A DNA stretch of 64,000 nt from Streptomyces sp. MMG1121 (lineage in GTDB: Bacteria; Actinomycetota; Actinomycetes; Streptomycetales; Streptomycetaceae): positions 1 through 64,000 of the forward strand of contig NZ_LGDV01000038.1 in assembly GCF_001280015.1 (NCBI RefSeq), in the 5' to 3' direction. The notes beneath the pieces were generated by a model. It was not told where the DNA came from. It made no database searches and saw only the letters and a list, made by a program, of their open reading frames with translations. Numbering within the stretch: the stretch's first letter is position 1; every line of letters begins with the position of its first letter. Below are positions 1 to 64,000 of the stretch, piece by piece. The position numbers were made by a program, and so were the translations under genes.

Positions 1-790
1 CCCCATTTCCGTCCGCCCCGCCCCCAGCCCCCTCCGCCCCCTGCGATACGAGATCCGGCGCGCCGGCGGAATCAGCGTCGGCTTCCTCACCTGCGGTGTC
101 GTGCTGGCGGTGTCCGCGCTCACCGCCGTACTGCTGGCACGACTCGGCCACACCCCGCAGGCGCGGCTGTTCGCGGCGTGGCCGCGGGAGCTGCCGCTGC
201 CGCCCGCGGCGCTCGCGGCGGGGCTGCTCGGTGCGCTGGCCTTCGGGGACGAGTTCCGCCACCCCGCGCTGGCGGCGGACCGCGGCACCGTGCCCCGCAG
301 GCTGGGGCTTCTGACCGCGAAACTCCTCGTGTCCGGGGCCACCGCGCTGCTGCTCGCCTTCCTCACCGTGGGCTGCGACGCCGAAGTGCTCTACATCGTC
401 TACGGACGGGATGTGACACAAGTTCCCGCGGACTGGCTTTCGACGGGGGCGAGTTGGTTCGGTCTCGTCGTCGGCTGCGCCTGGGCCGGTGTCCTCGCGG
501 CCGGTGTCTTCCGGTCCACCACGGGAGGCTTGGCCGCCGTGCTCGCCGTACCCGTCCTTGTCGTCCCTGTCGTACACCAGACGATGCAGGGACCCGCTCT
601 ACGCCTGGCGGCCGGGTTTCCGGAGCGCATGAGGGAGGTCTTCCTGTCGCAGTGGCCCTTCGGAGGGGAGCGATACCTCCTGGGGTTGGCGCGGGTTCTG
701 GCCCAACCCGTGGGCGGCGCACTGGCGTTGTCGCTGTCGGCACTGCTGTGCGCGTATCTGTTCACGACGCTGCGTACCAGGTTCCGGTAA
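1..790 (+). CDS. Multi-spanning membrane protein, ABC-2 permease-like, 5' end outside the window
   Basis: The reading frame is open from the first bases to the stop at 788-790, so the start lies upstream. The visible 262 or so residues hold about six hydrophobic segments, with short basic loops such as RPLRYEIRR near the start. A soluble-looking stretch (EVLYIVYGRDVTQVPADW) lies between segments three and four. This layout fits ABC-2 type permeases of small Streptomyces ABC exporters, but no diagnostic motif is present, so the family is an inference from topology. The ATPase partner, if any, would lie upstream. The gene ends 162 bases before whiH and is separated from it by a whiH promoter. 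Confidence 0.6.
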   Translation, partial: PISVRPAPSPLRPLRYEIRRAGGISVGFLTCGVVLAVSALTAVLLARLGHTPQARLFAAWPRELPLPPAALAAGLLGALAFGDEFRHPALAADRGTVPRRLGLLTAKLLVSGATALLLAFLTVGCDAEVLYIVYGRDVTQVPADWLSTGASWFGLVVGCAWAGVLAAGVFRSTTGGLAAVLAVPVLVVPVVHQTMQGPALRLAAGFPERMREVFLSQWPFGGERYLLGLARVLAQPVGGALALSLSALLCAYLFTTLRTRFR

Positions 791-834
791 GGAGTGTGCG
801 TTCACTTCCGATCTCGCCATGTGTGCAACTCCCC

Positions 835-860
835 ACAGAAAGCCCATTTCTTTCCGATAA
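835..860 (+). promoter_or_regulatory. Candidate sigma-WhiG promoter of whiH
   Basis: The string TCCGATAA at 853-860 matches the flagellar/WhiG-type -10 element (GCCGATAA) in seven of eight bases. The -35 (consensus TAAA) is weak here: GAAA lies at 838-841 and CACA at the usual distance. whiH of S. coelicolor is a known sigma-WhiG target, which supports the call. The predicted transcript would have a leader of about 85 bases. Confidence 0.6.
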
Positions 861-952
861 GGCGTCAATTGCGACGGGGTGAGCGATCACCCTTTCGTGT
901 GCTTTTCACCAAAGACCTCAAGGGAGTTGGAGACGGCGCCGACAAAGGATCC

Positions 953-1840
953 GTGAGTACCCTTGCGCACACCATGATGACCGCCGCCCGCTCCGCCGAC
1001 TCCGGTCTGGCCGGTCCGGGCGAACTCGACCGCTACCCCTACGCCGAGGCCCCGGTGGCCGACCGCGTGGGAACGCCTTCCTGGGACGGCGTGGACCCGG
1101 AGCTGGGCCGCGTCGGCAGGCGTGCCGCAGGCAGCCGCGGACGCGGACTGCACGGCCAACTCGTCCAGCAGCTGGGGCAGATGATCGTCTCGGGGGACCT
1201 GGGTGCGGACCGCCCGCTGGTGCCCGAGGAGATCGGCCAGCGCTTCGAGGTCTCCCGCACCGTCGTCCGTGAGTCCCTCCGTGTCCTCGAGGCCAAGGGC
1301 CTGGTCAGTGCCCGCCCGAACGTCGGCACGCGCGTGCGTCCCGTCAGCGACTGGAACCTGCTCGATCCGGACATCATCGAATGGCGGGCCTTCGGGCCCC
1401 AGCGGGACGACCAGCGCCGAGAGCTGAGCGAGCTGCGCTGGACCATCGAGCCGCTCGCCGCCCGCCTCGCCGCCGGGCACGGACGCGAGGAGGTGCAGCA
1501 GCGCCTCTGTGACATGGTCGAGATCATGAGCCACGCCATGGCCCAGGGCGACGCGCTGACCTATTCGCGTGCCGACAACGAGTTCCACGGCCTGCTCATC
1601 CAGATCGCCGGCAACCGCATGCTGGAGCACCTGTCCGGGATCGTCTCGGCCGCCCTCCAGGTGTCGGGCGGCCCGGTCACGGGCTGCGACCGGCCGAACG
1701 AGGCGTCCCTCGCGCAGCATGCGCGCATCGTCGACGCTCTCGGCACCGGCGACGGCGCGGCTGCGGAGGCGGCCATGCGTCAACTCCTCACGGTCCACCC
1801 CGAGGTCGAACGTGTGGTGCCCGCCCCGCGCGAGCACTGA
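953..1840 (+). CDS. whiH: Sporulation transcription factor WhiH (GntR/FadR family)
   Basis: WhiH is a GntR-family regulator needed for sporulation septation in aerial hyphae and is expressed from a sigma-WhiG promoter. The GTG start at 953 has AAAGGA just upstream and gives 295 residues, the length I recall for S. coelicolor WhiH. A start at 794 would add 53 residues without coding character. Residues about 65-135 form the winged helix, including FEVSRTVVRESLRVLEAKGLV. The rest is an FCD-type helical ligand domain with DNEFHGLLIQIAGNRML, whose Asp and His are typical metal or ligand contacts. The N-terminal 60 residues are a less structured extension. A strong hairpin follows the gene and hrdB lies next on the same strand. 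Confidence rests on family sequence plus the hrdB neighbourhood. Confidence 0.93.
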   Translation: MSTLAHTMMTAARSADSGLAGPGELDRYPYAEAPVADRVGTPSWDGVDPELGRVGRRAAGSRGRGLHGQLVQQLGQMIVSGDLGADRPLVPEEIGQRFEVSRTVVRESLRVLEAKGLVSARPNVGTRVRPVSDWNLLDPDIIEWRAFGPQRDDQRRELSELRWTIEPLAARLAAGHGREEVQQRLCDMVEIMSHAMAQGDALTYSRADNEFHGLLIQIAGNRMLEHLSGIVSAALQVSGGPVTGCDRPNEASLAQHARIVDALGTGDGAAAEAAMRQLLTVHPEVERVVPAPREH

Positions 1841-1931
1841 CTTCCGCGACGAGGACGGTGAGGTCGCCGGTGTGCGGCGTCAGCGTGGTTCTCGCGGTTC
1901 GCGTGTCGACGCCGGGCTCGGGTACCGGCCG

Positions 1932-1977
1932 CCGCCGGACCCCGCCGGTCCGCTCAGGATCCGGCGGGGTCCGGCGG
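1932..1977 (+). terminator. Strong hairpin downstream of whiH
   Basis: Arms 1932-1948 and 1961-1977 are perfect 17-base complements around a 12-base loop. No U-run follows, as is usual in Streptomyces. It sits 92 bases after the whiH stop and upstream of the hrdB promoter, so it should insulate the two genes. Confidence 0.75.
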
Positions 1978-2096
1978 TGCGACGGGCCGCCATGGTCCCG
2001 CGCGTGACCGGGGTCAGGCTGGTGGTGATCCCCTCTGCCCGTGTCTGACCGTTTTTGAATGCTTACGGGGTGTGACTCGGGCCACGTAGATTGGGC

Positions 2097-2123
2097 GTAA
2101 CGCTTGTGGGAACAGCGCGATGA
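2097..2123 (+). promoter_or_regulatory. Main hrdB promoter, ShbA-type
   Basis: GTAACG at 2097-2102 and CGATGA at 2118-2123 are separated by 15 bases. These match the -35 GTAACC and -10 CGATGA that I recall for the ECF sigma factor ShbA, which drives hrdB in Streptomyces. Transcription would start near 2130 and leave a leader of about 155 bases. The assignment comes from sequence match and gene position only. Confidence 0.7.
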
Positions 2124-2146
2124 CCTAAGAGGTGACAGCCGCGGAG

Positions 2147-2172
2147 GGAATACGGACGCCATCACAGGCGCT
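2147..2172 (+). promoter_or_regulatory. Candidate sigma-R promoter of hrdB (hrdBp2-like)
   Basis: GGAAT at 2147-2151 is the sigma-R -35 motif. Eighteen bases later the trinucleotide is GCT (2170-2172) instead of GTT. S. coelicolor hrdB has a thiol-stress promoter hrdBp2 in this position, so the element is expected here. The imperfect -10 makes its activity uncertain. Confidence 0.5.
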
Positions 2173-2286
2173 GTGTATCTTCCCGGCCCCCGCCCGCTCC
2201 GTCGGCCCATCCCCAGGCCGGTGGTCGGCTCCTGTCCACAGTGGACGGTGCCGGAAGCCGTTTTCCAACGTTCCGAGAGGTTGTTC

Positions 2287-3825
2287 GTGTCGGCCAGCAC
2301 ATCCCGTACGCTCCCGCCGGAGATCGCCGAGTCCGTCTCTGTCATGGCGCTCATTGAGCGGGGAAAGGCTGAGGGGCAGATCGCCGGCGACGATGTGCGT
2401 CGGGCCTTCGAAGCTGACCAGATTCCGGCCACTCAGTGGAAGAACGTACTGCGCAGCCTCAACCAGATCCTTGAGGAAGAGGGTGTGACGCTGATGGTCA
2501 GTGCCGCAGAGCCCAAGCGCACCCGCAAGAGCGTCGCAGCGAAGAGTCCGGCCAAGCGCACCGCCACCAAGACGGTCGCGGCGAAGACGGTGACGACCAG
2601 GAAGGCCACCGCCACCACGGCCGCTCCCGCGGCGCCCGCCGCGGCGGTCGCAGCCGATTCCCCCGAGGACGCCGCCTCCGCCAAGGTCGCCGCCAAGAAG
2701 ACGACCGCCAAGAAGGCGGCAGCCAAGAAGACCGTCGCGAAGAAGACGGCCGCCAAGAAGACCACGGCCAAGAAGGACGACGTCGAGCTCCTCGAAGAAG
2801 AGGTCCTTGAGGAGACCAAGGCCACCGACGAGCCCGAGGGCGCCGAGAGCGCCGGCTTCGTCCTCTCGGACGAGGACGAGGACGACGCGCCCGCGCAGCA
2901 GGTCGCCGCGGCCGGTGCCACCGCCGACCCGGTCAAGGACTACCTGAAGCAGATCGGCAAGGTCCCCCTGCTCAACGCCGAGCAGGAAGTCGAGCTGGCC
3001 AAGCGCATCGAGGCGGGTCTCTTCGCCGAGGACAAGCTGGCCAACGCCGACAAGCTGGCGCCGAAGCTCAAGCGCGAGCTGGAGATCATCGCCGAGGACG
3101 GCCGCCGCGCCAAGAACCACCTCCTGGAGGCCAACCTCCGTCTGGTGGTCTCCCTGGCCAAGCGCTACACCGGCCGCGGCATGCTCTTCCTGGACCTCAT
3201 CCAGGAGGGCAACCTCGGTCTGATCCGCGCGGTCGAGAAGTTCGACTACACCAAGGGCTACAAGTTCTCCACGTACGCCACCTGGTGGATCCGTCAGGCG
3301 ATCACACGCGCCATGGCCGACCAGGCCCGCACCATCCGTATCCCGGTGCACATGGTCGAGGTCATCAACAAGCTCGCGCGCGTGCAGCGCCAGATGCTCC
3401 AGGACCTGGGCCGCGAGCCCACCCCGGAGGAGCTGGCCAAGGAACTCGACATGACCCCGGAGAAGGTCATCGAGGTCCAGAAGTACGGCCGCGAGCCGAT
3501 CTCGCTGCACACCCCGCTGGGTGAGGACGGCGACAGCGAGTTCGGTGACCTCATCGAGGACTCCGAGGCCGTCGTCCCCGCCGACGCCGTCAGCTTCACG
3601 CTCCTGCAGGAGCAGCTGCACTCCGTTCTGGACACCCTGTCCGAGCGCGAGGCCGGCGTCGTCTCCATGCGGTTCGGTCTCACCGACGGTCAGCCGAAGA
3701 CTCTCGACGAGATCGGCAAGGTCTACGGCGTGACGCGTGAGCGCATCCGCCAGATCGAGTCCAAGACCATGTCGAAGCTGCGCCACCCGTCGCGCTCGCA
3801 GGTGCTGCGCGACTACCTCGACTAG
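2287..3825 (+). CDS. hrdB: Principal RNA polymerase sigma factor HrdB
   Basis: HrdB is the essential housekeeping sigma-70 factor that directs most vegetative transcription. The GTG start at 2287 with GAGAGG upstream gives 512 residues, close to the 511 known for S. coelicolor. The frame stays open 61 codons further upstream, but that part is the untranslated leader. Residues about 75-185 are a Lys/Ala/Thr-rich repeat section followed by an acidic stretch, as in other HrdB proteins. Region 1.2 begins near residue 213 ([17 protein letters not shown]). Region 2 spans about 280-360 with [20 protein letters not shown] and [10 protein letters not shown]. Region 4 at the C terminus ends with [20 protein letters not shown]. 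Two candidate promoters and a hairpin upstream make it its own unit. Confidence 0.98.
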
Positions 3826-3844
3826 GTCGCGTCCGAACGACGCC

Positions 3845-3879
3845 GAAGGTCCGGTTCCCTGCGCGGGGGCCGGGCCTTC
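3845..3879 (+). terminator. Terminator of hrdB
   Basis: GAAGGTCCGG (3845-3854) pairs with CCGGGCCTTC (3870-3879), with one G-U pair and a 15-base loop. It begins 20 bases after the hrdB stop. Confidence 0.75.
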
Positions 3880-3947
3880 GTGCTGCGCGCAGCGGTGCAG
3901 TGAATCACTCTAGGTGTTCCGGAACCACCCGAGAGTGAGGATCCTGT

Positions 3948-4775
3948 ATGCGCTCTTCTGTTGCCCGGGCACTGATCCGGCCGCTGGCCCTGGCGGCCAT
4001 CATGACCGTCATACCCCTGGTGAGCGCGGCCCCCGTGGCCGCCGACAGCGTGGTGGTCGGGGGCTTTCCGATAGACGTCTCCCAGGCCCCGTGGACGGTC
4101 GCGCTGTCCAGCCGTGACCGGTTCGGGGGTACGCGGGCGGGCCAGTTCTGCGGCGGCGTGGTGGTCGCGCGGACCACGGTGCTCACTGCTGCCCACTGTC
4201 TGGGCGAGGACGTCCTGGGGGCTCCGCCGAATCGTGTACGCGACCTCCGGATCATCGCGGGCCGTACGGACCTGCTGTCGGGCAAGGGTGAGGAGATCGC
4301 CGTACAGGACGCCCGCGTCAACCCGGGGTACGACACCGCGACGAACACCGGTGACTTCGCCGTCCTCAGCCTCGCCAAGCCGCTGCCGCAGGGCGCGGTC
4401 GTGGCCATGGCCGGTGCGGGTGACCCGGCCTACAGGCCAGGCACCCAGGCCCTGGTCTCCGGATGGGGCGATACGAGCGGCAGCGGCGCCTACGCGCGCC
4501 GGCTCCATGCCGCACACGTGCGCGTGCTGTCCGACGATCTCTGCGCCCGCGCCTACCCGGGCGGCCCGGATGGTACCTACCGGTCGGGCAGCATGCTCTG
4601 CGCCGGAGAGTCCGCCGGCGGTCCGGACGCTTGTCAGGGCGACAGCGGTGGCCCGCTGGTGGCCGAGGGGCGGCTCATCGGTCTCGTGTCGTGGGGGAGT
4701 GGCTGCGGTAAGCCGGGAAGCCCCGGGGTCTACACGCGGGTCTCCGAGGTCGTACGAGCCCTGGACGGGTTCTGA
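3948..4775 (+). CDS. Secreted trypsin-like serine protease (S1 family)
   Basis: This 275-residue protein carries a Sec signal peptide (basic N terminus, hydrophobic core about 10-30, AAPVAADS before the mature chain). The S1 chymotrypsin-fold triad is His83 in LTAAHC, Asp136 in NTGDFAVL and Ser233 in GDSGGP. Asp227, six residues before the serine, is the S1-pocket aspartate that selects Arg or Lys, so trypsin specificity is predicted. The mature N terminus VVVGG is close to the canonical IVGG. Cysteine pairs around the active-site His and Ser fit the usual disulfides. GTGAGGA lies upstream of the ATG. It sits alone between hairpins and faces the next gene tail to tail. The target protein is not evident. 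Confidence 0.9.
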   Translation: MRSSVARALIRPLALAAIMTVIPLVSAAPVAADSVVVGGFPIDVSQAPWTVALSSRDRFGGTRAGQFCGGVVVARTTVLTAAHCLGEDVLGAPPNRVRDLRIIAGRTDLLSGKGEEIAVQDARVNPGYDTATNTGDFAVLSLAKPLPQGAVVAMAGAGDPAYRPGTQALVSGWGDTSGSGAYARRLHAAHVRVLSDDLCARAYPGGPDGTYRSGSMLCAGESAGGPDACQGDSGGPLVAEGRLIGLVSWGSGCGKPGSPGVYTRVSEVVRALDGF

Positions 4776-4837
4776 GGGGGCCGGAAACGGCCCCGCATGC
4801 GCTTCTGAGGGCTCCCGTGGGTCGCGTGGGGGCACGC

Positions 4838-4878
4838 GTACGGGCGGCCGCTCCCGGTCCGGGAGCGGCCGCCCGTAC
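4838..4878. terminator. Bidirectional terminator, perfect 20-bp stem
   Basis: Arms 4838-4857 and 4859-4878 are perfect complements about a single central T, so the hairpin loop must open the central pairs. It lies between the convergent protease gene and the small gene on the minus strand and can serve both. Confidence 0.85.
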
Positions 4879-4919
4879 ACCGGCCTGTGCCGGGGCTGGC
4901 TCGTCGTGTGTGCGAGATA

Positions 4920-5150
4920 TCAGCGCTCTTCGTCGGAAGCGGTGTTCGGAGCGGACGTCAGCCGCTCAGTCTCGTCCTGTATTTCAGCGGCGATCTTCTT
5001 GAGTTCCGGCTCGAACTTGCGACCGTGGTGGGCGCAGAAGAGCAGTTCTCCGCCGCTCAGCAGGACGACGCGCAGGTATGCCTGGGCGCCGCAGCGGTCG
5101 CAGCGATCGGCGGCCGTCAGCGGGCTCGCGGGGGTCAGAACAGTAGTCAC
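4920..5150 (-). CDS. Small Cys/His protein, DUF7455-like
   Basis: A 76-residue protein with GTG start at 5150 and GAGG upstream. It has a central CDRCGAQAYLRV motif and, after about 20 residues, CAHHGRKF. The C-x2-C and C-x2-H spacing suggests a single zinc site on a small beta fold. The C-terminal third is a charged helix. Short proteins of this kind are conserved next to hrdB and parE in actinobacteria and are labelled DUF7455. No function is known to me. It is monocistronic and reads away from parE. Confidence 0.85.
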   Translation of the reverse strand: MTTVLTPASPLTAADRCDRCGAQAYLRVVLLSGGELLFCAHHGRKFEPELKKIAAEIQDETERLTSAPNTASDEER

Positions 5151-5590
5151 GTCGCCTCTTCTCTAGCTCGACGAGCTGTCGTACCAGGGTCAACATCCAA
5201 CCAGCCCGAAAACGTTCCCGCTCGTGGCTTTTCCTCGAAAAAAATCTTCCGTGGCGGCTGTCTGCTGCCGGTTGGCGGCGAATGGGCCGTAGTGCGTGTC
5301 TTGAGTGCTTACGGTTTCGCGCAGTGTTGTGTCTCGATCCTCCCGGCCGGGTTGCCGGTTGTTCATGAGGACGTGCCCGGAGCCTAAATGGTTCATGCCT
5401 CCAAGGGAACGTGATGTGTGCTTCACTCCATCGAGGGATCGAACATGCATACGAGTCTGGACTAGTCTGAGTTTGTGATGAGGGTGGCGTTACACCGGCT
5501 CTACCAGGCCTCGGTACCCTCTGAGCGGCGACCGAAGCCGCCCCCTCGCGCAAGAGGGGGTCAACTGAAATTCAGCGAGGAGCGAACCGC
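5151..5590. promoter_or_regulatory. Divergent intergenic region and parE leader
   Basis: No credible gene lies in these 440 bases. AGTCTG occurs twice, at 5454-5459 and 5464-5469, one helical turn apart, and the span also contains the palindrome GACTAGTC. Nearer to parE, CCCCCTC (5541-5547) pairs with GAGGGGG (5554-5560). CTGAAATTCAG (5565-5575) is an 11-base palindrome directly before the ribosome site. No clear -35/-10 pair was found. Confidence 0.4.
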
Positions 5591-7714
5591 GTGACCGCCG
5601 ATACGTCCGTGCCGTCCACAGCGCTGCTGGCAGGAGCAGACCGGGACGGTTCCAACTACACCGCGCGGCACCTGCTCGTCCTCGAGGGCCTCGAAGCCGT
5701 GCGCAAGCGTCCGGGCATGTACATCGGCTCGACCGACAGCCGCGGTCTGATGCACTGCCTGTGGGAGATCATCGACAACTCCGTGGACGAGGCCCTGGGC
5801 GGCTACTGCGACCACATCGAAGTGATCCTCCACGACGACGGCTCCGTCGAGGTGCGGGACAACGGCCGTGGCATCCCCGTGGACGTGGAGCCGAAGACGG
5901 GCCTGTCCGGCGTTGAGGTCGTCATGACCAAGCTGCACGCCGGCGGCAAGTTCGGCGGCGGTTCGTACGCCGCCTCCGGTGGTCTGCACGGCGTCGGTGC
6001 CTCCGTGGTCAACGCCCTCTCCGCCCGTCTCGACGTCGAGGTGGACCGGGGCGGCCACACGCACGCCATCAGTTTCCGCCGGGGCGTGCCGGGCGTCTTC
6101 GCCACCGAGGGCGCCGACGCGAAGTTCGAGGCCACGAGCGGCCTGCGCAAGACCAAGAAGGTCCCCAAGACCCGCAGCGGCACACGCGTGCGGTACTGGG
6201 CCGACCGGCAGATCTTCCTCAAGGACGCCAAGCTCGCCCTGGAGACCCTGCACCAGCGCGCCCGGCAGACCGCCTTCCTGGTACCCGGCCTGACGATCGT
6301 CGTCCGTGACGAGTTCGGCCTGGGCGAGGGCGGCAGCAAGGGCGAGGAGTCCTTCCGTTTCGACGGCGGCATCAGCGAGTTCTGCGAGTACCTGGCGAAC
6401 GACAAGCCTGTCTGCGACGTCCTCCGCTTCTCGGGCCAGGGCACCTTCAAGGAGACCGTCCCGGTCCTCGACGAGCACGGCCAGATGACCCCCACCGAGG
6501 TCACCCGCGAACTCGGCGTGGACATCGCGCTGCGCTGGGGCACGGCCTACGACACGACGGTCAGGTCTTTCGTCAACATCATCGCCACCCCCAAGGGCGG
6601 CACCCACCTGACCGGCTTCGAGCAGGCCGTCACCCAGACGCTCAACGACGTGCTGCGTGCCAAGAAGATGCTGCGCGTGGCCGAGGACAACATCGTCAAG
6701 GACGACGCCCTGGAGGGCCTCACCGCAGTCGTCACCGTGCGACTGGCCGAACCGCAGTTCGAGGGCCAGACCAAGGAGGTCCTCGGTACCTCGGCGGCCC
6801 GCCGCATCGTGAACAACGTGGTGACCAAGGAACTGAAGGCGTTCCTGACCGCCACCAAGCGTGATGCCGCGGCGCAGGCCCGGGTCGTCATGGAGAAGGT
6901 GGTGGCCGCCGCACGTACGCGCGTCGCGGCCCGCCAGCACAAGGACGCCCAGCGGCGGAAGACCGCCTTGGAGTCCTCGTCCCTGCCGGCGAAGCTCGCC
7001 GACTGCCGCAGCGACGACGTCGACCGCAGCGAGCTGTTCATCGTCGAGGGCGACTCTGCGCTCGGTACGGCGAAGCTGGCGCGGAACTCCGAGTTCCAGG
7101 CCCTGCTGCCGATCCGAGGCAAGATCCTCAACGTGCAGCGGTCATCGGTGACCGACATGCTCAAGAACGCCGAGTGCGGCGCGATCATCCAGGTCATAGG
7201 AGCGGGCTCGGGCCGCACCTTCGACATCGACCAGGCCCGCTATGGCAAGATCATCATGATGACGGACGCCGATGTGGACGGCTCCCACATCCGCTGCCTG
7301 CTGCTCACGCTGTTCCAGCGCTACATGCGGCCCATGGTCGAGGCCGGCCGGGTCTTCGCCGCGGTGCCGCCGCTGCACCGGATCGAGGTCATCCAGCCCA
7401 AGAAGGGCCAGGACAAGTACGTCTACACGTACTCGGACCGCGAGTTGCGCGACCAACTGATGGAGTTCCAGAGCAAGGGAATCCGGTACAAGGACTCCAT
7501 CCAGCGCTACAAGGGTCTGGGCGAGATGGACGCCGACCAGCTGGCCGAGACCACGATGGACCCGCGCCACCGCACCCTGCGCCGGATCAACCTCTCCGAC
7601 CTGGACGCCGCGGAACAGGTCTTCGACCTGCTCATGGGCAACGACGTGGCACCCCGCAAGGAGTTCATCTCCAGCTCGGCGGCGACGCTGGACCGGTCAC
7701 GCATCGACGCGTAG
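5591..7714 (+). CDS. parE: DNA topoisomerase IV subunit B (ParE, GyrB-type)
   Basis: This is the ATPase subunit of a type IIA topoisomerase, which with ParC decatenates replicated chromosomes. The 707 residues start at GTG 5591 after GCGAGGAG. The GHKL ATPase domain shows EIIDNSVDEALGG and VRDNGRGIPV, with SGGLHGVGASVVNALS as the lid. The TOPRIM domain has EGDSALG near residue 485 and DADVDGSHI near 559, both metal-binding motifs. The C terminus has QRYKGLGEM. It lacks the long insertion of some GyrB proteins. In Streptomyces this copy next to hrdB is the topoisomerase IV subunit, with gyrB near oriC. Its partner parC lies at 20892-23351, about 13 kb away and not in the same operon. Confidence 0.95.
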   Translation: MTADTSVPSTALLAGADRDGSNYTARHLLVLEGLEAVRKRPGMYIGSTDSRGLMHCLWEIIDNSVDEALGGYCDHIEVILHDDGSVEVRDNGRGIPVDVEPKTGLSGVEVVMTKLHAGGKFGGGSYAASGGLHGVGASVVNALSARLDVEVDRGGHTHAISFRRGVPGVFATEGADAKFEATSGLRKTKKVPKTRSGTRVRYWADRQIFLKDAKLALETLHQRARQTAFLVPGLTIVVRDEFGLGEGGSKGEESFRFDGGISEFCEYLANDKPVCDVLRFSGQGTFKETVPVLDEHGQMTPTEVTRELGVDIALRWGTAYDTTVRSFVNIIATPKGGTHLTGFEQAVTQTLNDVLRAKKMLRVAEDNIVKDDALEGLTAVVTVRLAEPQFEGQTKEVLGTSAARRIVNNVVTKELKAFLTATKRDAAAQARVVMEKVVAAARTRVAARQHKDAQRRKTALESSSLPAKLADCRSDDVDRSELFIVEGDSALGTAKLARNSEFQALLPIRGKILNVQRSSVTDMLKNAECGAIIQVIGAGSGRTFDIDQARYGKIIMMTDADVDGSHIRCLLLTLFQRYMRPMVEAGRVFAAVPPLHRIEVIQPKKGQDKYVYTYSDRELRDQLMEFQSKGIRYKDSIQRYKGLGEMDADQLAETTMDPRHRTLRRINLSDLDAAEQVFDLLMGNDVAPRKEFISSSAATLDRSRIDA

Positions 7715-8557
7715 CCACTGCGCTGGGCCTCGGCCGACCGGGCGGGCTGGACGGGCCTGGCGGCCTCCGGTGCCGGTTCGGCGCTGGTCCGGGCCGAGGC
7801 GGCTGTAGGGTGCGTGCCCGGGCGGACAGCGGCCGTCGGGCGCGGACTTGGGCCCGACACCGGTCGCCGGGACGGACCCAGGAGGACGGTGGCAGTCGGG
7901 TGCGTGGCCCAGGGCGACGATGGCGGTTCGCCGCGCACCTGGACCGGCGGCAGCGAGGGAGAAGTACGCCTGCCCGGTCGCCGTGGCGTCCATAGGCGGT
8001 GTGTGTCGCACCTGCCCCGCCGGCCGCTATCCCACCTGCCCCCGGCCGGTCGCCGTCTCACCTGGCCCGTCAGTCGCTGACCGGTGACGCACCCGCTTCC
8101 GGCCGGCCGTCGACGCACGCACATGGACCGGGGGTTGCATCAGGCCCCGGGCCGGTTGGCGCGCTGCACCCGCCCTCCGAGCGGTGGGCCGCCTGATCGC
8201 CACGGCCGGTGGCCATTGCACGTGCCCTCAGCGAGTCAACGGTCGGACTGGTGCTGACAGCGCCGCCGGCGCATCGCAGCCCGGTCAGCGTCACCGGTCC
8301 CCGCGTTCCACGGGCGCGCCCGGCTATCGGCGGCCCACCAGGCTCCGACCGGCGTCTGAGACGTGGCCCCCGGCCCGTGACCCCGCCGTTCAACCCTTCC
8401 ATCGCCCGGCGTCTGCACCCGTGGGTGGAGACGAGCGGCTCAAGGTTTCCACCCGTGATCCACCTCCGCTCCGATCTCCGGACCTGCCAATTTCCGTAAC
8501 TTCGAAGGTGTCGGCAGCGCCTGCTCCGGCACCACCTTCTCCCTCACGGAGGCTCTG
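7715..8557. other. Long gene-poor region
   Basis: These 843 bases hold several open frames on both strands, but none has a ribosome site, a recognisable protein or the codon pattern of its neighbours. The left part contains a degenerate tandem repeat (7801-7951). The right end supplies the ribosome site ACGGAGG for the next gene. No terminator hairpin for parE stands out. Confidence 0.6.
7801..7951. repeat. Degenerate tandem repeat, five units of 29-31 bp
   Basis: Units begin at about 7801, 7831, 7862, 7891 and 7922. Each opens with a variant of GGCNGTCGGG and continues with a GC-rich tail containing GGGCG or GGACG. Examples are GGCCGTCGGGCGCGG, GGTCGCCGGGACGGA and GGCAGTCGGGTGCGT. The units are similar but not identical. 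Weaker echoes continue to about 8110. Confidence 0.5.
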
Positions 8558-9079
8558 ATGTCCGGGCTCGTCAACGCGCTGATGATCGTGGCCGTGGTCG
8601 CCATAGTGATCGTGCGGCAGTTCCGTGCCCGTCCGATCAACACCGACCGGCGCTGGTGGCTGGTTCCCGTGGTCCTCGCCGTCGTCGCGCTGCGCGAGCC
8701 CGGCCTCCTCGACGCCCACCACCGTGCCGAGTCCGCCACACTGCTCGCGGTGGAGCTGCTCATAGGTCTGGCCATCGGTGCCGGCTGGGCCTGGACGACC
8801 CGTGTCTGGACGGCTCAGGACGGCGTCGTGTGGACCAAGAGCACCAAGGCGAGCGGTGCCGTGTGGGCCGTGGGCATCGCCCTGCGGATCGGTGTCTACG
8901 CCCTCGGTTCCGTACTGGGGCTGCACCAGGACAGCTCCGCCCTGATGCTCGGCCTCGCCGGCACCCTGCTGGTCCGCAGCGGCTTCCTGGTCTATCGGGC
9001 CAAGGCCGTCGACACCGCGACCCGTCCCGCACCGGCGTACGGTGACGACATGCGGTCGGCCTGGAAGGAGCACGCGTGA
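8558..9079 (+). CDS. DUF1453-type membrane protein
   Basis: A 173-residue integral membrane protein with four or five hydrophobic segments (about residues 5-22, 33-46, 60-80, 97-115 and 125-142). It starts at ATG 8558 after ACGGAGG. The pattern RARPINTDRRWWLVPVVLA is typical of DUF1453/CcdC-like proteins in Streptomyces. Its stop overlaps the GTG of the histidine kinase by four bases (GTGA), and the kinase in turn overlaps the regulator, so three genes are translationally coupled. It may be an accessory membrane partner of the kinase. That is an inference from coupling only. Confidence 0.8.
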   Translation: MSGLVNALMIVAVVAIVIVRQFRARPINTDRRWWLVPVVLAVVALREPGLLDAHHRAESATLLAVELLIGLAIGAGWAWTTRVWTAQDGVVWTKSTKASGAVWAVGIALRIGVYALGSVLGLHQDSSALMLGLAGTLLVRSGFLVYRAKAVDTATRPAPAYGDDMRSAWKEHA

Positions 9080-10227
9080 CGGACAACGCCTGGATCCGCT
9101 GGCCGTCGCGCGAGGCGCTCGGCCGAGCGGGCACCAGCCGGCCCCGGCGGATGCTCGCCTGGGCCGTGAGGCTCGTCGTGCTCGCCCTGCTGCTGTGGGG
9201 GGCGTTCCACCAGAGGCACGTAGGCACCTGGGGCGCCCTCGCGGCAGCGGCGACGGTCCTCGTCGCAGGTCTCGTCTCCTGGGCCTTCTTCCGGACCACC
9301 TACCAACACCGGCTGGTGCCGTCTCTCACGCTCATCGGTGTGCTCCTGGCCATCGCGGTCGCCGCCGAGGCCACAGGGTTCAGAGGACCGGCCCTGATGC
9401 TCTGGTGCGGCTGCGGAATCAGTGCCCTGGAGCGGCTGCCGCTTGCGGCGGCACTGCCTGTGACGTCGGTGGCCCTGGCCTCGTACTCCGCGTTCAACAA
9501 CGACGTCTGGCTGACGACGGCCGCCACAGCGGCGGGCATGGCCCTGGCCGGATACGTCCTGCGGCTGGACGCGGAAGCCCGGGGCAGCGCCCAGCGGCTG
9601 CTCGCCCAGGAGCGGGCCGCGCGGGCCGCCGAGGCCGAGTCCGCGGCGCTGGCCGAGCGGGCTCGGATCGCGCGGGAGATTCATGATGTGCTGGCCCACA
9701 GCCTCTCGGCTCAGCTCGTGCACCTGGAGGCCGCCCGGCTGCTGATCGAGAACGGCGCCGACCGTGACAGGATCCTGGAGCGGGTGGTCGCCGCGCGCGG
9801 AATGGCCCGGGACGGGCTTGCGGAGACCCGGCAGGCGCTGTCCGCCCTGCGGGGCGAACTGACCCCGCTGGAGGACTTCCTGAGCGAACTCGTGACCGGA
9901 ACCGACGGTGCCGAGGTCACCGTCACGGGTGAGCGCAGACCCCTGTCCGCCGAGGCCTCCCAGGCCGTGCGCAGGGTCGCGCAGGAGGCGCTCACGAACG
10001 TCCGAAAGCACGCCCAGGGCGCCAAGGTACGGCTGCGACTCGACTACAACGACCATGAAGTGACGCTGGACGTACGGGACTCGGGTGGGCCGCCGGGCGA
10101 ACTCACGAGATCCGGAGGCGGGTACGGTCTGCTGGGTATGCGTGAGCGCGCTGAGCTGCTGGGCGGTTCGCTGGACGCGGGGCCGGACGAGGAGGGGTTC
10201 GTGGTGACGCTGAAGGTGCCTGTATGA
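9076..10227 (+). CDS. Sensor histidine kinase, NarL/HisKA_3 type
   Basis: This 383-residue kinase pairs with the regulator that overlaps its 3' end. Residues about 25-165 contain five or six membrane segments with very short loops, so the signal is probably sensed in or near the membrane. A coiled linker rich in Ala, Glu and Arg follows. The H-box is ERARIAREIHDVLAHSLSA with His203 as the phosphorylated residue. The ATPase part shows QEALTNVRKHAQGA (N-box) and GGGYGLLGMRERAELLGG (G-box), standard for this class. The input signal and targets are unknown. Confidence 0.92.
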   Translation: MTDNAWIRWPSREALGRAGTSRPRRMLAWAVRLVVLALLLWGAFHQRHVGTWGALAAAATVLVAGLVSWAFFRTTYQHRLVPSLTLIGVLLAIAVAAEATGFRGPALMLWCGCGISALERLPLAAALPVTSVALASYSAFNNDVWLTTAATAAGMALAGYVLRLDAEARGSAQRLLAQERAARAAEAESAALAERARIAREIHDVLAHSLSAQLVHLEAARLLIENGADRDRILERVVAARGMARDGLAETRQALSALRGELTPLEDFLSELVTGTDGAEVTVTGERRPLSAEASQAVRRVAQEALTNVRKHAQGAKVRLRLDYNDHEVTLDVRDSGGPPGELTRSGGGYGLLGMRERAELLGGSLDAGPDEEGFVVTLKVPV

Positions 10228-10922
10228 CCGAGACGGAAGGGGAGAAGAAGCCTGCACGCGTGGTGGTGGCCGATGACCAGACCGTGGTCCGGGAAGGCAT
10301 CGTGATGCTGCTCGGACTGCTGCCCGGCGTGGAGGTCGTCGGTGCGGCGGGGGACGGTGAGGAGGCGGTCCAGCTGGTCGGGGAACTCGCCCCGGATGTC
10401 GTCCTGATGGACCTCAGGATGCCCCGATGCGACGGAGTTGAGGCCACCCGGCGGATCCGGGCACAGTATCCAAAGACCCAGGTCGTGGTGCTCACCACGT
10501 ACGCGGACGACGAGTCGCTGTTCCCCGCGCTGCGCGCCGGCGCCCGGGGCTATCTGACCAAGGACGCGGGCGGCGACGAGATCGTGCGAGCCGTGGAGAG
10601 TGTGCTGTCGGGGGACGCGGGGCTGTCGCCGAGTGTCCAGCGCCGGTTGTTGGAGCGGCTGTCGCAGCCCGAGCCCGGCCCGTCCGCGGCCGCCGAGGAG
10701 CCGCCCGACGGGCTGACCATGCGCGAGACCGAGGTCCTGCTGCTGATCGCCGACGGCCTCAGCAACCAGGAGATCGCCCGCACGCTGCATGTGTCGACGG
10801 CGACGGTGAAGACGCACATCAACAACCTCTTCTCCAAGACGGGCCTCAAGGACCGTGCTCAGGCGGTGCGTTACGCCTACAGCAGGGGGTTGGTGAGACC
10901 GCCCACACAGGGAATCACCTGA
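10224..10922 (+). CDS. Response regulator, NarL/LuxR type
   Basis: A 232-residue regulator that overlaps the kinase gene by four bases. The receiver domain (about 11-128) has the acidic pair Asp17-Asp18, phosphorylatable Asp63 in VLMDLRMP and Lys near 116 in YLTKDA. A linker leads to a LuxR-type helix-turn-helix at about 165-228 with LTMRETEVLLLIADGLSNQE and STATVKTHINNLF. This is a complete, canonical DNA-binding output protein. No obvious direct-repeat target was seen upstream of the operon. Confidence 0.94.
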   Translation: MTETEGEKKPARVVVADDQTVVREGIVMLLGLLPGVEVVGAAGDGEEAVQLVGELAPDVVLMDLRMPRCDGVEATRRIRAQYPKTQVVVLTTYADDESLFPALRAGARGYLTKDAGGDEIVRAVESVLSGDAGLSPSVQRRLLERLSQPEPGPSAAAEEPPDGLTMRETEVLLLIADGLSNQEIARTLHVSTATVKTHINNLFSKTGLKDRAQAVRYAYSRGLVRPPTQGIT

Positions 10923-10982
10923 TGGGGTGAAGAGCCGGAGGAAGAAGAGTCAGGGATCTTCCCGGTCTGTCCATCCTTGGGC

Positions 10983-11531
10983 ATGCAGTCAAGCAACGGT
11001 CGTGCCCGCGGAGCCGGGGACGGTTCCGAGAGTTCGGCCGAGAACCGGGAAGATCACGGCGCGCCCTCGCGCGACGCGACGCACGAGGACCCTTGGTACG
11101 ACGCGCTGGCCTCCGGCTGGGGTGAGCTGGACGGTGCCGGTATGCCGGCGGCAGTGGTTCCGTCCGCTCGTGGGGAGCGAAGCGGACCGCAGGTTCGCGC
11201 CCGCGAGGTGTATGTCGAGGTGCAGAGCAGCGCCGCTTTCCAGGAAGTGCGCAGGAGGTACCGACGGTTCGTCGTGCCGGGAGCCGTCGCCTTCCTCGTC
11301 TGGTACGTGGGGTATGTGGTCGCCGCCACGACCGCGCCAGGCCTTATGGGCCGGCCCGTGGCGGGAGCGGTGAACGTGGGCATGCTGGCCGGGCTCGGGC
11401 AGTTCCTCACCACGTTCCTGCTCACCTGGGCCTACGCTCGGCATGCGCGGCTGCGCCGGGACCGGGCGGCGCTCGAGCTGCGCTGGGACACGCAGGAACT
11501 GACCCGCGGTGTGCGGGGAGGCGCTTCGTGA
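10983..11531 (+). CDS. DUF485 family membrane protein, symporter partner
   Basis: About 182 residues from ATG 10983. A TTG at 10977 would add two residues, and no good ribosome site precedes either. The first 80 residues are polar and Gly/Ser/Arg-rich. Then FQEVRRRYRRFVVPGAVAF leads into two membrane helices (about 95-120 and 132-155), the DUF485 pattern. DUF485 proteins are encoded with ActP-type solute:sodium symporters, and here the stop overlaps the symporter start by four bases. It probably assists or modulates that transporter. The long polar N terminus is longer than in the E. coli homologue YjcH. Confidence 0.85.
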   Translation: MQSSNGRARGAGDGSESSAENREDHGAPSRDATHEDPWYDALASGWGELDGAGMPAAVVPSARGERSGPQVRAREVYVEVQSSAAFQEVRRRYRRFVVPGAVAFLVWYVGYVVAATTAPGLMGRPVAGAVNVGMLAGLGQFLTTFLLTWAYARHARLRRDRAALELRWDTQELTRGVRGGAS

Positions 11532-13120
11532 CCGGGGGCCATCAGACGCTGGCGTTGGTGTTGTTCAGCGGCTTCGTGGCCGTCACGCTCGGGATCACGA
11601 CATGGGTGAGTCGTCGTAGGCAGGGTTCGGCGGAGGAGTTCTACGCGGGCGGGCGGCTGTTCTCGCCTATGGAAAATGGTTTCGCCATCGCGGGGGACTA
11701 CATGTCGGCCGCATCCTTCCTCGGGGTCACCGGGCTCATCGCGCTCTACGGGTACGACGGGCTGCTGTATGTCGTGGGGTTCCTGGTGGCGTGGCTGGTG
11801 GTGCTGTTCCTGGTGGCGGAACTGGTGCGCAACTGCGGGCGGTTCACACTGGCAGACGTGGTGGCCGCGCGGATGAGCGAGCGGCCGGTGCGGATCGCGG
11901 TGGGAACGTCCTCGGTCACGGTGTCCGTTCTGTATTTGGTGGCGCAGATGGTCGGCGCGGGCAGCCTGGTGGCGCTGCTGCTGGGGCGGTCGAGCGGGAT
12001 GGCGCAGGCCTGGGCGGTCATCGGGGTCGGCGCGCTCATGGTGATCTATGTGTCGATGGGAGGGATGCGGGCCACGACCTGGATCCAGATCGTCAAGGCG
12101 GTCCTGCTGCTGGGCGGGACGGTCGTGCTGACCGTGCTCGTCCTGCTGCGCTTCCACGGTGACTTCGACCGGCTGCTGCTCGCGGCCGCGGAGCGCAGCG
12201 GCCACGGCAGGGCGTTCCTGGCGCCGGGCCTGAAGTACGGCGGGACCTGGACCGCGCGCCTCGACTTCATCAGCCTGGGTCTCGCCCTGGTGCTGGGTAC
12301 GGCGGGGCTGCCGCACATCCTGTCCCGCTTCTACACCGTGCCCACCGCGCGCGCCGCCCGCCGCTCGGCGGTGTGGTCCATCGGGCTGATCGGCGGCTTC
12401 TACCTGATGACGATCGTCCTCGGTCTGGGCGCGGCCGCGGTGGTGGGGCCGGACGCCGTGCGTGGTTCGAACGCGGCCGGGAACACGGCGGTCCCGCTGC
12501 TCGCCCTGGACCTGGGCGGCGGCGCGGGCTCCACGGGTGGGACGGTTCTGTTCGCCGTCGTGGCCGCCGTAGCCTTCGCCACGATTCTCGCCGTGGTCGC
12601 CGGCATCACGCTCGCCTCGTCGGCCTCGGTGGCGCACGACCTGTACGCGTCGCTGCGACGGCGGCACGGCAAGCCGCGCAGCGAGGTCGCGGTGGCGCGG
12701 TTCGCGGCGTTCGGTATCGGCGTCGTGGCGATCGCGCTCGGCCTGCTGGCCCGCGATCTCAACGTCGCCTTCCTCGTCGGCCTCGCCTTCGCGGTCGCCG
12801 CGTCGGCGAACCTGCCCGTGCTGCTGTACTCGCTGTTCTGGCGTGGCTTCACCACCCGCGGCGCGGTGTGGGCCGTATACGGCGGGCTGGTCCCGGCGCT
12901 CGGGCTCGTGCTGCTGTCCCCGGTGGTCTCCGGCAGTCCGGGTGCATTGTTCCCGAGCGTCGACTTCCAGTACTTCCCGTTGCAGAACCCGGGCATCGTC
13001 TCCATCCCGCTCGGCTTCCTGGCCGGCTGGCTGGGCACGGTCACCTCGGACGAGGTCGCGGACGAGGCCAAGTACGCCGAGACCGAGGTGCGATCGCTGA
13101 CCGGTGCCGGGGCCGTGTAG
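11528..13120 (+). CDS. Sodium:solute symporter, ActP-like (acetate/monocarboxylate)
   Basis: This 530-residue protein belongs to the SSS family and has about 13 membrane segments. Family signatures are EEFYAGGRLFSPMENGFAIAG followed by DYMSAASFLGVTGLIA near the N terminus, and the conserved GTAGLPHILSRFYTVP in the middle, both strongly ActP-like. Acetate or another short monocarboxylate is the likely substrate, driven by sodium or protons. It is co-transcribed with the DUF485 gene. A CitA/CitB-type two-component system that could sense carboxylates is encoded about 500 bases downstream on the opposite strand. The link is suggestive only. Confidence 0.9.
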   Translation: MTGGHQTLALVLFSGFVAVTLGITTWVSRRRQGSAEEFYAGGRLFSPMENGFAIAGDYMSAASFLGVTGLIALYGYDGLLYVVGFLVAWLVVLFLVAELVRNCGRFTLADVVAARMSERPVRIAVGTSSVTVSVLYLVAQMVGAGSLVALLLGRSSGMAQAWAVIGVGALMVIYVSMGGMRATTWIQIVKAVLLLGGTVVLTVLVLLRFHGDFDRLLLAAAERSGHGRAFLAPGLKYGGTWTARLDFISLGLALVLGTAGLPHILSRFYTVPTARAARRSAVWSIGLIGGFYLMTIVLGLGAAAVVGPDAVRGSNAAGNTAVPLLALDLGGGAGSTGGTVLFAVVAAVAFATILAVVAGITLASSASVAHDLYASLRRRHGKPRSEVAVARFAAFGIGVVAIALGLLARDLNVAFLVGLAFAVAASANLPVLLYSLFWRGFTTRGAVWAVYGGLVPALGLVLLSPVVSGSPGALFPSVDFQYFPLQNPGIVSIPLGFLAGWLGTVTSDEVADEAKYAETEVRSLTGAGAV

Positions 13121-13279
13121 CGGACCGGGCGGATCGTTACGGCGCCGTCCAGGCGGACCGGTGCTCCGGCCGGCCTGTTCCTGACCGTCAGGTTGCGGCC
13201 GACCACCCGGTCCATGGTGCGGCGCAGCGCGGCGAAGGTGAACGGTAGACCGGTCTGGTCCGGCAGACAGTGGTCGGGC

Positions 13280-13623
13280 GTCGCACTCGACATCGACCTG
13301 CCGGGGCCCGCGCAGGCCGAATCGGTGCGCCTCGAGCCGCGGTGCATCGAGATCCACCGCGAGATCTGGGAGTCGCTCGGCGAAGAGGTCCGCACGCGCC
13401 CGGCGAGGTCGAGGCCGTCTCCGGCAAGGCGGGCGGGCAGCCTCAGGTCGCCCAGGACTTCGAGGGCCGCGAGCCGGAGATGACCGGGCTGGGTTCCTCC
13501 ACCGGCCGGGGTGGCCTTCGTCGCGGCCCCGCAGAAGGGCGCGATCGACGGCGGCATGATCACCGACCCGATCGTCGCGACGATCCTGGTCGAGAAGGCG
13601 GCAAGGTCTGCAGAAGGTCCTCA
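13280..13623 (+). pseudogene. Relic of an ABC transporter (ATPase tail plus substrate-binding protein fragment)
   Basis: Between the symporter and the minus-strand regulator, two protein-like fragments are readable on the plus strand. Bases about 13280-13393 encode VALDIDLPGPAQAESVRLEP and then HREIWESLGEEV, which resemble the C terminus of SsuB/TauB-type ATPases. Bases about 13511-13620 encode VAFVAAPQKGAIDGGMITDP and VATILVEKAA, which resemble a nitrate/sulfonate-type substrate-binding protein. The two are joined by frame-disrupted sequence, and no permease, start codon or ribosome site is present. I read this as a decayed transporter operon. The family assignment is from memory of these motifs. 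Confidence 0.45.
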
Positions 13624-13646
13624 AGTAACTTGCACACCTTGTCCGT

Positions 13647-14327
13647 TCAGACGCGCGTCGCCCACACGTAGCGGTGTTCCGGGCGGCCCGCGTCGCCGTA
13701 CTTGAGGGTCAACCGGGCCCGTCCCGTGCGCTCCAGCAGTTTCAGATAGCGCTGGGCGGTCTGCCGGCTCACCCCGGTCCGCTCGGCGATCTCCTGTGCG
13801 GACAGCGGCCCCTGGGCGTTCATCAGTGCCTGGCGCACCAGCTCGGCCGTCGTGGGGGAGTGGCCCTTGGGCAGGCCGGGCTCCGACGGCGCGGACAGGG
13901 CGCCGAAGATCCGGTCCACCTCGGCCTGTTCGGCCTCGCCGCCGCCGTCCAGGGTGCGTCGCAGGTCGGCGTACGCCTCCAGCTTGGACCGCAGTCCGGC
14001 GAAGGCGAACGGCTTCACCAGGTACTGCAGTGCTCCGTGCCGCATGGCCGCCTGCACGGTCGACACGTCCCGCGCCGCCGTCACCATGATCACGTCGGTC
14101 TGGTGGCCGCGCCGGCGCATCTCCCGCACGACCGCGATACCGGTGTCGTCCGGCAGGTAGTGGTCCATGAGGACCAGGTCCAGCCGCGGCAGCGTCTCCA
14201 CCAGGCGCAACGCCTCGGCGGCGTTGTGCGCCTCGCCGGCCACGTGGAAGCCCGGGACCTTCTCCACGTAGGCGGCGTTGACCCGGGCGACGCGGGTGTC
14301 GTCGTCCACGACCAGGACCTCGATCAT
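13647..14327 (-). CDS. Response regulator, CitB/DcuR type
   Basis: A 226-residue regulator. The receiver domain (about 1-120) has VVDDDTRVARVNAAYVE and phosphorylatable Asp55 in VLMDHYLPDD, typical of CitB/DcuR proteins. The C-terminal part (about 155-226) carries a helix-turn-helix with AQEIAERTGVSRQTAQRYLK. It overlaps the kinase gene upstream by four bases. Such systems usually control uptake or breakdown of C4-dicarboxylates or citrate. No transporter of that class is adjacent, but a carboxylate symporter gene and an ABC relic are just downstream. Confidence 0.93.
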   Translation of the reverse strand: MIEVLVVDDDTRVARVNAAYVEKVPGFHVAGEAHNAAEALRLVETLPRLDLVLMDHYLPDDTGIAVVREMRRRGHQTDVIMVTAARDVSTVQAAMRHGALQYLVKPFAFAGLRSKLEAYADLRRTLDGGGEAEQAEVDRIFGALSAPSEPGLPKGHSPTTAELVRQALMNAQGPLSAQEIAERTGVSRQTAQRYLKLLERTGRARLTLKYGDAGRPEHRYVWATRV

Positions 14328-16063
14328 CGCGTCTCCTCCTCGACGGCGGCGGGAACGCGCCCGGGGGCCGGCTCCGCCGCTCTTGTGAGCGCGGGCTCCG
14401 GCACCGGCTCCGGTTCTGACTCCGGTTCCGGTCTCGGCTCCGGCCCCGGCTCGGTGAGCGCGTCCGGCAGGACCACCGTGAACTCCGCGCCGCCGCCGTC
14501 CGCGGTGCCCACTGCCGCCGTGCCGCCCTGCCGTTCGGCCAGCCGGCGCACCAGGGAGAGTCCGATGCCCCGCTTGCCGTGCGCGGGCGGTTCCTTGGTG
14601 GACCAGCCCTCCGTGAAGACCAACTCCCGCTGGTCCGCCGGGACACCTGGGCCGGTGTCACGCACCCGGAGGACGACCGTACGGCCCTCGCTGCGCAACT
14701 CGACCTCCACGCGCGCGTGCAGCGTGCCCGCGACCGCGTCCAGGGCGTTGTCCACCAGGTTGCCCACGACCGTGACCAGGCCCCGGGGATCGATCAGCCG
14801 GTCCGGGAGCCGGGTGCGTTCCGACACCCACAGGGCGACTCCGCGCTCGGCCGCCACGGTCGCCTTGCCGACCAGCAGCGCGGCCAGCAGCGGGTCCTGG
14901 ATCCTCTCGGTGACCTGCTCGGCGGTGACCCGGTGGTCGCCGACCACCTCGCCGACGAACTCCACGGCGTCGTCGTACATCTCCAGATCCAGCAGCCCGA
15001 GCAGGGTGTGCATGCGGTTGGCGTGCTCGTGGTCCTGGGCGCGCAGGGCGTCGATCAGCCCGCGCGTGGAGTCGAGTTCCCGCCCCAGCTGCTCCAGTTC
15101 GGTGCGGTCGCGCAGGGTGGCCACGGCGCCGCCGTCGTCGGTGGGCATACGGTTGGCGACCAGCACGCGCTGGCCGCGCACCGTGAGCAGATCGGTGCCG
15201 GTGACCCGGCCGGCCAGGACGTCCGTCGTGCGGCCCGCACCGAGCGCCTCGTCAGGCGTCCGGCCGACCGCTTCGTCACCGAGGCACAGCAGCCGCCGTG
15301 CCTCGTCGTTGAGCAGACGGACGCGGCCTTCGCGGTCGAGGGCGACCACGCCCTCCCGGATGCCGTGCAGCATCGCCTCGCGTTCCGCCAGCAGCGCCGA
15401 GATGTCGGAGAAGGCCAGGTCCCGGGTCTGCCGCTGGACCCGGCGCGAGATCAGCCAGGCGGCCAGCGCGCCCACCGCCAGAGCGCCGCCGGCGTACGCG
15501 AACAGCCCCGGGATCGCGCTGATCAGCCGCGCCCGCACGCTGTCGTAGGCGATACCCACCGAGACCGCCCCGACGATCCGGTGGCCGGCGTCGTACAGGG
15601 GCACCTTGCCGCGGGCCGAGCGGCCCAGGGTGCCCTTGTCGATCTCCATGACGTCGTTGCCGGCCAGGACGTCGCGGGGATCTGTCGAGACGGGTGCGCC
15701 GATCTCCGAGGCCGTCGGATGCGACCAGCGCATTCCGTGGGTGTCCATGACCACGATGTACTCGGCCTGGGTGGCCCGCCGGATCCGCTCGGCCTCCCGC
15801 TGTACCGGGCCGTTCCGGGTCGGCGGGGTGTTCTGGACGCCCTCGGCGATCTGCGGGTCCTGGGCCGTGGTCTGGGCGATGGCCAGTGCGCGGCGCATCG
15901 CCTCCTGGTCCAGTTGCTTGCTCAGCGGGGCGAGGAACAGTCCGGTCGCGAGTACCGCCACCCCTGCGGCGATGGCCACCTGCATGAGCAGTACCTGGGA
16001 GAACACCCGTCGGGGCAGGCCCAGGCGCAGGCGGCGTGCAGGGGGAGTGGGGCGCATGCCCAC
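14324..16063 (-). CDS. Sensor histidine kinase, CitA/DcuS type
   Basis: A 579-residue kinase starting at GTG 16063 or ATG 16057. TACCGT lies seven bases before the ATG, so a leaderless message is possible. Two membrane segments (about 18-42 and 182-205) flank an extracytoplasmic PAS-like sensor domain with EYIVVMDTHGMRWSHPTASE, the hallmark of the citrate/dicarboxylate sensor family. A cytoplasmic PAS domain (about 230-330) precedes the transmitter, with DHEHANRMHTLLGLLDL as the H-box region and DNALDAV as the N-box. The last 45 residues are a Pro/Glu-rich tail (PEPRPEPESEPEPVPEP) that most relatives lack. The ligand is unknown. Confidence 0.92.
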   Translation of the reverse strand: MGMRPTPPARRLRLGLPRRVFSQVLLMQVAIAAGVAVLATGLFLAPLSKQLDQEAMRRALAIAQTTAQDPQIAEGVQNTPPTRNGPVQREAERIRRATQAEYIVVMDTHGMRWSHPTASEIGAPVSTDPRDVLAGNDVMEIDKGTLGRSARGKVPLYDAGHRIVGAVSVGIAYDSVRARLISAIPGLFAYAGGALAVGALAAWLISRRVQRQTRDLAFSDISALLAEREAMLHGIREGVVALDREGRVRLLNDEARRLLCLGDEAVGRTPDEALGAGRTTDVLAGRVTGTDLLTVRGQRVLVANRMPTDDGGAVATLRDRTELEQLGRELDSTRGLIDALRAQDHEHANRMHTLLGLLDLEMYDDAVEFVGEVVGDHRVTAEQVTERIQDPLLAALLVGKATVAAERGVALWVSERTRLPDRLIDPRGLVTVVGNLVDNALDAVAGTLHARVEVELRSEGRTVVLRVRDTGPGVPADQRELVFTEGWSTKEPPAHGKRGIGLSLVRRLAERQGGTAAVGTADGGGAEFTVVLPDALTEPGPEPRPEPESEPEPVPEPALTRAAEPAPGRVPAAVEEETR

Positions 16064-16154
16064 GACGGTACGTGCAGCAACGGGTGCGTCCCCAGAGGGT
16101 GTGGCGTGGATCTCTTGACCAATTCTTGAAGAAGTCGGGGTGGGTCGCGTGGAG

Positions 16155-17096
16155 TCAGCTCGCCAGTGCCGTCCGCCGTAGCTCGCGCACGGCCACTACG
16201 TCCATCCGCGCGGGCGTGCCGAGCACCGCGGCGCCGCAGCTCTCCGGGCGCGGCGGCAGCGACGTGCCCTGTGCCACGGTGACCCGCCACAGGCGACCGT
16301 CGCTGTGTCCGACGGTGACCTCCCAGCGCGGCCCCCCGCCGTCGGTCCGTACGACGCTCAGCATGCCCGCGCGGTCCTCGCGCGCCGCCGAGCGGACGGC
16401 CAGCTCGGCCGCCTGGCCGGGCCGTTCCCAGGCGGAGCACCCCCGGCACCCCTCGACCACCACGCGCCCCTCCTGGACGCCGTGCAGGGCCTCCTTGATG
16501 GTGTGCGCCTCGGCGCGGCCGTACGCGTATCCGTACGGCAGGACGAGCACCGTCGGCGAGAAGCGATGTCCACCCAGATGGGTGACCTCCCAGACTCCGG
16601 GCACTCCCGAAGCGGCCAGTTCGGTGGCGAGGGGACGGCCCAGGAGGGCGCAGCAACGGTCGCGCTTGCCGTTGGTGCACACGAGCGCGAGCGGGTCGTC
16701 CGTGTGCGGCCGGCCGTCGAGCGCGGCTGCGAAGGTCCGGTGGTCGCCCGCGCCGAGTGTGGCGAAGTCGAGGTCGAGCAGTCGGCCCGGATCGCGGACG
16801 GTGGCGGTATGAAGCCACACGTTTCCGGGAACGGTGTGGGCCGCGTACACATGCCGGAGCGGCGGCGTACCGGGGTCGGCGTGGCGCCCGGGGCGCCGGA
16901 TGAGGGCGACGCGTACGCCGGTGCCCTCGGTGGCCTGCTCCAGCGCCCGGCCCACCCGGGGGTCCAGGTGGCTCGAAGTGAGCGCCTTGGCGCCCCACGG
17001 GCCGGGCTGTTCCAACAGCAGCCACGTCGTCGCCGTGGCCGCCGTACCGGAAACGGGCTCGTCGAGGCTCCGGGAGACGGTTGTGCACCTACTCAC
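16155..17096 (-). CDS. Sucrase/ferredoxin-like protein, iron-box regulated
   Basis: A 313-residue protein of the sucraseferredoxin-like family (thioredoxin-fold, predicted [2Fe-2S] binding). Signatures are LVCTNGKRDRCCALLGRPLA in the middle, VTHLGGHRFSPTVLVLPYG after it, and CRGCSAW later, giving the Cys and His ligands expected for a cluster. The GTG start at 17096 has no ribosome site. TAGGCT on the minus strand ends seven bases before it, which suggests a leaderless message. An iron box directly abuts the start, so the gene should be repressed by a DmdR/IdeR-type repressor when iron is plentiful. Related proteins are proposed to act in iron release from siderophores. That function is inferred. 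Confidence 0.85.
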   Translation of the reverse strand: MSRCTTVSRSLDEPVSGTAATATTWLLLEQPGPWGAKALTSSHLDPRVGRALEQATEGTGVRVALIRRPGRHADPGTPPLRHVYAAHTVPGNVWLHTATVRDPGRLLDLDFATLGAGDHRTFAAALDGRPHTDDPLALVCTNGKRDRCCALLGRPLATELAASGVPGVWEVTHLGGHRFSPTVLVLPYGYAYGRAEAHTIKEALHGVQEGRVVVEGCRGCSAWERPGQAAELAVRSAAREDRAGMLSVVRTDGGGPRWEVTVGHSDGRLWRVTVAQGTSLPPRPESCGAAVLGTPARMDVVAVRELRRTALAS

Positions 17097-17115
17097 AGAG
17101 GTGAGCCTAACCTGA
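17097..17115 (-). promoter_or_regulatory. Iron box (DmdR/IdeR-type operator)
   Basis: The 19 bases match the palindromic actinobacterial iron-box consensus TTAGGTTAGCCTAACCTAA at 15 of 19 positions, with the core GCCTAACCT intact. The site covers the minus-strand -10-like TAGGCT and ends at the start codon of the sucrase/ferredoxin-like gene, so a bound repressor would block RNA polymerase. Confidence 0.75.
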
Positions 17116-17161
17116 CTCTGCGCGGGGCGACTTCCGGCCGGGGCGGAGTCTGCCCCGGGGC

Positions 17162-18427
17162 TTACTCCGGCAGGGGCTGCGGCGGGCGCGTGCCGACGTA
17201 GTGGCCGACGGGGCGCATGCGCAGCGGGCGCTCGCCGTACTCCTCCAGCGCGTGCGCGATCCAGCCCGCCGTCCGGGCCACGGCGAAGATCGTCTCGCCG
17301 GCTGTGGCGGGCATGCCGCTGGACGCCGTGAACACCGCCAGGGCCAGGTCGACGTTGGCGTGCAGCGGGGTGTGCCGGGCGGTCGTGGCGGCGATGTCCC
17401 GGGCGGCGAGCAGGGCGGACTCCGCGTGCGGGACCTCCTCCAGGAGTTCGAACAGCACGCGCGCGCGGGGGTCTTCACCGGTGTACAGCCGGTGGCCGAG
17501 CCCGGGGATGCGGCGGCCCGCGCGCAGTTCGTCGGCGATCACCGGGACCGCCGTGCCCTGGTCGAGCACGTCCAGCAGCATGCGGTGGGCCATCCCGCTC
17601 GCGGCGCCGTGCAGGGGGCCCTCCAGGACGCCGAGCCCGGCCGAGACGGCCGCGTAGGCGTGCGCGCGGGCCGAGGCGGCGACCCGGACGGCGAGCGTGG
17701 AGGCGGCCAGGTCGTGGTCGGCGAGCAGGGCGAGCGCGGTGTCCAGGACCCGCAGGGACGCCTCGTCGGCGGGGCGTCCGGTCAGCCGGGCCCACAGGCG
17801 GTGGGCCAGCGGGCCGTCGTCCCGGTGGTCGTACCGGACCGGCGGCAGCGCGGTGACGAGCGTGGGGATGAGGATCCGCGCAGTGTTCAGCACGGCGTCC
17901 TCGGAGAGGTCGAAACGCAGCGGGTCCTCGGCCGCCGCGGCGACCGCCGCCACCCGGAGCCGGTCGGTGGGGGAGGCGTGCTCGGACAGAGCGTTCACCG
18001 CGCGGCGGGCGACCTCGACCGTGGCCTCGGGCGCGGACAGCGTCGCCCCCGGGGTCAGCCGTCCCGTCCACAGCCACTCGGCGACCTCTTCGTAGGAGTG
18101 GCGCAGGGCCAGCTCGACGGCGTCCACGCCGCGGAAGAAGTACCGGTCCTGTTCGATCAGCGTGATGCGGGTCCGGACCGACAGGTCGCCGCCACTGCCC
18201 GGGCTGCCTGCGGCCTCGCGCCGGTTGCGGCGGGCGAGGGCCTCGACCTCCTTCGCCTCGAAGGTGCTGGCGCGCCCGCCGGGTTCGCGTCTGCTGCTGA
18301 GCAGACCGCGGCTCACGTACGCGTAGACCGTCTCGGGCTTCACACCGAGCAGTTCGGCGGTCTCCTTCGTGGTCAGCCTTCGTTCGGGACGGCCGGGAGC
18401 GGGTTCGTGATCGCGCATGGGGGCCAC
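17162..18427 (-). CDS. Citrate synthase-like protein with N-terminal HTH domain
   Basis: Up to 421 residues from GTG 18427, or 418 from ATG 18418. Residues about 17-65 form a MerR/excisionase-like winged helix (RLTTKETAELLGVKPETVYA, YVSRGLL). The rest is a full-length short-type citrate synthase fold. The catalytic-site equivalents are present: GPLHGAASG (first His), GLGHRLYTGEDPRA (second His with the Arg-rich loop) and HANVD (Asp). The segment after the Asp is LALAVF instead of the usual FYSG. The fusion suggests a DNA-binding protein whose ligand domain is a citrate synthase, either an enzyme that also regulates or a regulator that senses oxaloacetate or an acyl-CoA. It is divergent from a second citrate synthase gene with a palindromic operator between them. 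Confidence 0.88.
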   Translation of the reverse strand: MAPMRDHEPAPGRPERRLTTKETAELLGVKPETVYAYVSRGLLSSRREPGGRASTFEAKEVEALARRNRREAAGSPGSGGDLSVRTRITLIEQDRYFFRGVDAVELALRHSYEEVAEWLWTGRLTPGATLSAPEATVEVARRAVNALSEHASPTDRLRVAAVAAAAEDPLRFDLSEDAVLNTARILIPTLVTALPPVRYDHRDDGPLAHRLWARLTGRPADEASLRVLDTALALLADHDLAASTLAVRVAASARAHAYAAVSAGLGVLEGPLHGAASGMAHRMLLDVLDQGTAVPVIADELRAGRRIPGLGHRLYTGEDPRARVLFELLEEVPHAESALLAARDIAATTARHTPLHANVDLALAVFTASSGMPATAGETIFAVARTAGWIAHALEEYGERPLRMRPVGHYVGTRPPQPLPE

Positions 18428-18446
18428 CGTAGTCGTCTCTGTACAG

Positions 18447-18496
18447 CTTGATAGAGGTGTATTGATTCAATCAATATTGACAGGGAATAAGTCAAG
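18447..18496. promoter_or_regulatory. Operator cluster between the divergent citrate synthase genes
   Basis: ATTGATTCAATCAAT (18461-18475) is a perfect 7+1+7 inverted repeat in an AT-rich island. Further half-sites flank it: CTTGAT at 18447, ATTGAC at 18476 and GTCAAG at 18491. TTGACA at 18477-18482 is a perfect -35 for the plus-strand gene, with GACAGT 18 bases downstream as a weak -10. A protein bound here would cover that -35. The HTH-citrate synthase encoded next door is the obvious candidate. Confidence 0.65.
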
Positions 18497-18531
18497 CATG
18501 GACAGTCGGATCAAGTCCAGGGAGGAAAACC

Positions 18532-19698
18532 ATGTCCATCAACAGGACCGCCACCCCGCTCATCGACGCCCCGCGCGGCCTCGCGGGCGTCGTCGTCGCC
18601 GAGACCGAGATCGGTGACGTCCGGGGACGGCAGGGCTTCTACCACTACCGCCAGTACTCGGCCGTCGAGCTCGCGCAGACCCGCGGTTTCGAGGACGTCT
18701 GGCATCTCCTGGTCCACGGCGCGCTCCCGGACGCGGAGCGCCGAGCCGCCTTCACGGCGGAGACCGCCGTGCTGCGGCGGCTGCCCGAGGAGGTCCGCGC
18801 CGCGCTGCCCGCGATCGCCGCCGCGAGCCGCGTCTCCGGCCCACTGTCCGGGCTGCGCACGGCCTTGTCCCTGCTGGGCGCGGCACAGGGCATGCGGCCG
18901 GTGTACGACATCGACGCCGACCGGCGCCGGGCCGACACCCTGGCCGCCTGCGCGGCCGTACCCACACTGCTCACCGCGCTGTACCGGCTCGGGCAGGGCC
19001 TCGACCCGGTCGAGCCGCGCGAGGACCTGGCTCACGCGGCCAACTACCTGTACATGCTCACGGGCGAGGAGCCCGAGCCGCAGCGGGCCCGTGCTGTCGA
19101 GCAATACTTGATCTCAACCATTGATCACGGATTCAATCCGTCAACCTTCACGGCCCGTGTCATCGCCTCCACCGGCGCCGACGTGGTGGCTTGCCTGACC
19201 GGAGCGGTGGGTGCCCTGTCCGGGCCGCTGCACGGGGGAGCGCCCAGCCGGGCCCTCGAGACCCTGGACGCCATCGGCACGCCGGACCGGATCGATTCCT
19301 GGGTCCGCGAGCGGGTGCTCGACGGTGACCGGATCATGGGGTTCGGACATGCCGTCTACCGCACGGAGGACCCCCGTTCACGGATGCTGCGCGAGATCGC
19401 CCAGAGCTTCGGCGGCCCGCGCGTCGACTTCGCGGTGGAGGTCGAGCGCGGCGTCGAGGCGATCCTCGCCGAGCTGAAGCCCGGTCGCGCACTCCACACC
19501 AACGTCGAGTTCTACGCCGGCGTGGTCATGGAGCTGTGCGGCCTGCCCCGCGAGATGTTCACCCCCACCTTCGCCGCGGCCCGGGTGGTGGGCTGGAGCG
19601 CGAACATCCTGGAACAGGCGGCCGATTCGAAGATCATCCGCCCGGTCGCCCGCTATGTCGGACCGGAGCCCCCGGTGGCGGTACCGGCTCAGCCGTGA
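18532..19698 (+). CDS. Citrate synthase 2 / methylcitrate synthase-like
   Basis: A 388-residue short-type citrate synthase starting at ATG 18532 after a strong GGGAGG site. It would condense acetyl-CoA or propionyl-CoA with oxaloacetate. Active-site regions are GPLHGGAPSRAL, GFGHAVYRTEDPRSRM and TNVEFYAGVVM. In the last the catalytic Asp of NVDFYSG is Glu, and the usual GHR of the second His motif is GHA. I believe this is a subgroup feature of actinobacterial CitA-like enzymes rather than decay, but activity is not certain. Codons around 19102-19147 are strikingly AT-rich for this genome and contain operator-like half-sites. It is divergent from the HTH-fused paralogue. Confidence 0.88.
   Translation: MSINRTATPLIDAPRGLAGVVVAETEIGDVRGRQGFYHYRQYSAVELAQTRGFEDVWHLLVHGALPDAERRAAFTAETAVLRRLPEEVRAALPAIAAASRVSGPLSGLRTALSLLGAAQGMRPVYDIDADRRRADTLAACAAVPTLLTALYRLGQGLDPVEPREDLAHAANYLYMLTGEEPEPQRARAVEQYLISTIDHGFNPSTFTARVIASTGADVVACLTGAVGALSGPLHGGAPSRALETLDAIGTPDRIDSWVRERVLDGDRIMGFGHAVYRTEDPRSRMLREIAQSFGGPRVDFAVEVERGVEAILAELKPGRALHTNVEFYAGVVMELCGLPREMFTPTFAAARVVGWSANILEQAADSKIIRPVARYVGPEPPVAVPAQP
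19102..19147 (+). promoter_or_regulatory. Candidate intragenic operator in rare codons
   Basis: Within the citrate synthase gene the codons run CAA TAC TTG ATC TCA ACC ATT GAT CAC GGA TTC AAT CCG TCA. Eight of these are uncommon in a genome that prefers G or C in third positions. The result is TTGATCTCAA (19108-19117) and ATTGA with TCAAT eight bases apart (19120-19137), the same half-sites as the intergenic operator. Codon choice therefore appears constrained by a DNA-binding site. Confidence 0.5.
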
Positions 19699-19774
19699 GC
19701 CCGCCCCAGGGTGCCGCTCTTATCCTGGTCCGGCAGTCGGTCCACGTGAGAGAGGTCGCCCGTTGGGGAACACC

Positions 19775-20875
19775 ATGGCGAACAGCCCGGGCAGCAGCAG
19801 CGGTCCGCAGCAGATCCCGGTCGTCGTGCTCGCCGGGTTCCTGGGCTCCGGAAAGACCACGCTCCTCAACCACCTGCTGCACCGCAGCGGAGGCAGCCGG
19901 ATCGGGGCGATCGTCAATGACTTCGGGGCCATCGAGATCGACGCGATGGCCGTCGCGGGCGCCCTCGGCGACTCGACCGTATCTCTCGGCAACGGCTGCC
20001 TGTGCTGCGCCGTCGACGCGAGCGAACTCGACGGCTACCTGGACCGGCTCGCCGCCCCCGGCACCGGCATCGACGTGATCGTCGTCGAGGCCAGCGGGCT
20101 CGCCGAGCCGCAGGAACTCGTGCGGATGGTGCTGGCCAGCGAGCACCCGAGGATCGTCTACGGCGGTCTGGTCGAGGTCGTGGACGCCGCCGAGTTCGAC
20201 GACACCCGTGCCCGGCACCCCGAACTGGACCGGCATCTGGCCCTCGCCGACCTCGTGGTGGTCAACAAGCTCGACCGGGCCGCGGACGGCGACCGGGTGC
20301 TCGGCCTCGTGCGCTCCCTCGCGGACCGTGCCGCCGTCGTCCCCGCCACCTACGGCCGCATCGACCCGGAGTTCCTCTTCGACTGCAGGCCCAGCGAAGA
20401 GCGCATCGGGCAGCTGTCCTTCGACGACCTGCACGAACACGACCTGCACGAACACGACCCGCACGAGCACGACGCGCACGGCCACGCCGGTCACCTGCAC
20501 ACCGCCTACGACAGCCTGTCGTTCACCTCCGACCTGCCCCTGGACCCCCGCGCGCTCATGCGGTTCCTGGACAGCCGGCCCGAGGGGCTGTACCGGATCA
20601 AGGGGTACGTCGACTTCGGGCCGTACGACACCCTCAACCGGTACGCCGTGCACGCCGTCGGCCGGTTCCTGCGCTTCTACCCCGAGCCGTGGGCCGCGGC
20701 CGGTGCCCGGCTCACCCAGCTCGTGCTGATCGGTTCCGGCGTCGACACCGACGCCCTCGGCAAGGAGCTGGAGGCGTCCAGGAACGACGGCGCCCCACAC
20801 GCCGACGAGCGCGGCATGTGGAGCGTCCTGCGCTACGTCCAGGGCTCCGAGGAGGAGCCCGACGCCGCGCCGTAG
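19775..20875 (+). CDS. COG0523 (CobW/YjiA-type) metallochaperone GTPase
   Basis: A 366-residue G3E GTPase starting at ATG 19775 after TGGGGAA. It has Walker A GFLGSGKT (residues 21-28), the metal-binding CxCC motif in GNGCLCCAVD, VVEASGLAEP as switch region and NKLD for guanine recognition. A His-rich insertion of four HEHD-like repeats follows residue 215 and probably buffers zinc or another metal. The C-terminal CobW domain ends near 350. Such proteins deliver metals to enzymes, often under zinc limitation. No zinc-uptake regulator box was recognised upstream. It lies 76 bases after the citrate synthase gene and ends 16 bases from parC, tail to tail. Confidence 0.9.
   Translation: MANSPGSSSGPQQIPVVVLAGFLGSGKTTLLNHLLHRSGGSRIGAIVNDFGAIEIDAMAVAGALGDSTVSLGNGCLCCAVDASELDGYLDRLAAPGTGIDVIVVEASGLAEPQELVRMVLASEHPRIVYGGLVEVVDAAEFDDTRARHPELDRHLALADLVVVNKLDRAADGDRVLGLVRSLADRAAVVPATYGRIDPEFLFDCRPSEERIGQLSFDDLHEHDLHEHDPHEHDAHGHAGHLHTAYDSLSFTSDLPLDPRALMRFLDSRPEGLYRIKGYVDFGPYDTLNRYAVHAVGRFLRFYPEPWAAAGARLTQLVLIGSGVDTDALGKELEASRNDGAPHADERGMWSVLRYVQGSEEEPDAAP
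20426..20485 (+). repeat. Four 15-bp tandem repeats encoding the His-rich loop
   Basis: Units start at 20426, 20441, 20456 and 20471. The first two are identical (GACCTGCACGAACAC), and the third and fourth diverge by two and five bases. They encode DLHEH, DLHEH, DPHEH and DAHGH within the COG0523 protein. Slippage at the DNA level could change the number of metal-binding residues. Confidence 0.8.
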
Positions 20876-20891
20876 AGGCGTCGCACGAGCC

Positions 20892-23351
20892 CTAGAACAC
20901 CGGCCCGGCGACGACGGACACCGTCTTCTGCAGTGATGTGCCCGAGCCGTCGCGGCGCGGGTCCAGTTCCGGCAGTTCGGCCGGGGTGCCGGTCTTCTGC
21001 GCCGCGCGTGCGGGAGCGGGTCCGGCCCAGCCGAGCGACAGGCAGTCCTCGCCCTTGAGGAACCGCTGGCAGCGCACGCCGCCCGTGGCCCGGCCCTTGC
21101 GCGGGTACTGGTCGAACGGGGTCAGCTTGGCCGTCGTCTGCACGGAGTCGTCCAGCGTGCCGCGCGAGCCCGCCACCGTGAACACCACCGCGTCGGCGGC
21201 CGGGTCGACCGCGGTGAAGGAGATCACCTTGGCGCCCTCGACGAGCTTGATGCCGGCCATACCGCCCGCCGGGCGGCCCTGCGGGCGCACGACGGACGCC
21301 TGGAAGCGCAGCAGTTGCGCGTCGTCCGAGATGAACACCAGATCCTCCTCGCCGGTGCGCAGCTCCACCGCGCCGACGATCCGGTCGCCCTCCTTGAGTG
21401 AGATGACCTCCAACTCGTCCTTGTTGGAGGGGTAGTCGGGCACCACGCGCTTGACGACACCCTGCTCGGTGCCGAGCGCCAGACCCGGGGACGACTCGTC
21501 CAGCGTGGTCAGGCAGACCACCGTCTCGTCGTCCTGCAGGGAGACGAACTCCGCCAGCGGGGCGCCCCCGGACAGGTTCGGGGCCGCCGCGGTGGGGGGC
21601 AGCTGGGGCAGGTCGACCACGTTGATCCGCAGCAGACGGCCCGCCGAGGTCACCGCGCCGATCTCGCCCCGCGCGGTCGCCGGGACCGCCGAGACGATCA
21701 CGTCGTGCTTGACGCGCTTCGCGTCGGCCTCCTCCGGGAACGGCTCGTCCGTCGACGTACGCGCCAGCAGACCGGTCGAGGACAGCAGCACCCGGCACGG
21801 GTCGTCGGCGACCTGCAGCGAAACGGCGGCTACCGGGGTGCCCGCGGACTCCAACAGCACCGTGCGGCGGTCGGTGCCGAACTTCTTGGTCACGGCCGCC
21901 AGTTCCGCCGAGACCAGCTTGCGCAGCTCCGTGTCGGACTCCAGGATCCGGGTCAGCTCCTCGATCTCCGCAGTGAGCTTGTCCTTCTCCGCCTCCAGCT
22001 CGATGCGGTCGTACTTGGTGAGCCGGCGCAGCGGCGTGTCGAGGATGTACTGCGTCTGGATCTCGCTCAGCGAGAAGCGCTCCATCAGGCGCTCCTTGGC
22101 CTGAGCGGAGTTGTCGCTGGACCGGATCAGCCGGATGACCTCGTCGATGTCGACCAGCGCGGTCAGCAGACCCTCGACCAGATGCAGCCGGTCGCGGCGC
22201 TTGCCGCGGCGGAACTCGCTGCGGCGCCGGACGACGTCGAAGCGGTGGTCGAGGTAGACCTCCAGCAGCTCCTTCAGGCCCAGCGTGAGCGGCTGGCCGT
22301 CCACCAGCGCCACGTTGTTGATGCCGAAGGACTCCTCCATCGGGGTCAGCTTGTACAGCTGCTCGAGGACCGCCTCCGGCACGAAGCCGTTCTTGATCTC
22401 GATGACCAGCCGCAGGCCGTGCTCGCGGTCGGTGAGGTCCTTGACGTCGGCGATGCCCTGGATCTTCTTCGCGTTGACCAGGTCCTTGATCTTCGCGATG
22501 ACCTTCTCGGGGCCGACCGTGAAGGGCAGTTCGGTGACCACCAGGCCCTTGCGGCGGGCGGTCACGGGCTCCACCGAGACCGTCGCGCGCATCTTGAACG
22601 TGCCGCGGCCCGTCGCGTACGCGTCCCGGATGCCGTCCAGGCCGACGATCCGGCCACCGGTGGGCAGATCGGGGCCCGGGACGTGCCGCATCAGCGTGTC
22701 CAGGTCGGCGTTCGGGTACTTGATCAGGTGGCGGGCGGCCGAGATGACCTCGCGCAGGTTGTGCGGCGGCATGTTCGTCGCCATACCGACCGCGATGCCC
22801 GAAGAGCCGTTGACCAGCAGGTTCGGGAAGGCGGCCGGGAGCGCCACCGGCTCCTGCTCCTGGCCGTCGTAGTTGGGTGTGAAGTCGACCGTGTCCTCGT
22901 CGATCGACTCGGTCATCAGGCTCGTGGCTTCCGCCATGCGGCACTCGGTGTACCGCATGGCGGCCGGCGGGTCGTCGTTGCCCAGCGAACCGAAGTTGCC
23001 GTGGCCGTCGACGAGCGGCACGCGCATGGAGAAGGGCTGCGCCATGCGCACCAGCGCGTCGTAGATCGACGCGTCGCCGTGCGGGTGCAGCTTGCCCATC
23101 ACCTCGCCGACGACACGGGCGCACTTCACATACGCCCGGTCGGGGCGCACGCCCATCTCGTTCATCTGGTAGACGATCCGGCGGTGCACGGGCTTGAGCC
23201 CGTCGCGGGCGTCCGGCAGGGCACGCGAATAGATGACCGAGTACGCGTACTCGAGGTAGGAGCCACGCATCTCGTCCACGACGTCGATGTCGAGGATTCT
23301 CTCCTCGTACGAGTCGTCGGGCGGCGGGGTCTTCGTGCTGCGGCGGGCCAT
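20892..23351 (-). CDS. parC: DNA topoisomerase IV subunit A (ParC, GyrA-type)
   Basis: An 819-residue DNA cleavage subunit that partners ParE. Start ATG 23351 has AAGGAG nine bases upstream. Longer open frame further upstream is promoter DNA. Active-site Tyr134 lies in [10 protein letters not shown]. The quinolone pocket reads [17 protein letters not shown], with Ala where E. coli GyrA has Ser83, as in mycobacterial GyrA, which predicts reduced fluoroquinolone sensitivity. The C-terminal part is a beta-pinwheel with [20 protein letters not shown] and no clear GyrA box, consistent with topoisomerase IV rather than gyrase. It is divergent from two M16 peptidase genes, with a 266-base promoter region. 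Confidence 0.94.
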
Positions 23352-23617
23352 CGCTGCCGGCTCCTTGCTGAAGCGATTGACTGATCTGACGCGGACCATT
23401 GTGGACCGCGGCACTGACAACCCGTGCCACGACCCGGTTCCAGCCGCCCTGTCCGGTGTCGGCGGACCTTGCCGGGCAGGCTGGAGGCGGGCCGTGCAAT
23501 CCGCTGTCGGCGTACGTCCCGCGGGAACTTCGCCGAGGGCCCGCACGCTGTGCATACAGTGGCAGGAACGGCAGGAAAACCGCGGTTCACAACCGCTCCG
23601 CTCGCGAAGGGACGTAC

Positions 23618-25012
23618 ATGCCCATGGGTCACACGACCACAGCCGAGGCAGGCTCCGGGGGCCTGACAGCGACCGAGCACCGCCTGGCCAACGGTCTGCG
23701 CGTGGTGCTCTCCGAGGACCACCTGACCCCGGTGGCGGCGGTCTGCCTCTGGTACGACGTCGGCTCCCGCCACGAAGTCAAGGGGCGTACCGGCCTGGCT
23801 CACCTTTTCGAGCACCTGATGTTCCAGGGCTCGGGGCAGGTCAAGGGCAACGGCCACTTCGAGCTGGTGCAGGGCGCCGGCGGCTCGCTCAACGGCACCA
23901 CCAGCTTCGAGCGCACCAACTACTTCGAGACCATGCCCGCCCACCAGCTGGAGCTGGCGCTCTGGCTGGAGGCCGACCGCATGGGCTCGCTGCTGGCCGC
24001 CCTGGACGACGAGTCCATGGAGAACCAGCGGGACGTCGTCAAGAACGAGCGCCGCCAGCGCTACGACAACGTGCCCTACGGCACCGCCTTCGAGAAGCTG
24101 ACCGCGCTCTCCTACCCGGAGGGCCATCCCTACCACCACACGCCGATCGGCTCGATGGCGGACCTGGACGCGGCCACCCTGGAGGACGCCCGCCACTTCT
24201 TCCGCACCTACTACGCGCCGAACAACGCGGTGCTCTCCGTGGTCGGCGACATCGACCCCGCGCAGACCCTCGCCTGGATCGAGAAGTACTTCGGCTCGAT
24301 CCCCGCGCACGACGGCAAGCCCGCCCCCCGCGACGGCTCGCTGCCGCTGACCATCGGCGAGCAGCTGCGCGAGGTCGTCGTCGAGGAGGTCCCGGCGCGC
24401 GCCCTGATGGCCGCCTACCGCCTCCCGGAGGACGGCACGCGCGCGTGCGACGCGGCCGACCTCGCGCTGACCGTCCTCGGCGGCGGCGAGTCCTCCCGCC
24501 TGTACAACCGGCTGGTGCGCCGCGACCGTACGGCCGTCGCGGCCGGCTTCGGCCTGCTGCGCCTCGCCGGCGCGCCCTCGATGGGCTGGCTGGACGTGAA
24601 GACCTCCGGGGACGTCGAGGTGCCGGTCATCGAGGCCGCCATCGACGAGGAACTGGCCCGGTTCGCCGAGGAAGGCCCCACGCCGGAGGAAATGGAGCGC
24701 GCCCAGGCCCAGTTGGAGCGCGAGTGGCTGGACCGGCTCGGCACGGTCTCGGGCCGTGCCGACGAACTGTGCCGCTTCGCCGTCCTGTTCGGCGACCCGC
24801 AGCTCGCCCTCACCGCCGTCCAGCGCGTCCTGCAAGTGACCCCCGAGGAGGTCAAGGAGGTCGCCAAGGCCCGCCTGCGCCCGGACAACCGCGCGGTCCT
24901 CGTCTACGAGCCGAAGTCCCCGGAGGCCGTCGCGGATGCCGACGTCCCCGAGGACCCGGAGCAGGAAGCGACCGTAGAGGCCGGCAACGAGAACGAGGAG
25001 ACGGCCAAGTGA
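23618..25012 (+). CDS. M16 family zinc metallopeptidase, catalytic subunit
   Basis: A 464-residue pitrilysin-type peptidase starting at ATG 23618 after GAAGGGA. The inverted zinc motif HxxEH is HLFEH at 62-66, and the third ligand Glu is expected in the following helix (NERRQRYDN region, about 145). The C-terminal half is the second M16 fold without zinc. No signal peptide is present, so it acts in the cytoplasm. The next gene overlaps by four bases and encodes a non-catalytic M16 partner, so the pair should form a heterodimer like the bacterial two-subunit processing peptidase homologues. The substrate is unknown. Confidence 0.92.
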   Translation: MPMGHTTTAEAGSGGLTATEHRLANGLRVVLSEDHLTPVAAVCLWYDVGSRHEVKGRTGLAHLFEHLMFQGSGQVKGNGHFELVQGAGGSLNGTTSFERTNYFETMPAHQLELALWLEADRMGSLLAALDDESMENQRDVVKNERRQRYDNVPYGTAFEKLTALSYPEGHPYHHTPIGSMADLDAATLEDARHFFRTYYAPNNAVLSVVGDIDPAQTLAWIEKYFGSIPAHDGKPAPRDGSLPLTIGEQLREVVVEEVPARALMAAYRLPEDGTRACDAADLALTVLGGGESSRLYNRLVRRDRTAVAAGFGLLRLAGAPSMGWLDVKTSGDVEVPVIEAAIDEELARFAEEGPTPEEMERAQAQLEREWLDRLGTVSGRADELCRFAVLFGDPQLALTAVQRVLQVTPEEVKEVAKARLRPDNRAVLVYEPKSPEAVADADVPEDPEQEATVEAGNENEETAK

Positions 25013-26397
25013 CCGAGCTCGCCACCATGGACTTCCATCCCCAGCCGCGTCCCGGCGAGGCCAAGCCGTGGGCGTTCCCGGCCCCCGAGCGCACCGCGCT
25101 CGACAACGGCCTGACGGTGCTGCGCTGCCACCGCCCCGGCCAGCAGGTCGTCGCCGTCGAGGTGCTGCTGGACGCGCCCTTGGAAGCCGAGCCGGCCGGT
25201 CTGGACGGCGTCGGCACGATCATGGCGCGGGCCTTCTCGGAGGGCACCGACAAGCACTCCGCCGAGGAGTTCGCCGCCGAGCTGGAGCGCGCGGGCGCCA
25301 CGCTGGACGCGCACGCCGACCACCCGGGCGTCCGCATCAGCCTGGAGGTTCCCGCCTCCCGGCTGGCCAAGGGCCTCGGCCTGCTCGCCGACGCCCTGCG
25401 CGCGCCCGCGTTCGCCGAGAGCGAGGTCGAGCGGCTGGTCCGCAACCGCCTGGACGAGATCCCGCACGAGCTGGCCAACCCCTCCCGCCGGGCCGCCAAG
25501 GAACTCTCCAAGGAGCTGTTCCCGGCGACCTCGCGCATGTCGCGCCCGCGCCAGGGCACCGAGGAGACGGTCGAGAAGATCGACGCGTCGGCCGTACGCG
25601 CCTTCTACGACCGTCACGTGCGCCCCGCCACGGCCACCGCGGTCGTGGTCGGCGACCTCACCGGGATCGACCTGGACGCCCTGCTCGGCGACACCCTGGG
25701 CGCCTGGACCGGCACCCCGGGCCAGCCCCGGCCCGTCCCGGCGGTGAGCGCCGACGACACCGGGCGCGTGGTCATCGTGGACCGGCCCGGCGCCGTCCAG
25801 ACACAGCTGCTCCTCGGCCGCGTCGGCCCCGACCGGCACGACCGCGTGTGGCCCGCTCAGGTGCTCGGCACCTACTGCCTCGGCGGCACCCTCACCTCCC
25901 GCCTGGACCGCGTCCTGCGCGAGGAGAAGGGCTACACCTACGGCGTGCGTGCCTTCGGGCAGGTCCTCAGGTCCGCCCCGGACGGCACGGGCGCCTCGAT
26001 GCTCGCCATCAGCGGCTCGGTGGACACGCCGAACACCGGTCCCGCGCTCGACGACCTGTGGAAGGTGCTGCGCACCCTCGCGGCGGAGGGCCTGACCGAC
26101 GCCGAGCGGGACGTGGCCGTGCAGAACCTCGTCGGGGTGGCGCCGCTCAAGTACGAGACGGCGGCGGCCGTGGCGAGCACGCTGGCCGACCAGGTCGAGC
26201 AGCACCTGCCCGACGACTTCCAGGCGACGCTGTACCAGCAGCTGGCCGCGACGGGCACGGTGGAGGCCACGGCCGCGGTCGTGAACGCCTTCCCGGTGGA
26301 CCGCCTGGTGACCGTCCTCGTCGGTGACGCCTCCCAGATCAAGGCGCCGGTGGAGGCGCTCGGCATCGGCGAAGTCACCGTCGTCACCGCGGAGTAG
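25009..26397 (+). CDS. M16 family peptidase-like subunit without zinc motif
   Basis: A 462-residue protein starting at GTG 25009, coupled to the preceding gene. It keeps the two M16 folds but has GVGTIMARAFSEG where HxxEH would be, so it cannot bind zinc. It retains EEKGYTYGVRAFG, the Arg/Tyr pair that completes the active site from the partner chain. It is therefore the substrate-binding half of an M16B heterodimer. A strong hairpin 25 bases after the stop ends the operon. Confidence 0.92.
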   Translation: MTELATMDFHPQPRPGEAKPWAFPAPERTALDNGLTVLRCHRPGQQVVAVEVLLDAPLEAEPAGLDGVGTIMARAFSEGTDKHSAEEFAAELERAGATLDAHADHPGVRISLEVPASRLAKGLGLLADALRAPAFAESEVERLVRNRLDEIPHELANPSRRAAKELSKELFPATSRMSRPRQGTEETVEKIDASAVRAFYDRHVRPATATAVVVGDLTGIDLDALLGDTLGAWTGTPGQPRPVPAVSADDTGRVVIVDRPGAVQTQLLLGRVGPDRHDRVWPAQVLGTYCLGGTLTSRLDRVLREEKGYTYGVRAFGQVLRSAPDGTGASMLAISGSVDTPNTGPALDDLWKVLRTLAAEGLTDAERDVAVQNLVGVAPLKYETAAAVASTLADQVEQHLPDDFQATLYQQLAATGTVEATAAVVNAFPVDRLVTVLVGDASQIKAPVEALGIGEVTVVTAE

Positions 26398-26421
26398 CAC
26401 CCGCGAAGCGCACGCGCGCGT

Positions 26422-26455
26422 GGGGCCCTGACGGCCTACAGGCTGTCAGGGCCCC
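26422..26455 (+). terminator. Terminator of the M16 peptidase operon
   Basis: GGGGCCCTGAC (26422-26432) pairs perfectly with GTCAGGGCCCC (26445-26455) around a 12-base loop, followed by TTGCT. Confidence 0.85.
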
Positions 26456-26545
26456 TTGCTGTTCCACTCCCTTCCCCAGATGCCCGATTTAGGGCGTAGG
26501 TTGCCTTTCCTTGCTGTGGGATGCGCTACAAAAACCCGGATCCGT

Positions 26546-26575
26546 TTGGGGATTGCCGACGGGTCCGCCTAGCGT
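26546..26575 (+). promoter_or_regulatory. Housekeeping-type promoter of the riboswitch-controlled peptidase
   Basis: TTGGGG (26546-26551) and TAGCGT (26570-26575) are 18 bases apart and fit HrdB-type -35 and TANNNT -10 elements. Transcription would begin near 26582, leaving a leader of about 214 bases that contains the ydaO riboswitch. Confidence 0.6.
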
Positions 26576-26627
26576 CGTCCGGGCTGTTCGTCAGACAGTG
26601 CGCCGCACCCGCGGCACCGGACAGTCA

Positions 26628-26785
26628 TCGCCGAGTCCCCGTACGGCGCGAGCCAGGGGAGCCGGGGACCCAAACGCAGTCCCTGGGGTGAATCGGATGC
26701 CCACGCGTGCGCGTGGGGGTCCGTAGGAGACCTTCCTGCTCCGAACCCGTCAGCTAACCCGGTAGGCGAGAGGGAAGGAAAGGAC
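26628..26785 (+). promoter_or_regulatory. c-di-AMP (ydaO-yuaA) riboswitch
   Basis: The leader holds conserved blocks I know from actinobacterial ydaO RNAs in the right order: GCCGGGGACCCAAACGCAG, then CTGGGGTGAATCGG, then GTAGGAGACCTTCCTGCTCC, GAACCCGTCAGCTAACC and GGTAGGCGAGAGGGAAGGA. A variable hairpin CCCACGCG-TG-CGCGTGGG lies at about 26700-26717. In Streptomyces this RNA precedes cell-wall hydrolase genes, including rpfA and M23 peptidases, and turns expression off when c-di-AMP is high. Its 3' end runs into the likely ribosome site GGAAAGGA. Confidence 0.9.
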
Positions 26786-26795
26786 CAGCCACTTC

Positions 26796-27536
26796 ATGGC
26801 GTTCATGTGCGCCACCGGGAAGCATCGCAAGCCCGGCCGGGTCAAGCGCACCACCGCTCAGGCGGCCGGTATCGCGGCCCTCACCACCGGAGTCGTCGGC
26901 ACCCTCGCGGCTGCCCCGGCGTTCGCCGCCGAGAACTCCGCCCAGCAGACCGGCCTCACCCCGGTGATCAGCGTGGGCGACGACATCGCCGAGCAGATCG
27001 ACGCCCAGGCCGCCGCCCAGCGGCAGGCCGCCGAGCAGAGGGTCGCCGAGCAGGCCGCGGCGAAGAGGGCCCAGGAGGTCCGTGAGGCCAAGGTCCGCGC
27101 CGCCCGCGAGGCCGAGCGCGAGCGGCTGAACGCCTTCGTCGCCCCGATCGCGCACTCGTACGTCTCCACGGGCTACAAGGCCAGCAGTTCGCTGTGGTCC
27201 TCCGGCTCCCACACCGGCATCGACTTCCACGCGGCCAGCGGCACACCCGTCCACGCGGTCGGCTCCGGCACCGTCGTCTCCACCGGCTGGGGCGGCGCGT
27301 ACGGCAACCAGATCGTGATCCGGATGGCCGACGGCATGTACACCCAGTACGGCCACCTGTCGTCCATCGGCGTCACGGTGGGCCAGCAGGTCACCCCGGG
27401 CGCGCAGATCGGCCTGTCCGGCGCGACCGGCAACGTCACCGGGCCGCACCTCCACTTCGAGGCCCGGACGACCCCCGACTACGGCTCGGACGTCGACCCC
27501 GTCGCCTATCTCCGCAAGCACGGCGTGAACGCCTGA
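26796..27536 (+). CDS. Secreted M23 (LytM) peptidoglycan endopeptidase
   Basis: A 246-residue exported cell-wall hydrolase. A second in-frame ATG at 26805 is possible. The N terminus has a basic stretch (GKHRKPGRVKR) and a hydrophobic core ending in AAAPAFAAENS, a Sec signal peptide cleaved near residue 45. Residues about 60-110 are an Ala/Gln/Glu/Arg-rich coiled coil. The LytM domain has zinc ligands in HTGIDFHA (His and Asp) and GPHLHFEA (final His), with the catalytic His in QYGHLSSIG. It cleaves peptide cross-links in the wall. The c-di-AMP riboswitch upstream ties its expression to turgor and wall signalling. Confidence 0.93.
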   Translation: MAFMCATGKHRKPGRVKRTTAQAAGIAALTTGVVGTLAAAPAFAAENSAQQTGLTPVISVGDDIAEQIDAQAAAQRQAAEQRVAEQAAAKRAQEVREAKVRAAREAERERLNAFVAPIAHSYVSTGYKASSSLWSSGSHTGIDFHAASGTPVHAVGSGTVVSTGWGGAYGNQIVIRMADGMYTQYGHLSSIGVTVGQQVTPGAQIGLSGATGNVTGPHLHFEARTTPDYGSDVDPVAYLRKHGVNA

Positions 27537-27557
27537 CGCACCCGCGCACGGCATCCG

Positions 27558-27584
27558 AAGCCCCGGCTCACGAGCCGGGGCTTT
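27558..27584 (+). terminator. Terminator of the LytM peptidase gene
   Basis: AAGCCCCGGCTC (27558-27569) pairs perfectly with GAGCCGGGGCTT (27572-27583) around two bases, followed by T. It is 21 bases after the stop. Confidence 0.9.
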
Positions 27585-27745
27585 CGCCGTATTTCCGTGG
27601 TGTCCGCCGGATGTCCGCGAGAGTCGACGGCCAAAAAATATCCATGGATTCCGGCCCGCCGTCGGAAATTCCGGCTCATTGGAATAGAGTCACGGAACAC
27701 GCGTCCATCGTCGACGTTTCACGGGGATTAAGGCGGAGGTCGGTC

Positions 27746-28432
27746 ATGCGTATTCCGGCGCACTCGGTATGCACGGCGATCCGGGACGACATCGTCGGCG
27801 GTGTCTACGAACGCGGCGGCCGTCTCACCGAGGAAGTCCTCGCCCGTCGCTACGGCGTCTCGCGCGTTCCCGTCCGTGAGGCCCTGCGCACCCTGGAGGC
27901 GGAGGGTTTCGTGGTGACGCGCCGGCACGCGGGCGCGTGCGTGGCAGAGCCGACCGAACAGGAGGCCGCCGACCTGCTGGAGATGCGCATGCTCCTGGAG
28001 CCGCTCGGCGCCGCCCGGGCCGCACAGCGCCGTACGGAGGCGCATCTGAAGGTGCTGCGCGGCCTGGTCAGGCTGGGCCAGGAGCGGGCCAGACGGGGCA
28101 GTAGCGAGGATCTGCGCTCACTGGGCGGCTGGTTCCACGAGACGCTCGCCCAGGCCTGCGGCAGCCCCTCGCTCACCTCCATGCTGACCCAGTTGCGCCA
28201 CAAGATCGCCTGGATGTACGCGGTGGAGGTACCGCCGAGTCCGGCCGAGTCCTGGGCGGAGCACGGCGCGATCGTGGACGCGGTGGCGCGCGGCGACGGC
28301 GAGCGCGCGCGGGCGCTCACGGCGCTGCACGGCGAGCGTACGACGGCCGCGCACCGGCTGCGCTTTTCCGGTTCCGGCGAGCGTGTGAGGACTTCGCAAC
28401 ATGCCGTAAACATGTCAGGGGTGCGGCATTAA
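27746..28432 (+). CDS. GntR family regulator, FadR subgroup
   Basis: A 228-residue regulator from ATG 27746 with GGAGG eight bases upstream. Residues about 1-70 form the winged helix with YERGGRLTEEVLARRYGVSR followed by VPVREALRTLEAEGFV. The remaining part is an FCD helical domain, with FHETLAQACGSPSL carrying the usual metal/ligand His. The ligand is unknown. It reads toward ptsH on the other strand. A GGAAATTCC palindrome (27664-27672) and TAGAGT lie upstream in an unusually AT-rich promoter, so autoregulation is possible. Confidence 0.88.
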   Translation: MRIPAHSVCTAIRDDIVGGVYERGGRLTEEVLARRYGVSRVPVREALRTLEAEGFVVTRRHAGACVAEPTEQEAADLLEMRMLLEPLGAARAAQRRTEAHLKVLRGLVRLGQERARRGSSEDLRSLGGWFHETLAQACGSPSLTSMLTQLRHKIAWMYAVEVPPSPAESWAEHGAIVDAVARGDGERARALTALHGERTTAAHRLRFSGSGERVRTSQHAVNMSGVRH

Positions 28433-28521
28433 CACCGACGCCGTATACAAAGAAGAGTAATTCGGCGGGGGGTATTTCTGCTGCCCGAATTCGGGAGGCC
28501 TCAGATATTCCCGAGAAACGG

Positions 28522-28559
28522 CTGAGCCGCGTCGCCCCGAAAAGGGTGACGCGGCTCAG
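28522..28559. terminator. Bidirectional terminator between the GntR gene and ptsH
   Basis: CTGAGCCGCGTC (28522-28533) pairs with GACGCGGCTCAG (28548-28559), and the stem extends inward through GCCC/GGGT. It lies between convergent genes. Confidence 0.85.
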
Positions 28560-28578
28560 ATGTGCCGTGCGCCGGTAC

Positions 28579-28860
28579 TCAGACCGTCTCGGGCAGCTCT
28601 TCCAGGCCCTCGGCGACCAGCTTGGCCAGGCGGTCCAGGGCGACGTCCGCGCCCTCGGCGTCGGAGGCGAGGACGATCTCCTCACCGCCCTGGGCGCCCA
28701 GACCCAGGACGGCCAGCATCGAGGCCGCGTTGACGGGGTTGCCGTCAGCCTTGGCGATCGTCACCGGGACGCCTGCGGCCGTGGCGGCTCGGACGAAGAT
28801 GGAGGCGGGACGGGCATGGAGGCCCTCGGCCCAGCCGACGTTGACGCGGCGCTCAGCCAT
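28579..28860 (-). CDS. ptsH: Phosphocarrier protein HPr
   Basis: A 93-residue HPr, the histidine phosphocarrier of the sugar phosphotransferase system, which takes phosphate from enzyme I and passes it to the IIA components. His15 lies in GLHARPAS, the active-site signature. Ser47 in NAASMLAVLGLG is at the site that Firmicutes phosphorylate, but HPr kinase is usually absent in Streptomyces. The gene stands alone, as in S. coelicolor. A possible promoter is TTCACG with TAGACA 16 bases apart on the minus strand near 28890-28918. Confidence 0.95.
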   Translation of the reverse strand: MAERRVNVGWAEGLHARPASIFVRAATAAGVPVTIAKADGNPVNAASMLAVLGLGAQGGEEIVLASDAEGADVALDRLAKLVAEGLEELPETV

Positions 28861-29037
28861 GTGTTGCTGCCCTTCAGTGCTCAGGGTTGTCTAGACCAGT
28901 TTCCCATATCGTGAAGCATGCCCGGAGCGGACCTTCGTCCTGTCCCGGCGTGTCGTCGGACCGCGGCCTCGGTCCGGCTGACGTCCCCCACAGACTGCCT
29001 CGCGCCGTTGTCGTACGCGAGCCGTACTCTGGGGCCC

Positions 29038-31863
29038 ATGCAGACCTCGGCGGGCCGGCAGGACCGGCACGAGTACCCCGCCCACTGGGAGGCGGACGTG
29101 GTGCTGCGCGACGGGGGCACCGCGCGCATCCGGCCCATCACCGTTGATGACGCCGACCGCCTGGTCAGCTTCTACGAGCAGGTCTCGGACGAGTCGAAGT
29201 ACTACCGCTTCTTCGCGCCGTACCCCAGGCTCTCCGCCAAGGACGTCCACCGCTTCACGCATCACGATTTCGTGGACCGTGTGGGGCTCGCCGCCACCAT
29301 CGGCGGCGAGTTCATCGCCACCGTACGCTATGACCGCATCGGCGCCGACGGCATGCCCGCCTCCGCGCCCGCCGACGAGGCCGAGGTCGCTTTCCTGGTG
29401 CAGGACGCCCACCAGGGCCGCGGCGTCGCCTCCGCCCTGCTGGAGCACATCGCGGCCGTCGCGCGCGAGCGGGACATCCGACGCTTCGCCGCCGAGGTGC
29501 TGCCCGCCAACGCCAAGATGATCAAGGTGTTCACGGACGCCGGGTACACCCAGCAACGCAGCTTCGAGGACGGCGTCGTCCGCCTGGAGTTCGACCTCGA
29601 ACCCACCGACCGCTCGCTCGCCGTGCAGCGCGCGCGGGAGCAGCGCGCCGAGGCCCGCTCGGTACGGCGGCTGCTCGCGCCCGGCTCGGTAGCGGTCATC
29701 GGCGTCGGCCGCGCCCCCGGCGGGGTCGGCCGCAGCGTCCTCGGCAACATCCGGGACGCCGGCTACCCGGGCGTGCTGCACGCGGTGAACCAGGCCTTCC
29801 CCGAGGACCTCAAGGAGGTCGACGGGGCGCCCGCGCACCGCTCGGTGCGGGACATCGACGGCCCGGTCGACCTCGCCGTGATCGCCGTACCGGCCGACCA
29901 CGTGCCGGCGGTGGTCGCGCAGTGCGGTGAACACGGGGTGCAGGGGCTCGTGGTCCTCTCCGCCGGATACGCCGAGAGCGGTTCCGAGGGCAGGGAGCGG
30001 CAGCGGGCCCTCGTACGGCACGCACGCGCGTACGGCATGCGGATCATCGGCCCGAACGCCTTCGGGGTCATCAACACCGCCCCGGACGTCCTGCTGAACG
30101 CCTCCCTGGCCCCGGAGATGCCCCGCCCCGGCCGCATCGGCATGTTCGCCCAGTCCGGCGCCATCGGCATCGCCCTGCTGTCCCGGCTGCACCGGCGCGG
30201 GGGAGGGGTCACCGGGACCACGGGCGTCTCCACCTTCGTCTCCGCCGGCAACCGCGCCGACGTCTCCGGCAACGACGTCCTCCAGTACTGGTACGACGAC
30301 CCCGAGACCGACGTCGTCCTCATGTACCTGGAGTCCATCGGCAACCCGCGCAAGTTCACCCGCCTCGCGCGGCGGACGGCGGCGGCGAAGCCGCTGGTCG
30401 TGGTGCAGGGGGTCGGCTCCGCGCCGCAGGGGCACGCGGTACGGGCGACCAGGCTGCCGCACGCCACGGTCTCCGCGCTGCTGCGGCAGGCCGGGGTGCT
30501 GCGGGTCGACACGATCACCGAGCTGGTCGACACGGGTCTGCTGCTCGCCCGCCAGCCGCTGCCGGCCGGGCCCCGGGTGGCGATCCTCGGCAACTCCGAG
30601 TCGCTGGGCGTGCTGGCGTACGACCGCTGCCTCGCCGAGGGGCTGCGGCCGTCGCGGCCGCTGGACCTGACGACCGGGGCGACGGCGGAGGACTTCCACC
30701 GGGCGCTGGGTACCGCGCTGGCCGACGACACGTGCGACTCCGTCGTGGTGACCGCGATCCCCGCGATCGGGGAGGGGTCGCCGGGGGACGCCGAGCTGGC
30801 GGAGGCGTTGCGGTCTGCCGCGGCGGCGGTTCCGGGGAAGCCGGTGCTTGTCGTGCACGTGGAGCTCGGGGGGCTGGCCGAGGCGTTGTCGGCCGCGGCC
30901 AGTACGGCACCGCAGGCCGCCGACAAGACACCCGGCACCGCGGGCGGCGCCCGGCCGTTCCGCCTCGCGGAACGCCTGCCCGCCGCGGAACCGGCAGCTG
31001 AGAAGGCCATCCCCGCGTACCCCGCCGCCGAGCGCGCCGTTCGTGCCCTCGCCGAGGCCGTGAAGTACGGGCAGTGGCGGCGGGAGGCGGCCGAGCCCGG
31101 GAAGGTGCCCGAGTACGACGACATCGACGAGAAGGGGGCCGCGCGGCTGATCGCGGAGTTGCTCGCGCGCGGGGAGGGGCTCACGATCTCCGCCGGCGAG
31201 ACCTGCGAGCTGCTCGGCAAGTACGGCATCCCCGTGCGCCGCGCGCTGCCCGGCCCCACCCCGGACACCGCCGCGAAGGCCGCCCGCACCCTCGGCTACC
31301 CGGTGGCCCTCAAGGCCACCGCCCCGCATCTCAGACACCGCGCCGACCTGGGCGGCGTGCGCCTCGACCTCGCGGACGAAGAGCAACTGCGCCGGGCGTA
31401 CGCCGAGTTGACCGACCTGTTCGGGGCGCCGGAGGAACTGCGCCCGGTGGTGCAGGGCATGGCGCCCCGGGGGGTCGACACGGTCGTCCGCGCGGTGATC
31501 GATCCCGCCGCCGGCGCGGTGCTGTCCTTCGGGCTCGCCGGGGCCGCCTCCCAACTGCTCGGGGACATGGCGCACCGGCTGGTCCCGGTCACCGACCGCG
31601 AGGCGACCTCCCTGGTGCGGTCGATCCGCACGGCCCCGCTGCTGTTCGGCTGGCGCGGCTCCACCCCCGTCGACACCCCGGCGCTGGAGGAGCTGCTGCT
31701 GCGGGTGTCCCGGCTCGTCGACGATCATCCGGAGGTGGTCGCGGTCACCCTGGAACCGGTCGTCGTCGCCCCGCACGGCGTGAGCGTCCTCGGTGCCACC
31801 GTACGGCTCGCGCCACCACCGGCCCGCGACGACCTCGGGCCGCGCACGCTGCCGGCGTACTGA
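29038..31863 (+). CDS. GNAT acetyltransferase fused to NDP-forming acyl-CoA synthetase (Pat-like)
   Basis: A 941-residue fusion from ATG 29038. TACTCT ends seven bases before the ATG and no ribosome site is seen, so the message may be leaderless. Residues about 20-185 are a GNAT domain with FLVQDAHQGRGVASALLEHI as the acetyl-CoA loop. Then follow a CoA-binding domain (about 215-310, VAVIGVGRAPGGVGRSVL), a succinyl-CoA ligase-like domain (IGMFAQSGAIGIALLSRL) and a C-terminal ATP-grasp domain (about 710-935). The order differs from E. coli Pat, where the GNAT domain is C-terminal, and fits actinobacterial protein lysine acetyltransferases that regulate acetyl-CoA synthetase. The synthetase part is probably regulatory. 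Substrates are inferred. Confidence 0.88.
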   Translation: MQTSAGRQDRHEYPAHWEADVVLRDGGTARIRPITVDDADRLVSFYEQVSDESKYYRFFAPYPRLSAKDVHRFTHHDFVDRVGLAATIGGEFIATVRYDRIGADGMPASAPADEAEVAFLVQDAHQGRGVASALLEHIAAVARERDIRRFAAEVLPANAKMIKVFTDAGYTQQRSFEDGVVRLEFDLEPTDRSLAVQRAREQRAEARSVRRLLAPGSVAVIGVGRAPGGVGRSVLGNIRDAGYPGVLHAVNQAFPEDLKEVDGAPAHRSVRDIDGPVDLAVIAVPADHVPAVVAQCGEHGVQGLVVLSAGYAESGSEGRERQRALVRHARAYGMRIIGPNAFGVINTAPDVLLNASLAPEMPRPGRIGMFAQSGAIGIALLSRLHRRGGGVTGTTGVSTFVSAGNRADVSGNDVLQYWYDDPETDVVLMYLESIGNPRKFTRLARRTAAAKPLVVVQGVGSAPQGHAVRATRLPHATVSALLRQAGVLRVDTITELVDTGLLLARQPLPAGPRVAILGNSESLGVLAYDRCLAEGLRPSRPLDLTTGATAEDFHRALGTALADDTCDSVVVTAIPAIGEGSPGDAELAEALRSAAAAVPGKPVLVVHVELGGLAEALSAAASTAPQAADKTPGTAGGARPFRLAERLPAAEPAAEKAIPAYPAAERAVRALAEAVKYGQWRREAAEPGKVPEYDDIDEKGAARLIAELLARGEGLTISAGETCELLGKYGIPVRRALPGPTPDTAAKAARTLGYPVALKATAPHLRHRADLGGVRLDLADEEQLRRAYAELTDLFGAPEELRPVVQGMAPRGVDTVVRAVIDPAAGAVLSFGLAGAASQLLGDMAHRLVPVTDREATSLVRSIRTAPLLFGWRGSTPVDTPALEELLLRVSRLVDDHPEVVAVTLEPVVVAPHGVSVLGATVRLAPPPARDDLGPRTLPAY

Positions 31864-31880
31864 ACGGGGAAGGGGGCCAG

Positions 31881-32489
31881 ATGGAGATCGCCGGCCGGCG
31901 GCTGCCCGAGGGCAGCTGGTGGGACTGGGAGGTGATCATCTGGAACGGCGGGCACCTGCGGCTGGCCGCCGGGTACGACCTCGCGTACCACCACGGCCTG
32001 GAGGTGGTCTTCACCGACGCCGGCTTCGTCTCGTGCCCCGCCGCCTTCCAGGACCCCGTCTTCCGTGAGCCCACCGCCGGGGAGACGGCGCGGCTGCGGC
32101 GGGCGCTCGGCGAAGCACCTCCCGTCGTGGTGGCGTTCGAGGCGGACGCGGGCGGACCTGAACCCGTCTCCTGTCTGGTCGCGGCCGAGCGGCTGGACAT
32201 CGTGCCGGGGTTCGTCCGGCACCACCCACCCGAGCACGCACGCGCGCGAAGAGGCCGCCCCCGGTCCCCGCGACTGGCCCGGAGCGCCCTTGCCCACGGA
32301 TTAGGATGGACGTCATGGCCAAGACCAGTACGACGACCCAGGGGCTGCGCGCGGCGATCGAGCGCAGCGGCTACTACCCGGCCCTCGTGGCCGAGGCGGT
32401 GGAGGCCGCTGTGGGCGGCGAGCCGATCCGGTCGTACCTGGTCCACCAGGAGACCACGTTCGACCAGAACGAGGTGCGCCGGCATGTGA
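31881..32489 (+). CDS. Conserved hypothetical protein, probably frameshifted near its end
   Basis: Starts at ATG 31881 after GGGGAAGGGGG, 17 bases after the preceding gene. The first 115 residues look like a real protein (LPEGSWWDWEVIIWNGGHLR, CLVAAERLDIVPGFVRHH). From about 32235 the frame turns into Arg-rich sequence and overlaps the next gene by 175 bases. In another frame the tail REEAAPGPRDWPGAPLPTD ends at a stop at 32302-32304, just before the next start. A two-base change in the repeat CACGCACGCGCGCG would restore it. I therefore suspect a frameshift or sequencing error and an original length near 140 residues. The family is unknown to me. Confidence 0.6.
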   Translation: MEIAGRRLPEGSWWDWEVIIWNGGHLRLAAGYDLAYHHGLEVVFTDAGFVSCPAAFQDPVFREPTAGETARLRRALGEAPPVVVAFEADAGGPEPVSCLVAAERLDIVPGFVRHHPPEHARARRGRPRSPRLARSALAHGLGWTSWPRPVRRPRGCARRSSAAATTRPSWPRRWRPLWAASRSGRTWSTRRPRSTRTRCAGM

Positions 32490-32902
32490 CCGTCCTGGTC
32501 CTCACCGGCAACCGCTTCATCGTCAGCCACACCGACGAGCAGGCCGCCGACACCACCTCCCCGACGCCCTACGCCACCACCTCCACCGAGTCCGTGAAGA
32601 TCGGCCGGATCTCCTCGGTCGTGGTCAGCCGGGTCGTCGCGAACCCCGAGCAGTACACGCCGGGCACCCTGCCCCGCGAGATCGTGCTGACCATCGGCTG
32701 GGGTGCCGTCAGCCGCATCGACCTGGAGCCCGCCGCCTGCGGCGACCCGAACTGCGACGCCGACCACGGCTACACGGGCAGCTCCACGGCGGACGACCTC
32801 AGCCTGCGCGTCAGCGAGGCCGGGGACGGCCCGGAGACGGTGCGCCAGGCGCTCGCCTTCGCGCAGGCCATCTCGGAGGCGACCGCGGACCTCACGCGCT
32901 GA
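32315..32902 (+). CDS. DUF5998-type conserved actinobacterial protein
   Basis: A 195-residue soluble protein. ATG 32315 is preferred because AGGATGGA precedes it, although ATG 32306 is in frame. It starts MAKTSTTTQGLRAAIERSGY and has no signal peptide or membrane segment. A short cluster CGDPNCDADHG could bind a metal. The next gene begins on the last base of its stop codon, so the two are coupled. The family accompanies the phosphodiesterase gene in Streptomyces. Its function is not known to me. Confidence 0.85.
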   Translation: MAKTSTTTQGLRAAIERSGYYPALVAEAVEAAVGGEPIRSYLVHQETTFDQNEVRRHVTVLVLTGNRFIVSHTDEQAADTTSPTPYATTSTESVKIGRISSVVVSRVVANPEQYTPGTLPREIVLTIGWGAVSRIDLEPAACGDPNCDADHGYTGSSTADDLSLRVSEAGDGPETVRQALAFAQAISEATADLTR

Positions 32903-34092
32903 TGTCCCAGCTCTCCGCCTGGGACCACCCGGAACCACTCGCCCTGGACACCGCCCCGCTGCCCGAGTACGGCACCGGCTCCCTCGCCGACCTGCTGCCC
33001 ACCCTGGCCGCCGGTCTGGGCGTACCCGGCCTGACCGCGACGATCGAGGAACTGACCGCTGCCGACCGGGTCTGCGTCTTCCTGGTCGACGGGCTCGGCT
33101 GGGAGCAGCTGAAGGCCCACCCCGACGAGGCCCCCTTCCTGACCTCGCTGCTCGGCAGCTCGCGCGGCGGCACCGGCCGTCCGCTCACCGCCGGCTACCC
33201 GGCGACCACCGCGACCTCCCTCGCCTCCGTCGGCACCGGCCTGCCGCCCGGCGCGCACGGCCTGCCCGGCTACACCGTCCGCAATCCGGCCACCGGCGAG
33301 CTGATGAACCAGCTCCGCTTCCAGCCGTACGCCGACCCGCGCCCCTGGCAGCCGTACCCCACCGTCTTCCAGTTGGCCCACGAGGCCGGGGTGCACGCCG
33401 CCCAGGTGTCCTCGCCGACCTTCCAGCACACCCCGCTCACCAAGATCGCGCTCAGCGGCGGCACCTTCCACGGCCGGCTGACCGGCGAGGAGCGCATGGA
33501 TGTCGCGGCCGAGCAACTGGCCGCCGGGGACCGCTCGCTGGTCTACACGTACTACTCCGAGCTGGACGGCTCCGGACACCGCTACGGCGTCGCCTCCGAC
33601 ACCTGGCGCGGCCAGCTGATGTACGTCGACCGGCTCGCCCAGCGCCTGGCAGAGCAGCTGCCCCCGCGCAGCGCGCTCTACGTCACCGCCGACCACGGCA
33701 TGGTCGACGTCCCGTTCGACGACGAGCACCGCTTCGACTTCGACACGGACTGGGAGCTGCGCGCCGGGGTCGCCCTGCTCGGCGGCGAGGGTCGGGCGCG
33801 GCACGTGTACGCGGTGCCGGGCGCCGAGAACGACGTACTGACCTGCTGGCGCGAGGTGCTCGGCGAGCAGTTCTGGGTGGCCTCGCGGGACGAGGCGATC
33901 GCCGCGGGCTGGTTCGGGCCGCACATCGACGAGCGGGTCTACGCACGGCTCGGCGACGTGATCGCGGCCGCGCACGACGACGTCCTGATCATCGCCACCG
34001 AGCGGGAGCCGAAGGAGTCGGCGCTGGTCGGCAACCACGGTTCGATGACTCCCGCCGAGCAGCTCGTCCCGCTGCTCGAAGTACGCTCCTGA
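32902..34092 (+). CDS. Alkaline phosphatase superfamily phosphodiesterase / nucleotide pyrophosphatase
   Basis: A 396-residue enzyme of the type I phosphodiesterase/nucleotide pyrophosphatase family. Metal and catalytic motifs run in order: CVFLVDGLGWEQ (first Asp), a nucleophile Thr in YPATTATS, YYSELDGSGHRYG (Asp and His), TADHGMVDVP (Asp, His) and VGNHGSMTPAEQ (last His). It has no signal peptide, so it should act in the cytoplasm on nucleotides or phosphodiesters. It overlaps the preceding gene by one base and precedes thymidine kinase by 46 bases. Confidence 0.88.
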   Translation: MSQLSAWDHPEPLALDTAPLPEYGTGSLADLLPTLAAGLGVPGLTATIEELTAADRVCVFLVDGLGWEQLKAHPDEAPFLTSLLGSSRGGTGRPLTAGYPATTATSLASVGTGLPPGAHGLPGYTVRNPATGELMNQLRFQPYADPRPWQPYPTVFQLAHEAGVHAAQVSSPTFQHTPLTKIALSGGTFHGRLTGEERMDVAAEQLAAGDRSLVYTYYSELDGSGHRYGVASDTWRGQLMYVDRLAQRLAEQLPPRSALYVTADHGMVDVPFDDEHRFDFDTDWELRAGVALLGGEGRARHVYAVPGAENDVLTCWREVLGEQFWVASRDEAIAAGWFGPHIDERVYARLGDVIAAAHDDVLIIATEREPKESALVGNHGSMTPAEQLVPLLEVRS

Positions 34093-34138
34093 CCCCGCGG
34101 CCCCTGCCGACTCCTCGCCGAAAGGTGCTCAACTCCTC

Positions 34139-34789
34139 ATGCCCGAGCTGGTGTTCTTCTCCGGAACGATGGACTGCGGGAAGTCGACGCTGGCTCTGCA
34201 GATAGAGCACAACCGGTCCGCTCGCGGCCTCGTCGGCATGATCTTCACCCGGAACGACCGTGCGGGCGAGGGCAAGCTGTCCTCCCGGCTCGGCCTGGTC
34301 ACCGACGCGGTGGAGGTCGCCGACGACCAGGACCTCTACGCCTACCTCGTGGAGCACCTCTCGCAGGGCCGCCGGGCCGACTACGTGATCGCGGACGAGG
34401 CGCAGTTCCTCGCGCCCGGGCAGATCGACCAGCTCGCGCGCGTGGTGGACGATCTCGGCCTGGACGTGTACGCCTTCGGGATCACCACGGACTTCCGCTC
34501 CAAGCTCTTCCCCGGCTCGCAGCGGCTGGTCGAGCTGGCCGACCGCATCGAGGTGCTCCAGGTGGAGGCGCTGTGCTGGTGCGGCGCCCGCGCCACGCAC
34601 AACGCCCGCACGGTCGGCGGCGAGATGGTGGTCGAGGGCGCCCAGGTGGTCGTGGGCGACGTCGACCACTCCACGAGCGAGGTCGGCTACGAGGTGCTGT
34701 GCCGCCGCCACCACCGGCGCCGGATGACCGCCGCGTCCGCCCGCGCGGCGGCCCTGTCCCCGGACGTCCTGCCCGTCTCACCCGCCTGA
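34139..34789 (+). CDS. tdk: Thymidine kinase
   Basis: A 216-residue type II thymidine kinase that phosphorylates thymidine to dTMP in salvage. The P-loop is GTMDCGKST (9-17). VIADEAQF holds the catalytic Glu. The lasso domain has zinc ligands CWCG and CRRHH. The length fits the family. GAAAGG lies upstream of the ATG. It probably belongs to the operon beginning with the DUF5998 gene. A weak hairpin at about 34795-34812 separates it from the convergent VOC gene. Confidence 0.93.
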   Translation: MPELVFFSGTMDCGKSTLALQIEHNRSARGLVGMIFTRNDRAGEGKLSSRLGLVTDAVEVADDQDLYAYLVEHLSQGRRADYVIADEAQFLAPGQIDQLARVVDDLGLDVYAFGITTDFRSKLFPGSQRLVELADRIEVLQVEALCWCGARATHNARTVGGEMVVEGAQVVVGDVDHSTSEVGYEVLCRRHHRRRMTAASARAAALSPDVLPVSPA

Positions 34790-34809
34790 GCCGGTGCCCC
34801 GAGGGGCGC

Positions 34810-35601
34810 TCAGCGCGGGTCCTGGATCACCGAGAACTCCGCGCCTTCCGGGTCCGCCACCGTCGCCACCCGCCCGTGCGGACTGTCGTTCGCCTGCCGG
34901 ACGACCCGGCCGCCCAGCTCCGCGACCTGGCGCAGCGTCAGGTCGGCGTCGGCGACCTCGAAGTACGTCTGCCAGTACGGCCCCCGGTCCCGGGGCAGGC
35001 CGTGGCCCACGCCGTGCAGTCCGGCGACCGGGCGGCCGCCGAGATGCAGGGTCACGTAGTCGAAGCCGGCGGACACCACCGGCTCCTCCTCGTAACCGAA
35101 CACGGTCGCGTAGAACTTGGCGACGCTCTCGGTCTCGAACGTCACCAGCTCGTTCCAGGCGGGCGTCCCGGGCACACCGGTGATCGCCGTGCCGAGGTGC
35201 GCGGAGCCCTGCCAGATGCCGAACACCGCCCCGGAGGGGTCGGCGGCGATGGCCATCCGCCCGGCTTCTGCGGCATCCAGCGGACCGACCGCCAGCGTGC
35301 CGCCGCACAGCCGTACCGCGTCGGCCGTCTGGTCCACGTCGTCCGAGGCGAAGTACGGTGTCCAGGCGATCGGCAGCCGGTAGTCCGGCGGCAACTGGCC
35401 CATGCCGGCCACCTCGTGCCCGTCGAGCAGCGCCCGCACATACGGGCCGAGCTGCCGCGGGCCCGGCCGGAACTCCCAGCCGAACAGCTCGCCGTAGAAC
35501 TCCTCGGTGGCGGTCAGCCCGTGCGCCATCAGGCTCACCCAGCAGGGCGTGCCGGGCGCGCGCCGCGCGTGCGGACCGGCCGACTCCCGTGCCTCGGTCA
35601 T
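34810..35601 (-). CDS. Two-domain VOC (glyoxalase-fold) protein
   Basis: A 263-residue protein with two vicinal-oxygen-chelate repeats, about 15-130 and 140-260. The first opens with TPCWVSLMAHGLTATEEFYG and the second with AWNELVTFETESVAKFYATV. His and Glu residues at the expected metal positions are only partly conserved, so it may be a resistance- or hydroxylase-type VOC protein (CFP30B-like) rather than a glyoxalase. No neighbour suggests a substrate. It ends 20 bases from thymidine kinase, tail to tail. Confidence 0.85.
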   Translation of the reverse strand: MTEARESAGPHARRAPGTPCWVSLMAHGLTATEEFYGELFGWEFRPGPRQLGPYVRALLDGHEVAGMGQLPPDYRLPIAWTPYFASDDVDQTADAVRLCGGTLAVGPLDAAEAGRMAIAADPSGAVFGIWQGSAHLGTAITGVPGTPAWNELVTFETESVAKFYATVFGYEEEPVVSAGFDYVTLHLGGRPVAGLHGVGHGLPRDRGPYWQTYFEVADADLTLRQVAELGGRVVRQANDSPHGRVATVADPEGAEFSVIQDPR

Positions 35602-35913
35602 CGATCACTCTCTCCCCGGCCCCTTGCGGTGGCCGTGTCGCTTCCGCTCCCCGGAAGGGGTGTCCACGCCGGCGCCGGGTACGCCCGTGCCGGTGCCCGC
35701 ATCCTCCACGCCGTGGCGGGCGATACCGCGCCGCCGCTCGGCGACACCTCCGGGAGGATGCCCGTTCTGCCGACTTTCGGCGCTTCCTGACGGTGCCCGG
35801 TGGGTGCCCGTCGGCTGTACAGCACGTGCTCGATCCCATACGCCTCGTGATCGAGCGTGCCCGGCCGAGCAGAGTAGCCGCACCTGGACGCCACGGCCAC
35901 CCCTGGCGTATGC
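35602..35913. other. Divergent intergenic region
   Basis: No convincing gene is present. An imperfect inverted repeat (35822-35835 with 35849-35860, two-base bulge) lies about 55 bases before the sulfurtransferase start and could be an operator. The start region of the sulfurtransferase lacks a ribosome site. Confidence 0.4.
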
Positions 35914-36774
35914 ATGGACGCCATGACAGTCATCATCACCGCAACCGATCTCGCACATGAACTGACCGGCGACCGCCCGCCGGTGCTGTTGGACGTGCGC
36001 TGGCAGCTGAGCGTGGCGAAGGCGGCGGGCGGGCCGGCCTTCGACGGGCGGGCCGAGTACGCGGCCGGACACATTCCGGGCGCGGTCTTCGTCGATCTGG
36101 ACCGGGAGCTCGCCTCCGCCCCCGGGGCAAGGGGCCGGCATCCGCTGCCGGACCTCGCGGAGTTCGGCGCCGCGATGCGCCGGGCGGGTGTGTCGGCTGG
36201 CCGGCCGGTCGTCGTGTACGACGGCGGCCAGGGCTGGGCCGCCGCGCGCGCGTGGTGGCTGCTGCGCTGGACGGGTCACCCGGACGTGCGGGTCCTCGAC
36301 GGCGGGTTGCCGTCCTGGGAGGGCGAACTGTCCACGCGGGTGCCGGAAACGGCCGAGGGCGACTTCCGGCCCGCGCCGGCCGCGACGGGACTGCTGGACG
36401 CGGACGCGGCCGCGGCCCTGGCGCGCACGGGCGTGCTGCTGGACGCGCGCGCGGGGGAGCGCTACCGCGGGGAGGTGGAGCCGATCGACCGGGTCGGCGG
36501 GCACATCCCGGGCGCGGTGTCGGCCCCGACGACGGAGAACGTGGGCCCCGACGGCCGCTTCCTGCCCGCGGCCGAGCTGCGGGACCGCTTCAAGGCCCTG
36601 GGCGTCGCGTCGGACGCCGAGGTGGGCGTGTACTGCGGTTCGGGCGTCTCCGGCGCCCACCAGGTCCTCGCGCTGGCGGTGGCGGGCATCCCGGCGGCCC
36701 TGTACGCCGGTTCGTGGTCCGAGTGGTCCGCCGACCCGTCCCGCCCGGTGGCGGTGGGGGCGGACCCCCAGTAG
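35914..36774 (+). CDS. Two-domain sulfurtransferase (thiosulfate/3-mercaptopyruvate type)
   Basis: A 286-residue tandem rhodanese. An alternative ATG at 35923 would remove three residues. The first domain (about 5-130) is inactive, with YDGGQGWAAAR in the loop position. The second has the catalytic Cys at about residue 241 in VGVYCGSGVSGAH. The loop CGSGVSG is closer to mercaptopyruvate sulfurtransferase (CGSGVTA) than to rhodanese (CRKGVT). It moves sulfur from thiosulfate or mercaptopyruvate to thiols or cyanide. It is transcribed toward sepH, with a shared terminator. Confidence 0.92.
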   Translation: MDAMTVIITATDLAHELTGDRPPVLLDVRWQLSVAKAAGGPAFDGRAEYAAGHIPGAVFVDLDRELASAPGARGRHPLPDLAEFGAAMRRAGVSAGRPVVVYDGGQGWAAARAWWLLRWTGHPDVRVLDGGLPSWEGELSTRVPETAEGDFRPAPAATGLLDADAAAALARTGVLLDARAGERYRGEVEPIDRVGGHIPGAVSAPTTENVGPDGRFLPAAELRDRFKALGVASDAEVGVYCGSGVSGAHQVLALAVAGIPAALYAGSWSEWSADPSRPVAVGADPQ

Positions 36775-36785
36775 CGGACACGAGA

Positions 36786-36815
36786 AACAGGGGCACGCGC
36801 GCGCGTGCCCCTGTT
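36786..36815. terminator. Bidirectional terminator between the sulfurtransferase and sepH
   Basis: Arms 36786-36800 and 36801-36815 are perfect 15-base complements with no spacer, so a central loop must open. The core is AACAGGGGCACGCGC. Confidence 0.85.
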
Positions 36816-36829
36816 CCCCCGCGATCCCG

Positions 36830-37879
36830 TTACTCCTGCTTCTTGCGGCGCGTGCCGAACACGATCTCGTCCCAGCTCGGCACGGCGGCACGGCGGCCGG
36901 GGCGGACGCCGTCGGCCTCGGCCTGGCGGTCGGTGGCGCCGATGAGCCGGTCGCGGTGGCTGCCGACGGAGCGGGGCATGAGGACGTCCGCGTAGGCCGA
37001 ACCGGCCGAGGCGGCGGGCGCCGGTGGCTCCTCCGCCTCCGGTTCGTCGACGGGCTCCTCCGGTGTCTCCGCCGGGCGCTCCGGGACCACCAGGTCGCCC
37101 CGGAAGCTCGGCACGGCCTCCAGGAGGCTGGTCAGCGAGTCGCGTTCGCTGCTGGTCTCCTCGGCGGGCTCGGCCGGCTGCGCGGGCAGGCTCGGCCGGT
37201 CGCGCTCGCCGCGGTCGCCCCGGTCGAGTGCGCGGTCCATCGAACGCTCGCGCGGCAGCCGGGCGATGCGCGGGACGAACGGGAAGCTCGGCTCGGGCGC
37301 GGCGAGATCGTCGGACTCGCCGATGAGCGAGCGCGCCTCGTTGTCCACGGCCTGTACGAGCCGCCGGGGCGGGTCGTACGTCCAGCTCGCCGCGTGCGGT
37401 TCGCCCGCGACCCGGTAGACGAGGAGCACCTCCCAGGTGCCGTCGTCGCGGCGCCAGGAGTCCCACTGCACGGTGTCCTTCTCCGCGCCGCGCAGCACCA
37501 GCCGCTCCTGGACGGCCTCGCCGAGCAGTGGACCGGAATTCTCGCCGGGGCGGCGGACGGGGGTCTTGCGGGCGCGCTCGGCCATGAAGGCGCGTTCGGC
37601 CAGCACCGGGCCCTCGAAGCGCCGTACCCGGTCGACGGGGATGCCGGCGAGCTGCGCGACCTCTTCCGCGCTGGCACCGGCACGTATCCGCGCCTGGATG
37701 TCGCGCGGGCGGAGATGGCTCTCGACCTCGATCTCGATCTGGCCGAGGCGGGGCCGGTCGCCGCGGACGGCGGCGCGGAGCCGCTCGTCGATCGGAAGCG
37801 TGTACTCCGTTGCGTCGGCAGCCTTCAGCACCAGCCGTGTGCCGTCATTCGAGACGGCCACGACACGCAGTTCGGGCAT
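36830..37879 (-). CDS. sepH: Cell division protein SepH
   Basis: A 349-residue FtsZ-interacting protein that promotes Z-ring assembly in Streptomyces and other actinobacteria. The ATG at 37879 has GGGAGG upstream. The N-terminal domain (about 1-150, DUF3071) starts MPELRVVAVSNDGTRLVLKA and contains the helix-turn-helix AEEVAQLAGIPVDRVRRFEG followed by PVLAERAFMAERARKT. A long acidic, Pro/Glu-rich linker follows. The C-terminal conserved segment includes YADVLMPRSVGSHRDRLIG and WDEIVFGTRRK. The identification is from these conserved ends, which I know from the published SepH. Confidence 0.93.
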   Translation of the reverse strand: MPELRVVAVSNDGTRLVLKAADATEYTLPIDERLRAAVRGDRPRLGQIEIEVESHLRPRDIQARIRAGASAEEVAQLAGIPVDRVRRFEGPVLAERAFMAERARKTPVRRPGENSGPLLGEAVQERLVLRGAEKDTVQWDSWRRDDGTWEVLLVYRVAGEPHAASWTYDPPRRLVQAVDNEARSLIGESDDLAAPEPSFPFVPRIARLPRERSMDRALDRGDRGERDRPSLPAQPAEPAEETSSERDSLTSLLEAVPSFRGDLVVPERPAETPEEPVDEPEAEEPPAPAASAGSAYADVLMPRSVGSHRDRLIGATDRQAEADGVRPGRRAAVPSWDEIVFGTRRKKQE

Positions 37880-38320
37880 GGGGACCTCCCGGGTGGTGCC
37901 TGCCGACGTCACGTGCGTCGCTGCTTCCGCTAGTCGAGTGTGGCCTGCCCGGGTGCAGCCTGCCACAACCTTGCCGAGTTGCCCGGCGTGTCGGGCACGG
38001 GCCCTGGACCGCCGTTATGGCACGGTTACCTGTTCGCAACGCTAAGTGACCAAATCCGTCACCCTGTGCAACTAGCCCCCTCCCAGCGGTCCTGCAAGGA
38101 CCCGGACACCCTGGTGGAGGACCGGGCCCAGGGCTCGCAACAGTACTCCATTTGGACCATGTGCGTGGATGGGCGCGCCGCCCAACTTCTGCCAAGAGCC
38201 GCGACTTGGCCCTCGGCAACCGGTTTTACCGATCATGAACGTGGCGAACTTCACGCAATCGCCAGAAACGGAACTAATGGTTTCGACCGTACGTCCCTTT
38301 CTCGTGCAGTGGGTCGGTCA
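37880..38320. other. Divergent intergenic region upstream of sepH
   Basis: No gene is supported in these 441 bases although a frame on the plus strand stays open. GGTCCT-GCA-AGGACC (38088-38102) is a short perfect inverted repeat. The right third is relatively AT-rich, as expected for a promoter. The -10/-35 elements are not clear. Confidence 0.4.
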
Positions 38321-39088
38321 ATGTCGATCAAGTACGGGAAAGGCAGGCAAGTTCCGGGTATGCGTGAAACGCCCGACGCGGGTCGCAAGCGGATCGATCT
38401 GAGCGTCCCCCAGGTCGCGGGAAGTGCCCTGGCGGCGGTCTTCGCGGCCAAACTGGCGTCGTATTTCGGGGTGTACGGCACGATCCTCGGGGCCGGAGTC
38501 GTCAGCATCGTCGCCACCTGTGGCGGCACCCTGTTCCAGCACTTCTTCAAGCGGACCGGGGAGCAGCTGAAGGAGGCGACCGTCACGGTCCGTCCCCGGG
38601 AACAAGTGTCACCGGCTCCAGGGGAGTTCGGCGCGGGCACGGTCTACCGCGCGCGTGTCAGGAGCTGGCGGCGCCCGGTGGTCGCGGCCGCCCTCGTGTT
38701 CGGCGTGACCATGGCCGGCATCACGACGTACGAACTGGTCTCCGGCAGCAGCTTCAGCGGCGGCGGGGGTACGACGGTCAGCGACGCCGTCAGCGGCCGG
38801 GGCTCGTCCGCCTCGACGTCCGACACCCCCGCCACGCCCGGGCAGGCGCCGGCGCCCTCGGACTCGCGGTCCCCCGCGCACACGCCCGGCTCCGATGGCG
38901 GTACGACGCACAGCGCGACGCCGGCCCCCGGCGACTCCCCGAGCGGGCAGCCGAGCGACGGCCCGGACACCCCGACGCCGACCCCGACGCCCAGCGGGTC
39001 CGCCGCGACGCCTACGCCCCCAGAACCCTCCGCAAGTAGTCGTTCTGGAACAGCCGATCCGGGTCAAGGCGATCCCTCAGCGCAGTGA
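38321..39088 (+). CDS. Membrane-anchored Pro/Thr/Ser-rich protein of unknown function
   Basis: About 255 residues from ATG 38321 with GTGGG upstream. A second ATG at 38360 is equally possible. The N-terminal part has a conserved-looking amphipathic and hydrophobic region (VPQVAGSALAAVFAAKLASY, FGVYGTILGAGVVSIVATCG) suggesting one or two membrane helices. A further helix lies at about 130-150 (RPVVAAALVFGVTMAGI). The rest is low-complexity Ser, Thr, Pro, Gly and Asp and probably lies outside the cell. The last 25 codons overlap the convergent oxidase gene by 77 bases. I do not recognise a family. Confidence 0.75.
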   Translation: MSIKYGKGRQVPGMRETPDAGRKRIDLSVPQVAGSALAAVFAAKLASYFGVYGTILGAGVVSIVATCGGTLFQHFFKRTGEQLKEATVTVRPREQVSPAPGEFGAGTVYRARVRSWRRPVVAAALVFGVTMAGITTYELVSGSSFSGGGGTTVSDAVSGRGSSASTSDTPATPGQAPAPSDSRSPAHTPGSDGGTTHSATPAPGDSPSGQPSDGPDTPTPTPTPSGSAATPTPPEPSASSRSGTADPGQGDPSAQ

Positions 39089-40331
39089 ACTCACCGAAAC
39101 GCGGGTACACGCGCGCGAAGTACTCGGCGTCCCGCGTGTGCACCTTGCCCCAGTGCGGCCGGCCCTCGTGCGCGGTGAAGATGCGCTCGGCGGCGGTGAA
39201 GTAGGCCTGGTACGGCGTGCCCCGGAACATGTGGACGGCGATGTAGGCGCTGTCCCGGCCGGAGGCGGTGGACAGGGTGATGTCGTCGGCCGGGGCCGTG
39301 CGCACCTCGACCGGGAAGCTGACGCGCAGGTCCGAGCGGTCGACCATGGTCTTCAGCTCGCGCAGTGTCTCCACCAGGGCCGCGCGCGGCACGGCGTACT
39401 CCATCTCCACGAAGCGCACCCGGCGCGGCGAGGTGAAGACCTTGTAGGGGATGTCGGTGTACGTCCGCGCGGACAGGGCCTTGCTGGAGACCTGGGCGAT
39501 CGCGGGAACGGCGGCCGGGACGGCGCGGCCGACCCACTGGGCCACCTGGAAGACGCCGTTGGAGAGGAGCTCGTCCTCGAACCAGCCGGCCAGCTGTCCC
39601 ACTGGTTGCTCCGGGCCGGCGCTGCGGTTGTTGCGCTTGGTGTTCGTGTTGCCGGTGTGCGGGAACCAGTAGAACTCGAAGTGCTCGTTCTCGGCCCACA
39701 GTTGATCGAACTCGGCCGCGACCCGCTCGAAGGGCATCGGTTCCTCGCGCGCGGTGAGCAGGAAGAGGGGCTCCACGGCGAACGTGATCGCGGTGACGAT
39801 GCCGAGAGCGCCCAGGCCTATCCGCGCGGCGGCGAAGACGTCGGCGTGCTGCTTCTCGGAGCAGCTGAGCACCGATCCGTCCGCCGTGACCAGTTCGAGG
39901 CCCTTGATCTGGGCGGCGATGGAGGCGGACTCGCGGCCGGTGCCGTGCGTGCCGGTGCTGGTGGCCCCGGAGACGGTCTGCTCCATGATGTCGCCCATGT
40001 TGGTGAGCGACAGGCCCTCGCGCGCGAGAGCGGCATTGAGTCTCTTGAGCGGGGTGCCCGCCTCGACCGTGACGGTCATGGCCTCCCGGTCAATGTTGCG
40101 GATGCCGGTCAACAGTTGAGGGCGGATCAACACTCCGTCGGTCGCGGCGATCGAGGTGAACGAGTGCCCCGTACCGACCGCCTTCACCTTCAGGCCGTCC
40201 TCGCGGGCCCGGCGCATCGCCTCGGCCAGCTCCTCCACCGAGGCCGGCGCAACCTGCCGGGCGGGCCGGGCGGCCACGTTCCCGCACCAGTTACGCCAGG
40301 TGCCGTTCTTCCCGCTCGCTGTGCTGCTCAA
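39012..40331 (-). CDS. FAD-dependent sugar-lactone/alditol oxidase (ALO family)
   Basis: A 439-residue flavoprotein of the D-arabinono-1,4-lactone oxidase family. The TTG start at 40331 is chosen because GGGGAGG lies six bases upstream. The FAD_binding_4 domain has VKAVGTGHSFTSIAATDGVL, where the His next to Ser is the covalent flavin attachment site in relatives, and GDIMEQTVSGATSTGTHGTG. The C-terminal ALO domain includes GRPHWGKVHTRDAEYFA near the active site. It oxidises a sugar lactone or alditol and reduces oxygen. It overlaps the upstream MFS gene by 41 bases, so the two are coupled. Confidence 0.9.
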   Translation of the reverse strand: MSSTASGKNGTWRNWCGNVAARPARQVAPASVEELAEAMRRAREDGLKVKAVGTGHSFTSIAATDGVLIRPQLLTGIRNIDREAMTVTVEAGTPLKRLNAALAREGLSLTNMGDIMEQTVSGATSTGTHGTGRESASIAAQIKGLELVTADGSVLSCSEKQHADVFAAARIGLGALGIVTAITFAVEPLFLLTAREEPMPFERVAAEFDQLWAENEHFEFYWFPHTGNTNTKRNNRSAGPEQPVGQLAGWFEDELLSNGVFQVAQWVGRAVPAAVPAIAQVSSKALSARTYTDIPYKVFTSPRRVRFVEMEYAVPRAALVETLRELKTMVDRSDLRVSFPVEVRTAPADDITLSTASGRDSAYIAVHMFRGTPYQAYFTAAERIFTAHEGRPHWGKVHTRDAEYFARVYPRFGEFTALRDRLDPDRLFQNDYLRRVLGA

Positions 40332-41529
40332 CGGTGCCTCCCCGCCCCGCGGCCGGCCTGCGCAGCCGGCGGTACCCGAGAAAACCGACCGCGACCGCGA
40401 CGGCCCCGGACACGGCCGGAACCCCGTACCCGGCCCGCGCCCCGGCTGCGTCGATGACCCAGCCGGCCACGGAGGAGCCGAGCGCGACGCCGACCGCGAG
40501 GCCGGTGCTCACCCAGGTCATGCCCTCGGTGAGCTTCGCGCGAGGTACGTGCTCTTCTATGAGGGACATCGTCGTGATCATCGTCGGTGCGATGGACAGC
40601 CCCGCAACGAACAGCGCCACGGCCAGAAGCGGCAGGTTTCCGACCAGTAGGAGGGGGATCATACTCACGGCCATCGCCGCCACGCCCAGCAGCCAGCGAC
40701 GTTCCGGCGCTCCGGCGAACCGCAGCAGCCCGAAGACCACCCCGGCCGCGCAGGAACCGGCCGCGTACACCGCCAGTACCAGGCTCGCGGCGCCCTTGTG
40801 GCCGCGCTCGTCGGCGAAGGCGACGGTGACCACGTCCACCGAGCCGAAGATCGCGCCGGTCGCCGTGAAGGTGGCCACCAGCACCTGCAGCCCGGCCGAG
40901 CGCAGGGCCGTGCCGCCGCCGTGCTTCTCGCGCGGGTGCGGCTGCGGCTCGGTGGCGCGCTGGGCCGTGAGCCAGAAGACGCCCACGGCCAGGAAGCAGG
41001 CGGCCAGCAGGGGCCCTGCCTCCGGGAACCAGACGGTGGACAGCCCGATGGAGATGATCGGTCCGAAGATGAAGCACACCTCGTCCACGACCGACTCGAA
41101 CGAGTAGGCCGTGTGCAGCTTCGGGGTGCCCCGGTACAGGGCCGCCCAGCGGGCCCGGATCATCGCGCCGAGGCTCGGCACGGAACCGATCCCGGCGGCC
41201 GACACGAACAGCACCCAGTCCGGCCAGCGCAGATGCGCGGCGAGCAACAGGCCGGCCGCGGCCGCGAGCGCCACCAGCGTCGCCGGGCGCAGCACCCGGA
41301 GCTGCCCGTGCCGGTCGACCAGCCGGGATATCTGGGGTCCGATGGCCGCGGCGGACAGCGCGATGGTGGCCGACAGCGCGCCCGCGAGGCGGTAGCGCCC
41401 GGTGAGCTGGGAGACCATCGTGACCACGCCGATGCCCATCATCGACAGCGGCATCCGGCCGAGGAATCCCGCGGTGGAGAACGCCTTGGTGCCGGGCTCG
41501 GTGAACAGGGCTCTGTAGGGGCTGGGCAC
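40291..41529 (-). CDS. MFS transporter
   Basis: A 412-residue major facilitator protein. The GTG at 41529 is preferred, with GGAGA upstream. An in-frame start at 41616 would add 29 residues of weak coding quality. Twelve membrane segments are visible, beginning with FSTAGFLGRMPLSMMGIGVV, and a typical loop-2/3 motif LVDRHGQLRVLRP is present. Loop 10-11 carries AGLSIAPTMITTMSLIEEHVP and EGMTWVSTGLAVGVALGSS, common in Streptomyces efflux proteins. The substrate cannot be read from sequence. It is coupled to the oxidase gene. Confidence 0.88.
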   Translation of the reverse strand: MPSPYRALFTEPGTKAFSTAGFLGRMPLSMMGIGVVTMVSQLTGRYRLAGALSATIALSAAAIGPQISRLVDRHGQLRVLRPATLVALAAAAGLLLAAHLRWPDWVLFVSAAGIGSVPSLGAMIRARWAALYRGTPKLHTAYSFESVVDEVCFIFGPIISIGLSTVWFPEAGPLLAACFLAVGVFWLTAQRATEPQPHPREKHGGGTALRSAGLQVLVATFTATGAIFGSVDVVTVAFADERGHKGAASLVLAVYAAGSCAAGVVFGLLRFAGAPERRWLLGVAAMAVSMIPLLLVGNLPLLAVALFVAGLSIAPTMITTMSLIEEHVPRAKLTEGMTWVSTGLAVGVALGSSVAGWVIDAAGARAGYGVPAVSGAVAVAVGFLGYRRLRRPAAGRGGTVEQHSEREERHLA

Positions 41530-41712
41530 GGGGTCTCCGAAGCGGCTCGGTAAGGCGCGAATGCGGCCGATACAGCTTACGAGTCGGGCGCCCCTGAAAG
41601 CACCTGGTCCGGCCATCGGAAAGCGAGCGGAAAAACCGCCCTAAACCCACTGGAACCCGACTCGTCACCCGGCTGTTCCCCGGCTGTCAGTACCGGGTGG
41701 CAGGATCGAGTC

Positions 41713-42840
41713 ATGCCAGACGCGCTCGATGCCACCCCGTACGACGCCCTGCTCCTGCTCTCCTTCGGCGGTCCCGAAGGCCCGGACGACGTGGTCCCCT
41801 TCCTGGAGAACGTCACGCGCGGGCGGGGCATCCCGAAGGAACGCCTCAAGGAAGTCGGTCAGCACTACTTCCTGTTCGGCGGGGTCAGCCCGATCAACGA
41901 CCAGAACCGCGCCCTGCTGGACGCCCTGCGCAAGGACTTCGCCGAGCACGGCCTGGACCTGCCGGTCTACTGGGGCAACCGCAACTGGGCGCCGTACCTG
42001 ACGGACACCCTGCGCGAGATGGTCGCCGACGGCCGCCGCCGCATCCTGGTCCTGGCCACCAGCGCCTACGCCTCCTACTCGGGCTGCCGGCAGTACCGGG
42101 AGAACCTGGCCGACGCGCTGGCGACCCTGGAAGCCGAGGGTCTCCAGCTGCCGAAGATCGACAAGCTGCGGCACTACTTCAACCACCCCGGCTTCGTCGA
42201 GCCCATGATCGACGGCGTGCTGCGCTCCCTCGCCGACCTCCCCGAGGACGTCCGCGCGGGCGCCCACATCGCCTTCACCACGCACTCCATCCCGACCGCC
42301 GCCGCCGACGCCTCCGGCCCCGTCGAGGCGCATGGCGAGGGCGGCGCCTACGTCGAGCAGCACCTGGACGTGGCCCAGCTGATCGCCGACGCCGTCCGCG
42401 AGCGCACCGGCGTGGACCACCCCTGGCGGCTCGTGTACCAGTCGCGTTCCGGCGCCCCGCACATCCCGTGGCTGGAGCCGGACATCTGCGACCACCTTCA
42501 GGAGCGGCACGCGGCGGGCGCCCCGGCCGTCGTCATGGCGCCCATCGGCTTCGTCTCCGACCACATGGAGGTCCTCTACGACCTCGACACCGAGGCCCTG
42601 GCCAAGGCCGAGGAACTGGGCCTGCCGGTGCGCCGCTCGGCCACGGTGGGCGCCGACCCGCGCTTCGCCGCCGCCGTCCGCGAGCTGATCACGGAGCGCG
42701 CCGCCGTGGAGCGCGGCCAGGAGGTCACCCCCTGCGCCCTGGGCGCCCTCGGCCCGAGCCACGACCTCTGCCCCGTCGGCTGCTGCCCGGCCCGCGCCCC
42801 GCGCCCGGCCGCCGCCGGCGCCGACAGCCCCTACGCGTGA
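41713..42840 (+). CDS. hemH: Ferrochelatase (coproporphyrin ferrochelatase, CpfC type)
   Basis: A 375-residue enzyme that inserts Fe2+ into coproporphyrin III in the actinobacterial haem pathway. It starts at ATG 41713 after CAGGATCG. Motifs are [28 protein letters not shown] with the catalytic His, and [20 protein letters not shown]. Cysteines in [10 protein letters not shown] and at the C terminus ([20 protein letters not shown]) match the [2Fe-2S] ligands known in mycobacterial ferrochelatase. The next gene starts eight bases after its stop. Confidence 0.95.
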
Positions 42841-42848
42841 GGAGCCCC

Positions 42849-43664
42849 GTGACCGACGCTCTGTACCGGGACCTGCTCGGGCTGGCCCAGGAGGCCGCCC
42901 GCCGCGCCGGAGAGCTGCTGCGGGACGGCCGCCCGGCCGACCTCGCCGTGGCGAAGACCAAGTCCAGCCCGATCGACGTCGTGACCGAGATGGACATCGC
43001 GGCGGAGAAGCTGATCACCGACCTGATCTCCGGCCGGCGGCCCGACGACGGCTTCCTCGGCGAGGAGGGCGCCTGTGCCGAGGGCACGAGCGGCGTCCGC
43101 TGGGTCATCGACCCGCTCGACGGCACCGTCAACTACCTGTACGGACTGCCCACTTGGGCGGTGTCCATCGCGGCGCAGCAGGACGGCGAGACCGTCGCCG
43201 GGGTCGTCGCGGCGCCGATGCGCGGCGAGACGTACCACGCCGTGCGCGGCGGCGGTGCGTGGGCGACCGGTGCGTGGGCGGGCGAGCGGGCGCTGGCCTG
43301 CCGCCCCGCGCCCCCGCTGGACCAGGCGCTGGTCTCCACCGGCTTCAACTACGTCACCGAGGTACGCGCCCGTCAGGCCGAGGTGGCCGCCCGGCTGATC
43401 CCGCTGCTGCGCGACATCCGGCGCGGGGGCTCGGCGGCGATCGACCTGTGCGACGTGGCCTGCGGCCGGCTGGACGGGTACTACGAGCGCGGGCTCAACG
43501 CGTGGGACTTCGCCGCGGGGGAGCTCATCGCCCGGGAGGCGGGCGCGCTGGCCGGTGGACGGCCCGGTGAGCGGCCGTCACGGGAACTGACGGTCGCCGG
43601 GTCGCCCGGAGTGTTCGAGCCGCTCCAGGGGCTGCTGGAGGACTTCGGGGCCTGGCACGACTAG
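42849..43664 (+). CDS. Inositol monophosphatase-like phosphatase
   Basis: A 271-residue IMPase-superfamily enzyme from GTG 42849, with GAGGAG spanning the stop of hemH. Metal-binding motifs are FLGEEGA, WVIDPLDGTVNYLYG and the late NAWDFAAGELIARE. It hydrolyses a phosphate monoester such as inositol-1-phosphate, histidinol phosphate or a sugar phosphate. The motif set does not separate these. It is probably co-transcribed with hemH. A terminator follows. Confidence 0.9.
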   Translation: MTDALYRDLLGLAQEAARRAGELLRDGRPADLAVAKTKSSPIDVVTEMDIAAEKLITDLISGRRPDDGFLGEEGACAEGTSGVRWVIDPLDGTVNYLYGLPTWAVSIAAQQDGETVAGVVAAPMRGETYHAVRGGGAWATGAWAGERALACRPAPPLDQALVSTGFNYVTEVRARQAEVAARLIPLLRDIRRGGSAAIDLCDVACGRLDGYYERGLNAWDFAAGELIAREAGALAGGRPGERPSRELTVAGSPGVFEPLQGLLEDFGAWHD

Positions 43665-43700
43665 CCGCACGGCCCCCACGCGAGATCGCGCACCCCGGAC

Positions 43701-43743
43701 ACACAGGACCCCCGGCGCTGGATTCGCCGGGGGTCCCGTGTGT
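43701..43743. terminator. Bidirectional terminator after the IMPase gene
   Basis: ACACAGGACCCCCGGCG (43701-43717) pairs with 43725-43743 over nearly the whole length around a seven-base loop, with one bulge. It lies between convergent genes. Confidence 0.85.
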
Positions 43744-43758
43744 GCGCTTGCGGGCCGA

Positions 43759-43932
43759 TCAGACGCGTGACGCGCCGACCTCCACACCGTGTTCGGCGGC
43801 GAGGCGTCGCAGGTCGTCGAGCTCTGCCTGCTCCACCTCGACGAGGAAGTCGTCGCCCTCGTCACGAGCCCGCGACAGGTCGGACTCGGTCGTCCTTATG
43901 CGCTGCAGAAGTCCTGCGGTGAAAGCGTCCAT
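43759..43932 (-). CDS. Small coiled-coil protein, conserved in Streptomyces
   Basis: A 57-residue protein from ATG 43932 with GAGGGG upstream. An upstream in-frame start at 44112 gives only Arg-rich sequence. The whole chain (FTAGLLQRIRTTESDLSRAR, VEQAELDDLRRLAAEHGVEV) is predicted helical with heptad-like spacing, so it is likely a small coiled-coil dimer. No function is known to me. It ends at the terminator shared with the IMPase gene and is divergent from cutR. Confidence 0.8.
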   Translation of the reverse strand: MDAFTAGLLQRIRTTESDLSRARDEGDDFLVEVEQAELDDLRRLAAEHGVEVGASRV

Positions 43933-44348
43933 GCTGCGCCCCCTCGTCCTGGGTCGTGGGTCGGTGGCACGGGGGTGTGCCGGTTGTGGGAAAGGGGCGA
44001 TCACGTCTCTCGCGGGTGCCCGGCGCTGCCGTGCCGGGCGGCGACGGTGCCGGACATCCACGCCCACTCTGGAGAAGCGGATGGCGGAGTACCGCATGGT
44101 GCTGCGGCACATGCAGAGCGTGATCGCGGGGTGTACAGCCGTCCTCCCCCCGCTCCCTCACCCGGAAACCTCAACCGGAGGAGGAAATCTCGTATTCCCG
44201 CCCCGGAACGCCGATCCGTACGGTCCACAACCCGCCTTACAGCCGACTTACGGCCGAAAAGGGCAGGATGGAGGCCACACTCCACGAACACCCCTGCCCG
44301 CATGCGCCCACGGTGGCGCGGCGGGCGGACAGAGGAAGGACTTGCGAC
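43933..44348. other. Divergent region upstream of cutR
   Basis: No gene is supported in these 416 bases. The part near cutR contains an 11-bp direct repeat at 44236-44257 (separate entry). GGAAGGACTTGCGAC supplies the cutR ribosome site. The left part is GC-rich without clear signals. Confidence 0.5.
44236..44257 (+). promoter_or_regulatory. Tandem 11-bp direct repeat upstream of cutR, candidate CutR site
   Basis: CTTACAGCCGA (44236-44246) is followed at once by CTTACGGCCGA (44247-44257), differing in one base. OmpR-family regulators bind head-to-tail repeats spaced one helical turn, so this is a good candidate for a CutR autoregulatory site. It lies 92 bases before the cutR start. Confidence 0.5.
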
Positions 44349-45002
44349 GTGCGCGTACTCGTCGTCGAGGACGAGCAGCTGCTCGCCGATGCGGTGGCCA
44401 CCGGACTGCGCCGGGAGGCCATGGCCGTCGACGTCGTGTACGACGGTGCGGCCGCCCTGGAGCGCATCGGCGTCAACGACTACGACGTGGTCGTCCTCGA
44501 CCGCGACCTCCCCCTCGTGCACGGGGACGACGTCTGCCGCAAGATCGTCGAGCTGGGCATGCCCACGCGCGTGCTCATGCTCACCGCGTCCGGCGACGTC
44601 AGCGACCGTGTCGAGGGCCTGGAGATCGGCGCCGACGACTATCTGCCCAAGCCCTTCGCGTTCAGCGAGCTGATCGCGCGCGTGCGCGCACTCGGCCGCC
44701 GTACGAGCGTGCCCCTGCCGCCCGTCCTGGAGCGCGCCGGCATCAAGCTCGACCCCAACCGCCGCGAGGTCTTCCGCGACGGCAAGGAGGTCCAGCTCGC
44801 GCCCAAGGAGTTCGCGGTCCTGGAGGTCCTCATGCGCAGCGAGGGCGCTGTCGTCTCGGCCGAGCAGCTGCTGGAGAAGGCCTGGGACGAGAACACCGAC
44901 CCGTTCACCAACGTGGTGCGGGTGACGGTCATGACGCTGCGCCGCAAGCTGGGCGAGCCGCCGGTCATCGTCACCGTCCCCGGCTCCGGTTACCGGATCT
45001 GA
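44349..45002 (+). CDS. cutR: Response regulator CutR (OmpR family)
   Basis: A 217-residue OmpR-type regulator, the length known for CutR of S. lividans and S. coelicolor. The GTG start at 44349 follows GGAAGGA. The receiver domain (about 1-118) has EDE at 7-9, phosphorylatable Asp51 in VVLDRDLPL and KPFAFSELIARV. The winged helix (about 128-217) includes LAPKEFAVLEVLMRSEGAVV and VVRVTVMTLRRKLGEP. CutRS represses antibiotic production and has been linked to secretion stress control. The kinase gene follows after six bases. Confidence 0.93.
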   Translation: MRVLVVEDEQLLADAVATGLRREAMAVDVVYDGAAALERIGVNDYDVVVLDRDLPLVHGDDVCRKIVELGMPTRVLMLTASGDVSDRVEGLEIGADDYLPKPFAFSELIARVRALGRRTSVPLPPVLERAGIKLDPNRREVFRDGKEVQLAPKEFAVLEVLMRSEGAVVSAEQLLEKAWDENTDPFTNVVRVTVMTLRRKLGEPPVIVTVPGSGYRI

Positions 45003-45008
45003 TCCGCC

Positions 45009-46256
45009 GTGGCCGCAACACCCGCGCCGGCTCAGGCGCCACCGAAGCCCACCTGGGACCCCAGGCGACCGCAGGCCCCGTTCCCGTGGCTGCGTCCCAC
45101 CATCCGTATACGGCTCACGCTGCTGTACGGCGGCATGTTCCTGATCGCCGGCATCCTGCTGCTGTCGATCATCTACCTGCTGGCCGCGCAGGCGATCAGC
45201 ACGGGAAACCAGCCGCTGTTCAAGATCGTCAGCTACCAGAGCCTGAAGGTCTCCAGCGACAACTGCCCGGCGATCAGCACGACCAGCCTGTCGCTCGCGG
45301 ACTTCAACCACGCGATCAGCCAGTGTGTCGACGGACAGCGCCAGGCGGCCCTGGACGACCTGCTCAGCCGCTCGCTGCTGGCCCTGCTGGGCCTCGCCGT
45401 GATCGCCTTCGCGTTCGGTTACGCGATGGCCGGCCGCGTGCTGTCCCCGCTCGGCCGGATCACCCGCACCGCCCGGCAGGTGGCCGGTTCGGACCTGGCC
45501 CGCCGGATCGAGCTGGACGGCCCGGACGACGAGCTGAAGGAGCTGGCCGACACCTTCGACGACATGCTGGAGCGACTGCAACGGGCCTTCACCGCCCAGC
45601 AGCGCTTCGTGGGCAACGCCTCCCACGAGCTGCGCACCCCGCTGGCGATCAACCGCACGCTCCTCGAGGTGCACCTGTCCGACCCGAACGCGCCGATGGA
45701 GCTGCAACAGCTCGGCAAGACCCTGCTCGCCACCAACGAGCGCAGCGAGCAGCTGGTCGAGGGCCTGCTGCTGCTCGCCCGCAGTGACAACCAGATCGTC
45801 GAGCGCAAACCGGTCGACCTGGCCGAGGTCGCCACCCAGGCCATCGACCAGGTGCACGGCGAGGCCCAGGCCAAGGGCGTGGAGATCCGCGGCAGACGCA
45901 AGCCCGCCGTGGTGCAGGGCAACGGCGTGCTGCTGGAGCGGATCGCGCTGAACCTGGTGCAGAACGCCGTGCGGTACAACGTGTCCGAGGAAGGCTGGGT
46001 GGAGGTGAACACGGAGGTGCAGCACGGGCAGGCGGTGCTCACCGTCACGAACACCGGACCGGTGGTGCCGGCGTACGAGATCGACAACCTCTTCGAGCCC
46101 TTCCGGCGGCTCCGCACGGAGCGCACGGGCAGCGACAAGGGAGTCGGCCTCGGCCTGTCCATCGTCCGGTCCGTGGCCCGCGCGCACGGTGGCCTGATCG
46201 CGGCACGGCCTCGCGAGGGCGGCGGGCTGGTGATGCGTGTCACCCTGCCGCTGTGA
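45009..46256 (+). CDS. cutS: Sensor histidine kinase CutS
   Basis: A 415-residue kinase. Membrane segments at about 36-60 and 122-142 enclose a roughly 60-residue extracytoplasmic loop with two cysteines, Cys86 in SSDNCPAIS and Cys106 in AISQCVDG. These could form a disulfide that reports on extracellular protein folding, as proposed for CutS. A HAMP domain follows. HisKA has His206 in FVGNASHELRTPLA. HATPase_c has NLVQNAVRYN, LFEPFRRL and GVGLGLSIVRSVARAHGG. It forms an operon with cutR. Confidence 0.93.
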   Translation: MAATPAPAQAPPKPTWDPRRPQAPFPWLRPTIRIRLTLLYGGMFLIAGILLLSIIYLLAAQAISTGNQPLFKIVSYQSLKVSSDNCPAISTTSLSLADFNHAISQCVDGQRQAALDDLLSRSLLALLGLAVIAFAFGYAMAGRVLSPLGRITRTARQVAGSDLARRIELDGPDDELKELADTFDDMLERLQRAFTAQQRFVGNASHELRTPLAINRTLLEVHLSDPNAPMELQQLGKTLLATNERSEQLVEGLLLLARSDNQIVERKPVDLAEVATQAIDQVHGEAQAKGVEIRGRRKPAVVQGNGVLLERIALNLVQNAVRYNVSEEGWVEVNTEVQHGQAVLTVTNTGPVVPAYEIDNLFEPFRRLRTERTGSDKGVGLGLSIVRSVARAHGGLIAARPREGGGLVMRVTLPL

Positions 46257-46649
46257 GCCGCAATCGACACACGCGGAGGATGTTCGCTTTGCGCGGAATT
46301 TTCAGGACCCCGAATGCCGTTGTTGCTGTGTGATCAATCACATGGGCGGATTTTCAGCCATGCACTCTCTGTGATCATGACAGAAGGTGGAAAGCCGGGA
46401 AAGTCCGGGTTTTCAGGGCTCTTGATCACGGGAAGTACACGATGAGGCGCCTTTGAGGTGCGGCATTCGAACCGTGTACGGTCCTCACCGCCATCCAAGC
46501 CGATCACTCTTGAGAGATCGGGTTGGGTGTCGATTGAGTAACAGACCTTGATGTGAGGCAAAATCTCCGCCTCAGGTCGGGCACAAGTCCGGCCTCTCAC
46601 GCGTTACGTGCGCTGGAGACACCGCAGACACCCAGAGGGGGAGAGCGAT
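46257..46649. other. Intergenic region between cutS and the DUF4193 gene
   Basis: No gene is supported. The left half is more AT-rich than the surroundings and contains TGTGATCAATCACA (46329-46342) and TGTGATCATGACA (46370-46382), plus further GATCA words at about 46423 and 46502. GGGGGAGAGCG before 46650 is the ribosome site of the next gene. No clear cutS terminator was found. Confidence 0.45.
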
Positions 46650-46946
46650 ATGGCAACCGATTACGACACTCCACGCAAGACCGACGACGACGTCGACTCG
46701 GACAGCCTGGAAGAGCTGAAGGCTCGCCGGAACGACAAGACCACCTCGTCGGTGGACGTCGACGAGTTCGAGGCCGCAGAGGGCCTCGAACTGCCCGGCG
46801 CCGACCTCTCGAACGAGGAACTGGCAGTCCGTGTGCTGCCCAAGCAGCAGGACGAGTTCACCTGCATGAGCTGCTTCCTGGTGCACCACCGCAGCCAGCT
46901 GGCCCGCGAGAAGAACGGTCAGCCGATCTGCCGCGACTGCGACTGA
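46650..46946 (+). CDS. DUF4193 zinc-ribbon protein
   Basis: A 98-residue acidic protein conserved across actinobacteria as DUF4193. ATG 46650 follows GGGGGAGAGC. The first 50 residues are Asp/Glu/Arg-rich, with VDSDSLEELKARR. The C terminus has CMSCFLVHHRSQLAREKNG and then CRDCD, giving a C-x2-C ... C-x2-C zinc ribbon. The usual second half is intact. The function is unknown. Proteins of this type may bind RNA polymerase, but that is speculation from size and zinc site. A large promoter region precedes it. Confidence 0.9.
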   Translation: MATDYDTPRKTDDDVDSDSLEELKARRNDKTTSSVDVDEFEAAEGLELPGADLSNEELAVRVLPKQQDEFTCMSCFLVHHRSQLAREKNGQPICRDCD

Positions 46947-46959
46947 GGACGGGTCGGCC

Positions 46960-47874
46960 ATGTCTGGCTCGACCCCTCCCCGGAAGCGCCGCTTCCCGCT
47001 GGGGAAAGCGGACCAAGGGCCGTCCGGCGGCCCGCACGGCGCGCGTGAACAGGAGCGGGGCTCATCCGGCAGGGGAGCCTCGCTCGCACCGGCGGCCGAC
47101 CGGGCGGACCACCCGGCGCCGGTGCGGCAGCCCGCGCCCGTCGCAAGGCGACGGGTCGCGGTGATGCGCGACAAAGCCCGGGAGATGGCCCGGGAAGGGG
47201 CCCGCAAGGGCGGCAGCCGCGCCCGCGCGGGGCTGGCGTACCTCGCGGACCGCATCATCGAGATCGCCCCCCGCATCCCCGTACGCGACCTCGCGGCCCT
47301 GCGTCGGCAGTTCCCGGGCCTCGGACCCGAGGAACTCGCCGACAAGCTCGTGGCCGGGGCGGCGGCAGGGACCTCGACGGTCGGAGCCGGGATCGGAGCG
47401 GCGGCGATGCTGCCGGTGCCGCCCGCCATGCCGACCGAACTGGCCGCGGAGATCACCGGGGTCGCCGCGATCGAGCTGAAGCTCATCGCCGAACTCCACG
47501 AGGTCTACGGCGTACGACCGCCGGGGAACCTCACGAACCGCAGCACCGCGTATCTGTCCTCCTGGTCGGGGGAGCGCGGGATCGACGTGATGAAGCCGTC
47601 GACGTACGACTCCGCCCTCGGCGGCCACATGAAGCGCGAACTGCGCCAGCAGATCATGAAGCGCATGGTGCGCGACCTGCCCAACCTCATGCCGTTCATG
47701 GTGGGCGCGGCGGTCGGCGCGGTCATGAACCGCCGGGACACCAGAAAGCTCGCCGCCCGCATCCGCACCGACCTGCGCAAGATCCAGGTGCCCTGGGACG
47801 AACTGCCCGAGCAGCCGCCGCTGGAGAAGCCGGCGGAGCCCCTGGAGGTCCGCGGGCTTCCCGGAGCGTTCTAG
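46960..47874 (+). CDS. Conserved protein, EcsC-like
   Basis: A 304-residue protein starting 14 bases after the DUF4193 gene. The first 65 residues are disordered, Arg/Pro/Gly-rich. The core has a small-residue hydrophobic stretch (STVGAGIGAAAMLPVPPAMP) followed by ELAAEITGVAAIELKLIAEL and HEVYG, which resembles the EcsC family pattern. A second hydrophobic segment is LMPFMVGAAVGAVMNRRDTR. It may associate with the membrane. The EcsC assignment is tentative. Its stop codon interleaves with that of the convergent gene (CTAG). Confidence 0.75.
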   Translation: MSGSTPPRKRRFPLGKADQGPSGGPHGAREQERGSSGRGASLAPAADRADHPAPVRQPAPVARRRVAVMRDKAREMAREGARKGGSRARAGLAYLADRIIEIAPRIPVRDLAALRRQFPGLGPEELADKLVAGAAAGTSTVGAGIGAAAMLPVPPAMPTELAAEITGVAAIELKLIAELHEVYGVRPPGNLTNRSTAYLSSWSGERGIDVMKPSTYDSALGGHMKRELRQQIMKRMVRDLPNLMPFMVGAAVGAVMNRRDTRKLAARIRTDLRKIQVPWDELPEQPPLEKPAEPLEVRGLPGAF

Positions 47875-48335
47875 GCGTTCGCCTTCCGCGCCGCCTCGAT
47901 CGCCGCCGCCAGCTGCTCCGGCTCACGCGTCGACAGGTACAGGTACGGCGTCGGGTCCTCGGGGTCGGTGACCTCCACCCGCAGCGCCTGCGGGATGTAG
48001 GCGCGCAGCAGCAGGAAGGCGCGGGTGTCGGCCTTGTACGTACGCCAGGCGCGGGCCTCCTCCGGATCCAGCACCTCCGACCCGCCGAGCGCCGACACCG
48101 GGATCTTCGCCTCGCCCGCGATCAGCGAGTCACCCACCACTCGGATGCGCGGCGAGCCGTACGCGCTGGCGACCACCGCCGCCGCCGCCGTACCGCCGAC
48201 CAGGCCGCCGAGCAGCGGCAGGGTGCCGAAGGGGAGCAGGATCAGGGCGAACGAGACACCCACGAGAAAGCTGAGCAGCCACCACGAGCGGGGGGCGGTG
48301 AGGCGTTCTTCGTAGGGCGTGGCGGAAAGCTGCAT
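47871..48335 (-). CDS. DUF3093 membrane protein
   Basis: A 154-residue protein with two adjacent membrane helices at about 18-38 and 40-58 (WWLLSFLVGVSFALILLPFG, LLGGLVGGTAAAAVVASAYG). A soluble beta-rich domain follows with DSLIAGEAKIPVSALGG and PTPYLYLSTREPEQLAAAIE. This is the DUF3093 pattern, found in most actinobacteria, often beside dut as here. The role is unknown. It is divergent from the thioesterase gene and shares CTAG as overlapping stops with the gene at its 3' end. Confidence 0.9.
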   Translation of the reverse strand: MQLSATPYEERLTAPRSWWLLSFLVGVSFALILLPFGTLPLLGGLVGGTAAAAVVASAYGSPRIRVVGDSLIAGEAKIPVSALGGSEVLDPEEARAWRTYKADTRAFLLLRAYIPQALRVEVTDPEDPTPYLYLSTREPEQLAAAIEAARKANA

Positions 48336-48393
48336 GAAGCCAAGCTTGGCACGGGATCCGTACTTGGCCGACGCGCGGGTAAGGTCTGCGGCT

Positions 48394-48978
48394 GTGAGTG
48401 GTAGTTCCGCAGCTCTTCAGCCTCCCGCCGACGCGGTGAAACCGGTACGGCACCCCGACGCGCCCGCGCCCGGGGAACTCCTCGGCGCCCACTACGAACA
48501 CTGTTTCGGATGTGGCCCCGGGCAGCCGCACGGGCTGCTCCTGGAGGCGCGCGCCGGCGAGGGTGTCTCGCTGACCGCCGAGTTCACCGTCCAGTCCGCC
48601 CACCAGGGCGCCCCGGGCCTCGCGCACGGCGGTGTGCTGGCCACGGCCCTGGACGAGACCCTCGGCTCGCTGAACTGGCTGCTGCGGACCATCGCCGTCA
48701 CCGGCAGGCTGGAGACCGACTTCGCCCGGCCGGTCCCGGTGGGCACCACGCTGTACCTGGAGGCCGAGGTCACCGCCGTCGCCGGGCGGAAGATCTACTC
48801 CACCGCCACCGGACGCATCGGCGGCCCCGAGGGGCCCGTCGCCGTCCGCGCCGACGCCCTCTTCATCGAGGTGAAGGTCGACCACTTCATCGACCACGGC
48901 CGCAGGGAGGAGATCCAGGCGGCCATGAACGACCCGGACCAGATCCGGCGTGCCCGCGCTTTCGAGGTGAACCCGTGA
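48394..48978 (+). CDS. PaaI-type hotdog thioesterase
   Basis: A 194-residue hotdog-fold protein from GTG 48394. TAAGGT ends eight bases before the start and no ribosome site is visible, so the message may be leaderless. The motif HYEHCFGCGPGQPHGL precedes the fold, and the catalytic helix is LAHGGVLATALDETLG. It would hydrolyse an acyl-CoA, but the substrate is not evident. The C-terminal region is charged. It overlaps dut by four bases. Confidence 0.88.
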   Translation: MSGSSAALQPPADAVKPVRHPDAPAPGELLGAHYEHCFGCGPGQPHGLLLEARAGEGVSLTAEFTVQSAHQGAPGLAHGGVLATALDETLGSLNWLLRTIAVTGRLETDFARPVPVGTTLYLEAEVTAVAGRKIYSTATGRIGGPEGPVAVRADALFIEVKVDHFIDHGRREEIQAAMNDPDQIRRARAFEVNP

Positions 48979-49538
48979 GTCCCGTCAGTCCCGTGAGCCC
49001 CCTCGACGTGTTCATCCGGCGCGTCGATCCCGATGTACCGCTTCCGGGGTACGAGCACCCCGGGGACGCCGGAGCCGATCTGCGCACCACCGAGGCGCGC
49101 GAGCTGGCACCCGGCGAGCGGGCCGTGCTGCCCACGGGTGTGTCGATCGCCCTCCCGGACGGGTACGCGGCCTTCGTGCACCCGCGATCCGGTCTCGCCG
49201 CCCGCTGCGGTGTCGCCCTCGTGAATGCCCCGGGGACGGTTGATGCCGGGTACCGTGGGGAGATCAAGGTGATCGTGGTGAATCTCGACCCGCACGAGTC
49301 CGTGCGGTTCGAGCGCTTCGACCGGATCGCCCAACTGGTCGTCCAACGGGTCGAGAGGGTCCGCTTCCAGGAGGTGGCGGAACTTCCCGGCTCGGCGCGG
49401 GCCGAAGGGGGCTTCGGGTCCACCGGTGGTCATGCCGCGGTGGGCGGCGAGAGCGGCACAAGCGGTCAGGCCGCCGTAGGCGGTCCGACGGGTGGGAATC
49501 GATACGCTTCGGTCGTATCCGACCGGGAAGGACAGTGA
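48975..49538 (+). CDS. dut: dUTP diphosphatase
   Basis: A 187-residue dUTPase that converts dUTP to dUMP and keeps uracil out of DNA. A second GTG at 48990 is possible. The five motifs are present: HPGDAGADLRT, HPRSGLAAR, NAPGTVDAGYRGEI, FDRIAQLVVQRV and, at the C terminus, EGGFGSTG. The last is the flexible arm that closes on the nucleotide. About 30 extra Gly/Ser-rich residues follow the arm, longer than most trimeric dUTPases. It is coupled to the thioesterase gene. Confidence 0.95.
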   Translation: MSPVSPVSPLDVFIRRVDPDVPLPGYEHPGDAGADLRTTEARELAPGERAVLPTGVSIALPDGYAAFVHPRSGLAARCGVALVNAPGTVDAGYRGEIKVIVVNLDPHESVRFERFDRIAQLVVQRVERVRFQEVAELPGSARAEGGFGSTGGHAAVGGESGTSGQAAVGGPTGGNRYASVVSDREGQ

Positions 49539-49539
49539 C

Positions 49540-50307
49540 GTGTTCGGACGTCGCAAGAAGAAGGGTGCCGCCGAGGATGCGGCCGGCGAGGCCGAGCAGG
49601 TCGTCGACAGCGTCGACACCGAGGCGGACGACGAAGAGGAGCAGGCCGAGCGCGAGCGCGTGCGGCTGGAGCCCGGGCCCCGGCCCGACGGGCCGTGGGA
49701 CAGCACCGAGGTGGCCGACCCGAACGAGGGCCGCGTGGACCTCGGCGGGCTGTTCATCCCGGGCGTCGACGGCATGGAGCTGCGGGTCGAGGTCGCCGGT
49801 GACGCGATCGTCGCCGCGACCGTCGTGCTGCGTGACAGCGCCGTCCAGCTGCAGGCCTTCGCCGCGCCCAAGCGCGAGGGCATCTGGGGCGAGGTCCGCG
49901 AGGAGATCGGGGCCGGCATCACCCAGCAGGGTGGCATCATCGACGAGGTCGAGGGCCCGCTGGGCTGGGAGCTGCGGGCCCAGGTGCCGGTGCAGCTGCC
50001 GGACGGCACCGGTGGCTTCCAGGTCGTGCGGTTCGTCGGCGTGGACGGCCCGCGCTGGTTCCTGCGCGGAGTGATCTCCGGCCAGGGCGCCGTGCAGCCG
50101 CAGGCCGCCGGGCTGCTGGAGCAGATCTTCCGGGACACGGTCGTGGTCCGCGGCGAGGGCCCGATGGCGCCCCGCGACCCGATCGTCCTCAAGCTGCCCA
50201 ACGACGCCCAGATGGTCCCCGAGGGCGTCCAGCAGGAGGAGTCCTCGCGCTTCTCCGGCGGTATGGGCCAGCTGCAGCGCGGACCGGAGATCACCGAGGT
50301 TCGCTGA
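49540..50307 (+). CDS. DUF3710 family protein
   Basis: A 255-residue protein beginning at GTG 49540, one base after the dut stop, with GGGAAGGACAG as ribosome site. It starts VFGRRKKKG, then a disordered acidic stretch, then a compact domain from about 65 with GRVDLGGLFIPGVDGMELRV and GPRWFLRGVISGQGAV. This is the DUF3710 family, always near dut in actinobacteria. The function is unknown. It has no membrane segment. A terminator follows. Confidence 0.92.
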   Translation: MFGRRKKKGAAEDAAGEAEQVVDSVDTEADDEEEQAERERVRLEPGPRPDGPWDSTEVADPNEGRVDLGGLFIPGVDGMELRVEVAGDAIVAATVVLRDSAVQLQAFAAPKREGIWGEVREEIGAGITQQGGIIDEVEGPLGWELRAQVPVQLPDGTGGFQVVRFVGVDGPRWFLRGVISGQGAVQPQAAGLLEQIFRDTVVVRGEGPMAPRDPIVLKLPNDAQMVPEGVQQEESSRFSGGMGQLQRGPEITEVR

Positions 50308-50338
50308 CCGGCGCTGCACCGGGTTCAGCAAGTCGTAC

Positions 50339-50370
50339 ACGGGCCGTACCTCGAGGGGTGCGGCCCGTTT
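50339..50370 (+). terminator. Terminator of the dut-DUF3710 operon
   Basis: ACGGGCCGTACC (50339-50350) pairs with GGTGCGGCCCGT (50357-50368) with one wobble, followed by TT. It is 31 bases after the stop. Confidence 0.8.
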
Positions 50371-50549
50371 CGCTGGTCGCGCCCACGCGGCGGAGCCGCA
50401 CGGTGATGGAGCCTCGCGCCCCTTCGGGGTACGTCCCGTCAGAGTTGCGTCAAAGAGCCCCGTTGACCCGGCCCTCGTCCGTTTTGTCGGGATCGTTGGC
50501 CGTAAGGTCGACGCTGCGTAGACAGCAGTTACCGGAAGACAATGGAGCC

Positions 50550-53117
50550 ATGGCACGCGGCAAGCTTCGGATCTACCTCGGCGCGGCACCGGGTGTGGGC
50601 AAGACCTATGCCATGCTCTCCGAGGCGCACCGCCGTGTGGAGCGTGGCACCGACTGCGTCGTGGCGTTCGTGGAGCACCACGAGCGGCCGCGCACCGAGG
50701 TGATGCTGCACGGCCTGGAGCAGGTCCCGCGCAAGCGGCTGGAGTACCGGGACGCCGTCTTCGGCGAGATGGACATCGACGCCGTGCTGCGCCGGGCGCC
50801 CGCCGTCGCCCTGGTGGACGAACTCGCCCACACCAACATCCCCGGCTCCCGCAACGCCAAGCGCTGGCAGGACGTCGAGGAACTGCTCGCCGCCGGCACC
50901 GACGTGATCTCGACCGTCAACATCCAGCACCTGGAGTCACTCGGCGACGTCGTGGAGTCGATCACGGGGGTGCGCCAGCGCGAGACCGTCCCGGACGAGG
51001 TCGTACGCCGGGCCGACCAGATCGAGCTGGTCGACATGTCCCCGCAGGCCCTGCGCCGGCGGATGGCCCACGGCAACATCTACCAGCCCGACAAGGTCGA
51101 CGCGGCCCTGTCCAACTACTTCCGGCCCGGCAACCTCACCGCCCTGCGCGAGCTGGCGCTGCTGTGGGTGGCCGACCGGGTCGACGAGTACCTCAACGCC
51201 TATCGCAGCGAGCACCGGGTCTCCAAGATCTGGGGCTCCCGCGAGCGCATCGTGGTCGGCCTGACCGGCGGCCCCGAGGGACGCACCCTGATACGGCGCG
51301 CCGCCCGGCTCGCCGAGAAGGGCGCCGGCGGCGAGGTGCTCGCCGTGTACATAGCCCGCAGCGACGGCCTGACCTCGGGCTCCCCGAAGGAGCTGGCCGT
51401 CCAGCGCACCCTCGTGGAGGACCTGGGCGGCACCTTCCACCACGTGGTCGGCGACGACATACCGGCCGCCCTGCTGGACTTCGCACGCGGCGTCAACGCC
51501 ACCCAGATCGTGCTCGGCTCCTCGCGGCGCAAGGCCTGGCAGTACGTCTTCGGGCCCGGCGTCGGCGCCACCGTCGCCCGGGAGTCCGGCCCCGACCTCG
51601 ACGTCCACATCGTCACCCACGAGGCGGTCGCCAAGGGCCGTGGGCTGCCCGTCTCCCGGGGCGCCCGGCTCGGGCGGGCCCGGATCATCTCGGGCTGGCT
51701 GTCCGGACTCGGCGGCCCGGCCGCGCTCGCGGTGCTGCTGAACACCATCGACGTCGGCCTCGCCAACGACATGCTGCTGTTCCTGGCCGTCACGGTCGCC
51801 GCTGCCCTGCTCGGCGGCCTGCTGCCCGCACTGGCCTCGGTGGCCTTCGGCTCGCTGCTGCTGAACTACTTCTACACACCGCCGCTGCACAAGTGGACCA
51901 TCGCCGACCCGAAGAACATCGTGGCCATCGCGATCTTCCTCTGCGTCGCCGTCTCGGTGGCCTCCGTGGTGGACCTCGCCGCCCGGCGCACCCATCAGGC
52001 GGCCCGGCTGCGCGCCGAGTCGGAGATCCTCTCCTTCCTCGCCGGGAACGTGCTGCGCGGCGAGACCAGCCTGGAGGAGCTGCTGGAACGGGTCCGGGAG
52101 ACCTTCGCGATGGAGTCGGCCGCGCTGCTGGAACGCGCGAGCGACGTCGAGCCCTGGACCTGCGCGGGCCGTGCCGGATTCGGACGCCCGCTGGAGCGGC
52201 CCGAGGACGCGGACGTCGACATGCCCGTCGGCGACCACATGGCCCTCGCGCTCACCGGCCGGGTGCTGCCCGCCGAGGACCGCCGGGTGCTCGCGGCCTT
52301 CGCCGCGCAGGCCGCCGTGGCCCTGGACCGCCGGCGCCTTCAGGAGGAGGCCGACCAGGCCCGCACGCTCGCCGAGGGCAACCGCATCCGCACCGCCCTG
52401 CTGGCCGCCGTCAGCCACGACCTGCGTACACCCCTGGCCGGCATCAAGGCGGCGGTGTCGAGCCTGCGCTCCGACGACGTGGCCTGGTCCGAGGAGGACC
52501 GGGCGGAGCTGCTGGAGGGCATCGAGGAGGGCGCCGACCGGCTCGACCACCTCGTGGGCAACCTGCTCGACATGTCCCGCCTCCAGACCGGCACGGTCAC
52601 ACCGATCATCCGCGAGATCGACGTGGACGAGGTCGTCCCGATGGCCCTGGTCGGCGTGCCCGAGGACAGCGTCGAGCTGGAGGTCCCCGAGACGCTGCCC
52701 ATGGTCGCGGTCGACCCCGGGCTGCTGGAGCGGTCCGTGGCCAACCTGGTGGAGAACGCCGTCAAGTACAGCCCGCGCGGGAAACGCGTGCTGGTCTCCG
52801 CGAGCGCCATGGCCGACCGGGTCGAGGTGCGCGTGGTGGACCGCGGCCCGGGCGTGCCGGACGAGGCGAAGGACCGGATATTCGAGCCCTTCCAGCGGTA
52901 CGGTGACGCCCCGCGCGGCGCCGGGGTCGGGCTCGGACTCGCCGTCGCCCGGGGCTTCACGGAGGCCATGGGCGGGACCCTCAACGCCGAGGACACGCCG
53001 GGCGGCGGACTCACCATGGTCCTCAGCCTCCGCGCGGCAGGATCGCGTCCCGAGGCCCTTCCCGCCGGGGAGGACACCGGAGAGGACATCGAAGAACCAG
53101 AAAGGCAGACCCTATGA
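50550..53117 (+). CDS. kdpD: KdpD-type sensor histidine kinase
   Basis: An 855-residue potassium/turgor sensor kinase. ATG 50550 has GGAG three bases upstream. The frame is open 64 codons further back but without coding features. Order: KdpD N-terminal domain with P-loop GAAPGVGKT (10-18), a USP-like domain (about 230-370, VVGLTGGPEGRTLIRRAARL), four membrane helices (about 390-485), a GAF-like domain, HisKA with His623 in AVSHDLRTPLAGI, and HATPase_c with ENAVKYSPRGK and GVGLGLAVARGF. The regulator gene overlaps by four bases. No kdpFABC operon is in the window. Confidence 0.93.
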   Translation: MARGKLRIYLGAAPGVGKTYAMLSEAHRRVERGTDCVVAFVEHHERPRTEVMLHGLEQVPRKRLEYRDAVFGEMDIDAVLRRAPAVALVDELAHTNIPGSRNAKRWQDVEELLAAGTDVISTVNIQHLESLGDVVESITGVRQRETVPDEVVRRADQIELVDMSPQALRRRMAHGNIYQPDKVDAALSNYFRPGNLTALRELALLWVADRVDEYLNAYRSEHRVSKIWGSRERIVVGLTGGPEGRTLIRRAARLAEKGAGGEVLAVYIARSDGLTSGSPKELAVQRTLVEDLGGTFHHVVGDDIPAALLDFARGVNATQIVLGSSRRKAWQYVFGPGVGATVARESGPDLDVHIVTHEAVAKGRGLPVSRGARLGRARIISGWLSGLGGPAALAVLLNTIDVGLANDMLLFLAVTVAAALLGGLLPALASVAFGSLLLNYFYTPPLHKWTIADPKNIVAIAIFLCVAVSVASVVDLAARRTHQAARLRAESEILSFLAGNVLRGETSLEELLERVRETFAMESAALLERASDVEPWTCAGRAGFGRPLERPEDADVDMPVGDHMALALTGRVLPAEDRRVLAAFAAQAAVALDRRRLQEEADQARTLAEGNRIRTALLAAVSHDLRTPLAGIKAAVSSLRSDDVAWSEEDRAELLEGIEEGADRLDHLVGNLLDMSRLQTGTVTPIIREIDVDEVVPMALVGVPEDSVELEVPETLPMVAVDPGLLERSVANLVENAVKYSPRGKRVLVSASAMADRVEVRVVDRGPGVPDEAKDRIFEPFQRYGDAPRGAGVGLGLAVARGFTEAMGGTLNAEDTPGGGLTMVLSLRAAGSRPEALPAGEDTGEDIEEPERQTL

Positions 53118-53800
53118 CCCGGGTGCTCGTGGTCGACGACGAGCCGCAGATCGTGCGCGCCCTCGTGATCAACCTCAAGGCACGCAAGTACGAGGTGGAC
53201 GCGGCCCCCGACGGCCGTACCGCCCTCGAACTCGCCGCGTCCCGCCACCCCGACGTCGTCGTGCTCGACCTGGGCCTGCCCGACATGGACGGCGTCGAGG
53301 TGATCAAGGGCCTGCGCGGCTGGACCCGCGTGCCCATCCTGGTGCTGTCCGCGCGGCACTCCTCCGACGAGAAGGTCGAGGCGCTGGACGCGGGCGCCGA
53401 CGACTACGTCACCAAGCCCTTCGGCATGGACGAGCTGCTGGCCCGGCTGCGGGCCTCCGTGCGCCGGGCCGAGCCGGTCGGACCGGGGGAGGACGACCTG
53501 ACGACCGTGGAGACGGAGGGCTTCGCCGTCGACCTGGCCGCCAAGAAGGTCAACCGCGCCGGCAAGGACGTCCGGCTCACCCCGACCGAGTGGCACCTGC
53601 TGGAGGTCCTGGTCCGCAACACCGGCCGCCTGGTCAGCCAGAAGCAGCTGCTCCAGGAGGTCTGGGGGCCGTCGTACGGCACCGAGACCAACTACCTGCG
53701 CGTGTACATGGCCCAGCTGCGCCGCAAGCTGGAGACGGACCCCTCGCACCCGAGGCACTTCATCACGGAGCCCGGGATGGGCTACCGGTTCGAGAAGTGA
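53114..53800 (+). CDS. kdpE: KdpE-type response regulator
   Basis: A 228-residue OmpR-family regulator overlapping kdpD by four bases. The receiver domain has acidic residues at 8-10 (VVDDEPQ), phosphorylatable Asp52 in VVLDLGLPDMDG and KPFGMDELLARL. The winged helix (about 130-226) has LTPTEWHLLEVLVRNTGRLV and LRVYMAQLRRKLETD. It would control potassium uptake genes located elsewhere or further down this cluster. Its stop codon overlaps the first unit of a 15-bp tandem repeat. Confidence 0.93.
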   Translation: MTRVLVVDDEPQIVRALVINLKARKYEVDAAPDGRTALELAASRHPDVVVLDLGLPDMDGVEVIKGLRGWTRVPILVLSARHSSDEKVEALDAGADDYVTKPFGMDELLARLRASVRRAEPVGPGEDDLTTVETEGFAVDLAAKKVNRAGKDVRLTPTEWHLLEVLVRNTGRLVSQKQLLQEVWGPSYGTETNYLRVYMAQLRRKLETDPSHPRHFITEPGMGYRFEK

Positions 53801-53841
53801 GCGGGGCCGATGTGAGCAGGCTCGATGTGAGCGGGGCTACG
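53797..53841 (+). repeat. Three 15-bp tandem repeats after kdpE
   Basis: GTGAGCGGGGCCGAT (53797-53811), GTGAGCAGGCTCGAT (53812-53826) and GTGAGCGGGGCTACG (53827-53841) follow without gaps. The first includes the kdpE stop codon. The block fills most of the space before the OB-fold gene and may be a slippage product. Confidence 0.75.
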
Positions 53842-53873
53842 GCGCTGTCGGTGGGCCCCGGTACGCTTCAGGT

Positions 53874-54272
53874 ATGAGTGCTGTTCCCCGTTCCGAGAAG
53901 CCGGCCGGCCGGTTCCGGCGCATGCTCGACCGGCTTTCCTCGTCGCAGGAGGACCTGGAGTCCGAGGAATTGCGGGAAGACGCCGAGACCACGGGCTGCA
54001 CCAGGATCGGCGACTGCCAGGACCGGCAGATCGTCACCGTAACTGGTACCTTGCGCACGGTCACCCTGCGCCCGCGCGCCGGAGTCCCGGCCCTGGAGGC
54101 CGAGCTGTTCGACGGCTCCGCGGCGCTGGACGTGGTGTGGCTCGGCAGGCGTTCCATCGTGGGCATAGAACCGGGGCGCAAGCTGATCGCATCGGGCCGG
54201 ATCTCGATGAGCCGGGGCCGCCGGGTGCTGTTCAACCCGAAATACGAACTGCGACCCCTCGGACGGGAGTAG
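53874..54272 (+). CDS. OB-fold nucleic acid-binding protein
   Basis: A 132-residue protein with an OB fold at about 45-130 (GDCQDRQIVTVTGTLRTVTL, VPALEAELFDGSAALDVVWL, RKLIASGRISMSRGRRVLF). The N terminus is polar and helical. TACGCT ends six bases before the ATG with no ribosome site, so it may be translated from a leaderless message. Actinobacteria keep this gene with DUF3159 and trkA genes. It probably binds nucleic acid, but no target is known to me. Confidence 0.88.
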   Translation: MSAVPRSEKPAGRFRRMLDRLSSSQEDLESEELREDAETTGCTRIGDCQDRQIVTVTGTLRTVTLRPRAGVPALEAELFDGSAALDVVWLGRRSIVGIEPGRKLIASGRISMSRGRRVLFNPKYELRPLGRE

Positions 54273-54275
54273 CCG

Positions 54276-55043
54276 GTGACGTCCCTCGACAAGCCGACCG
54301 AAGACGCCGGTCAGGCGCCGACCGACGACGCCCGGGCGGTGACCGAGGCCGCGCTGTTCGAGGCGTTCGGCGGCGTCCGCGGCATGGTCGAGACGGTCGT
54401 GCCGGGCCTGCTCTTCGTCGCGATCTTCACGGTCAACAAGAACCTGCACGTCTCGGCGATCGCCGCGCTCGTCGTGTCCCTCGTTCTGGTGGTTGTCCGG
54501 CTCGCCATGAAGGACACCGTCAAGCACGCCTTCAGCGGCGTCTTCGGTGTGGCCTTCGGTGTCGTCTTCGCGATGTTCACCGGCAACGCCAAGGACTTCT
54601 ACCTCCCCGGCATGCTCTACACACTGGGCCTGGCGCTGGCGTACATCGTCACCACGATCGCCGGTGTGCCCCTGATCGGCCTCATCCTGGGCCCGGTCTT
54701 CAAGGAGAACCTCTCCTGGCGCACCCGCAACCCCGGTCGCAAGAAGGCCTACGCGAAGGCCAGTTGGGCCTGGGGTCTGATCCTGCTCGCCAAGTGCGCG
54801 ATCCTCTTCCCGCTGTACTGGTGGTCCGACACCACCAAGCTCGGCTGGGTCCTGGTAGCCCTGAAGATCCCGCCGTTCCTGCTGGCGGTCTGGCTCACCT
54901 GGGTCTTCCTCGCGAAGGCCCCGGCGCCCATCGACGTGTTCGCGGAGATGGAGGCGCAGGAGAAGGCCGAGGAGGAGCGCAAGGCCGCTCTGGCCGCCGA
55001 GAGCGGTGACGCGGCCGGCGGACGCCACCGCCGGGAGGCGTAG
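54276..55043 (+). CDS. DUF3159 integral membrane protein
   Basis: A 255-residue membrane protein with about six helices between residues 35 and 215 (VVPGLLFVAIFTVNKNLHVS, ALAYIVTTIAGVPLIGLILG). It has a soluble N terminus with EAALFEAFGGVRGMVETVVP and a highly charged C-terminal tail. This is the DUF3159 family of actinobacteria. It starts three bases after the OB-fold gene. Its place between KdpDE and TrkA genes hints at ion homeostasis but proves nothing. Confidence 0.9.
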   Translation: MTSLDKPTEDAGQAPTDDARAVTEAALFEAFGGVRGMVETVVPGLLFVAIFTVNKNLHVSAIAALVVSLVLVVVRLAMKDTVKHAFSGVFGVAFGVVFAMFTGNAKDFYLPGMLYTLGLALAYIVTTIAGVPLIGLILGPVFKENLSWRTRNPGRKKAYAKASWAWGLILLAKCAILFPLYWWSDTTKLGWVLVALKIPPFLLAVWLTWVFLAKAPAPIDVFAEMEAQEKAEEERKAALAAESGDAAGGRHRREA

Positions 55044-55054
55044 CGAGCCGTCGT

Positions 55055-55103
55055 ACGACGACGAAGGGCGCCCTTGATCGTCAAGGGCGCCCTTCGTCGT
55101 CGT
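55055..55103. terminator. Bidirectional terminator, perfect 23-bp stem
   Basis: Arms 55055-55077 and 55081-55103 are perfect complements around TCG. It separates the convergent DUF3159 and trkA operons. Confidence 0.9.
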
Positions 55104-55117
55104 AGCGGCGAAAGCCG

Positions 55118-55789
55118 TCAGGCTTCCTCGCGGCGCACCGACAGCAGCTCCTCGAGCTGCTCCTCCCGGGCCTGGGCGGCCACGAAGAGCAGTTCGTCGC
55201 CCGCCTCCAGGGAGTCCTCCTTGGACGGGGTCAGCACGCGGGTGCCGCGGATGATCGTGACCAGGGAGGTGTCCTCGGGCCACTCGACGTCGCCGACCTG
55301 GGTACCGGCCAGCGCCGACTCCTCGGGCAGGGTCAGTTCGACGAGGTTGGCGTCGCCGTGGCTGAAGCGGAGCAGCCGGACCAGGTCGCCGACGCTCACC
55401 GCCTCCTCGACCAGGGCCGACATCAGGCGCGGGGTGGAGACGGCCACGTCCACGCCCCAGGCCTCGTTGAACAGCCACTCGTTCTTCGGGTTGTTGACAC
55501 GGGCGACGACGCGCGGGACGCCGTACTCCGTCTTGGCGAGCAGCGAGACCACCAGGTTGACCTTGTCGTCGCCGGTCGCGGCGATGACGACGTTGCAGCG
55601 CTGGAGCGCCGCCTCGTCCAGGGACGTGATCTCACAGGCGTCGGCCAGCAGCCACTCCGCCTGCGGCACCCGCTCCACCGAGATGGCGGTCGGGGCCTTG
55701 TCGATGAGCAGGACCTCGTGGCCGTTCTCCAGCAGCTCGCCCGCGATCGAGCGGCCGACGGCGCCGGCTCCGGCAATGGCGACCCTCAT
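55118..55789 (-). CDS. TrkA-type RCK potassium regulator, second copy
   Basis: A 223-residue cytoplasmic RCK protein. The N-terminal Rossmann domain has AGAGAVGRSIAGELLENGHE and LLIDKAP for NAD(H) binding. The C-terminal RCK_C domain (about 135-223) has DLVRLLRFSHGDANLVELTL and IIRGTRVLTPSKEDSLEAGD. It gates a potassium channel or transporter in response to nucleotide or c-di-AMP. It overlaps the other trkA gene by one base (TGATG), so the two should be made together and form a hetero-oligomer like CeoB/CeoC. Confidence 0.92.
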   Translation of the reverse strand: MRVAIAGAGAVGRSIAGELLENGHEVLLIDKAPTAISVERVPQAEWLLADACEITSLDEAALQRCNVVIAATGDDKVNLVVSLLAKTEYGVPRVVARVNNPKNEWLFNEAWGVDVAVSTPRLMSALVEEAVSVGDLVRLLRFSHGDANLVELTLPEESALAGTQVGDVEWPEDTSLVTIIRGTRVLTPSKEDSLEAGDELLFVAAQAREEQLEELLSVRREEA

Positions 55790-56460
55790 CAGTGACCGCC
55801 CTCCTCTTCCGGACCCTGGGCGAAGGCGGCTTCGACCTTGTCCACGTCGTCGGGCCGCATCATCACGTGCACGAGGTCGCCCTCCTGCAACACCGTCTGC
55901 GAGGTCGGCAGAATCGCCTCGCCCAGGCGGGTCAGGAACGCCACGCGGACGCCCGTCTCCTCCTGCAGCTTGCTGATCTTGTGGCCGACCCACTTCGCGG
56001 ACGTGTGCACCTCGGCGAGCTGCACCCCGCCGGTGGGGTCGCGCCACAGCGGCTCGGCGCCCGAGGGCAGCAGCCGGCGCAGCATCTGGTCGGCGGTCCA
56101 GCGGACCGTCGCCACGGTGGGGATGCCCAGGCGCTGGTAGACCTCGGCGCGGCGGGGGTCGTAAATCCGGGCCGCCACGTTCTCCACGCCGAACATCTCG
56201 CGGGCCACGCGGGCGGAGATGATGTTGGAGTTGTCACCACTGGAGACGGCGGCGAAGGCGCCGGCCTCCTCGATGCCCGCCTCGCGCAGCGTGTCCTGGT
56301 CGAAGCCGACGCCGGTGACCCGGCGACCGCCGAATCCGGGGCCGAGGCGGCGGAAGGCCGTGGGGTCCTGGTCGATCACGGCGACCGTGTGGCCCTGTTG
56401 CTCCAGGGTCTGGGCGAGAGCGGAACCCACTCTTCCGCAGCCCATGATGACGATGTGCAC
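55789..56460 (-). CDS. TrkA-type RCK potassium regulator, first copy
   Basis: A 223-residue RCK protein from GTG 56460 with GGAAGGA upstream. A start at 56481 would add seven residues. The Rossmann motif is IVIMGCGRVGSALAQTLEQQ with acidic IDQD at the end of the second strand, fitting NAD binding. The RCK_C domain (about 125-215) has GVQLAEVHTSAKWVGHKISK and QTVLQEGDLVHVMMRPDD. It is the first gene of the trkA pair. A KimA-like transporter gene lies about 430 bases away in the opposite orientation. Confidence 0.92.
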   Translation of the reverse strand: MHIVIMGCGRVGSALAQTLEQQGHTVAVIDQDPTAFRRLGPGFGGRRVTGVGFDQDTLREAGIEEAGAFAAVSSGDNSNIISARVAREMFGVENVAARIYDPRRAEVYQRLGIPTVATVRWTADQMLRRLLPSGAEPLWRDPTGGVQLAEVHTSAKWVGHKISKLQEETGVRVAFLTRLGEAILPTSQTVLQEGDLVHVMMRPDDVDKVEAAFAQGPEEEGGH

Positions 56461-56605
56461 GACCGTCCTTCCGGTGTTCAAAAGTTACTGCTCAGCATCA
56501 GGGTCTCAGACCGACGCCCAAAGCTACACACGGGCGCCGGGGCGTGGGCACCCCCGTGCGGGGGTTCGCCGTGATCACCGTCCGCGATCACGCGCGTGAG
56601 CAGGG

Positions 56606-56734
56606 TCAGCGCTCGGCGTCGGCGGTCACCGGGCGCGGGCGCCGGCGAGTGATGCTGCGCACGCTGCACAGGGTCAGGATTCCGACGCCGAAGAGGGCGA
56701 CCGTCGCCCCGATCAGCTCCGCGGTGGCGGGCAT
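56606..56734 (-). CDS. 42-residue single-span membrane protein
   Basis: ATG 56734 has GGAGG four bases upstream on the minus strand. The product begins MPATAELIGATVALFGVGIL, continues TLCSVRSITRRRPRPVTADA and ends at 56606. It is one hydrophobic helix followed by a basic, inside-facing tail, the classic form of a small regulatory membrane protein. It sits between the trkA pair and the KimA-like transporter, so it might modulate one of them. That is an inference from location. Confidence 0.7.
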   Translation of the reverse strand: MPATAELIGATVALFGVGILTLCSVRSITRRRPRPVTADAER

Positions 56735-56895
56735 GGAACCTCCGAAGTGCGATAATGGGCGGGGTTTGCCATCTAGGCACGGGGAGCGCGCGGACCACGG
56801 AATCCGCAGTCGCGTGCGCCTGTGATTTCACTCGTGAGGCAGAACACCGACGCCGGGTGGGCGGCTGCCTGTTCGAAGGCCTACGATCCTCTGTC

Positions 56896-58950
56896 GTGTC
56901 CAAACTGACCGACGTGCCCAAACGGATTCTGATCGGGCGCGCACTGCGCAGTGACCGGCTGGGTGAAACGCTCCTGCCGAAGCGCATCGCACTCCCCGTC
57001 TTCGCCTCCGACCCGCTGTCCTCCGTCGCCTACGCGCCGGGGGAGGTCCTGCTGGTCCTGTCCATCGCGGGCGTGTCGGCCTACCACTTCAGCCCGTGGA
57101 TCGCCCTCGCGGTCATCGTGCTGATGTTCACGGTGGTCGCCTCCTACCGCCAGAACGTCCACGCCTACCCGAGCGGCGGCGGCGACTACGAGGTCGCCAC
57201 CACCAACCTGGGCCCCAAGGCCGGCCTGACCGTCGCCAGCGCCCTGCTCGTCGACTACGTCCTCACCGTCGCCGTCTCCATCGCCTCCGGCATCGAGAAC
57301 CTCGGCTCCGCGGTCCCGTTCGTGGTCGAGCACAAGGTGCTGTGCGCGGTCGCCGTGATCGTGCTGCTGACGCTGATGAACCTGCGCGGGGTGAAGGAGT
57401 CCGGCAAGCTCTTCGCGATCCCGACGTACGTCTTCGTCGCCGGCGTCTTCATCATGATCGCCTGGGGTGCCTTCCGCGGCCTGGTCCTCGGCGACACCAT
57501 GCGTGCCCCGACGGCCGACTACCACATCAGGGCCGAGCACCAGGGCCTCGCGGGCTTCGCGCTCGTCTTCCTGCTGCTGCGCGCCTTCTCCTCCGGCTGT
57601 GCCGCGCTCACCGGTGTGGAGGCCATCTCCAACGGCGTCCCCGCCTTCCGCAAGCCCAAGTCGAAGAACGCGGCGACCACGCTCGCGATGATGGGCCTGC
57701 TGGCCGTCACCATGTTCTGCGGCATCATCGCCCTCGCCATGACGACCAAGGTCCGCATGGCGGAGAACCCGGCCACCGACCTGATCCGGGGCGGCATCCC
57801 GATCGGCTCCGGATACGTCCAGAACCCGGTGATCTCCCAGGTCGCCGAGGCGGTCTTCGGCAAGGGCAGCTTCCTGTTCGTCGTCCTGGCGGCGGCGACG
57901 GCGCTGGTCCTGTTCCTGGCGGCGAACACGGCGTACAACGGCTTCCCGCTGCTCGGCTCGATCCTCGCCCAGGACCGCTACCTCCCGCGCCAGCTGCACA
58001 CCCGCGGCGACCGTCTCGCCTTCTCCAACGGCATCGTGCTGCTCGCGGGCGCGGCGATGCTGCTGACCGTCATCTACGGCGCCGACTCCACCCGTCTGAT
58101 CCAGCTGTACATCGTCGGCGTGTTCGTGTCCTTCACGCTCAGCCAGACCGGCATGGTCCGGCACTGGAACCGCCACCTGGCGGTCGAGAAGGACCCGGCC
58201 AAGCGCCGCCACATGGTCCGTTCCCGCGCGATCAACGCGTTCGGCGCGTTCTTCACCGGCCTCGTGCTGGTCGTCGTCCTGGTCACCAAGTTCACGCACG
58301 GCGCCTGGGTCGCCCTGCTGGGCATGTGCATCTTCTACGCGACCATGACCGCGATCCGTAAGCACTACGACCGGGTGGCCGAGGAGATCGCGGCTCCCGA
58401 AGACCCGGCCGACGACGACATGACCCGGCCGTCGCGGGTGCACTCGGTGGTGCTGATCTCCAAGATCCACCGCCCGACGCTGCGGGCCCTCGCCTACGCC
58501 AGGCTGATGCGCTCCGACACCCTGGAGGCGCTCACGGTCAACGTCGACGTGGCGGAGACCAAGGCGCTGCGCGAGGAGTGGGAGCGGCGCGGCATCGACG
58601 TACCGCTCAAGGTCCTGGACTCGCCGTACCGCGAGATCACCCGGCCGATCATCGAGTACGTCAAGGGCCTGCGCAAGGAGTCCCCGCGCGCCGCGGTCTC
58701 CGTGATCATCCCCGAGTACGTGGTCGGCCACTGGTACGAGCATCTGCTGCACAACCAGAGCGCCCTGCGCCTGAAGGGCCGCCTGCTCTTCACGCCCGGT
58801 GTGATGGTCACCTCCGTCCCGTACCAGCTGGCGTCCTCCGAGGCGGCCCGCAACCGCGCCCGGCGGCGCCAGGACTGGAGCGCCCCCGGCGCCGTCCGCC
58901 GCGGCCCGGCGGCGGAGCGGCCCAAGCAGCCGTCGGCGACGAAGGACTGA
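56896..58950 (+). CDS. APC superfamily transporter, KimA-like
   Basis: A 684-residue transporter with twelve membrane segments. The GTG at 56896 is preferred since earlier codons look non-coding. It opens with LPKRIALPVFASDPLSSVAY followed by APGEVLLVL, close to the N terminus of Bacillus KimA (YdaO), a c-di-AMP-controlled potassium importer. Helix 3 has YPSGGGDYEVATTNLGPKAG. The C-terminal 170 residues form a soluble domain (VHSVVLISKIHRPTLRALAY) as in KimA. Many annotations call this an amino acid permease. Potassium is likelier here, because two RCK genes and KdpDE lie next to it. Confidence 0.85.
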   Translation: MSKLTDVPKRILIGRALRSDRLGETLLPKRIALPVFASDPLSSVAYAPGEVLLVLSIAGVSAYHFSPWIALAVIVLMFTVVASYRQNVHAYPSGGGDYEVATTNLGPKAGLTVASALLVDYVLTVAVSIASGIENLGSAVPFVVEHKVLCAVAVIVLLTLMNLRGVKESGKLFAIPTYVFVAGVFIMIAWGAFRGLVLGDTMRAPTADYHIRAEHQGLAGFALVFLLLRAFSSGCAALTGVEAISNGVPAFRKPKSKNAATTLAMMGLLAVTMFCGIIALAMTTKVRMAENPATDLIRGGIPIGSGYVQNPVISQVAEAVFGKGSFLFVVLAAATALVLFLAANTAYNGFPLLGSILAQDRYLPRQLHTRGDRLAFSNGIVLLAGAAMLLTVIYGADSTRLIQLYIVGVFVSFTLSQTGMVRHWNRHLAVEKDPAKRRHMVRSRAINAFGAFFTGLVLVVVLVTKFTHGAWVALLGMCIFYATMTAIRKHYDRVAEEIAAPEDPADDDMTRPSRVHSVVLISKIHRPTLRALAYARLMRSDTLEALTVNVDVAETKALREEWERRGIDVPLKVLDSPYREITRPIIEYVKGLRKESPRAAVSVIIPEYVVGHWYEHLLHNQSALRLKGRLLFTPGVMVTSVPYQLASSEAARNRARRRQDWSAPGAVRRGPAAERPKQPSATKD

Positions 58951-59051
58951 ACCAGGGGGCTCGGCCTGTGGTGAGCGGCCGGACGACATCCACGTAGACT
59001 GGTGGGCTGTTGTCCGGCCGTTTCCCGTTCCTGATCTGGAGTCACCCCGCC

Positions 59052-60380
59052 ATGCAGGCAGAACCGAAGAAGTCGCTGGTCGGGGAGGAGTACGAGGTCG
59101 AGATCGGCCCCGTAGCCCACGGCGGCCACTGCATCGCCCGTACGGCCGAGGGCCAGGTGCTGTTCGTCCGGCACGCGCTGCCGGGAGAGCGGGTGGTGGC
59201 CCGGGTGACGGAGGGCGAGGAGGGCGCGCGCTTCCTGCGCGCGGACGCCGTCGAGATCCTCGACGCCGCCAAGGACCGGGTAGCGGCCCCCTGTCCCTTC
59301 GCCGGCCCCGGCCGCTGCGGCGGCTGCGACTGGCAGCACGCCAAGCCGGGCGCCCAGCGCCGGCTGAAGGGCGAGGTGATCGAGGAGCAGCTGAGGCGCC
59401 TCGCCGGCCTCACGCCCGAGGAAGCGGGCTGGGACGGCACGGTGATGCCGGCCGAGGGCGACAAGCTGCCCGCAGGCGAGGTTCCGCAGTGGCGCACGCG
59501 CGTGCAGTACGCCGTGGACGCCGAGGGCCACGCAGGCCTGCGCCGCCACCGCTCGCACGAGGTGGAGCGCGTCGACCACTGCATGATCGCGGCGGCCGGG
59601 GTGTCCGAGCTGGGCATCGAGCAGCGCGACTGGACCGGCATGGAGTCGGTGGAGGCGATCGCGGCGACGGGTTCCCAGGACCGCCAGGTCATCCTCACCC
59701 CGCGCCCCGGCGGCCGCCTCCCGCTGGTGGAACTGGACAAGCCGGTCTCGGTCATGCGGGTGGACGAGAAGGCCGGCGGAGTGCACCGCGTCCACGGCCG
59801 CCCCTTCGTCCGCGAGCGCGCGGACGGCCGCACCTACCGCGTCGGCAGCGGCGGCTTCTGGCAGGTCCACCCGAGGGCGGCCGACACCCTGGTGACCGCC
59901 GTGATGCAGGGGCTGCTGCCCCGCAAGGGCGAGATGGCCCTGGACCTCTACTGCGGCGTCGGCCTCTTCGCCGGCGCCCTCGCCGACCGCCTCGGCGAGC
60001 AGGGCGCCGTCCTGGGCATCGAGTCCGGCAAACGAGCGGTCGAGGACGCCCGCCACAACCTCGCCGACTTCCCCCGGGTCCGCATCGAACAGGGCAAGGT
60101 CGAGTCGGTCCTCCCGCGCACCGGCATCACCGAGGTCGACCTGATCGTCCTCGACCCGCCCCGCGCGGGCGCGGGCCGCAACACGGTCGAACACCTCGCC
60201 TCCCTCGGCGCCCGCCGCATCGCGTACGTCGCCTGCGATCCCGCTGCGCTGGCTCGGGACCTCGGGTACTTCCGGGAGGGGGGGTACCGGGTGCGGATGC
60301 TTCGGGCGTTTGATCTGTTTCCGATGACGCATCATGTGGAGTGCGTGGCGATTCTGGAGCCGGCCGCGAAGGGCCTCTGA
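59052..60380 (+). CDS. TrmA/RlmD-type class I SAM-dependent RNA methyltransferase
   Basis: A 442-residue uridine-5-methyltransferase family protein from ATG 59052 with GGAG upstream. It has an N-terminal TRAM-like domain (VGEEYEVEIGPVAHGGHCIA), iron-sulfur ligands in CPFAGPGRCGGCDWQH with a further Cys near DHCMIAA, the SAM motif LDLYCGVGLFAGALAD, LDPPRAGAG, and the catalytic Cys in YVACDPAALARDL. It methylates a uridine in rRNA or tRNA. Which position cannot be told from sequence. TAGACT at 58995-59000 may be its -10. Confidence 0.9.
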   Translation: MQAEPKKSLVGEEYEVEIGPVAHGGHCIARTAEGQVLFVRHALPGERVVARVTEGEEGARFLRADAVEILDAAKDRVAAPCPFAGPGRCGGCDWQHAKPGAQRRLKGEVIEEQLRRLAGLTPEEAGWDGTVMPAEGDKLPAGEVPQWRTRVQYAVDAEGHAGLRRHRSHEVERVDHCMIAAAGVSELGIEQRDWTGMESVEAIAATGSQDRQVILTPRPGGRLPLVELDKPVSVMRVDEKAGGVHRVHGRPFVRERADGRTYRVGSGGFWQVHPRAADTLVTAVMQGLLPRKGEMALDLYCGVGLFAGALADRLGEQGAVLGIESGKRAVEDARHNLADFPRVRIEQGKVESVLPRTGITEVDLIVLDPPRAGAGRNTVEHLASLGARRIAYVACDPAALARDLGYFREGGYRVRMLRAFDLFPMTHHVECVAILEPAAKGL

Positions 60381-60804
60381 CCTGCCGTTTTGCATTTCAG
60401 GTGGTCAGCTCGACCTGTTTTCGCTCGCGGAATGCGTCGACTCAGGTTCGCTTGTGCAGAACGCTCTGAGCTGCAGGTTCGAGGGCCGGCGTGGCTCTCG
60501 CGGCGACGTGGCGATGCGCAATGCAGATTTTTTGACGCTCGGATGACGCTCGAATATCGGAAGCCTCAACCTCGGACTTCTCCGGCCCTGGGCCGCAGAC
60601 CGGGACCGTCGGCGCGGGGCAAGGACTCCGGCTCGGGGGGGGGCGACTGCACCTCGCCAGCGGCGGCGCGTGCTGCTACCTCGTCGCACGCACCTCGGAA
60701 CCGAGACCGCGGCCCGACCGGGCCACGAAGGACGGCGTCGTGGTCCGATCTTGAGTGGCTGATATCACCTCGCCACCCAGATACCAGCCCGGTATCATTC
60801 CTGT
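60381..60804. other. Boundary region upstream of the toxin-antitoxin genes
   Basis: No gene is supported in these 424 bases. Base composition is more mixed than in the core to the left. GACGCTCGGAT (60534-60544) and GACGCTCGAAT (60545-60555) are tandem 11-bp repeats, and CAGGTTCG occurs at 60443 and 60474. A run of nine G lies near 60636-60644. The right end holds the toxin-antitoxin operator. Confidence 0.5.
60780..60798 (+). promoter_or_regulatory. Operator/promoter of the toxin-antitoxin operon
   Basis: GATACC (60780-60785) and GGTATC (60791-60796) form a perfect inverted repeat with a five-base centre. TATCAT (60793-60798) is a -10-like hexamer that overlaps it and ends six bases before the ATG, which suggests a leaderless message repressed by the antitoxin. 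GATATC (60761-60766) may be a second half-site pair. Confidence 0.6.
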
Positions 60805-60999
60805 ATGGCGATGACACTCCGACTCCCCGAAGACCTTGACGCGAAGCTCACCGAGCGGGCTCGTCGGGAGGGTCGCAGCAAGCAGGAACTTGCCCTCGAG
60901 GCCATCCGTGACGCCCAGCACCGGGCCGAGCTGAAGGTTGATGACGTCCTGGCCGAGCTGATGGACAGCGATGCGGAGATCCTGGACTACCTGAAGTGA
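60805..60999 (+). CDS. Ribbon-helix-helix antitoxin
   Basis: A 64-residue protein. MTLRLPEDLDAKLTERARRE followed by GRSKQELALEAIRDAQHR is a CopG/Arc ribbon-helix-helix fold. The C-terminal 25 residues (ELKVDDVLAELMDSDAEILD) are acidic and would block the toxin. It should bind the adjacent operator and repress its own operon. ATG 60805 or 60811 may be the start, and no ribosome site is visible. It overlaps the toxin gene by four bases. Confidence 0.85.
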   Translation: MAMTLRLPEDLDAKLTERARREGRSKQELALEAIRDAQHRAELKVDDVLAELMDSDAEILDYLK

Positions 61000-61388
61000 C
61001 CCAAGTGCGCTACATCCATATCGACGAGATCCTGGCCATCGCCCGCACGGTCAACGATACCGAGCACAGCGTGCGTGACATGGGACTTTTGGTGTCAGCG
61101 ATCGAACGGCCCCGGACGAACGTGTTCGGGGCCGAGCTGTATCCCACGCTGCACGAGAAGGCGGCGGCACTGCTGCACTCCGTCGCTCGCAATCACGCGC
61201 TGATCGACGGCAACAAGCGCACCGCCTGGCTTGCCATGCGTGTCTTCCTGCGGTTCAACGGCGTCAGCGCCAGTACCGCCCCGCCACCCGTCTCCGTGGC
61301 TGGCCCGTTCGTCGAGGAAGTCGCGCAGGACAACATCGATGTACCGGCTATTGCAAAGCGCCTGTCGGCCTGGTTCCCCGTTTCCTGA
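60996..61388 (+). CDS. doc: Doc-type toxin (Fic fold)
   Basis: A 130-residue death-on-curing family protein from GTG 60996. The Fic motif is HALIDGNKRTAW at 67-78, matching Doc-type HxFx(D/N)xNKR with Leu in place of Phe. Doc phosphorylates elongation factor Tu and stops translation. The length and the upstream helix are those of Doc. The antitoxin upstream is ribbon-helix-helix rather than Phd. It is probably an accessory stabilisation module. Confidence 0.9.
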   Translation: MTQVRYIHIDEILAIARTVNDTEHSVRDMGLLVSAIERPRTNVFGAELYPTLHEKAAALLHSVARNHALIDGNKRTAWLAMRVFLRFNGVSASTAPPPVSVAGPFVEEVAQDNIDVPAIAKRLSAWFPVS

Positions 61389-61859
61389 CGTTCGACGTCG
61401 TGGGTAGGGACGGAATGAGGTTCTGGGGGCGGTGCTGGCTTCTGGCAGTCCGCCGGTGGACTGACCCGTTCGTTCAGCGGGTGGATTCGTATGGCGGTCG
61501 TGGCGAGCGATGCGTAGGGCTGGGCCGCCGGGCCGTTCAGATCCGTGCCCCGGCCGGGCGCGGCGATCATGACGCGGGCGCCGAAGCGTGCGTCGACGGC
61601 TCACCGGCAGGTTCGGGGTTGACGGGCGTGCTCGCCGTAGCTCGGGTCGGTGATCGCCGGCGCGTTCACGAACTGGCCGACGCGCCAGGGCTGTCGGCCG
61701 CCGAACCGCTCGGCGAAGAAGGAGGGCATCCCTTCGCCCTCCGATTGCCGAGCAGCCGTGGAGAACCGTGCGGCGCACGTCGGCGGCGAACGGCCCGTCG
61801 TAGGAGGCAGGGCCGTGCGGCTCCGTGGCCGATGCCACGGAGCCGCACGTTGGTTACCG
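61389..61859. other. Gene-poor region with possible decayed sequence
   Basis: No intact gene is supported in these 471 bases. On the minus strand short stretches read like protein (for example MPSFFAERFGGRQPWRVGQF near 61660-61730) but are broken by stops and have no start, so they may be remnants of an unidentified gene. The right end holds the terminator of the HTH operon. Confidence 0.45.
61815..61848 (-). terminator. Terminator of the HTH operon
   Basis: GTGCGGCTCCGTGGC (61815-61829) pairs perfectly with 61834-61848 around CGAT. It lies 11 bases beyond the stop of the minus-strand HTH gene. Confidence 0.85.
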
Positions 61860-62135
61860 TCAGAAGCCGACGCTCGGATCGTCCGTGTCCTCTTCCGGGT
61901 CCACGCTGTACAGCGGGCGGTCCTCGATCCCCAGGGCGCGCATCAGCTCGTTGGTCGGAATTCTGTACCTACGTCCGATGCGGAGGACGGGGCAGGGGAA
62001 CTCGTGCTCGCGGATCAGCCGGTACGCGGTCGTCGAGCCGATTCCGAGTGCTCGGGCCGCCGTGCGCAGGTCCACTGCGACGGGCAGGTCGAACATCTCC
62101 GTGAAACTGAGGCGGCCCTCTACCGGGTCCTTCAC
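61860..62135 (-). CDS. Excisionase-like helix-turn-helix protein
   Basis: A 91-residue DNA-binding protein from GTG 62135 with GGGGAGGCGAGG upstream. VDLRTAARALGIGSTTAYRL followed by IREHEFPCPVLRIGRRYRIP is the HTH_17/AlpA-Xis pattern, with the RYRIPTNELMRALG wing. The acidic tail (DPEEDTDDPSVGF) is extra. Such proteins act as excisionases or transcription factors in integrative elements. No integrase is visible, so a regulatory role is as likely. It overlaps the preceding gene by four bases and ends before a terminator. Confidence 0.88.
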   Translation of the reverse strand: MKDPVEGRLSFTEMFDLPVAVDLRTAARALGIGSTTAYRLIREHEFPCPVLRIGRRYRIPTNELMRALGIEDRPLYSVDPEEDTDDPSVGF

Positions 62136-62899
62136 CCTCGCCTCCCCGCAGGGCGGACCGGCCCGGTGTCCGCGCGGCGCCCGGGCCGTCGCCTCTTCCC
62201 AGGGCTGTGACCCGCCGAACGGTCCTGCGACCCGTCGTCGGTGTCGATGAAGATTCCCTGTCGGCGCAGATGCTCCGGGCGCACCCGGAAACGCAGCGGT
62301 GCGCACAGCCCGTCCGGGCCGTCCGGACGGTCGACCCGTACGTCCAGGCTCTCCGCCGCCGGAGCGTCCGCCCCCTCGCCGGACGCAGTGAGAGCGTGCT
62401 CCTCGGTGATGCGTTCGATCTGGGTGGAGGGAAGCTCCCGCAGCCCTTCCCGGGCGAGATGCCACGCCCTGGCGCGCGCCGCGTGCAGCAGGGAGGAGTC
62501 GGTGAGACAGCTCGCGCCGTCCCGATCCGCCAGCTTCTCCAGGAGAGCCAGGACCATCTCGGCCTCCACGTCCGACCAGTCGGCCCGCAGGCGCGTGCAG
62601 ACCCGGTGGACCGTCCCGGTCAACCGGGGCAGGGCCAGCCAGATCGCCAGGAGTTTCCCCGTGCTGTCTGGAGTCAGGTCGCTCTGCGCCGTGCGGATGA
62701 CCTCCTTCCAGACCGCGGTGGCGAACTGCGGGTCGGAGCCGGGGCCATACAAGGCCTCGTGCGTCTCGGCGGCGGTCAGCCAGACCGGACCAGCCTCGTC
62801 GGGGTCCGTGGGGACGAGCACGAAGACCGCGTCACTGGTCCGGGGATCGTCGAAGTGCCGCCTCACCGAGGCGAACGCACTGCTGTGCGGCGGATACAT
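62132..62899 (-). CDS. Protein of unknown function coupled to the HTH gene
   Basis: A 255-residue protein from ATG 62899 with GAGAGGAC upstream. It begins MYPPHSSAFASVRRHFDDPR. The centre is mostly helical (WSDVEAEMVLALLEKLADRD, SSLLHAARARAWHLAREGLR), and the last 35 residues are very rich in Arg and Pro. No signal peptide or membrane segment is present. I do not recognise a family. The helical core with an acidic WSDVEAEM motif recalls proteins seen beside HTH genes in Streptomyces mobile elements, but that is only an impression. It is the first gene of a two-gene operon. Confidence 0.78.
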   Translation of the reverse strand: MYPPHSSAFASVRRHFDDPRTSDAVFVLVPTDPDEAGPVWLTAAETHEALYGPGSDPQFATAVWKEVIRTAQSDLTPDSTGKLLAIWLALPRLTGTVHRVCTRLRADWSDVEAEMVLALLEKLADRDGASCLTDSSLLHAARARAWHLAREGLRELPSTQIERITEEHALTASGEGADAPAAESLDVRVDRPDGPDGLCAPLRFRVRPEHLRRQGIFIDTDDGSQDRSAGHSPGKRRRPGRRADTGPVRPAGRRG

Positions 62900-63202
62900 T
62901 AGGAAATGTCCTCTCTTTGGACTGCGGAAACCTGAGTCCGGAGGTGCTGGAGATACCGAGATGCTGGACGAGGTGTGTCCGTGGTGGGGGCGTACCGCCT
63001 CATATCCGCGTCAAGCGGAGACGAGTCCCACCAGCCTCACTTTGATGCGTGAGTATGCGGTAGTGGTCTTCTCGACCAGGTAACGCCGCCTTTGACCACG
63101 AGCGTGCAACAAGCGCGGCAGCCAGGCCGCGAGCTCGCCGGTGACGAAGTTCGCGAGGCTGGTGGGTGCCCGTACAGAACGGGCACCCACGAACTGTTGC
63201 GC
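62900..63202. other. Intergenic region right of the HTH operon
   Basis: These 303 bases hold the minus-strand promoter region of the unknown-function gene at the left and a hairpin at 63162-63190. I see no gene. Confidence 0.5.
63162..63190 (-). terminator. Terminator after the small basic protein gene
   Basis: GTGGGTGCCCGT (63162-63173) pairs perfectly with ACGGGCACCCAC (63179-63190) around ACAGA. It lies 12 bases after the minus-strand stop at 63203, which supports that short gene. Confidence 0.8.
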
Positions 63203-63361
63203 TCAGGCGGTCTCGGAGGACGAGGTGTTCGGCGTCTCGGTGGGCGGGGTTGCCGGGGTGGTGTCCTCGGTCCGGACGGCCGCCCGCCGACGGCGGCTCG
63301 GCGGCCAGTCGGGGGACTGGCGCAGACGGGCTGCCCGGCGGTTCCGCTGACGGCTGTTCAT
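63203..63361 (-). CDS. Small basic protein, 52 residues
   Basis: ATG 63361 opens a frame that begins MNSRQRNRRAARLRQSPDWP and continues with SRRRRAAVRT and a Thr/Pro/Ser-rich acidic tail. The first half is strongly basic and may bind nucleic acid. The terminator just behind the stop and the lack of any other candidate support it. GAGAGGAA lies about 14 bases upstream, a little far for a ribosome site. I know no relatives. Confidence 0.5.
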   Translation of the reverse strand: MNSRQRNRRAARLRQSPDWPPSRRRRAAVRTEDTTPATPPTETPNTSSSETA

Positions 63362-63606
63362 CGGGTCCGCGATTCCTCTCTGATGAGTCGATGGATGACT
63401 AAGCCGCCGTTTCGTGCTTCTGCGAGCGGCTGGTGCCATCGTGCCTGGGGGTGAAACGGGGCCGCAGAGCGAAAACTGAGGGATAACTGAGTCCCTGGGG
63501 GGCGTGAAGAAGCAAGCGCGTGTGAAGCGGCACAGCGCAGCGCACAGATGAAGGAGCGCCGGCGAGGGGCCGGATCACTGACTGCGGCGCGGTGAGGGGG
63601 AGGGCG

Positions 63607-64000
63607 ATGGAGGGGTACGTGCTGGGCCCGGTGCGAGTCGAAGGGGGCGGCGGCAGGTGGGTGGTCGAAGGGTCGAAGGTGGCGGCCCTGTTCGCGCTCC
63701 TGGTGACCTCGCCAGACTGCCGATGTAAGAGGAAGGACATAGCCGAAGTCCTCTGGGAGGGCGTCGAGGACGTCGGCGATCTGGTTAACCGCGTCGTCGC
63801 CGACCTGCGGAAGCGGCTGGGCCAGGAGTCCGTGCCCCATAGCGGCAAGTCGGGTTACTGCACGCTCCGCGTGCCGGTGGGAGACGTCGACCTGCTCCGT
63901 TTTCGCGAAAAGGTGAAGCAGGCTGAGGGACTGACCTGCAAAGCGCAGTTCGAGCTGCTCGGCGCGGCCTTGGAGGAGTGGGACGGCGAGGACGAACCGC
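63607..64000 (+). CDS. SARP-like transcriptional activator, 3' end outside the window
   Basis: An open frame begins at ATG 63607 after GGGGGAGGG and runs off the window, giving 131 residues. Residues 1-80 form an OmpR-type winged helix: EGSKVAALFALLVTSPDCRC, KRKDIAEVLWEG, LVNRVVADLRKRLGQE and SGYCTLRVPVGDVDL. From about 85 the start of a bacterial transcriptional activation domain is visible (FRFREKVKQAE-like region, FELLGAALEEW). This is the SARP/AfsR architecture. SARPs activate secondary metabolite clusters, though many small ones sit in accessory DNA without a cluster. Any NB-ARC or TPR extension would lie outside. Confidence 0.8.
   Translation, partial: MEGYVLGPVRVEGGGGRWVVEGSKVAALFALLVTSPDCRCKRKDIAEVLWEGVEDVGDLVNRVVADLRKRLGQESVPHSGKSGYCTLRVPVGDVDLLRFREKVKQAEGLTCKAQFELLGAALEEWDGEDEP

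Follow-up and report, generated by a model that had tools for sequence, protein, structure and literature searches.

In Bacillus subtilis the LysR-type regulator CitR is encoded divergently from citA, the gene of a minor citrate synthase, and we know of no codon-embedded sites in this system. MocR/GabR-type and other enzyme-domain regulators consist of a helix-turn-helix (HTH) and a metabolic enzyme fold that acts as the sensor; aminotransferase, kinase or nudix folds are used in this way. Furthermore, lac O2 and gal OI are auxiliary operators inside coding sequences, at a distance of a few hundred bp from the operator at the promoter. Our literature search found no paper on a transcription factor with a citrate synthase domain. 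In the relevant section of a study on MtrA, this regulator bound a probe of the intergenic region between SCO5831 (citA3) and SCO5832 (citA4) of Streptomyces coelicolor, and both genes rose in the mtrA mutant (PMC12323332). A two-component system may repress SCO5831 according to an excerpt of a further report (PMC9739823).

The window analyzed here is the whole stretch of 64,000 nucleotides from Streptomyces sp. MMG1121. It carries two divergent citrate synthase-like genes, which we take to be the counterparts of SCO5831 and SCO5832, from recall and from agreement with the MtrA study and not from a database match. The minus-strand ORF (17162-18427) encodes HTH_17 (PF12728, E 5e-9) together with Citrate_synt (PF00285, E 4.5e-65), and the plus-strand ORF encodes Citrate_synt alone (E 4.5e-111). 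The PF00285 scores of 220.5 and 371.8 bits, respectively, compare with a gathering cutoff of 27. The ORF of the fusion opens with GTG 18427. Since this codon overlaps the putative -10 box of the gene, ATG 18418 is the likelier start, giving a probably leaderless fusion gene at 17162..18418 (-). The stand-alone, SCO5832-like citrate synthase gene (here referred to as CS) is located at 18532..19698 (+). The nearest solved relative of its product was citrate synthase 1 of B. subtilis (2c6x). The stand-alone CS of the window reads NVEF at the place of the NVD seen in the fusion and in several solved citrate synthases, presumably a Glu in place of the catalytic Asp; the same Glu is present in B. 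subtilis citrate synthase 1.

The fusion was detected in 106 of 200 genomes of the family and in 53 of 296 of the class. In total, 1,690 proteins matched its residues 1-120 at E<=1e-30, and all 120 listed ones carry PF00285. Where these 120 carry a name, it is nearly always citrate synthase, citrate/2-methylcitrate synthase or citrate synthase family protein, and in one case helix-turn-helix domain-containing. A monocarboxylic acid transporter and a DcuS/DcuR-like two-component system are located near the pair (11528-13120 and 13647-16063). The MctC equivalog model matched the transporter above its cutoff, whereas the DcuS and DcuR models stayed below theirs. Both fit a role of the locus in the use of short-chain acids.

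A structure prediction of the fusion was of moderate quality (pLDDT 73, pTM 0.69) and was used for domain limits only. It places a winged HTH (wHTH) of the MerR/BldC/Xis-like kind at residues 17-73 (18209..18379, -), with predicted elements E17-19, H20-27, H31-39, E45-47, E54-57 and H58-73. A low-confidence linker (74-90) and then the citrate synthase fold would follow. The nearest solved sequences to the wHTH were Gp37 (4j2n) and 6ama/6amk, which we take to be BldC structures; all these matches were weak (E 0.01-0.08). In 187 distinct fusions the recognition helix is near-invariant, with T33, Y35, Y37, S39, R40 and G41 in all 187 and K30 in 186. Positions aligned to solved enzymes include what we assume to be the catalytic His/His/Asp and the oxaloacetate-binding His/Arg, and these are kept as well: H238, H273, R321 and D360 in all 187 aligned fusions, R405 in 186 and H312 in 182. 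The retained active site suggests that the fusion can probably bind oxaloacetate and an acyl-CoA.

The MerR model PF00376 matched the N-terminal wHTH with 29.6 bits (cutoff 28.2), and the HTH_BldC model matched with E 5e-6, which is under its cutoff. In the moderate-confidence model the coiled-coil dimerisation helix of MerR proteins is absent after the wHTH, where helix 58-73, the low-confidence linker 74-90 and the citrate synthase domain would follow one another. MerR operators lie in promoter spacers of 19-20 bp; the CS spacer measures 17-18 and the palindrome described below is upstream of it. At the second promoter, that of a CoA-transferase gene, the palindrome is upstream of the -10 box, and no clear -35 box is visible. 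BldC-family members are short stand-alone wHTH proteins that bind direct repeats, whereas the fusion has 421 aa, a large second domain and an inverted repeat as operator. With its HTH covalently linked to an enzyme fold, the fusion conforms to the architecture of the MocR-like enzyme-domain regulators.

For the comparative analysis we used 80 named Streptomyces loci (the best 80 of at least 496 relatives) and loci from further genomes. After removal of identical intergenic sequences 166 loci remained, 147 of them with a divergent CS. As the original prediction had stated, a palindrome is located between the two genes: the 15-bp candidate operator ATTGATTCAATCAAT is exact at 18461..18475 (no strand) and was found with at most 2 mismatches in 119 of the 147 divergent loci. 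The most conserved core, ATCAATATTGAC (RTCAAYRTTGAY; 18470..18481, no strand), was present in 146 of 147, so that the half-sites proved conserved among orthologues as expected. In the window the intergenic half-sites are TTGA at 18448, 18462 and 18477 and TCAA at 18471, 18492 and 18511. The first of these, an extra TTGA upstream of the palindrome (18448..18451, +), is shared by many close relatives and lacking in others.

Downstream of the core, TTGAC was followed at 17-18 nt by a GANRGT-like hexamer, (G/T)AN(A/G)GT, in 125 of 147 loci, and the form GACAGT occurred in 110. This is likely the CS promoter, with the -35 box TTGACA (18477..18482, +) overlapping the conserved core and GACAGT (18501..18506, +) as the -10 box. 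On the other strand TACGGT (18426..18431, -), 7 nt before the ATG, would be the -10 box of the fusion gene. It was found 6-8 nt before the ATG or GTG in 82 of 89 loci of the window's clade, here defined by fusions at least 75% identical to that of the window; at least five of the seven misses have TACCGT at this place. Such a distance is the pattern expected of a leaderless transcript.

The palindrome is rare elsewhere. Within 2 mismatches it occurred at two places of the 9.45-Mb genome, exactly in this intergenic region and with 1 mismatch at the CoA-transferase promoter. A third match of the core lies inside an unrelated coding sequence. In the sequence on either side of the intergenic stretch, 1,097,314 bases over the related loci, there were 2 matches at <=2 mismatches, and both directly precede relocated CS genes (L051, L066). 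In 13 loci from other families of the class (L260-L272) a related motif was seen by eye at the same place, RTCAAYGTTGAC in five and RATCAAYATATCTA in eight. Loci L260-L266 and L270, from another family, have ATATCTA instead of TTGACA after the motif; there the CS promoter seems to be rearranged around the same half-sites.

Presence of the palindrome followed presence of the fusion. Among 121 genomes of the genus it was found (<=2 mismatches) in 75 of 77 with the fusion and in 13 of 44 without it (tallied by eye; Fisher 3e-16), and a reversed control pattern matched in 26 of the 121 (counted by eye). Together with the near-invariant recognition helix, this co-occurrence supports the proposal that the fusion is likely to act on the divergent promoter as a transcription factor, with citrate synthase as its sensor domain. 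The fusion was present in 77 of these genomes, CS in 75 and both in 73; hence CS accompanied 73 of 77 fusions and occurred in 2 of 44 genomes without one. Four genomes (G009, G052, G319, G326) carried the fusion without CS. Of the two CS loci in which no fusion was seen, L278 lies on a contig that ends ~560 bases past the palindrome, so that the fusion was probably cut off. In L276 the CS (72% identity) lacks the palindrome, the core and the internal element described below, and GGACAGTC (-10) and the ribosome site are kept. In an earlier search CS was found in 0 of 20 fusion-less genomes, and the same query matched in 16 other genomes.

Rearranged loci allow the two genes to be considered separately. 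CS genes that had moved away from the fusion kept a palindrome of their own (L051, L189), and an inversion in L066 left one copy at each gene. In L051 the palindrome is gone from the upstream region of the fusion itself. Of 19 loci in which CS is not divergent from the fusion, 10 had the palindrome with <=2 mismatches and five with 3-5 mismatches; no palindrome was found in the remaining four (L051, L086, L101, L107). The palindrome thus tracks CS more strictly than the promoter of the fusion, which leaves autoregulation less well supported than control of CS. Genomes G089 and G048 (loci L189, L190, L191, L089 and L096) have a CS copy away from the fusion that starts only near codon 38, as if broken; a further CS copy in G089 (match over residues 1-385) carries a palindrome of its own.

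The sole other match in the genome of the window at <=2 mismatches precedes a gene for a class III CoA-transferase (PF02515). In its orthologues ATTGATTNAATCAAT is located directly upstream of CATAGT (-10), with the ATG about 7 nt on. This position argues for repression. We compared 24 loci of the genus, drawn from 31 genomes with a match; six of the other seven genomes were from outside the genus and one yielded no locus. Of 13 fusion genomes 9 had the palindrome, compared with 0 of 11 fusion-less ones (Fisher 0.0006), leaving four fusion genomes without it. A different palindrome, TGGCACTNAGTGCCA (<=2 mismatches), occupied the CoA-transferase promoter in 7 of 11 fusion-less genomes (L227, L230-L235) and in 0 of 13 fusion genomes, an apparent swap of the operator and presumably of its regulator. 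Among the matches listed, nine fetched loci of the genus had a palindrome away from the fusion, and three of these (L243, L245, L247) precede the CoA-transferase gene. No common context was visible for the other six (L244 and L246 with 1 mismatch, L248-L251 with 2 mismatches). The one-mismatch palindrome of L244 (position 2109, G212) is upstream of a gene whose product has a lipoprotein-like start.

A subtilisin-like protease gene upstream of the CoA-transferase gene contains the codons GCA TTG ATC AAR TCA ACN CAT. They form a site of 15 bp, ATTGATCAAGTCAAC, located 205-396 bp before the CoA-transferase palindrome. The site has the half-site spacing of the operator and differs from it at 2-3 positions. 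The protease genes of 27 loci were compared (the 24 above and three fetched for their palindrome), of which 23 were readable at the site. The site was present in 7 of 12 loci with the CoA-transferase palindrome and in 0 of 11 without; for proteases with the same ALIKS peptide the figures were 7/7 and 0/7. In the five loci with the palindrome and without the site, the protease is more distant (58-62%) and its peptide differs. The site is also the peak of AT content at third codon positions (AT3) in the protease gene, with 0.41 against a mean of 0.051, and the peak of the control group was 0.17. Random synonymous sequences reached such a match in 7% of cases with equal codons and in 0.3% with Streptomyces-like third bases; hence the association and the base skew count more than the match alone. 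The phasing of the site relative to the CoA-transferase palindrome varied with the assumed period (P 0.007 at 10.7, 0.065 at 10.5 and 0.59 at 10.3). The second target promoter and this codon-embedded palindrome beside the CoA-transferase gene add to the original prediction.

A codon-embedded element had already been proposed within CS itself, as AT-rich codons that recreate the half-sites of the operator. It comprises codons 191-205, CAATACTTGATCTCAACCATTGATCACGGATTCAATCCGTCAACC (19102..19146, +), and contains TTGA at 19108 and 19121 and TCAA at 19114, 19133 and 19141. The AT-richness and the half-sites were found as described, but a palindrome with the spacing of the operator was looked for inside CS and not found, the internal half-sites being differently spaced. 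The 24-base middle of the element occurs once in the genome within 3 mismatches. Five such tetramers in 17 codons of the window compare with a mean of 1.33 in random synonymous sequences (P 0.0007); a stricter count of 7-mer half-sites was weak (P 0.05-0.10).

We aligned 149 distinct CS sequences, 91 from the clade of the window and 58 from outside, after two with internal stops had been dropped. Codons 191-205 were the AT3 peak of the gene over all 149 sequences (0.259, mean 0.089). Within the clade the value was 0.396, with other windows of the gene at a mean of 0.095 (sd 0.034, max 0.238), and outside the clade it averaged 0.044. At fourfold sites of the 91 clade sequences the ratio of A to T was 243:8 in the element and 1039:1184 elsewhere in the gene. 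The codon choice therefore goes beyond what the protein needs, as had been suspected. Leu193 was encoded by TTG in 43 of the 91 sequences, compared with 112 of 3,277 other Leu codons of the set. Among the 80 named loci, a comparison of six genes (38-80 loci per gene) gave 0.272 for the next best coding window, against 0.406 for the element. A rival window of 0.430 in the cobW frame was rejected, since it precedes the likely ATG at 19775, after which the top value was 0.166. The stretch 19699-19774, before this ATG of the CobW-like gene, is AT-rich in relatives and is maybe the cobW promoter.

On a tree built without the sites of the element, the fourfold codons 196 and 204 showed few changes (2 and 8; mean elsewhere 18.4, 5th percentile 6.6), and in the slow codon 196 the retained base is the generally preferred C. 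The fourfold codons 195, 200 and 203 were ordinary (18, 22 and 17 changes against the same mean), and the two- and threefold codons 191, 197, 198 and 202 (15, 6, 23 and 22 changes; mean elsewhere 7.8) were ordinary or faster. Of the expectation that synonymous sites here vary less than elsewhere, a base composition far from that of the rest of the gene was recovered, while the number of changes at most sites was like elsewhere. The base choice is thus strongly skewed with turnover, and the letters are not frozen. Using six marker codons, 71 of 91 clade sequences scored at least 4 and 10 scored at most 2 even though the fusion was present; outside the clade L136, L138 and L143 scored 2, 3 and 5. 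The element was gained or lost about nine times on the tree. In the three relocated CS copies with a palindrome (L051, L066, L189) it is eroded to 2, 2 and 3 of 6 (the third by eye), which is suggestive of a need for proximity, although there are only three such copies and they are also more divergent. The broken copies L190 and L191 have no palindrome and keep the element, perhaps because they are recent. The phasing from the palindrome to the element gave R 0.65 over 84 loci and only 0.38 over 20 distinct distances; from the core it gave 0.64 (70 sequences) and 0.21 (15 distinct distances), and site-less loci gave 0.07 and 0.15. Because the palindrome spacing is absent and the change rates are ordinary, the role of this element is less certain than that of the operator.

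Taken together, we propose that the fusion acts as a repressor, with a citrate synthase domain that has retained its catalytic residues as the sensor, and that intragenic operators aid it; we put the probability of this reading at roughly 70%. Binding, sign of regulation, ligand, autoregulation and bridging, as far as the motifs suggest them, would be as follows. A fusion dimer would bind ATTGATTNAATCAAT through its N-terminal wHTH. The palindrome adjoins the putative CS -35 box and is upstream of the predicted leaderless promoter of the fusion, so that a single operator may act on both. In some members of the clade it also appears just upstream of the CoA-transferase -10 box, which would fit steric repression. 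The fusion would turn down CS, the CoA-transferase gene and probably itself. Oxaloacetate and/or acyl-CoA, or citrate, in the retained active site would alter its affinity for DNA and thereby release or engage the repressor. In many clade members each promoter appears to be paired with an intragenic element in rare synonymous codons, ~650 bp downstream within CS and, within the protease gene, 205-396 bp ahead of the CoA-transferase palindrome. If they serve as auxiliary operators, a higher citrate synthase oligomer may connect them to the promoter site and raise its occupancy. Looping of the DNA or a roadblock, both put forward in the original prediction, may be how the CS element acts. The complete version, a citrate synthase turned regulator (substrate-binding, perhaps catalytic) acting at two promoters, each paired with an operator in synonymous codons and bridged by a multi-headed oligomer, is put forward tentatively, as we rate it somewhat below an even chance.

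The strongest competing explanation leaves the promoter palindromes to the fusion and assigns the CS-internal element to another regulator or nucleoid protein with a preference for short clusters of AT-rich sequence (BldC- or Lsr2-like). We consider this a substantial possibility, against which we would still bet. The spacing inside CS is unlike that of the palindrome, and the nine or so changes of state as well as the 10 of 91 fusion-bearing clade members with a weak element would be in line with a separate reader. BldC has moreover been described, in the parts of the two reports that treat its binding, as reading degenerate AT-rich repeats (PMC5859096, PMC6428758). However, the TTGA/TCAA units of the operator are enriched in the element, and the excess of A over T speaks against mere AT-richness. 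The protease site has the spacing of the operator and was seen only together with the CoA-transferase palindrome, and the erosion in the three relocated palindrome-bearing CS copies also counts against a separate reader.

The sign of regulation at CS could differ as well. A palindrome just upstream of the -35 box is also compatible with activation, and its centre (18468) is located ~45 bp before the likely CS start; the fusion might thus activate CS from a class II position and repress only itself and the CoA-transferase gene. This appears unlikely, though not far-fetched, since the conserved core overlaps the CS -35 box itself and the CoA-transferase palindrome is just upstream of the -10 box, where RNA polymerase would bind.

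We consider it improbable that the fusion works as an ordinary citrate synthase, its HTH being vestigial, and that MtrA, GlnR or another regulator reads the intergenic palindrome. The retained active-site residues would suit an enzyme, and MtrA shifts the S. coelicolor probe of this region, with both genes up in the mutant, as given in the corresponding section of that study (PMC12323332). On the other hand, the recognition helix is near-invariant and palindrome and fusion co-occur. The MtrA site predicted in S. coelicolor in the same section (PMC12323332), whose window position we assigned by similarity and by eye (18499..18514, no strand), appears over the -10/+1 region and away from the palindrome.

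Even less can be said for the rare CS codons as a translational pause or folding signal without any DNA site. Their rarity in these genes and their location in the conserved motif DHGFN.STF would suit such a signal, yet this reading is disfavoured by three controls: 35 paralogous citrate synthase genes of 16 genomes showed no AT enrichment at the element (AT3 0-0.20), the 58 orthologues outside the clade had a low average, and a specific base is preferred (A, not T), as is TTG for Leu193. An RNA structure or antisense promoter is the most remote explanation, for although visual inspection suggests CATTGA/TCAATG arms in many clade members, the window RNA folded no better than shuffles (z -0.82, one fold), the skewed positions are outside the arms and a pair-breaking AAC is present in 27 of 91.

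If the proposed reading is true, a large actinobacterial family mostly named 'citrate synthase' would consist of transcription factors, and the CoA-ester and oxaloacetate status would be linked directly to promoter control. Codon choice would then be under selection for the control of central-metabolism genes over long distances, and a clean, recodable system in which to study synonymous codons as auxiliary operators would be available in the two codon-embedded elements. Caution would also be advisable where SCO5831-type genes are counted as spare citrate synthases in metabolic models.

In comparison with described systems, the section of the MtrA study on the same intergenic region treats both genes as putative citrate synthases under MtrA and, unlike the present reading, mentions neither an HTH nor a palindrome (PMC12323332). 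BldC of Streptomyces, a MerR-like wHTH protein, is related to the wHTH of the fusion through weak matches. According to the parts of the reports that describe it, BldC has 68 residues, no effector domain and direct repeats as its sites (PMC5859096, PMC6428758), whereas the fusion combines a palindrome with a large second domain. The arrangement resembles CitR/citA in that a regulator and a citrate synthase are divergent around a shared control sequence, but CitR is LysR-type and without a citrate synthase domain. In architecture the fusion is like the MocR/GabR-type regulators, with citrate synthase as the enzyme fold. Finally, unlike lac O2 and gal OI, one intragenic element is here located in the divergently transcribed target and the other in a neighbouring gene upstream, with a presumed bridging to the promoter sites.
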